The position numbers were made by a program, and so were the translations under genes. Shown piece by piece: positions 1-23,018 of a stretch of 23,018 bases of DNA (within the stretch, counting starts at the first letter, position 1; every line of letters starts with the position of its first letter). Under the pieces are notes generated by a model. That model saw only the letters and a list, made by a program, of their open reading frames with translations. It had not been told where the DNA came from and did not search any database. Source of the stretch: a virus; IMG/VR virus record IMGVR_UViG_3300021368_001710, positions 1 through 23,018 of that record; one strand, written 5' to 3'.

Positions 1-225
1 TGTGCGCGTCTGGCAGCACTTGAGAAAGAACTTCGTAGCCATATTGAAACGTCTGACCGGATGAATAAAAGTACTGACAAGCGAGGGTTAATCCTTGCGG
101 GTGCTGACCGTGTAATGCGTGAGATGACAAACATCTTTAAAGATGATCCACAGTTCTCAGAAGCAATCGATAACGCAATGAATGCTTGCTGGGCAAAGAT
201 TTATAGTGAGCTAAGTAATGGCTAG
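1..225 (+). CDS. C-terminal end of a small helical protein upstream of terL (5' truncated)
   Basis: Frame 1 is open from the first base to a TAG stop at 223-225, giving 74 residues with no start in the window. The sequence is charged and predicted mostly helical, with segments such as GADRVMREMTNIFKDDPQF and a C-terminal IYSELSNG. The last eight bases overlap the start of the next gene (ATG at 218), which suggests translational coupling. I do not recognise the family. Its position two genes before the terminase large subunit makes a terminase small subunit or another packaging protein possible, but that rests on position alone. Confidence 0.6.
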   Translation, partial: CARLAALEKELRSHIETSDRMNKSTDKRGLILAGADRVMREMTNIFKDDPQFSEAIDNAMNACWAKIYSELSNG

Positions 226-655
226 TGAGGGTCCAAAAAATTTAGCTTATATTCAAGACCTACTAGCAGAAGGAGTCGCATTACCTGCGTTAGTGAAGGC
301 AGATACTGAGACCTTACGTTTACAGGGAACACTCCAGAAATCGCTACCACCAATTGCTAATGTAGGTACTGACCCGCTAGTTGGGTATAGCACCAAAGCC
401 CAGGATGCGCTTCAATTAGCTATTGAAACTGGACTTGCGTACGGTGAGACAAAGGCTAATTTAGATAAACAAAAAGCCATCTCGAAGATGGAAGAAAGGG
501 CACAGGAACAATATTTTAGGGATAGAAATCGCTCATTTGAAAAACGACTCGGTGCATTAAGTCGAAACAATAAATTAGGACAGAACTACTTCACCAAAAG
601 GTTTGCTGGTGAAATGTTGGGAATGGGACGTGATTTATATAAGGTATTACGGTAG
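218..655 (+). CDS. hypothetical protein in the packaging region
   Basis: Codes for 145 residues. The ATG at 218 overlaps the upstream stop, and the gene ends 23 bases before terL. The N-terminal half is mixed (LAYIQDLLAEGVALPALVKAD). The middle, about residues 65-115, is strongly charged and helical with coiled-coil character (ETKANLDKQKAISKMEERAQEQYFRD is split here only by description). The C-terminus is basic and aromatic and ends in LYKVLR. There is no Shine-Dalgarno sequence, so coupling to the upstream gene is likely. No family was recognised. A small terminase subunit or packaging accessory would fit the position, but no motif supports it. Confidence 0.6.
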   Translation: MASEGPKNLAYIQDLLAEGVALPALVKADTETLRLQGTLQKSLPPIANVGTDPLVGYSTKAQDALQLAIETGLAYGETKANLDKQKAISKMEERAQEQYFRDRNRSFEKRLGALSRNNKLGQNYFTKRFAGEMLGMGRDLYKVLR

Positions 656-658
656 ACT
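653..658 (+). promoter_or_regulatory. -10-like hexamer TAGACT before terL
   Basis: TAGACT begins in the upstream stop codon and ends 20 bases before the terL ATG. It belongs to the family of hexamers found 20-25 bases before many starts here. The start has no Shine-Dalgarno sequence. Identical hexamer and spacing occur before the portal gene. Confidence 0.45.
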
Positions 659-678
659 GAAAAGAAAGTAGTACCAAT

Positions 679-2217
679 ATGGCAATTGCGAATGCAGCAC
701 TAGCTTACCGTCGTAGTGCGCTAATGACGGCTAGCAGAGTAACAAACAAACCTCCGTCAGAGGAAGTGCTAGCAGCTCGTGACGACTTTCACGCCTTCTG
801 TAAGGCAATGGGTAAGGCACCTGCAAAACATATGCTGGAGTGGCACGTAGAGCTATGTACGGGAGTTGATAGCGAATGTCTACTAGGAATTGGCGGACAG
901 AATACAGCAATCTTGGCACCACGAGGATCTGCGAAAAGCACTGTCCTTGGTTTGTTTGCTGCTTGGATGATTGGGCGTCATGCAGCTGCGAAACAAATGC
1001 TGCGTATTCTGTATATCGCATATATGGTCGATATCAGTCGAGCCAAGTCAGCAACGATTAAAGGTATTCTTACAAGTCCAAAGTATCGGGAAATATTTCC
1101 GATGGTCCGATTATCAAAGATAAAACGGTCAGACGAATACTGGAGTATTGACTATGAGTTTGCGGGGATTGATACGGCGGGTGAAGAAGCATTCACTATT
1201 GCGTGTGGTGGTCTTAAGGGTGCCATCACATCTAAGCGATCACAGTTGGTTCTTATCGATGACCCTATTAAATCCGCTGCGTCAATCAACAATCCGGATA
1301 TTCGCCGTGAAATGGAGCAAACGTGGAGTAACGTTATTGCGCCCACTATGTTCCAAGGTGCACGCGCCATTTGCTTGGGCACCCGCTTTCACTTTGACGA
1401 CATCCACTCCACACTATTTGTACCAAAGAATAATTGGAAACAGATTGTTCAGAAAGCAGTCATAACTGATAAAGAAGGGAGGCAGCGTTCGTATTGGCCT
1501 GAGTTTTGGTCAATGAAATACTTGAACGAACGTAAGATGGAAGACCGAGTTGCCTTCGCTTATCAGTACCTCAATACAGCAGTTCAATCTAGTGACGTTG
1601 GTATATCACCTGACCTCATCGTAAGAGGTGAAGTACCTGAGGAATATGACTGTATAGGCGTAGGTATCGACTTAAGTGCTGGTCTGAACGAAAAAAATGA
1701 CTGGACTGTCTTCACACTTGCGGGCATCTTCAAAGATAAGGTCTACCTGATTGACCAACGCCGATGCCGCACAATGGGCAACATCGAAAAGATGGATACG
1801 TTATGCGAAATGCTTGCTGATTGGAACATTTTGCTAGAGAACGATGAAGGACAATACTTCCCTACTGGCTGCCCGTGTGTCGTATGGCCTGAAGCAGTTG
1901 CGTATCAAACGTCATTTGAAGGTGACTTCAAACGAATTATGTTTGAAGACCGAGCGTTGTATAACCTTCAGTGCTCCCCAGTAAAAGGATTTAGAGGTGA
2001 CAAGCTTGCTCGATTACGTGGAATTTTAGGTTTATATGAACACCGCAAGATTGTTTGGAACAAATGGCGTAAGTGGGATGTATTAGAAGAAGAACTATTA
2101 AACTTCGGGCACGCATCACACGATGACGCAGTCGATTCAATGGTGCTTACTATTGGAGGATTGTTACGTAGAGGTAGCCTACAAGTTGACTACAATAGTG
2201 ATAGCTTTGACTTATAA
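679..2217 (+). CDS. terL: terminase large subunit (packaging ATPase and nuclease)
   Basis: A protein of 512 residues, normal for TerL. It is the motor that pumps DNA through the portal into the prohead and cuts the concatemer. The N-terminal ATPase shows a Walker A motif, APRGSAKST, at 80-88. Walker B is LVLIDDP at 190-196; its two aspartates (194-195) do not fit the usual hydrophobic-DE pattern exactly. A likely coupling motif, LGTRFHFDD, is at 233-241. The C-terminal RNase H-like nuclease begins with the acidic motif GVGIDLSAG (Asp331) and ends with SHDDAVDSM (480-488), the usual last metal-binding motif. Glu405 is a candidate middle residue. The start has no Shine-Dalgarno sequence but has a -10-like hexamer 20 bases upstream. 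The portal follows one gene later, a standard packaging order. Confidence 0.95.
   Translation: MAIANAALAYRRSALMTASRVTNKPPSEEVLAARDDFHAFCKAMGKAPAKHMLEWHVELCTGVDSECLLGIGGQNTAILAPRGSAKSTVLGLFAAWMIGRHAAAKQMLRILYIAYMVDISRAKSATIKGILTSPKYREIFPMVRLSKIKRSDEYWSIDYEFAGIDTAGEEAFTIACGGLKGAITSKRSQLVLIDDPIKSAASINNPDIRREMEQTWSNVIAPTMFQGARAICLGTRFHFDDIHSTLFVPKNNWKQIVQKAVITDKEGRQRSYWPEFWSMKYLNERKMEDRVAFAYQYLNTAVQSSDVGISPDLIVRGEVPEEYDCIGVGIDLSAGLNEKNDWTVFTLAGIFKDKVYLIDQRRCRTMGNIEKMDTLCEMLADWNILLENDEGQYFPTGCPCVVWPEAVAYQTSFEGDFKRIMFEDRALYNLQCSPVKGFRGDKLARLRGILGLYEHRKIVWNKWRKWDVLEEELLNFGHASHDDAVDSMVLTIGGLLRRGSLQVDYNSDSFDL
2191..2196 (+). promoter_or_regulatory. possible -10 element TACAAT inside the end of terL
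   Basis: TACAAT followed by AG lies in the last codons of terL, 29 bases before the ATG at 2226. The spacing is a little longer than in other members. A second TATAAT at 2213-2218 is only 7 bases from the start and probably too close. Confidence 0.25.
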
Positions 2218-2225
2218 TTACCGAA

Positions 2226-3464
2226 ATGGCTCGTAAGAAGTGGAGTAAGCTTACTAAAGCAGAAAAGAAAGCATTTAAAGATGGAGACCGTAATATTGGT
2301 AAGGCGGAGTATAAAGCTCAGCGTCAAGCAAAGCGCCCAGTTACCTTAAAAAAAGGTGCTTCTCAAAGAGTTAAAAATACAGCGACTAAACTTACAGCCG
2401 CGCAAGCCGCAGGTAAGCAGAAGAAATCTGAGAGGTTGGCGGGCAAATTAAAAGAAGCACGCGGTAATCAAGTGCGTAAAAGTGATATCCGTCAAATGAT
2501 GAACGATAACGGCGGGAATATCCAAGCAGTCAGCAAACAATTAAATCAAAAGAATTTACGTTCTGGAGCACAGCAGTTCTTAGCAAACAAACTATCTGCT
2601 CGAACTAACAAATCAGCGACACAAGTAACAAAACCTGTTGAAGCGAAGAAGCCTCAAGCACCTGCAGTAGAAATTCGAGGTGGCGTTAACAATGTAGATA
2701 ATTCAAATAATATTTCTATTGGTACCGGAAACGGAACAGGGACTGTACCTAATCAGCCTCCAGCACGTCCTGACATCGCTCAACCTGGTTTGAGTAATGG
2801 CAATAAGATTACTAGCGAAAGTAATCAAAGAGTTAAGTACAGCGGTATCAATAAGATTGATAATTCGACAGTAATGGGTGGTGTGGGTAATGTTGACAAT
2901 AGCAACAACTCATCATTCTTCCAAGGATCGCAGGCATTCCAACCCTCAACACCATCTGTGCCTGAAGCTGAAAGTGGAGCAACAGCTACACCAATATCGA
3001 ACGTAATCGAAAGCGACAAAACACAAAAAGTAAATTATGGTGGTGAAAATACAATCAACAATTCTTTCATTGGTGGTGGTGTTGGTAATGTAAACAATGC
3101 TGATTATTCAGTAACCATTCAAGGTGGTGGCAGTGGAGAAGGCTTAAGCAACTTCGGTGCCGCTGCGGCAGCTAATGCCTTAAACGAGAATCAATACGAG
3201 CGTTCTCAGTCCAAGGTGACCGGTTCAAGTATTGCTAACAAATATATTGCGAATATGTTAGGTGCTTCAGGTATTACGAATACTATTAACAACGCTCAGA
3301 ACCGCTCAAATCAAGCCCAAGCATATTGGGGTGCTCGTGCCAATCAACAGCGCGATATGGTAATCGGAAACTATATCAAACCCGCTGTCTGGCAGCAACC
3401 AGAACCTCTCAAACCTGTGGAATCGAGGATTGAAGAACTCAGTGAGAAATACGATTTCTCATAA
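2226..3464 (+). CDS. basic repeat protein between terL and portal, function unknown
   Basis: A protein of 412 residues in three parts. Residues 1-150 are Lys/Arg/Gln-rich and look like a helical, nucleic-acid-binding or disordered region. Residues 151-300 carry three copies of a Gly/Asn motif (GGVNNVDNSNN, GGVGNVDNSNN, GGVGNVNNADY) starting at residues 152, 218 and 284, exactly 66 residues apart. A shorter related motif (SGINKIDNS at 206, GGENTINNS at 272) has the same period. Residues 300-412 are Ala/Asn/Gln-rich and end with a charged helix. The repeats suggest short beta strands stacked with a regular step. No signal peptide is present. Position suggests a head or packaging protein; the basic N-terminus could contact DNA. 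The family was not recognised. Confidence 0.7.
   Translation: MARKKWSKLTKAEKKAFKDGDRNIGKAEYKAQRQAKRPVTLKKGASQRVKNTATKLTAAQAAGKQKKSERLAGKLKEARGNQVRKSDIRQMMNDNGGNIQAVSKQLNQKNLRSGAQQFLANKLSARTNKSATQVTKPVEAKKPQAPAVEIRGGVNNVDNSNNISIGTGNGTGTVPNQPPARPDIAQPGLSNGNKITSESNQRVKYSGINKIDNSTVMGGVGNVDNSNNSSFFQGSQAFQPSTPSVPEAESGATATPISNVIESDKTQKVNYGGENTINNSFIGGGVGNVNNADYSVTIQGGGSGEGLSNFGAAAAANALNENQYERSQSKVTGSSIANKYIANMLGASGITNTINNAQNRSNQAQAYWGARANQQRDMVIGNYIKPAVWQQPEPLKPVESRIEELSEKYDFS
2679..3125 (+). repeat. three-copy protein repeat, 66-residue (198-base) period
   Basis: Copies of GGV(N/G)NV(D/N)N begin at residues 152, 218 and 284 of the 2226-3464 protein. The second and third copies are each preceded, at about 12 residues, by a (S/G)G-x-N-x-I-(D/N)NS motif. 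The linkers between copies are not conserved, so this is a spaced structural repeat rather than a recent tandem duplication. Confidence 0.65.
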
Positions 3465-3472
3465 AGAATAGT

Positions 3473-3478
3473 TAGACT
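3473..3478 (+). promoter_or_regulatory. -10-like hexamer TAGACT before the portal gene
   Basis: TAGACT ends 20 bases before the portal ATG, the same hexamer and spacing as before terL. A nearby AGAATAG (3465-3471) is an alternative. No Shine-Dalgarno sequence precedes the start. Confidence 0.45.
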
Positions 3479-3498
3479 AAATTCAAATGGTATTGTAA

Positions 3499-5760
3499 AT
3501 GGCTAATCCGACTGGTAATAATCAATTCAACGAAATCCTTAGTGCCGCCAAAGAGCGACGTGGTGACTTACCAGTTGACACTATGATTGTTGCGTCGCAT
3601 CTAGCACAGATGCGAACGTTCATTCTTCGTCGTGGTATTGAGTTTTATACAGAGCAGGATTCATATGGTAAGCGTAAGGAGTTGTTAGCCAAACTCTATG
3701 AAGACAATATGCTGGAGATGAAGCTCGACAGCATTGTTGATTATTTTCTGTGCGACGGTCAGGGATTGTTTTACTTCCGTCCTGCTGGTGATGGATATCA
3801 AATCTTGTACTTCCCGAAAGACAGCTATCGCTGCTATCGGGACCAAACAGGTGAAATCGAAAGCGTTGTACTAATTTATTCGTTCAACGTACGTCAGCCT
3901 TCACTTGTTGATGCGTTCTCTAATCCCGGTGCCCGTGGTGGTAGGAAAAAATATATTAGGCTAAAAGTCTATAAAGACCGTATTGAGCAACTCATTTCAA
4001 ACGAAAAGATTGAGTTCGATGATGAGAACAGCGGTATGCCTAATATGGTACAACCGGGTAATACAGAAACACTTACAAACAGCTTAGGGTTCATTCCTGC
4101 TGTTGAAGTATTCAACCATCTTGACTGTACGGGTCAAGGGCACGGTCGTGGTGAGTTTGATTGGATTAGCAATCAGATTATGTACCACGATGACCTGGTG
4201 CGTAATATCCGCAAGAACATGAAGTTCTTCGGTAATCCTACACTTGTATCTAGCCGACCAAAGCACGACATTATTGAAAGCGGTGAAGACAAACCTTTCC
4301 GTCCCACCATAAGCTCGCAAGCGGGCTTTATGGCGATGGAGAGACCCAGTACAAGGGCTAACCAACCATTCGGCGGAGCGTCTGCATTAGACGGGCAAAT
4401 CAAGGTGCCTAGGGTCATCGCCAACCTTGAGCCTACAGACCGTGTCAGTTATATGACACCTGATAGTGTTTCAGGCGACCAGAATATGTACGTCAAACAG
4501 TACAGGTCTGAAATACGATTGGCACTTGGTGGGGTAGATGATATTGACTTTAACCTTGCTTCGACTGCTTATGAGATTAAAACTCTCTACGGTCGTGTAG
4601 CAGCAACTGCTGAGAAAAAGGCGCGAGCACTATTTCAGTTCGGTTTATGCCGCCTGATGTCAATGATTATCGTACACGAAGAATTCCTGTTCGAAGAATC
4701 GTTTGCTCAAGCCATTGGATTGGAAAAACCAACGATACCTCTGCAGGAGCAGTTTGAAGGTCAGCCAGAAGAGTTTGAAAAAGCTATGGCTGAATATCAA
4801 AAGGCTCAAATCGATTACCTCAACAAGAGAGAAGAAGCCTTCCGTGCTACACTTGAGGCAGGAAATATTCCACCCGGAGTAGTTGGTCTCATCCCTGACG
4901 GAAGCACAAAAGTTTCTTGGCGTTGGATGGGAGAAGTTTTTGAAGATGATTCACAAGACATTCTTAATAACAGTATTGTCGTTAGAAACCTTCAAGAACT
5001 CGGTGTTGATTCTATTGAAGCACTGAAGTATCTATTCCCACAAAAGACGGATGAAGAACGTGCAGCAATGCTGAGCGGCTTCCCCTTCCGGATGGTCCAA
5101 CAATCCCAACAAAGCATTAATCAATTTATCGGTCTGCTCGGTTCTCTATACCAGCTGCCGCATCCACAGACGCCAAACCTTCCGTTGGCATCTGACCCGA
5201 ACCTTGACATTACAGGGTTCTTATATCGTTCATTAGATTTTCTACGAAAGGAGTTAAGTTACAGTGGAACATACAAGCCAAGCAGTAGCGACACCCGCCC
5301 AGACAAGCTCTCCGATGCCGACAAGCGTCGCTCCGAGCTCGGCCTCCCAACCCGCGATGAGCGCCCCGTCCGGTTACCAGGTGTCACCTTCCCAGGCGGT
5401 GCCAGCGGTACAGGCACAAGCGCCGCAGCCCCAGGCTTACCAACAGCAGGCGGCCCCGCAGGCTTCGGTGGGGACACCAGCGCAACAGGCCAATCCGTGG
5501 CAGCAGGCATTCCAGGCGCTCAGCGCAAGTCTGAATTCGCCCAGCCAATCCCAGGCCCAGGTACCACCCTCGGCTTATCAGACGCCGACACCTCAGGTCA
5601 GTACCCAGGCGCAATGGGCTTCACAGGTCCAGGCACCCCAGGTGCAGCCGACCTACTCTCAGCAAGCTTCAACCCAGGCTTATTCGGACCAGGCAGTGCA
5701 GCAGATGCTGGCGCAACAAAGTCAGCAGCAAAGCCAAAGCGCAGCCGTAAGCGCTCCTGA
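3499..5760 (+). CDS. portal protein with a long out-of-frame-overlapped C-terminal tail
   Basis: A protein of 753 residues placed as expected after terL. The portal is the dodecameric ring at one capsid vertex through which TerL packages DNA. The N-terminal 180 residues are mixed alpha/beta. A portal-like core follows around residues 215-247, containing GRGEFDWISNQIMYHDDLVR, then RKNMKFFGNP. A helical region follows to about residue 520. Residues 589-753 are a Gly/Pro/Ala/Ser-rich tail full of PG and AG dipeptides, ending in the basic stretch KPKRSRKRS. All of this tail overlaps the next gene, read one base out of register. Codons in the tail are strongly C- and A-ending, unlike the rest of the gene. 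In known portals the C-terminus faces the capsid interior, so a basic end could touch packaged DNA (inference). The portal call rests on position, size and pattern memory. Confidence 0.8.
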   Translation: MANPTGNNQFNEILSAAKERRGDLPVDTMIVASHLAQMRTFILRRGIEFYTEQDSYGKRKELLAKLYEDNMLEMKLDSIVDYFLCDGQGLFYFRPAGDGYQILYFPKDSYRCYRDQTGEIESVVLIYSFNVRQPSLVDAFSNPGARGGRKKYIRLKVYKDRIEQLISNEKIEFDDENSGMPNMVQPGNTETLTNSLGFIPAVEVFNHLDCTGQGHGRGEFDWISNQIMYHDDLVRNIRKNMKFFGNPTLVSSRPKHDIIESGEDKPFRPTISSQAGFMAMERPSTRANQPFGGASALDGQIKVPRVIANLEPTDRVSYMTPDSVSGDQNMYVKQYRSEIRLALGGVDDIDFNLASTAYEIKTLYGRVAATAEKKARALFQFGLCRLMSMIIVHEEFLFEESFAQAIGLEKPTIPLQEQFEGQPEEFEKAMAEYQKAQIDYLNKREEAFRATLEAGNIPPGVVGLIPDGSTKVSWRWMGEVFEDDSQDILNNSIVVRNLQELGVDSIEALKYLFPQKTDEERAAMLSGFPFRMVQQSQQSINQFIGLLGSLYQLPHPQTPNLPLASDPNLDITGFLYRSLDFLRKELSYSGTYKPSSSDTRPDKLSDADKRRSELGLPTRDERPVRLPGVTFPGGASGTGTSAAAPGLPTAGGPAGFGGDTSATGQSVAAGIPGAQRKSEFAQPIPGPGTTLGLSDADTSGQYPGAMGFTGPGTPGAADLLSASFNPGLFGPGSAADAGATKSAAKPKRSRKRS
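5247..5253 (+). promoter_or_regulatory. ribosome-binding site AAAGGAG for the internal GTG start at 5264
   Basis: AAAGGAG lies inside the portal coding sequence, 10 bases before the GTG at 5264. A TAA at 5255-5257 closes that frame just upstream, so no longer N-terminus is possible. This site decides the start and supports real initiation within the portal gene. Confidence 0.7.
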
Positions 5761-6295
5761 TTCCTACCTGAGCCAAATCTCTGATACTTCTCTGGAAGTT
5801 TTGGAGCACTTTGGTGCTGAAGCTCCGGCTCTTCTCAACCAGTACGCCTGTGCTGTTGAAGATGCCCTGATTGAGCAGGTCCAGCGTGGTCAAGATATGC
5901 ATCTGATGTTGAACGCTGCTGGTGAAGAGCGTGCAGCAATGAACATCATGCTGACCGACCCCGACGTCCTTGCTGATTACGTCAACGAATTCTTCGGTCC
6001 CGAAGGTCCGTATCCGACTGAAACTGCTGAAGAAACCGCTGCTCGTGAACAGTACGAAGCAATGGCTCAGTTCGAATCTGAGATTGAACAGCAGGAACAG
6101 CGTCAAGTTCCTACAAACTTCCAGCGTCCTCAAATGGAAATGCCGACACCTGGTCAACAGGCTCAGTCGCAAGCTGGTGAGTTCTGGGGTAACTTCTCCG
6201 AAATGATGGATACCAACCCTGAGAATGCTTGGCAGTATCTCGCCCAAGCTCCTACTGGCTCCTTCCAAGCCAAGGCTCTCATTCAGGATATGTGA
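5264..6295 (+). CDS. probable scaffold or internal head protein, starting inside the portal gene
   Basis: A protein of 343 residues with a GTG start, an AAAGGAG ribosome-binding site and a stop in its own frame just upstream. Residues 1-165 are low-complexity Gln/Ala/Pro/Ser (many QA dipeptides) and lie entirely within the last 497 bases of the portal gene, one base out of phase. Residues 166-343 do not overlap and look folded: an acidic helical domain with MLTDPDVLADYVNEFFGPEG around 229-248 and an acidic/Gln helix near 255-282. Codons in the unique half are GC-richer than neighbours and resemble the capsid genes, implying high expression. Position between portal and major capsid, helical content and acidity fit a scaffolding or internal core protein. 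This is inference. A shorter form from the ATG at 5705 is possible but has no ribosome-binding site. Confidence 0.75.
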   Translation: MEHTSQAVATPAQTSSPMPTSVAPSSASQPAMSAPSGYQVSPSQAVPAVQAQAPQPQAYQQQAAPQASVGTPAQQANPWQQAFQALSASLNSPSQSQAQVPPSAYQTPTPQVSTQAQWASQVQAPQVQPTYSQQASTQAYSDQAVQQMLAQQSQQQSQSAAVSAPDSYLSQISDTSLEVLEHFGAEAPALLNQYACAVEDALIEQVQRGQDMHLMLNAAGEERAAMNIMLTDPDVLADYVNEFFGPEGPYPTETAEETAAREQYEAMAQFESEIEQQEQRQVPTNFQRPQMEMPTPGQQAQSQAGEFWGNFSEMMDTNPENAWQYLAQAPTGSFQAKALIQDM

Positions 6296-6301
6296 TAAGT
6301 A

Positions 6302-6329
6302 GTAGGGGGTTCTTGATTGAATCCCCTAC
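6302..6329 (+). other. inverted repeat GTAGGGG...CCCCTAC before the 6357 gene
   Basis: A perfect 7-base stem (6302-6308 with 6323-6329) encloses a 14-base loop just after the scaffold-like gene. No T-run follows, so it is not a standard terminator. Its right arm runs into the TACAAT hexamer at 6327, so it may be an operator or a processing/attenuation hairpin. Confidence 0.4.
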
Positions 6330-6332
6330 AAT
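6327..6332 (+). promoter_or_regulatory. -10-like hexamer TACAAT before the 6357 gene
   Basis: TACAAT ends 24 bases before the ATG at 6357, which has no Shine-Dalgarno sequence. It belongs to the window's spaced hexamer family and overlaps the right arm of an inverted repeat. Confidence 0.5.
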
Positions 6333-6356
6333 GTAAATATTGAACGTAAGTGAAAA

Positions 6357-6863
6357 ATGCCGCAACGTATTACTGAAATGGTAGGCGCTCAGTTTGCTCC
6401 TCACGCAACACAAGCGTTAGGTCTTGCTTCTGAGCAGCGTGGTCTGGGTGGAATGGTTCCGCCTAACCAGGGATTAACCAACCAAGATGATACAGGTGCT
6501 TATTCCAAGCCATTTGTCAACGCTCAAGGGCAGCGGCAGATGGAACTAGAGATGCAAAATGTGCGGCAAAATACAATGACTGCTGCCCCCCAGGCTGCTG
6601 CTAATGCAATGGGTCAAGTGCGTAAGCAAACAACTGAGATGGCGAGTGCCGCAAGCACTGAGCAGCAGTTTATGAATGCGTATATGTCTGATGTTTTAGA
6701 ACAACAAGGTGGTGGACAGCATCTGATGGCATTGAATGCACGGATGACTGGACCAGAGCAAGACCAGTTTGTCACTAATATTGCTACTTCTCGCAAACAG
6801 TTCGAAGGACAAGCACCTGAACTGGGTCAAATTCAAACAGAAGCAAATCGATATATGGCCTAA
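6357..6863 (+). CDS. hypothetical helical protein of the head region
   Basis: A protein of 168 residues rich in Gln, Ala and Met, without Cys. Residues 1-60 are loosely ordered (MVPPNQGLTNQDDTGAYSKP). Residues 60-168 are predicted helical, with amphipathic stretches and NAYMSDVLEQQGGGQHLMAL around 109-128. No membrane segment, signal peptide or catalytic motif was seen. It has its own -10-like hexamer 24 bases upstream and no Shine-Dalgarno sequence. Its position between the scaffold-like gene and the protease suggests an internal head or assembly protein, but I do not recognise it. Confidence 0.6.
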   Translation: MPQRITEMVGAQFAPHATQALGLASEQRGLGGMVPPNQGLTNQDDTGAYSKPFVNAQGQRQMELEMQNVRQNTMTAAPQAAANAMGQVRKQTTEMASAASTEQQFMNAYMSDVLEQQGGGQHLMALNARMTGPEQDQFVTNIATSRKQFEGQAPELGQIQTEANRYMA

Positions 6864-6868
6864 TTTAC

Positions 6869-6874
6869 TACAAT
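6869..6874 (+). promoter_or_regulatory. -10-like hexamer TACAAT before the 6899 gene
   Basis: TACAAT ends 24 bases before the GTG at 6899 and is followed by a GTAGTAG stretch that recurs after other members. The spacing supports GTG as the start, since the ATG at 6894 opens only a four-codon frame. Confidence 0.5.
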
Positions 6875-6898
6875 AAGTAGTAGTAAATATGTAATGCC

Positions 6899-7186
6899 GT
6901 GCGGTTAGCGGGTCAAAATACAAAGCAAGATCCAGAGGTATTTCAAACTATTTGGAAGCACCTTAAGTCCGATGGAATGGAGGATCAGGCTGCCAATCAT
7001 ATGACAGCAGAAATGCTGCATCACGGCGAAGATTTTGAAAGTTCAATTGAACAGTATGAGCGTAATCTGAGTAATTTCAAAGAGAAAGGATTTAATAAGC
7101 ACGCAGCTCAAGCGATGGCAGTTGAATCATTAGAGACTGGAGATAATCCCGAAGAGAGCCTACGATTTGCCCGAATTTACGGTTAA
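6899..7186 (+). CDS. small hypothetical helical protein
   Basis: A protein of 95 residues starting at GTG. It is acidic and entirely helical in appearance, with three likely helices around 12-42, 46-65 and 68-92 and several His residues (HMTAEMLHHGED). It has no Cys, no membrane segment and no recognised motif. The ATG five bases upstream is in another frame and stops after four codons, so GTG is the only sensible start. A -10-like hexamer lies 24 bases before it. It may be a small structural or regulatory protein. The function is unknown. Confidence 0.55.
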   Translation: MRLAGQNTKQDPEVFQTIWKHLKSDGMEDQAANHMTAEMLHHGEDFESSIEQYERNLSNFKEKGFNKHAAQAMAVESLETGDNPEESLRFARIYG

Positions 7187-7192
7187 TTAGAT

Positions 7193-7207
7193 GCCCTAGA
7201 ATAGGGC
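7193..7207 (+). promoter_or_regulatory. palindrome GCCCTA-GAA-TAGGGC containing TAGAAT before the protease gene
   Basis: A perfect 6-base inverted repeat with a 3-base centre holds the -10-like hexamer TAGAAT (7197-7202), which ends 23 bases before the ATG at 7226. A dyad centred on a -10 would suit a repressor operator. It could also fold as a small hairpin. Confidence 0.45.
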
Positions 7208-7225
7208 GTAGTTAATCATATAGTG

Positions 7226-7771
7226 ATGGAAGAATTTATTGTTGAATTACCATTACACGACGAAGTATATATAGAAACTCCTCACGGAGAAGAGCACAGT
7301 CATAGCGTGATACAAGATGACTTGCTTGGATATTGGATTGACTTTGCGTCAAGACCTATGATGGACGATGGTGTTATTAAGTGGAATAGCACAAGTAAGA
7401 AAGAGCGTAAGTTCCTGAGAAAGGTATTCGCACAACTAGAGGATGATGTAACTGGTCTCAAGTTTAAGAAAGTAAAGAACCCAGAGATTGCGGAAATCCT
7501 CTTTAGGAAGACAGAAAGATTTGAAAATTATTTTACCCTTGGTCGTGCGGAGTGGACGCCAAGAGACCCTAGATGGAAGCTAACAATTCGACACGGTATT
7601 CGTAATCGCCGCAGTACCTTGGTTCACGAACTAGGTCACGCTTTAGGACTAGGACACCCAGAAGATCACAAGGCAGAAACAGATACGATTATGTCATACA
7701 ACCGCGACAAATCATCTCGCTATTTCTTTCCTAAGGACATAGATTACTTGACGGGGATATATTCTTCCTGA
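7226..7771 (+). CDS. metzincin-type zinc metalloprotease
   Basis: A protein of 181 residues with a complete metzincin active site: HELGHALGLGHP at 134-145 (zinc ligands His134, His138 and His144, catalytic Glu135) and a Met-turn, TIMSYN, at 154-159. This matches the matrixin/astacin-like HExxHxxGxxH signature. The upstream 130 residues form the N-terminal subdomain, without signal peptide or obvious propeptide cysteine switch, so it is probably made in the cytoplasm and may be packaged. The gene lies between the portal/scaffold genes and the major capsid gene, where tailed phages often keep the prohead protease. No other protease is visible here, so a role in head maturation is possible. A virion-borne enzyme acting at entry or lysis is the alternative. 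A GTG at 7223 is a near-equal start choice. Confidence 0.85.
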   Translation: MEEFIVELPLHDEVYIETPHGEEHSHSVIQDDLLGYWIDFASRPMMDDGVIKWNSTSKKERKFLRKVFAQLEDDVTGLKFKKVKNPEIAEILFRKTERFENYFTLGRAEWTPRDPRWKLTIRHGIRNRRSTLVHELGHALGLGHPEDHKAETDTIMSYNRDKSSRYFFPKDIDYLTGIYSS

Positions 7772-7777
7772 TAGACT
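7772..7777 (+). promoter_or_regulatory. -10-like hexamer TAGACT before the sigma factor gene
   Basis: TAGACT follows the protease stop directly and ends 22 bases before the ATG at 7800. TTGACG at 7748-7753, 18 bases upstream, is a good -35 match and is not seen at the other members. Ordinary host sigma-70 might therefore read this one. Confidence 0.45.
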
Positions 7778-7799
7778 AAAGTATCAGTGAAGATTGCAT

Positions 7800-8756
7800 A
7801 TGTCACAACCAAAACTATCAGGTGATTCCGTTCGTGCCTATTTGCGTGATATCGGACGTATTCCCCTGTTAGAGCACGACGAAGAAATTATGCTAGGACG
7901 CAAGGTCCAACGGTTGATGGAAATCGAAGACCAACGTAAGGAACAAGAGAAAAGTTCTGATCGTAAAATTAGTGATAAGGAACTGGTAAAACTTATCTCT
8001 AGTGACCCTAAGCAATGTATGCGAGAAATCCGTGATGGACGTAAAGCGAAAGACAAAATGGTTACCGCAAACTTACGTCTCGTCGTTAGTGTTGCCAAAA
8101 AATATACCAAGCGAAACATGGAACTTCTGGATATCATCCAGGAGGGCACCATTGGCTTGGTCCGTGGTGTGGAGAAGTTCGATCCTGGTCGTGGTTATAA
8201 GTTCTCTACTTATGCTTATTGGTGGATACGGCAAGGTATCACGCGGGCCATTGCGGAGAAATCGCGGGCAATACGCCTACCAATTCACGTTACAGAGAAC
8301 CTCAACAAACTTAAGAAAGCCCAGCGTGAGTTGAGCCAATTAAACGGTCAGATGCCTAGTGTTTTCGAGCTGTCTGATTATCTGAAGCTGTCAGTAGAAG
8401 AAATCAAAGACTTGATGTGTAAGGCACGTCAGCCCACATCGCTGGAAATCAAGATTGGCGAAAATCGTGATACAGCACTAATCGACCTTCTTGAAGATGA
8501 GACGCAGCTGCCCGATGCCCTGCTTGAACGGCGGTTTATCAAGGACGACATCCGTGAACTCATCAGCCAACTACCTGAGATGCAAGCTGCTGTAATCAGT
8601 ATGCGTTACGGTATTGGTGATGAAATTTTAGAGCCGATGTCGATGACCGCAATCGGTCAAATCCTTAATATGTCACGTGACCGTGTAAGAACACTAGAGC
8701 AAAAAGCATTACGAGGATTGCGTGATATGCGTGAAGAAGTGATTGGTTATTTGTAA
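7800..8756 (+). CDS. cyanobacterial-type group 2 RNA polymerase sigma factor
   Basis: A complete sigma-70 family protein of 318 residues that directs RNA polymerase to promoters. Region 1.2 is at 8-38 (DSVRAYLRDIGRIPLL). Region 2 is at about 84-155, with NLRLVVSVAKKYTKRNMELL, then DIIQEGTIGLVRGVEKFDP and the -10-melting FSTYAYWWIRQGITRAI. Region 3 is at 160-235. Region 4 is at about 245-312, with a helix-turn-helix around 281-305 (AIGQILNMSRDRVRTLE). Region 1.1 is absent. The wording resembles the type II alternative sigma factors of marine picocyanobacteria far more than T4 gp55-like phage sigmas, so host capture is likely. Region 4 keeps its recognition helix. I chose ATG 7800 over TTG 7794 because of codon type and hexamer spacing. 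It may transcribe the phage's late genes. Confidence 0.95.
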   Translation: MSQPKLSGDSVRAYLRDIGRIPLLEHDEEIMLGRKVQRLMEIEDQRKEQEKSSDRKISDKELVKLISSDPKQCMREIRDGRKAKDKMVTANLRLVVSVAKKYTKRNMELLDIIQEGTIGLVRGVEKFDPGRGYKFSTYAYWWIRQGITRAIAEKSRAIRLPIHVTENLNKLKKAQRELSQLNGQMPSVFELSDYLKLSVEEIKDLMCKARQPTSLEIKIGENRDTALIDLLEDETQLPDALLERRFIKDDIRELISQLPEMQAAVISMRYGIGDEILEPMSMTAIGQILNMSRDRVRTLEQKALRGLRDMREEVIGYL

Positions 8757-8758
8757 TT

Positions 8759-8764
8759 TACAAT
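8759..8764 (+). promoter_or_regulatory. -10-like hexamer TACAAT before the 8790 gene
   Basis: TACAAT ends 25 bases before the ATG and is followed by GTAGG, seen after several other members. It starts just after the sigma gene stop. No Shine-Dalgarno sequence precedes the start. Confidence 0.5.
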
Positions 8765-8789
8765 AAAGGTAGGTTTAAGCTCTGCCGTA

Positions 8790-9467
8790 ATGGACGTTAC
8801 TAAAGAAGTAAATAGGTCAATTAATTTGATGGGCGGCAGTGGTGGCACTAACCCCGCCTCTTATGCTGCAAGCAAATCGCTGAACTATGCCAAGTCAAAG
8901 AACAGCCTGCTTAACGCAGCGGAAGAGAAAGTTACTGCCATTCCTTACACGCTGAACTACAAAGATAGCGTTGGTTTGTTCGGTGCTGAAAATGTATTTG
9001 TAAAGGTTCAGCTAAATATTCAAAGCGCACGTTCTGCCTTTACTAATATTCAAACACCAGAGAACGACTATATGCCAGTATGGACGTTCCCCGAAACAGA
9101 TCTAATCAATTTCTACGAGACTGGGGAATTTAACTTCGGTCAAGACTTCAGTCCAGTAAATACATATGACCCAGCAACGATTAGCAATGATCTATCTGCT
9201 TATCAAATTCCGTATGTCCGTGTTGACTTAGCGAATTTGAAGACAGGCAATAAGTATATTGATAGCTGGTTCGACGCTCGCATCTACACAAAGGATAGAA
9301 AGGAATATGAATACGACACTATTTATATGGGTATTAACGATTATTTTTATCTAGGGTTCCACGCAAGAAATACTCGCCGCTTACCGTACAACGTTGAAGT
9401 GACGATTGGCGACGAGTATTTAGAGTTCTATGATATGACTGATGCTCAGCGAAGAATGACTGCTTAG
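8790..9467 (+). CDS. hypothetical protein, possible virion component
   Basis: A protein of 225 residues. Residues 1-50 are Ser/Gly/Asn-rich and flexible (GGSGGTNPASYAASKS). Residues 55-225 are rich in Tyr, Phe, Asp and alternating hydrophobics, suggesting a beta-sandwich (for example YIDSWFDARIYTKDRKEYEY). There is no Cys, signal peptide or membrane segment. It has its own -10-like hexamer 25 bases upstream. Its stop overlaps, tail to tail by four bases, the stop of the minus-strand gene at 9464, leaving no room for a terminator between converging transcripts. A minor structural role is plausible. No family was recognised. Confidence 0.6.
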   Translation: MDVTKEVNRSINLMGGSGGTNPASYAASKSLNYAKSKNSLLNAAEEKVTAIPYTLNYKDSVGLFGAENVFVKVQLNIQSARSAFTNIQTPENDYMPVWTFPETDLINFYETGEFNFGQDFSPVNTYDPATISNDLSAYQIPYVRVDLANLKTGNKYIDSWFDARIYTKDRKEYEYDTIYMGINDYFYLGFHARNTRRLPYNVEVTIGDEYLEFYDMTDAQRRMTA

Positions 9468-10018
9468 GAAGCAGCTTCAATCTCCTTACATTCTTTCAAG
9501 ATCTCAGCCTTAAGTTTATTGTCAATCAAGTCGTGGCCTTGCTCTAAAGCCCAGTCAAGAAGCTGCTGCTTAGTCATATTATCTAAGTTAACTTTGTCAG
9601 TCTTTACGACAATGGTAGGAACCTCAGGTACAACTGGAGAAGGAATACCAGCAACCGTACGCTTTAGAACAGACCCACCACTGATTTTGGAGAACTGATA
9701 TTCAACTAACAATTCAGTGCTGTTTTCCGCAACGACAGCAACACGATCGAGACGACAAACGGGGAAGGTAAAGTTACCAAAACCGTCGTGCCTGATTTCA
9801 AGTGTCATTCGATCAACAGCTGGGACAATCAGCCGAACGACAACACCATTCTCAAGAGTAACTTTGAAGATGGCGCAATCAATATAAGCACCGGGCTTTT
9901 TATTCCACCAACGCGGAAACTTACTGAAGTTGCCTGCTTTAGGCATAACAAGCTTAATGCCGTCACCTGCGTTAGAAGCAACAGTTTTGCCGCCTTTGTA
10001 AACAACTTTATCGGCCAT
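9464..10018 (-). CDS. hypothetical protein with C-terminal HeH/SAP-like segment, on the minus strand
   Basis: A protein of 184 residues. Residues 1-122 look beta-rich (YIDCAIFKVTLENGVVVRLI around 45-64). A Pro/Val linker follows at 124-146. The end, NMTKQQLLDWALEQGHDL plus a second helix to about 180, resembles the helix-extended-helix/SAP type modules often found at the ends of phage proteins and linked to nucleic-acid binding. It is read opposite to the surrounding structural genes, six bases downstream of the HNH gene, so the two are probably co-transcribed. Its stop overlaps the stop of the 8790 gene. It may be a cargo gene carried with the endonuclease or an original phage gene reversed with it. 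The function is unknown. Confidence 0.65.
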   Translation of the reverse strand: MADKVVYKGGKTVASNAGDGIKLVMPKAGNFSKFPRWWNKKPGAYIDCAIFKVTLENGVVVRLIVPAVDRMTLEIRHDGFGNFTFPVCRLDRVAVVAENSTELLVEYQFSKISGGSVLKRTVAGIPSPVVPEVPTIVVKTDKVNLDNMTKQQLLDWALEQGHDLIDNKLKAEILKECKEIEAAS

Positions 10019-10024
10019 TAGATT

Positions 10025-10534
10025 TTATTCAATACCTGTATCTATTTTAGACTGTTTCTCTTCCGCACGTTTACGTCGCATGTAATCACGCTTAGCTATG
10101 CGTTGACGCTCTTTGTAGGCAGCTTGTTGCTCCGGAGTGTTTTTAGGACGTCGCTTGTAGGGTAGCTTTGTATTGTTCTCTTTCCAACTAACCCAACGTA
10201 AATTATCAGCAGCTGGATTAGTCTTGTCTTCGTCAATATGGTCGACGATGGTGCATCCCTTTCCCTGACCATAAGGAGTTGGTGGATTACCCAGGAATGC
10301 AAAGGCAACTAGCTTATGGACACAAACATCTAACTTTTTACCTTTACCAATCCTTTGTGTGAGGCATACAGTTGGATAACCAGCTTTATGAGGACGCCAC
10401 TTTAATATGCGGTCTGTTTTTTGTTTAGTTGAAAGTACCTGACCTTGACGATTTACGTAATATTCAATACAAGCTTCAAACCCAGGAAGTGTATGCACAG
10501 GCACCCATTCCTGTGTATCAATAAAGCGCTCCAT
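10025..10534 (-). CDS. NUMOD4/HNH homing endonuclease, on the minus strand
   Basis: A free-standing HNH nuclease of 169 residues. The N-terminus resembles NUMOD4: EWVPVHTLPGFE (9-20) and YYVNRQGQVLS (25-35). The HNH core follows, with VHKLVAFAFLGNPP (72-85) and VDHIDEDKTNP...NLRWVSWKEN (97-120). The HNH core includes His99 and the Asp98/Asp101 surroundings, and the Asn-Leu-Arg-Trp end is typical. The C-terminal 45 residues are strongly basic, suited to DNA binding. Such enzymes cut a site in related phages lacking the gene and spread by repair-based copying. It sits just upstream of the major capsid gene on the opposite strand, a common kind of site for homing genes near conserved head genes. 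It heads a two-gene minus-strand unit with the 9464 gene. All expected motifs are present, so it is probably active. Confidence 0.92.
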   Translation of the reverse strand: MERFIDTQEWVPVHTLPGFEACIEYYVNRQGQVLSTKQKTDRILKWRPHKAGYPTVCLTQRIGKGKKLDVCVHKLVAFAFLGNPPTPYGQGKGCTIVDHIDEDKTNPAADNLRWVSWKENNTKLPYKRRPKNTPEQQAAYKERQRIAKRDYMRRKRAEEKQSKIDTGIE

Positions 10535-10644
10535 ACGTATATTCGGGAAACTTAATCACACACTAAATATAGCTATTAACATCTAAATATGTGACTATGT
10601 CGAAGTCACTTATATAACCATTTAGCTTACGGAGTTAGATCCCA
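10535..10644. promoter_or_regulatory. divergent control region between the HNH gene and the major capsid gene
   Basis: Contains two copies of CTAAATAT (10563-10570 and 10583-10590), 20 bases or about two helical turns apart. It also has a perfect inverted repeat, GTGACT (10591-10596) with AGTCAC (10604-10609), then a TATATAAC -10-like box (10611-10618). A GGAG ribosome-binding site (10631-10634) lies 10 bases before the capsid ATG. Read in reverse, TATATT near 10566-10571 could be a -10 for the HNH gene. The dyad sits where a regulator or a sigma factor's upstream contact would lie. Confidence 0.5.
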
Positions 10645-11793
10645 ATGTGGATTGACAACGACTTTCCCAAGCTTCTTGGTGCAGAACTCTACCGTCCTCA
10701 TCCTGCTTACATCATTGAGATGGCAGTTGAGCCCGTAGTTGTACACGATTTCTCGAAGCAGCCTGGTCAAACGGTGCAGCTCGATCGGTACCGCTTCTGG
10801 GGTAAGCCTGGCACCAAGGAGTCCCGTGAGCGGACCGCCGACCAAACCCTCGGCACAGCTTCCGCCCGCAACATCGTGAAGGACAAGGTGCTGGTCACCC
10901 TGCGTGAATACACCGGTCCCGCTGATACTCGCGATTCCGCCCAACCCTCTACCTTCAAGGTCGCTCGTGAGACCCTGATTACTGCTCAGCGTCTGCTGCT
11001 TGATACCGGCAACCTGAACGTCTTCCATCAGAGCATCGGTTCCTTGACCCTGTTGGATGACTACCGCCGCTGGCGCGACCGTGTGTTCGCCAACGAACTG
11101 CTGAAAGCCGAAGCCAACGGCAAGGCTGATGACGAGCAAGGCGGCTACTACCTCCCCGGCGACAAAGCCAAGGGCGGTTCCGGTGGCACCCTGGGTGTGA
11201 CTTATGACTCTGGCGAAAGCGCCAAGTTCGACGTCACCACCGACCTGCTTGAAGTCGTCAAAGATATGCGTAAGCGCAACGTGCCTACGTTCGCTGACGG
11301 CTACTACCGCTGCATCGTGGATCCGACCGCGATGATGCACCTGCGTCAGAACTCTGACTTCCGCGAGATTGCTCGCTATCCGGGCCAAGGGATGATTAAT
11401 CCTATGCAGCCCAACGCAGCTCCCAACGCCAACTTCTACCAAGGTATGGGTCCTGCTTACGGTCAAGCCGGCTTCGTTGCTGGTCAACCCGTGATGCCGA
11501 CTGGCTTCCTCTTCGAGGGTGTCCGTTGGTTCGAGTCCACCAACCTGCCTGAGACTTCCTACAACCTCGTGGTTACCGATGCCGCTGCTGGTGCTGCTGA
11601 TTACGGCGCTTCCCAGCTGATCTTCTTCGGTCCCCAGGCTGTTGGTGTGGGTATCGGTGGAAACAACGCTCAAATCCTGTTGAACAACAACGACGACTTC
11701 AGTCGTTTCATCATCATGATCTGGAGCCTGTTTGCCGGTTTTGAAGTGCTGAATAAGGACTTCATCACGGTTGGTTACTCTTTCGTTTATTGA
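10645..11793 (+). CDS. major capsid protein (N4 gp56-like, HK97 fold)
   Basis: A protein of 382 residues, close to the usual length of N4-type capsid proteins. It builds the icosahedral shell. Family-like features are an N-terminal arm entering a helical/beta region, GYYRCIVDPTAMMHLRQNSD (219-238) followed by FREIARYPG, and a C-terminal P/A-domain strand region (RFIIMIWSLFAGFEVLNKDF, 354-373). There is no cleavable delta domain, which fits families that mature without large N-terminal removal. Codons are strongly biased and GC-richer than neighbours, and a GGAG ribosome-binding site is present, both expected for the most abundant virion protein. It has its own control region and probably shares a transcript with the next gene, ending at the 12402 terminator. 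The N4-type assignment is from pattern memory. Confidence 0.85.
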   Translation: MWIDNDFPKLLGAELYRPHPAYIIEMAVEPVVVHDFSKQPGQTVQLDRYRFWGKPGTKESRERTADQTLGTASARNIVKDKVLVTLREYTGPADTRDSAQPSTFKVARETLITAQRLLLDTGNLNVFHQSIGSLTLLDDYRRWRDRVFANELLKAEANGKADDEQGGYYLPGDKAKGGSGGTLGVTYDSGESAKFDVTTDLLEVVKDMRKRNVPTFADGYYRCIVDPTAMMHLRQNSDFREIARYPGQGMINPMQPNAAPNANFYQGMGPAYGQAGFVAGQPVMPTGFLFEGVRWFESTNLPETSYNLVVTDAAAGAADYGASQLIFFGPQAVGVGIGGNNAQILLNNNDDFSRFIIMIWSLFAGFEVLNKDFITVGYSFVY

Positions 11794-11794
11794 T

Positions 11795-11800
11795 AGGAGG
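11795..11800 (+). promoter_or_regulatory. strong ribosome-binding site AGGAGG for the 11810 gene
   Basis: A full AGGAGG lies 9 bases before the ATG and just after the capsid stop. It is the best Shine-Dalgarno sequence in the window and fits a highly translated product. Confidence 0.75.
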
Positions 11801-11809
11801 TAACTAACA

Positions 11810-12382
11810 ATGTCCGTGATTTTCCCCGGTAACTATGTCGCTCACCTGAACGCTTATCGCGATCAAGGTGTCTATGCCGTTCCTGGCGTCGAGTTCTATC
11901 AAATGCGTGGCGTTGCCATTGTTGATAGCAACCTGACCGGTGGCGGTACTCTGGCTCTTCAGATTCTGAGCCCTGACCTGCGTCAAGACGACAAGCCCCG
12001 TCTGGATAAAGCTTTCGCTGTTCCCGCTGGCGCTACTGTCTATCGCACTGCTATCACTGCTGTGAACCTGTCTGCCTCTGGTACAGACACCCTGGCAGTC
12101 GATGGTCTGACAACAACCACCAACACTGAAGCCACTCTGACGGCTGCTGCTGGTGTGTTCCCTGAAGCTGGTGCTACTACTTCCTTCGACGGTTTCACAA
12201 CCGTGTCTGCGGAAGCCGGTGGCGCAACCATCACCGCTGCTTACTCCGGTGCTCTGAACATCGTTAACGCTGACGACTGCGCTGCCGTCATCGTTGAGGT
12301 CTGCTTCTATGTGGATGGCGAAGCTCCTACGAGCGACGACGTTCATCTCCCCTACAAAACTGAAGCCGGCCAAGGCTACTGA
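11810..12382 (+). CDS. abundant virion protein, possible capsid decoration protein
   Basis: A protein of 190 residues, 16 bases after the major capsid gene, with AGGAGG as ribosome-binding site and the same GC-rich biased codons. It is rich in Ala, Thr, Val and Gly with alternating hydrophobics, suggesting a beta-sandwich. The middle (about 80-145) has many short Ala/Thr segments such as TAAAGVFPEAGATTSFDGF. There is no signal peptide or membrane segment, and two Cys near the C-terminus (DDCAAVIVEVCFY). High expression and pairing with the capsid gene suggest a decoration/cement protein. A tail-tube protein is the alternative. A Rho-independent terminator follows closely. No specific family was recognised. 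Confidence 0.7.
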   Translation: MSVIFPGNYVAHLNAYRDQGVYAVPGVEFYQMRGVAIVDSNLTGGGTLALQILSPDLRQDDKPRLDKAFAVPAGATVYRTAITAVNLSASGTDTLAVDGLTTTTNTEATLTAAAGVFPEAGATTSFDGFTTVSAEAGGATITAAYSGALNIVNADDCAAVIVEVCFYVDGEAPTSDDVHLPYKTEAGQGY

Positions 12383-12401
12383 TTTGTAATCACATAACAA
12401 G

Positions 12402-12426
12402 AGCCTCACTTCGGTGGGGCTTTTTT
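12402..12426 (+). terminator. Rho-independent terminator after the capsid gene pair
   Basis: The stem AGCCTCAC / GTGGGGCT (12402-12409 with 12414-12421, one G-T pair) closes on a stable TTCG tetraloop. Six T (12421-12426) follow, the first of which also ends the stem. It ends the major capsid/11810 transcript just before the next promoter-like hexamer. Confidence 0.9.
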
Positions 12427-12433
12427 ATGTGTC

Positions 12434-12439
12434 TATAAT
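12434..12439 (+). promoter_or_regulatory. -10 element TATAAT before the 12463 gene
   Basis: A consensus TATAAT lies 8 bases after the terminator and 23 bases before the ATG. TTAGGGAG follows it. Its position straight after a terminator is strong support for a promoter here. Confidence 0.6.
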
Positions 12440-12462
12440 TAGGGAGAAGACAAGAATAGATT

Positions 12463-12894
12463 ATGTCAAATTTATTTCAAGATACTAAAACGGGAAAGCT
12501 TGTTGAGTTCATCAATAAGCACGACAAAGAGTTCGCAATGGTGCGAGATGCTGGTGGAAATATCACCTATGTGAACCTTGACTCGTTAGTACCTTATAGC
12601 ACTGAGAAAGGACGTCTCGCAAAAGTTGCTGCTCCTCAAATTCAGCCTGAAAAAGAAGAAGAAGTGCCAAGCACAGTAGTGCCAATGGAAGATACACGTC
12701 TCAACTTAAACGTTGCGTCTGCTGAAATCATTGCCAAACGTTTGCCTGGTGTTGGCTACACAACAGCCAAGCGTATTGTTGAACTACGTATGTCTTTGTC
12801 TGGAGAGCGATTTAGTAATCTTAAACAGCTTGAGAACATTCCTCGGGTCAACTGGGACCAGCTGATTGAAGAGGATTTAATCTTCATTAGTTAA
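12463..12894 (+). CDS. helix-hairpin-helix (ComEA-like) protein
   Basis: A protein of 143 residues. Residues 1-50 form a small beta-rich domain (KLVEFINKHDKEFAMVRDAG). A Pro/Glu linker (60-75) follows. Residues 79-140 match the double helix-hairpin-helix pattern of ComEA-type domains: LNLNVASAEIIAKRLPGVG (80-98) with the LPGVG hairpin, then TAKRIVELR and a second half, NLKQLENIPRVN (119-130). This fold binds DNA backbone without sequence preference. Position just after the capsid genes suggests a virion or neck protein that touches the genome end, or a maturation factor. Both are inference. It starts a new unit with TATAAT 23 bases upstream. Confidence 0.8.
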   Translation: MSNLFQDTKTGKLVEFINKHDKEFAMVRDAGGNITYVNLDSLVPYSTEKGRLAKVAAPQIQPEKEEEVPSTVVPMEDTRLNLNVASAEIIAKRLPGVGYTTAKRIVELRMSLSGERFSNLKQLENIPRVNWDQLIEEDLIFIS

Positions 12895-12896
12895 AC

Positions 12897-12902
12897 TAGA
12901 TA
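12897..12902 (+). promoter_or_regulatory. possible -10 element TAGATA before the 12924 gene
   Basis: TAGATA ends 21 bases before the ATG at 12924. TATAGT at 12901-12906 overlaps it as an alternative. No Shine-Dalgarno sequence precedes the start. It is a weaker member of the family. Confidence 0.35.
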
Positions 12903-12923
12903 TAGTTCTGCTAGTTGCCGCAA

Positions 12924-13316
12924 ATGGCTATTGATATTGAAAAAGTACTGTTAGCAAGGTCTGCTAGAGACGCAGAAGAAGCACCTTCAACTCAAGCTGT
13001 AGCCATTGGTGGAGCTTTAGCTGGCGCAACTGTTGGTGGTTTAGCAGGACAAGGACTTCATACAGTCGGGAGGGGGATCAATGCGTTACGTGGCAAACAA
13101 CCTAATGTTTTCAAACCTGGGGCTCGAATGGCTGGTGGTCTTGTTGGTGCCATCCTTGGTGGCGCTCTTGGTGCTGGAACTCGCGACATGATGGTACAGA
13201 ATTCACCAGCAGCTTCATTGCTCGCAAAAATGCAAACAGGTGAACTGACCGAAAGTGATAAGCGTCAACTACAGCAAGTCCTTACAGAAACCTACAGTGA
13301 TATGGGTATTGGCTGA
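12924..13316 (+). CDS. small glycine-zipper protein with two membrane-like segments
   Basis: A protein of 130 residues from the ATG at 12924 (a TTG at 12915 would add three). Two Gly/Ala-rich hydrophobic stretches stand out: AVAIGGALAGATVGGLAGQG (25-44) and ARMAGGLVGAILGGALGAG (67-85). Their small residues every three or four positions are typical of glycine zippers, which pack membrane helices tightly. A basic hinge (RGKQPNVFKPG) separates them, and an acidic helix ends the protein. Placement among head-neck genes, rather than beside an endolysin, suggests a virion protein that inserts in the host membrane during DNA entry. A holin is less likely. The stop overlaps the next start as TGATG, so the two are translationally coupled. 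Confidence 0.7.
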   Translation: MAIDIEKVLLARSARDAEEAPSTQAVAIGGALAGATVGGLAGQGLHTVGRGINALRGKQPNVFKPGARMAGGLVGAILGGALGAGTRDMMVQNSPAASLLAKMQTGELTESDKRQLQQVLTETYSDMGIG

Positions 13317-13798
13317 TGGAGTTAAATGAAAATCTAAAGTCCAAAGTCCGATTTCACTTAGGTTTCAATGCTGGAGCACAGATCCCTGCTGGTGACCGTG
13401 CTCGCTTAGAAGAAGCAATGGCACTCATCCCAGATGAGTACTGGTATAACGAAGTTGTTAATCACATCCGTCGCTGTGATACAGCTTGGGAAAACAGTGA
13501 ATACTTCCCACAAGACAGCAGCGGTTCACCAAACTACAGCCGCTTGGAACAAATCGCTGGCGACGTTCAGCGTACAATTTCTACTTCTGACCCACTTAAA
13601 GGTGATGAATACTTCCGTGAAATCTATCTGCGTGAAGTAGATCGTCTCGCAGAAACACTATATGTACCGAACTATCGTCGCCCTGAAGTACGTCGGTACG
13701 CATTTGAACGTGCTGGTGCTGAGTTCATTATGGCTATCCCAGGACCCGCAGATACAGCTGTTGGGTCTCGAATTGCCTTAGCAGATAGCTGGCGATAA
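13316..13798 (+). CDS. probable head-completion or neck protein
   Basis: A protein of 160 residues whose ATG shares a base with the upstream TGA. It is mostly helical with charged surfaces: NENLKSKVRFHLGFNAGA at 4-21, PDEYWYNEVVNHIRRCDTAW at 39-58, then EIYLREVDRLAETLYVPNYR and RRYAFERAGAEFIMAIPGPA. Length, helical make-up and position a few genes after the major capsid gene fit a connector or adaptor beneath the portal. No catalytic or metal motif was seen. This is a positional assignment. Confidence 0.65.
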   Translation: MELNENLKSKVRFHLGFNAGAQIPAGDRARLEEAMALIPDEYWYNEVVNHIRRCDTAWENSEYFPQDSSGSPNYSRLEQIAGDVQRTISTSDPLKGDEYFREIYLREVDRLAETLYVPNYRRPEVRRYAFERAGAEFIMAIPGPADTAVGSRIALADSWR

Positions 13799-13801
13799 CT
13801 G

Positions 13802-13807
13802 TAGAAT
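13802..13807 (+). promoter_or_regulatory. -10-like hexamer TAGAAT before the 13832 gene
   Basis: TAGAAT follows the previous stop by three bases and ends 24 bases before the ATG. TTTAGG follows downstream. No Shine-Dalgarno sequence precedes the start. Confidence 0.5.
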
Positions 13808-13831
13808 AGATTTAGGTTATACACAGTAGTT

Positions 13832-14221
13832 ATGCCAACTCAAAAAATCACGATGGGACGTGATAGAGACACCGACTATCAGGCAAAGCTTCAAGCTGCC
13901 AAAAAAGGTTCGGACTCGGAAAACAACTATATGTGGGGATTACAAGCAGTAAACCCTAAGTACGGTAATAACAACGTGCCTACAAACGATGCTGCTGATG
14001 TAGAAGGTAACTTCTCGCAAGATACTGATACTGCCGGCAATATCGTGGCAACTGACCCCGGTAATCAGACCGGGTTCTTAGCTGGCAGTGTTTCTAGCAC
14101 AATTGAACCTCAAGTTGATCCTCGCGCAATGGGGCAAGATGCAGAAGCACGTGTAAAAATGATGCAAGCAGGTCATCAGTTTCAGGGATATAACAACCGT
14201 CAACAAATCTACGGAGCTTGA
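13832..14221 (+). CDS. small low-complexity protein, unknown
   Basis: A protein of 129 residues rich in Asn, Asp, Gln and Gly. It begins with a basic stretch (TMGRDRDTDYQAKLQAAKKG), has an acidic, probably disordered centre (VEGNFSQDTDTAGNIVATDP), and ends in a Met/Gln-rich helix. There is no motif, Cys or membrane segment. It has its own -10-like hexamer, and the next gene starts two bases after its stop, so the pair forms a unit with the following genes. Such proteins are common as minor virion or assembly factors. The function is unknown. Confidence 0.55.
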   Translation: MPTQKITMGRDRDTDYQAKLQAAKKGSDSENNYMWGLQAVNPKYGNNNVPTNDAADVEGNFSQDTDTAGNIVATDPGNQTGFLAGSVSSTIEPQVDPRAMGQDAEARVKMMQAGHQFQGYNNRQQIYGA

Positions 14222-14223
14222 TA

Positions 14224-14841
14224 ATGGCTAACCCTAACGACCCACGGACAAAGCGCCGTAACAAAATGGGAGATCCAACCGGCAAGGTTGATATTGCTCC
14301 TCAGCCGATGCCTGGTCTGCCGCAAGGTCGAGGCAATATGATGAATAATCCATTAAATGGTCTTTCGTTTAACGCTCAGACTGGTGCCTTAGATGGTGTC
14401 AATAAATTTCCCTATGGCGACGGTGGTATTCCCATTAACGACGGTCGTATGGGTGCTGTAGGACCTGCTGGTAATTCTGGTATGCAGCAGAATCAAGTCC
14501 AAGGCCGTGGATACAACTCTGCTCCATACGGTATTCCTCAACTTTCTGCTCCTGACAATCAGTCCGCAGGAATGATGGAAAGTGCCTATATGGCTCAGAC
14601 TGCTGCTGGTCGTGCCGGTAAACTGTATGCAGGCCAAGATCCTACACCTAGTTATCGAGTACAGCCTGGCTTAGGTATGTCGGGTACACCCACACCTAAT
14701 ATTGCTCAAGGTGAAACTCCCGGTCAAATTCCGTTTGAAATGACAGGGCAGACTGGTATGAATTTACCTCTGCAAGGTATTCCAGACGTTCAAGGTATGA
14801 ATACAAAACGTGGCGGTGGCCGCAATCAAAAACCAGCTTGA
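14224..14841 (+). CDS. Gly/Pro/Gln/Met-rich low-complexity protein
   Basis: A protein of 205 residues from ATG 14224 (a TTG at 14218 would add two). A GGAG ribosome-binding site ends 7 bases upstream, within the previous gene. A basic N-terminus (DPRTKRRNKMGDPTGK) is followed by a collagen-like, mostly disordered chain of Pro, Gly, Gln, Asn and Met, for example PGLPQGRGNMMNNPLNGL. It ends in a basic GGGRNQKPA tail. No folded domain is evident. It may be a flexible virion or linker protein. The family was not recognised. Confidence 0.55.
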   Translation: MANPNDPRTKRRNKMGDPTGKVDIAPQPMPGLPQGRGNMMNNPLNGLSFNAQTGALDGVNKFPYGDGGIPINDGRMGAVGPAGNSGMQQNQVQGRGYNSAPYGIPQLSAPDNQSAGMMESAYMAQTAAGRAGKLYAGQDPTPSYRVQPGLGMSGTPTPNIAQGETPGQIPFEMTGQTGMNLPLQGIPDVQGMNTKRGGGRNQKPA

Positions 14842-14852
14842 GGTAAATAGCA

Positions 14853-15341
14853 ATGGCAACTACAGCTACAAACAAACAACCATTACTCGTAGACCGTTTA
14901 TTCCATAACGTTGTTGCTGGTAATACACTGACATCGGGCTCTGCTACATCGCTCGATATTCTTGGTACGAACGAGTCATCAGTTCTTGTTGATTGCTCTA
15001 GTAATGACGGTGGTATCGTTGAAGATCTTTATACGATCTCACGTACAACTAGCACCACAGCATACAAAGCACTGTTCTACTTAAGTAGTTCTGTGGATTA
15101 TTTACGTCCGTCTGAAGCACTGCTTGTTGCGATGGTAACCACATCTACCACACCTGGCGTTAAAGCATCAGTGACAGACCTGCCTACGATTTTGGCTCCA
15201 CTGCCTCACGTTGGTTCTAACGGTCAGCTGCGTGCCTTGTATGTACCCAAGGGTCAAATCCTGTGGTGTACTCTTCAGTTAGCTGGACCAGTCAGCAGCT
15301 CTGACGCTCCAATCATTGCAGCCCAAGGCGGGTTCTATTGA
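14853..15341 (+). CDS. small virion-like beta-rich protein
   Basis: A protein of 162 residues with GAGG 9 bases before the ATG. It is rich in Ser, Thr, Val and Leu with alternating strand-like segments (SATSLDILGTNESSVLVDCS, then AYKALFYLSSSVDYLRPSEA). The pattern suggests a beta-sandwich that assembles in the virion, perhaps a tail or neck component or an external decoration protein. No motif fixes this. Its TGA shares a base with the next ATG (TGATG), tying it closely to the 616-residue protein that follows. Confidence 0.6.
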   Translation: MATTATNKQPLLVDRLFHNVVAGNTLTSGSATSLDILGTNESSVLVDCSSNDGGIVEDLYTISRTTSTTAYKALFYLSSSVDYLRPSEALLVAMVTTSTTPGVKASVTDLPTILAPLPHVGSNGQLRALYVPKGQILWCTLQLAGPVSSSDAPIIAAQGGFY

Positions 15342-17191
15342 TGCCTAGGAAGCAAAACGGCTTCGGTAACTCCAAGTCTTTTGCTACTAAAGGAGTTAAT
15401 AGTCGAATTGATGCAGGTAAGGTCAAAGGTGCCGGCGGTACTTATCCAAGTAACCGTCGTTTTGGTTCGTCCGTTCATAGAACTGTTATCGAGCAATATG
15501 ACCTCAATAGTGATTGGGTCAAATGGCGGAAGGGGCTTGAGTTTTATTATCAAGCAGCTTGGTACCGTCTAACTCAGAAAAACCCTGACTACAATCCGTT
15601 TGACGAAACAAGTGAAGAATACGTTGACTTAAATATTGACAGTAAGTTATATCAAGGCACTGAAGGGGAGATTGCTGTAAGGTTTGACGGTTATCGCTTT
15701 GCTACAAAGAACTCAGATACAGGTAATCACTATGTCATTAAACGCACTCCTGTAGACCCAGTATCACTTGGCAATATTACTCAGGTCTTTAATGACCCAA
15801 CAGAAAGTCCAGACAACTATAACAACAAAGAAATATGGGCTTACGCTACACCAAACACTAATTCAACAATGCTCCGGCATATGGTTGGAGAACGTTTGAC
15901 TGATGGTGAGACAGAGGCAACACTCTCATACGTACTCACACAGCAAGAGCATCCATCAATCTTTATTGGTAAAGCATCACCATTAGATAAGACCGTTGTC
16001 AAAGTTACTGTACCAAAAGCAGATATTGCTGCCACACAATTTATACAGGACAATGGTGGAGACTTTAATGCACTAATTGGCGAACTTGGATATGTCAAAG
16101 ACTTTGTGCGCCAACTGCCTATTACACAAGGCACCTACAGTTTTCAAGACCAAGCGAGTTTCTTAGATTTTCAGAATAGATACTTTACTGTTGAAACAGA
16201 TTTATCATTCACAGGTGCTGAGTTTGAAATCTTAGACCAAAATCAGGCACTACCTCCAACCCTGCTTGATATCGGTGGGTTACCAAAAATCTTTTCGACC
16301 ACAGCAGCGGACTATACAGTTGAAGGTACATACTTCTACGACAAGAATTTATATCAAAGGTTTTACGGCAAGAGCTACTTAACTGCTGATGTAATACGAA
16401 GTGAAGTGACACATACATCATTTACAATCTTCCCATTCGCGATTCTGTCAGTCAAGGAAATCGGTAATAATTTAGAGATAACGTCTGTTCCATTTAGTGG
16501 AGAGCTAAACCTATTTGCACCACTTGGCGATAGGACAACACTTGTATTCACCGATAATAGTTTCACAAAGACTTCAGTTGATTTAGACGAAAGTGGTAAT
16601 TATTACCACGCTGATTTAAGGGATGAAACAGGGGCACCGTTAGAGCAATGGCAAATCATTGATACAGATGTCAAGCCTTGGGAGACAAGTGTTTTTGCTA
16701 GCGGTGGTGATATTACCCCTGCTGTTGTCTATGCCTGCAGTTGTCCTAACCATTCGCACGCACAACTACGTATGCCGCAAGCGACAGATGATGCCGGCAG
16801 ACGTAAAATCAACAGACAAAGGCAGTACCCTTTGCCGTCAGCTCTGAGTGTTGACCGCTTCACCGAAGGCGCCTTACCCGAAGTAGCAGGTGCCGCTCAG
16901 TCCTGGGCGACACGTGACTACCGTATGAGCTACAAGCAATGTAAGCATTCAATTGCTGCCCGCTTTATCGAACGGATTAAGACAAAAGAACCTGATAGTT
17001 ATCCGTCAATCAGCTCTCGAATACGGTTTGAAGAAAAACTAGAGAATGAAATCAATGACGTTGGTGAAGAATTCAATCTATCCTATGAACGTAGTGGTAT
17101 TTCATTACTTGAGATTATTTTCGCAATGGCGCAAGCATTAAATATGGATGACGCTGAACTAGCTTATGTCATCTTCAATAGCAAGTATTGA
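15341..17191 (+). CDS. large virion protein with SWIM-like CxC...CxH cluster
   Basis: A protein of 616 residues from the ATG overlapping the upstream TGA (a TTG at 15338 is the only longer option). The N-terminus is Gly/Ser/Lys-rich. Residues 40-440 are a mixed domain with many Tyr, Phe and Asp. Near the C-terminus CSC (466-468), followed by PNHSH, pairs with CKH (534-536). The CxC-xn-CxH spacing is that of SWIM zinc fingers, but with an unusually long n of 65. Several Arg/Lys residues lie between (GRRKINRQRQYPLP). The last 60 residues are helical (EEKLENEINDVGEEFNLSYE). Position before the fibre genes suggests a tail, baseplate or adaptor protein. A zinc-bound fold with a structural or DNA-contact role is possible. 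Confidence 0.7.
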   Translation: MPRKQNGFGNSKSFATKGVNSRIDAGKVKGAGGTYPSNRRFGSSVHRTVIEQYDLNSDWVKWRKGLEFYYQAAWYRLTQKNPDYNPFDETSEEYVDLNIDSKLYQGTEGEIAVRFDGYRFATKNSDTGNHYVIKRTPVDPVSLGNITQVFNDPTESPDNYNNKEIWAYATPNTNSTMLRHMVGERLTDGETEATLSYVLTQQEHPSIFIGKASPLDKTVVKVTVPKADIAATQFIQDNGGDFNALIGELGYVKDFVRQLPITQGTYSFQDQASFLDFQNRYFTVETDLSFTGAEFEILDQNQALPPTLLDIGGLPKIFSTTAADYTVEGTYFYDKNLYQRFYGKSYLTADVIRSEVTHTSFTIFPFAILSVKEIGNNLEITSVPFSGELNLFAPLGDRTTLVFTDNSFTKTSVDLDESGNYYHADLRDETGAPLEQWQIIDTDVKPWETSVFASGGDITPAVVYACSCPNHSHAQLRMPQATDDAGRRKINRQRQYPLPSALSVDRFTEGALPEVAGAAQSWATRDYRMSYKQCKHSIAARFIERIKTKEPDSYPSISSRIRFEEKLENEINDVGEEFNLSYERSGISLLEIIFAMAQALNMDDAELAYVIFNSKY

Positions 17192-17197
17192 GCTAGA

Positions 17198-17203
17198 TAC
17201 AAT
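17198..17203 (+). promoter_or_regulatory. -10-like hexamer TACAAT before the first fibre gene
   Basis: TACAAT, within CTAGATACAATAG, ends 24 bases before the GTG at 17228 and is followed by GTAGTAT. No Shine-Dalgarno sequence precedes the start. The spacing supports GTG as the true start. Confidence 0.55.
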
Positions 17204-17227
17204 AGAAAGTAGTATAAAAATAACGCC

Positions 17228-19123
17228 GTGGCAAATGATGGCTACCAGGGTGCAGTTGATGCATTCAATAATTTACGCTTAGCAAACGGTGAAGTTGCAC
17301 GTCCCTACACAGCTAACTGGCAAGGTATTATTGATGCCATTAGCGATTTACAGTCAGAGTGGGGACAGGCAGATATTGGTGAATATCCCCCTGGCTGGGG
17401 TGTTGAAACAGATAGCAATGGCAATGTAATCAGTAGCGGATGGCTGTATCCGCCAAAGAACGGCGACCTTTGGTACGATTCACGCCAAGGCCGTTTAATG
17501 GTATTCATTGATGATGGATATTACCAAACAAACGGTGCTGATGTACTTACACAAGTTAGTACAACTCCACCTGCAGATAGCGTAGAAGGTGCGTTGTGGT
17601 TTGATCCAAACCAAAATAGCTTCTATGTTTTTGACGGCACTGGGTGGAATATTGTAAGTAGCAATACTACAAACCTAAATACTACGTCACTGCTGCTTGA
17701 CAGTACAACTCAAACTCAGATTGGGTCAACGACGTACAGTAATATTACTGAGTTTACAGCTGCTTCACCTGCGGAATACAACCAAAAGCGTTTTAACCAG
17801 TGGTTACTAACAGCACTTGGTGAAGTCGATACAGAAATTACAACCCTTGAAAACCAACCCGATATCGCAGTCGGGACTTCAGCTCCAGCCACCCCTCAGA
17901 CAGGTGACCTTTGGTTTGATACAGGCAACAATTTACTTAAAGTCTACTCTTCAAACGTATGGATTGCTTGTCTCGATTTAACGAGTACGACATCAAGCAT
18001 CAGCACAGTTCAGTCAAACCTCGATAGCTATGAAGCTACTACTGACCCACGACTGACTTCGCTTGAAAGTAGTGTTGCTGCAATTCCTACGACACTCAGT
18101 AGCTATGCGACAACAGCAGCACTGACCTCCACTCAAAATACACTGCAAGGAAATATTGACGCACTCACCACAACAGTGGGTGACCTCAGTCGTTTTAGTA
18201 CAGTCACAGATACTGAGAGTGCTGATAACGCATTAGACGCTCGTATTACAACACTTGAGAATACAAATATTGACCTAACCCCGTATGCAACAACAGTCGC
18301 ATTAAACACGGCTATTGCGAACTTAGATAGTACGATTACTGCTCGTAATTACGCAACAGAAACTTACGTCGATACTCAAGTTGCAAGCATTGTTGTACCT
18401 GATATCTCAGGCAAACTAGATACAACTACATACGATGCATTTACAGCCACTTTGCCTGGTACATATCTAGCAAAAACAGGCGGGACATTGACAGGAACAT
18501 TAGTCATTGACCGTAGCGACATCAGCCTACCTAGCATTGATCTTTCAACAACAACTGCTGATTCGCAAAAAGCCTTAAAACTGAAGGCGAACTCAACCGG
18601 CAACAACTATTCGACATTTGGTTCTACTGCCAACTACTGGGAATATGCCTGGAACTTCGGAAGCAATGAGGACTTCTGCTGGGTCCATGATACTAACGGC
18701 AAAATCTTTAGTGTTACTGGGACCGCTGCTTACGCCAAAGATTTAATCTTGGGTGATTTCCAGCCCAATACCACAAGCGGTGTTCACGTCCTTAATCAAA
18801 TTAACTTAAGGACTAAGTTAGCCGCGCTTGATACTCAGATTTCAACCATTCAGCAAGATATCATAGACCTAGAGACTGGAGTAAATAATTTAAGCCTTAA
18901 TCAGGTGTATTACGGTGACGTAGCACCAGCGAGTGCCGATGTAAATGACGGTGATATTTGGTTCGATAGCTTAAATTTGCGATTTACAATTAGACACGAT
19001 GGTGCTTGGATTTTTCCTGATAGAGTGGAAGATGGAGCACTTAAAACATCACTGCGAAATGCTGTAACTTTATCTACAGACTACGCATCACTCAAGACAC
19101 AACTGTTAGCAGCCTTAGTCTAA
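17228..19123 (+). CDS. large tail fibre protein with repeated GDLWFD modules
   Basis: A fibre-type protein of 631 residues with a GTG start. Four similar modules are visible: GDLWYDSRQGRLMVFIDDGY (79-98), GALWFDPNQNSFYVFDGTGW (121-140), GDLWFDTGNNLLKVYSSNVW (226-245) and GDIWFDSLNLRFTIRHDGAW (575-594). Each is a short beta-hairpin-like unit ending in an aromatic. Between them lies a long Thr/Ser/Leu-rich helical or coiled-coil region (250-400, for example ALTSTQNTLQGNIDALTTTV). A common fibre motif, KTGGTLTGTLVI, is at 416-427. Such proteins form trimers and touch the host surface. Its own hexamer lies 24 bases upstream and three more fibre genes follow, so this is the host-recognition module. 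Confidence 0.85.
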   Translation: MANDGYQGAVDAFNNLRLANGEVARPYTANWQGIIDAISDLQSEWGQADIGEYPPGWGVETDSNGNVISSGWLYPPKNGDLWYDSRQGRLMVFIDDGYYQTNGADVLTQVSTTPPADSVEGALWFDPNQNSFYVFDGTGWNIVSSNTTNLNTTSLLLDSTTQTQIGSTTYSNITEFTAASPAEYNQKRFNQWLLTALGEVDTEITTLENQPDIAVGTSAPATPQTGDLWFDTGNNLLKVYSSNVWIACLDLTSTTSSISTVQSNLDSYEATTDPRLTSLESSVAAIPTTLSSYATTAALTSTQNTLQGNIDALTTTVGDLSRFSTVTDTESADNALDARITTLENTNIDLTPYATTVALNTAIANLDSTITARNYATETYVDTQVASIVVPDISGKLDTTTYDAFTATLPGTYLAKTGGTLTGTLVIDRSDISLPSIDLSTTTADSQKALKLKANSTGNNYSTFGSTANYWEYAWNFGSNEDFCWVHDTNGKIFSVTGTAAYAKDLILGDFQPNTTSGVHVLNQINLRTKLAALDTQISTIQQDIIDLETGVNNLSLNQVYYGDVAPASADVNDGDIWFDSLNLRFTIRHDGAWIFPDRVEDGALKTSLRNAVTLSTDYASLKTQLLAALV

Positions 19124-19130
19124 TCTTTTC

Positions 19131-19136
19131 TAGAAT
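19131..19136 (+). promoter_or_regulatory. -10-like hexamer TAGAAT before the 19159 gene
   Basis: TAGAAT ends 22 bases before the ATG. No Shine-Dalgarno sequence is present. It lies 7 bases after the fibre stop. Confidence 0.45.
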
Positions 19137-19158
19137 ATCAACATTGACTCAGTGAAAT

Positions 19159-19425
19159 ATGCCTCCCTTTAGTTTTCCAGACCCAAGCACACAAACTGAA
19201 GTCACTAACCCATATACAGGTGATGTATGGGTCTACGTCAATGGCGTTTGGCAAGTACAGTCAACTGGCTCAGGTAGCGTCAGCTCTTTACCTGACCTCT
19301 CAACATCAGTCACAGCCTTGCAAGCTGAACTGGTACAAGCACGTCAAGATATAATAGATTTACAAGCACAATTAGCTGCTTCTGGTTCTCAATCATCTTC
19401 ATCATCTTTTTTAATACTGGAGTAA
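19159..19425 (+). CDS. small coiled-coil protein with one fibre-type module
   Basis: A protein of 88 residues. The N-terminus holds one degenerate copy of the module seen in the preceding fibre (GDVWVYVNGVWQV, 21-33). A coiled-coil then follows (VTALQAELVQARQDIIDLQA) that resembles the IQQDIIDLETG stretch of the 17228 protein, and a Ser-rich end. It may be a fibre accessory or trimerisation factor, or a remnant split from the larger fibre gene. The next gene starts one base after its stop, with GGAG at 19419-19422. Confidence 0.65.
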   Translation: MPPFSFPDPSTQTEVTNPYTGDVWVYVNGVWQVQSTGSGSVSSLPDLSTSVTALQAELVQARQDIIDLQAQLAASGSQSSSSSFLILE

Positions 19426-19426
19426 T

Positions 19427-20998
19427 ATGGCTTCATTCAAACTATCTGGACTTGGTGCAGTAACCAGTACAGCTAATGATAGTCTTCTGTACGTTGCTGA
19501 TACATCGGACAGCGGATCTACATACACTTCTAAGCGCATCACTGTTAGCAATTTCCTGAATGGTTATGCTACTCAGTCATATGTTACGCAACAAATTAAT
19601 AATCTCGTCGATGGCGCTCCGACTGCGCTTGATACGCTGAACGAACTGGCAGCTGCCATTAATGATGACAGCTCAATTGCATCTAGCCTCACAACTCTCA
19701 TCAATGCGAACGAAACTCACATTGATAACACCGCCACTTTAACTGGTGTCGCAAAAGATTCCACAGCACTTGGTACCTTTACTGGCTCAACAATTGCTGA
19801 TGATGTCACAATCAAAGCTGCTCTTCAGGCACTTGAAACAGCAGTTGAAAGCAATACTCTTCCTGGACTGACAGCGTCAGTCTCTGAGTTAAATATCCTT
19901 GATGGTGTCACAGCTACGACAGCTGAAATCAACCTGCTTGATGGTGTTACTGCCACAACAACTGAACTGAACTATGTCGATGGTGTTACATCAAACATTC
20001 AAACTCAGTTAGACGCTAAGGCTACCAACACAGCTCTTAACGCTCATATCACAACTGCGACTGCTAAGCATACAGACATTGATGATGTCATCACACTGAC
20101 TGGTATTGCTGAGAATACTACTGACCTCGGTACATTTACTGGCAGTGTTATTGCTGACAATACAACAATCAAGACTGCCCTTCAGTCCTTAGAAACTGCT
20201 GTTGAACTTCGCGCTGCATCTACTACTGTTACTGAGATTGACGGTAATGTTGATGATCTGGTGAGCTTGAGCGGTGTTGCTGAAAACAGCACAAACCTTG
20301 GCGCCTTCACCGGCTCGACAATCGCCGATGATTTGACAATCAAAGCTGCCCTTCAATCGCTTGAAACAACAGTTGAAGCAAACGCTCTGACTGGTCTGAC
20401 AGCTACAGTTAGTGAGCTGAATACTCTTGATGGTATTACTTCTAGCACTGCTGAATTAAACATCCTTACAGGTGTTACCTCTACAGCTGCTGAATTAAAC
20501 ATCCTCGACGGTGTTACTTCTAATGCTACTGAACTAAACATCCTTGATGGTGTTACTTCTAGTACCGCTGAAATCAACATTCTGGATGGCGTCACTGCTT
20601 CTACTGCTGAAATCAATCATCTTGCTGGTGTCACTTCTGCCATTCAAACTCAACTGAATGGTAAGCAAGCTACTCTGACTGGGCTGACTTCTACAGTTAA
20701 TGAACTCAACATCCTTGACGGCGTCACTGCTACCGCTGCTGAGATCAACATCCTCGATGGTGTTACTGCTACAGCAACTGAGTTGAACTACGTTGATGGC
20801 GTAACCTCTGCAATCCAAACGCAGATTGACGGTAAAGTCGCAACCGGCGCTAATGTGAACGTGTTGATTGGTGGTACTACAGCGCAGTCTGTGCCTGTTG
20901 ACGCAAACGGAGATGATAACTATCTGTTCCTTGTGGTTGACAAATCTGACGGTGCTCTGAAAGTTATCACTAAGACCTTCCTTGAAATTGAAGGTTGA
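19427..20998 (+). CDS. repeat-rich tail fibre protein (ELNILDGVT repeats)
   Basis: A protein of 523 residues with a GGAG ribosome-binding site four bases upstream. Three kinds of repeat fill it. The first is 12 copies of a 13-residue unit, ELNILDGVTATTA and variants, in blocks of 3, 6 and 3. The second is three copies of a 39-residue unit starting LTGVAKDSTALGTFTGSTIA, LTGIAENTTDLGTFTGSVIA and LSGVAENSTNLGAFTGSTIA. The third is three block-ending AIQTQL-type segments. The N-terminus has the common fibre pattern YATQSYVTQQINNLVDGAP, and the C-terminus is an ordinary domain. The DGVT unit is widespread in marine phage fibres and probably forms a beta-helical trimer shaft. The unit number may vary between relatives by recombination. 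A Rho-independent terminator follows. Confidence 0.88.
   Translation: MASFKLSGLGAVTSTANDSLLYVADTSDSGSTYTSKRITVSNFLNGYATQSYVTQQINNLVDGAPTALDTLNELAAAINDDSSIASSLTTLINANETHIDNTATLTGVAKDSTALGTFTGSTIADDVTIKAALQALETAVESNTLPGLTASVSELNILDGVTATTAEINLLDGVTATTTELNYVDGVTSNIQTQLDAKATNTALNAHITTATAKHTDIDDVITLTGIAENTTDLGTFTGSVIADNTTIKTALQSLETAVELRAASTTVTEIDGNVDDLVSLSGVAENSTNLGAFTGSTIADDLTIKAALQSLETTVEANALTGLTATVSELNTLDGITSSTAELNILTGVTSTAAELNILDGVTSNATELNILDGVTSSTAEINILDGVTASTAEINHLAGVTSAIQTQLNGKQATLTGLTSTVNELNILDGVTATAAEINILDGVTATATELNYVDGVTSAIQTQIDGKVATGANVNVLIGGTTAQSVPVDANGDDNYLFLVVDKSDGALKVITKTFLEIEG
19739..20383 (+). repeat. three copies of a 39-residue fibre unit
   Basis: Copies at 19739-19855, 20096-20212 and 20267-20383 read L(T/S)G(V/I)A...LG(T/A)FTGS.IAD...TIK.ALQ.LET.VE. 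They are well conserved at the protein level and spaced unevenly, with 13-residue units and linkers between. Confidence 0.75.
19886..20818 (+). repeat. 12 copies of a 39-base (13-residue) fibre unit in three blocks
   Basis: Unit starts are at 19886, 19925 and 19964; then 20414, 20453, 20492, 20531, 20570 and 20609; then 20702, 20741 and 20780, exactly 39 bases apart within each block. DNA similarity between units is high (for example repeated CTTGATGGTGTTAC), as expected for expansion and contraction by recombination. Confidence 0.85.
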
Positions 20999-21024
20999 TA
21001 ATTCACACGTGTTGAATACTTTAC

Positions 21025-21047
21025 GGGGGCTATATGCCCCCTTTTTT
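21025..21047 (+). terminator. Rho-independent terminator after the fibre gene
   Basis: GGGGGC (21025-21030) pairs with GCCCCC (21036-21041) around a TATAT loop and is followed by six T (21042-21047). It ends the fibre transcript before the 21078 gene. Confidence 0.9.
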
Positions 21048-21060
21048 ATTGACAGTTAGT

Positions 21061-21066
21061 TAGCAT
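21061..21066 (+). promoter_or_regulatory. weak -10-like hexamer TAGCAT after the terminator
   Basis: TAGCAT is 11 bases before ATG 21078 and 23 before ATG 21090. Some promoter is expected after the terminator. TTGACA at 21049-21054 could instead be a -35 box, though no good -10 lies 17 bases beyond it. Support is weak. Confidence 0.25.
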
Positions 21067-21077
21067 AAATGAATTGA

Positions 21078-21314
21078 ATGGATGATATTATGTTTCAACC
21101 AGGAGATTTTGAGCTACCGCTAGAAATCAAACTTAAGCTGCGTGTAGTCAATGACGAAATTGATAATTGTGATGACGTAAAGGAATTACGAGAACAGCTC
21201 AAAAAATCAACTGAGCTGATGATGAATTATCAAAACATAATGAATAGAATGCTTCGAGAGCAAATTGAAAAGAACCTTACTGACTTTACTGATAAAATAG
21301 AAAAAGGTTTATAA
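21078..21314 (+). CDS. small all-helical protein, possibly NblA-like or fibre chaperone
   Basis: A protein of 78 residues (74 if ATG 21090 is used). It has a short N-terminus, FQPGDFELPLE, then two charged helices (IKLKLRVVNDEIDNC and VKELREQLKKSTELMMNYQN) and a third (RMLREQIEKNLTDF). The ELPLEIKLKLR start and paired-helix plan faintly resemble NblA, the small cyanobacterial adaptor that marks phycobilisomes for degradation and is known in some cyanophages. The match is not strong enough to name it. A coiled-coil chaperone for fibre assembly, in the manner of T4 gp57A, fits its place among the fibre genes equally well. It lies alone between a terminator and the next promoter-like hexamer. 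Confidence 0.65.
   Translation: MDDIMFQPGDFELPLEIKLKLRVVNDEIDNCDDVKELREQLKKSTELMMNYQNIMNRMLREQIEKNLTDFTDKIEKGL
21293..21298 (+). promoter_or_regulatory. -10-like hexamer TAAAAT before the 21323 gene
   Basis: TAAAAT, followed by AG, ends 24 bases before the ATG at 21323. It lies in the last codons of the upstream gene. No Shine-Dalgarno sequence precedes the start. Confidence 0.4.
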
Positions 21315-21322
21315 ATACTGCG

Positions 21323-21862
21323 ATGCCATCAATTGGTGACACCAAAGTACGATTTGGTCGTTCTTATATCTACTTAAATCCACTCGTCAATGGTGCTGTC
21401 GCTGGTCCAGGTACTTGGAGATTAACCAGTGCTGACGCTGATGGTGAAGGGCACGGTGATGATGAGCACGCACTACAAGCGCAAGTAGCTGCTGATGTAC
21501 CGTCGATTGGTGAAAGTCAGCTAATTTATATTGATAACAGCGGTAAGGCTCGTCCTGCTATTGCCACAAATATCTCTACAGCACGTGTTGCTGGTATTAC
21601 AACAGCAGCCTCTACAGCTAATAACTATATTTCATATCTCACAAATGACACGGTAAATATTACCAATGTCAGTACAGTAGTTGATGGTGTATCTGGCAGC
21701 CAACTGACGCCCGGCACTTACTATTTCCTTAGCGCAACTAACGCAGGTAATTTAACAACTACACCAGATACAACAACTACAGGTGCTGTAGTTATTCAAG
21801 TTGGCATCGCCTCCGACTTCAATAACTTGGCAATTGAAGTACAGCAACCTACGGTAATTTGA
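21323..21862 (+). CDS. small fibre-associated virion protein
   Basis: A protein of 179 residues. The N-terminus (IGDTKVRFGRSYIYLNPLV) is followed by a Gly/Asp/His loop (ADGEGHGDDEHAL). A beta-rich region then follows with ESQLIYIDNSGKARPA and SQLTPGTYYFLSATNAGNLT, ending AVVIQVGIASDFNNLAIEV. The last pattern (a TPG-TYY-LS segment followed by a VGIA strand) is common in phage fibre or head-fibre domains that form trimeric beta structures. It has no Cys and no signal peptide. It probably forms part of a fibre with the following gene, which begins one base after its stop. Confidence 0.65.
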   Translation: MPSIGDTKVRFGRSYIYLNPLVNGAVAGPGTWRLTSADADGEGHGDDEHALQAQVAADVPSIGESQLIYIDNSGKARPAIATNISTARVAGITTAASTANNYISYLTNDTVNITNVSTVVDGVSGSQLTPGTYYFLSATNAGNLTTTPDTTTTGAVVIQVGIASDFNNLAIEVQQPTVI

Positions 21863-21863
21863 A

Positions 21864-22925
21864 ATGGCTGACCGTCGTCTAACAGTATTAAACCCACAGG
21901 GTTATCAAGAAATTCTTCAGACATCCGACCGTCTGCTTGTTGATTCAACATCATTGTTTGCTGGCGCTACATTCTCGCAAAATGTAAGCTTCGCAAGCGC
22001 TGATTTTAGTGGCAACATTACTGTTAATGGAACACCAACGAATACCACACACGTTGCTACCGTTGGATATGTCGATAACGCAACAGCTGCTGTAGCACTA
22101 ACGGCAAGTGCTCCGTTGTCAATTGTTAATCAAGATATTACAATTGCTGGTGCTACAACAACGTCAGTCGGATCACTTCGGCTCGCTACTGACGCAGAAG
22201 CATCAGCAGGTGCAAATGTTGATGCTGCTATTACACCAGACCAGCTTGTCACTGCTCTTGACAGCCTCTCATTTACTGGGGCCGCTCCAGTAGTCTTTAC
22301 AGAAACGACGACTAATAACTATGACATTTCAGTCAATACAGCCACAAACTCTACAAGTGGTATCCTTCGTCTTTCTACTGATGCTGAATCAGTTACAGGA
22401 ACTCTAGAAACTGTAGCTGTAAATCCTAAACAACTACAAGATAAATTCAATAGTATCCCCAGTGCCTCTGATACAGTACAAGGTTTAGTACGTCTTGCCA
22501 CAAGTTCGGAAGCTGATGCTGGGACCAATAATTCAACTGCTGTAACTCCGCTTCAAGTTGCTGCAGAAATTGCAGAAGTTGAAGTAACGGCGCAGTCACC
22601 TTTGTTTGTGACGCAGCAAGGTCGAGTATTTGATATTGATATCAACCTCGGTACATCAAGTGCTGCTGGTATCTTACGACTTGCCAATAACTCAGAATTT
22701 ACAGCGGGTACGGCAACAGATGTCGCAATCACACCAGCGCAATTACAATCTAAGTTCAGCTCGATTGTCATTAATGATGCTTCGACTACTGATAAAGGTA
22801 TTATGCGATTGGCATTTGATAGCGAAGTGGCTGCTGGTACCGTTACTGATGAAGCTGTTACCCCCGCTAGCCTTCGATATGCCTTAGACCAGGCAGATTA
22901 TTTGCTTGATGCTGGAACTTATTAA
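21864..22925 (+). CDS. tail fibre protein with five phage-fibre repeats
   Basis: A protein of 353 residues. The N-terminus has the common fibre motif THVATVGYVDNA (62-73). Five copies of the phage tail fibre repeat (PF03406-like, G-xx-RLA-x-(D/N)-xE-xx-AGT-x(4)-A(V/I)TP-xx-L) begin at about residues 102, 165, 206, 268 and 311, for example GILRLANNSEFTAGTATDVA. The gene ends soon after the last copy, so a receptor-binding tip, if any, is in another protein such as the next, partly visible one. No Shine-Dalgarno sequence is seen. Close spacing suggests coupling with the upstream gene. Confidence 0.85.
   Translation: MADRRLTVLNPQGYQEILQTSDRLLVDSTSLFAGATFSQNVSFASADFSGNITVNGTPTNTTHVATVGYVDNATAAVALTASAPLSIVNQDITIAGATTTSVGSLRLATDAEASAGANVDAAITPDQLVTALDSLSFTGAAPVVFTETTTNNYDISVNTATNSTSGILRLSTDAESVTGTLETVAVNPKQLQDKFNSIPSASDTVQGLVRLATSSEADAGTNNSTAVTPLQVAAEIAEVEVTAQSPLFVTQQGRVFDIDINLGTSSAAGILRLANNSEFTAGTATDVAITPAQLQSKFSSIVINDASTTDKGIMRLAFDSEVAAGTVTDEAVTPASLRYALDQADYLLDAGTY
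22167..22886 (+). repeat. five phage-fibre repeats (about 31 residues each)
   Basis: Units span about residues 102-132, 165-195, 206-236, 268-298 and 311-341 of the 21864 protein. The key residues RL, E, AGT and AxTP recur in nearly every copy, while the linkers vary in length and sequence. Confidence 0.75.
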
Positions 22926-22926
22926 G

Positions 22927-22932
22927 TACAAT
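22927..22932 (+). promoter_or_regulatory. -10-like hexamer TACAAT before the last gene
   Basis: TACAAT, followed by AGTCATAGG, starts just after the fibre stop but ends 40 bases before the ATG at 22973, longer than the usual 20-25. A TAATAT at 22954-22959 is an alternative, 13 bases from the start. Confidence 0.35.
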
Positions 22933-22972
22933 AGTCATAGGATTTTTATCCATTAATATATAGGTTATTACC

Positions 22973-23018
22973 ATGAAGATTCAGTTAAAGCGTTCAAGCG
23001 TTCTTGATGCTGGTAGTG
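22973..23018 (+). CDS. start of a probable fibre protein (3' truncated)
   Basis: The window ends 15 codons into this gene. The visible start, MKIQLKRSSVLDAGS, resembles the N-termini of fibre-type proteins in marine cyanophages (IQLKRS-x-VL). This is from memory and rests on few residues, but the location directly after fibre genes agrees. Confidence 0.5.
   Translation, partial: MKIQLKRSSVLDAGS

Follow-up and report, generated by a model that had tools for sequence, protein, structure and literature searches.

Can two neighbouring head genes of a cyanophage share about 500 bases and each be translated there in its own frame? The question is raised by the window, a virus record of 23,018 bases whose closest annotated relative is Synechococcus phage S-EIV1; the S-EIV1 group is present in ocean viromes too (PMC5332604). 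Two open reading frames of the plus strand are concerned. The first (3499-5760) encodes a portal protein of 753 residues, assigned to PHROG 20475 (head and packaging) and supported by Foldseek and VIA comparisons. The second (5264-6295) begins with GTG, encodes 343 residues, has relatives in 186 loci and by its inferred role is a probable scaffolding protein gene. It is read in the +1 frame relative to the portal gene, and the overlap of 497 nt (5264-5760, plus strand) corresponds to portal residues 589-753 and to residues 1-165 of the second protein. Both frames, the length of the overlap and the one-base phase shift are all present as originally predicted.

Conservation of the overlap and selection in its two frames

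The amino acid compositions of the two overlapping segments had been proposed to explain each other, and this holds: Gly, Ala, Ser and Pro in the portal stand against Gln, Ala, Ser and Pro in the second protein, and a C in the third position of a portal codon is the middle C of a codon in the other frame. When either protein of the window was held fixed, the other frame remained free of stops in 0.2-8% of codon or synonymous shuffles (0.1-7% when the same test was averaged over 130 loci), so a single locus is only moderately surprising and openness alone is weak evidence. The third frame of the overlap contains five stops on average.

We therefore rely on relatives, of which 188 distinct complete loci, reaching down to about 45% portal identity, were collected from four viral scans (best 80 each), one genome scan and the S-EIV1 record. 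In 186 of them, from many samples, the +1 overlap is kept, with lengths of 443-704 nt and a median of 512. The two exceptions are frame-broken assemblies: in L075 a one-base shift within the overlap swaps both frames, and in L152 the portal is broken by frame changes. L029 carries a stop within the portal core. No relative devoid of the overlap was found in the four viral scans (best 80 each) and the genome scan, at portal identities of at least about 45%. Some relatives (L162-L166) lie on contigs assigned to MAGs of unrelated bacteria (Rhodobacteraceae, Blastopirellula, Crocinitomicaceae), probably through binning contamination.

The original prediction had named an indel near position 5260, or homologous portals ending before the second start, as findings that would speak against it. 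Neither was encountered, as the portals read past the second start in all but the two broken loci. The contig of the window is metagenomic and frame-broken relatives do exist, but the same arrangement recurs in 186 assemblies, including the isolate genome of S-EIV1, and the chance that an assembly indel or a sequencing error has fused or shifted the frames is negligible.

Selection was estimated in close pairs of relatives by classing possible and observed changes by their effect in both frames, using our own OLGenie-style script with Jukes-Cantor correction. In 18 pairs, changes that alter both proteins had a rate of 0.063 and changes that alter neither a rate of 0.83; between these values lay the changes silent in a single frame, at 0.132 when that frame was the portal's and 0.203 when it was the second gene's. 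The omega values for three clades were 0.44, 0.49 and 0.58 for the portal and 0.29, 0.34 and 0.28 for the second protein, with every 95% interval below 1, and transitions and transversions, taken separately, concur. The test for purifying selection suggested with the prediction thus gave a positive result for both frames. Among the controls, omega was 1.2 for the portal phase beyond the portal stop and 1.2-1.8 for the third frame against the second gene; in the portal core, where it is a non-coding frame, the second gene's phase gave 0.67-0.70, which indicates that the site-class counts are somewhat biased. Conservation of the +1 overlap in nearly all relatives, together with purifying selection in both frames, rules out a chance open reading frame as well as an assembly indel. 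Judged from these sequence comparisons, the region 5264-5760 is almost certainly dual coding.

The constraint is unevenly distributed. The stretch that is tightest in both frames (5492-5581, plus strand) encodes residues 77-106 of the second protein (NPWQQAFQALSASL...) and residues 665-694 of the portal, with sliding omega values of 0.07 and 0.27, respectively. In the portal frame, constraint extends from residue 590 to about residue 739, and the last 30 codons are almost free, their composition being kept and their sequence not. The last 15 residues (5713-5757, plus strand) form a basic end with an excess of Lys and Arg: on average 6.3 such residues are observed where the second protein alone would lead one to expect 2.7, and the expectation is exceeded in 185 of the 186 loci. 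The position of the portal stop varies (before DSYLSQ or inside YLSQISDES), the basic end being kept. L098 is the sole locus with fewer than four Lys and Arg among the last 15 portal residues; a TGA at 7191-7193 ends its portal tail early, and the frame beyond still reads TGRSISSRPRSRS (RPRSRS), a basic end.

These data bear on the proposal that selection acts on the second protein alone, the portal frame being passively open because Gln, Ala, Pro and Ser codons rarely make stops, and the tail an unselected read-on. Among shuffles restricted to the second protein's own codons, about 5% do give a stop-free portal frame, and over its last 30 codons the portal has an omega close to 1. However, the portal values in the three clades contrast with that found past the portal stop, the basic end exceeds expectation almost without exception, and motifs of the portal, among them DLQSPSFNPGL and PxPG, are retained across clades. 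We consider an unselected tail very improbable.

Codon usage in the portal frame is closer to the background in 75 of 80 clade A loci, in 54 of 72 loci of the S-EIV1 clade and in 14 of 34 clade B loci; as the preference is split by clade, codon usage does not reveal which end is the later addition.

Initiation of the second gene

The inner frame has an initiation signal of its own. A Shine-Dalgarno-like AAAGGAG (5247-5253) lies 10 bases 5' of the GTG start codon (5264-5266), and a TAA (5255-5257, like the other two on the plus strand) stops the second frame there and blocks read-in from upstream; the ribosome-binding site and the stop had both been predicted, and both were confirmed. The TAA is retained in relatives within the invariant AAGGAGYTAAGTTACAGTG. 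The homologous start is GTG in 82 relatives and ATG in 104, with a shift of one codon between clades. In 80 relatives of the GTG type the portal codons AAG GAG (Leu TTA/CTA) AGT TAC AGT GGA are otherwise free of silent change, and invariant residues adjoining this start context do carry silent changes; since the group was chosen partly by AAGGAG, the independent evidence is confined to the rest of the start context. In relatives of the S-EIV1 clade AAAAGGAG precedes the ATG, and clade B has a weaker Shine-Dalgarno sequence with a GAG-type match. Close to the portal stop, no start codon was found that most relatives share.

Fusions produced by frameshifting are known in phage structural genes, and the order of the two genes and their +1 relation would suit expression of the second frame by +1 ribosomal frameshifting, yielding a fusion of the portal and the second protein with no internal initiation. 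Because the TAA closes the second frame before its start, such a shift would be possible only inside the overlap. The absence of silent change in the Shine-Dalgarno sequence and start context, as well as the constraint on both frames across the overlap from the first codons, argue against this scenario, which we regard as highly unlikely. A programmed +1 frameshift product would have no start of its own; here a stop precedes a start whose context is conserved.

Independent internal initiation of the second gene is, from these sequence features, very probable. Two ribosome populations would then share some 500 bases. Those coming from the portal start would read on to 5760 and add to the portal a disordered tail, rich in Pro, Gly and Ala and ending in basic residues. 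The others would start within the portal gene, at AAAGGAG-N10-GTG 5264, and produce the protein of 343 residues, presumably composed of 165 residues rich in Gln, Ala, Pro and Ser, with one short conserved helix, followed by an acidic helical part. With separate initiation the second protein could exceed the portal in amount, as a scaffold requires; a high scaffold-to-portal ratio becomes possible, as in phage P22, where a portal dodecamer goes with 60-300 copies of the scaffold (PMC9320234).

The portal tail and the putative scaffold

The portal fold, with wing, stem and clip, was matched against solved portals by Foldseek (E 3.9e-11) and by VIA (Z 15.9, 264 residues, rmsd 6.0, 12% identity), and the top matches listed are portals or portal-tail complexes. 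The predicted identity of this protein is thereby borne out by its fold. The match to solved portals extends to about residue 590; the fold occupies approximately residues 8-590, is followed by an extra tail (589-753) and ends where the overlap begins. Portal residues 621-753 have pLDDT values under 50 and lack a fold. The overlapping parts of both proteins, mostly of low confidence in the models, are probably disordered. A sequence search of solved structures with either protein returned nothing useful.

The model of the second protein contains helices only and is poor (pTM 0.21). Its folded part had been expected to start just beyond the portal stop. This agrees with the main helices, which begin at residue 174, but not with a conserved helix at residues 78-90, which the model places inside the overlap. 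The part formed by residues 166-343 is acidic, with a net charge of -25. The protein has no match in PHROG, Pfam or solved structures, the fold search having been made with the model mentioned above.

A scaffold is the most likely identity because the second gene follows that of the portal and precedes that of the major head protein (10645-11793, plus strand; PHROG 1357, E 1.9e-17). Gene order, acidity and helix content together make this assignment reasonably likely. The protein could instead be real but serve as a minor capsid, internal virion or head-completion protein. The lack of any PHROG, Pfam or solved-structure match is compatible with this, as is the presence of other small genes between the second gene and that of the major head protein; its place directly after the portal gene, the acidic C-terminal part and the helix-only prediction fit scaffolds, and we consider the alternative rather unlikely, though worth bearing in mind.

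If the second protein is a scaffold, the charge of the portal tail may be relevant. The C-terminus of portals points to the capsid interior, and for this reason the basic end of the tail would probably contact the acidic scaffold while the procapsid is assembled, or DNA afterwards. We suggest tentatively, at slightly under even chances, that the tail acts inside the capsid on one of these partners. In P22, the scaffold drives assembly of the portal ring and both nucleate the procapsid; the same work reports no gene overlap and leaves the scaffold contact site on the portal undefined (PMC9320234). A more speculative and, in our opinion, improbable extension is that the two disordered segments, both encoded by this stretch, bind each other or belong to one nucleation complex, the basic tail meeting the acidic scaffold and the shared DNA locking the alleles together. 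If this were true, recombination could not separate a matched portal-scaffold pair.

Taken as a whole, translation of the region in two frames, with internal initiation, a scaffold as the second product and a portal tail in the capsid interior, is in our judgement, with good confidence, the best explanation of the locus.

Known overlaps, annotation and neighbouring genes

The homologous gene pair of S-EIV1 (L082, KJ410740.1; AHV82224 / AHV82225) overlaps by 554 nt, also in the +1 relation. The full frame of its second gene (59287-60264) encodes 325 residues; the record lists it only from 59863, that is the last 133 residues, and the gene as annotated falls outside the overlap. Annotation can thus cut such genes to less than their full length.

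In phage lambda, the Nu3 scaffold is nested in frame within gene C, arises by internal initiation and shares the sequence of C. The locus studied here resembles C/Nu3 in that a putative scaffold gene starts within the preceding head gene. In-frame nesting of this type does not apply, the frame difference being +1 in the intact relatives.

Out-of-frame overlaps as such are known. In tailed phages the genes of the two-component spanins, Rz/Rz1, are the classic case: they overlap out of frame, often in the +1 relation, and gene callers often miss one partner; they are lysis genes, the mature Rz1 of lambda has 40 residues, and embedded, overlapped and separate forms exist (PMC6139136). As in Rz/Rz1, the pair described here consists of phage proteins that are presumably linked in function and are encoded out of frame, one of them Pro-rich and probably unstructured. 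In contrast to Rz/Rz1, head genes are involved, about 165 codons are shared and no separate form was found among the relatives. The +1 overlaps of virus reference genomes have a median length of 14 nt (IQR 8-26) (PMC8903798); the frame relation is the same here, whereas the length is 443-704 nt. We found no report in the open-access literature of an out-of-frame overlap between a portal gene and the head gene that follows it. To our knowledge, a lineage-fixed overlap of this length between a portal gene and an adjacent head-assembly gene has not been described.

A long region that is almost certainly dual coding is fixed in a widespread cyanophage lineage whose genomes, near 80 kb, have little need to save space, and it links the portal to a neighbouring head-assembly gene. 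The relatives provide a large natural data set on two probably disordered proteins that share one sequence, and in S-EIV1, a cultured phage, it can be tested whether the portal and the scaffold are locked together in their evolution.

The portal gene is close to that of the terminase large subunit (679-2217, plus strand; PHROG 38, E 2.4e-70) as well as to the major head protein gene. A gene for 412 residues (2226-3464), which has no PHROG or Pfam match, lies between those of the terminase and the portal. A protein of 182 residues (7223-7771) matches matrixin-like metallopeptidases (Peptidase_M10, E 5.2e-07), and its gene sits in the head gene cluster, a frequent site of the prohead protease. 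A gene for a Sigma-70 factor with regions 1.2 to 4 (7794-8756) is also located within the structural cluster. Endonuclease VII-like and HNH endonuclease genes occupy the minus strand at 9464-10534, after the scaffold region and before the gene of the major head protein, and this pair is possibly a homing insertion. An open frame of 348 codons on the minus strand (10627-11673) runs antisense to the major head protein gene and is probably mechanical in origin.
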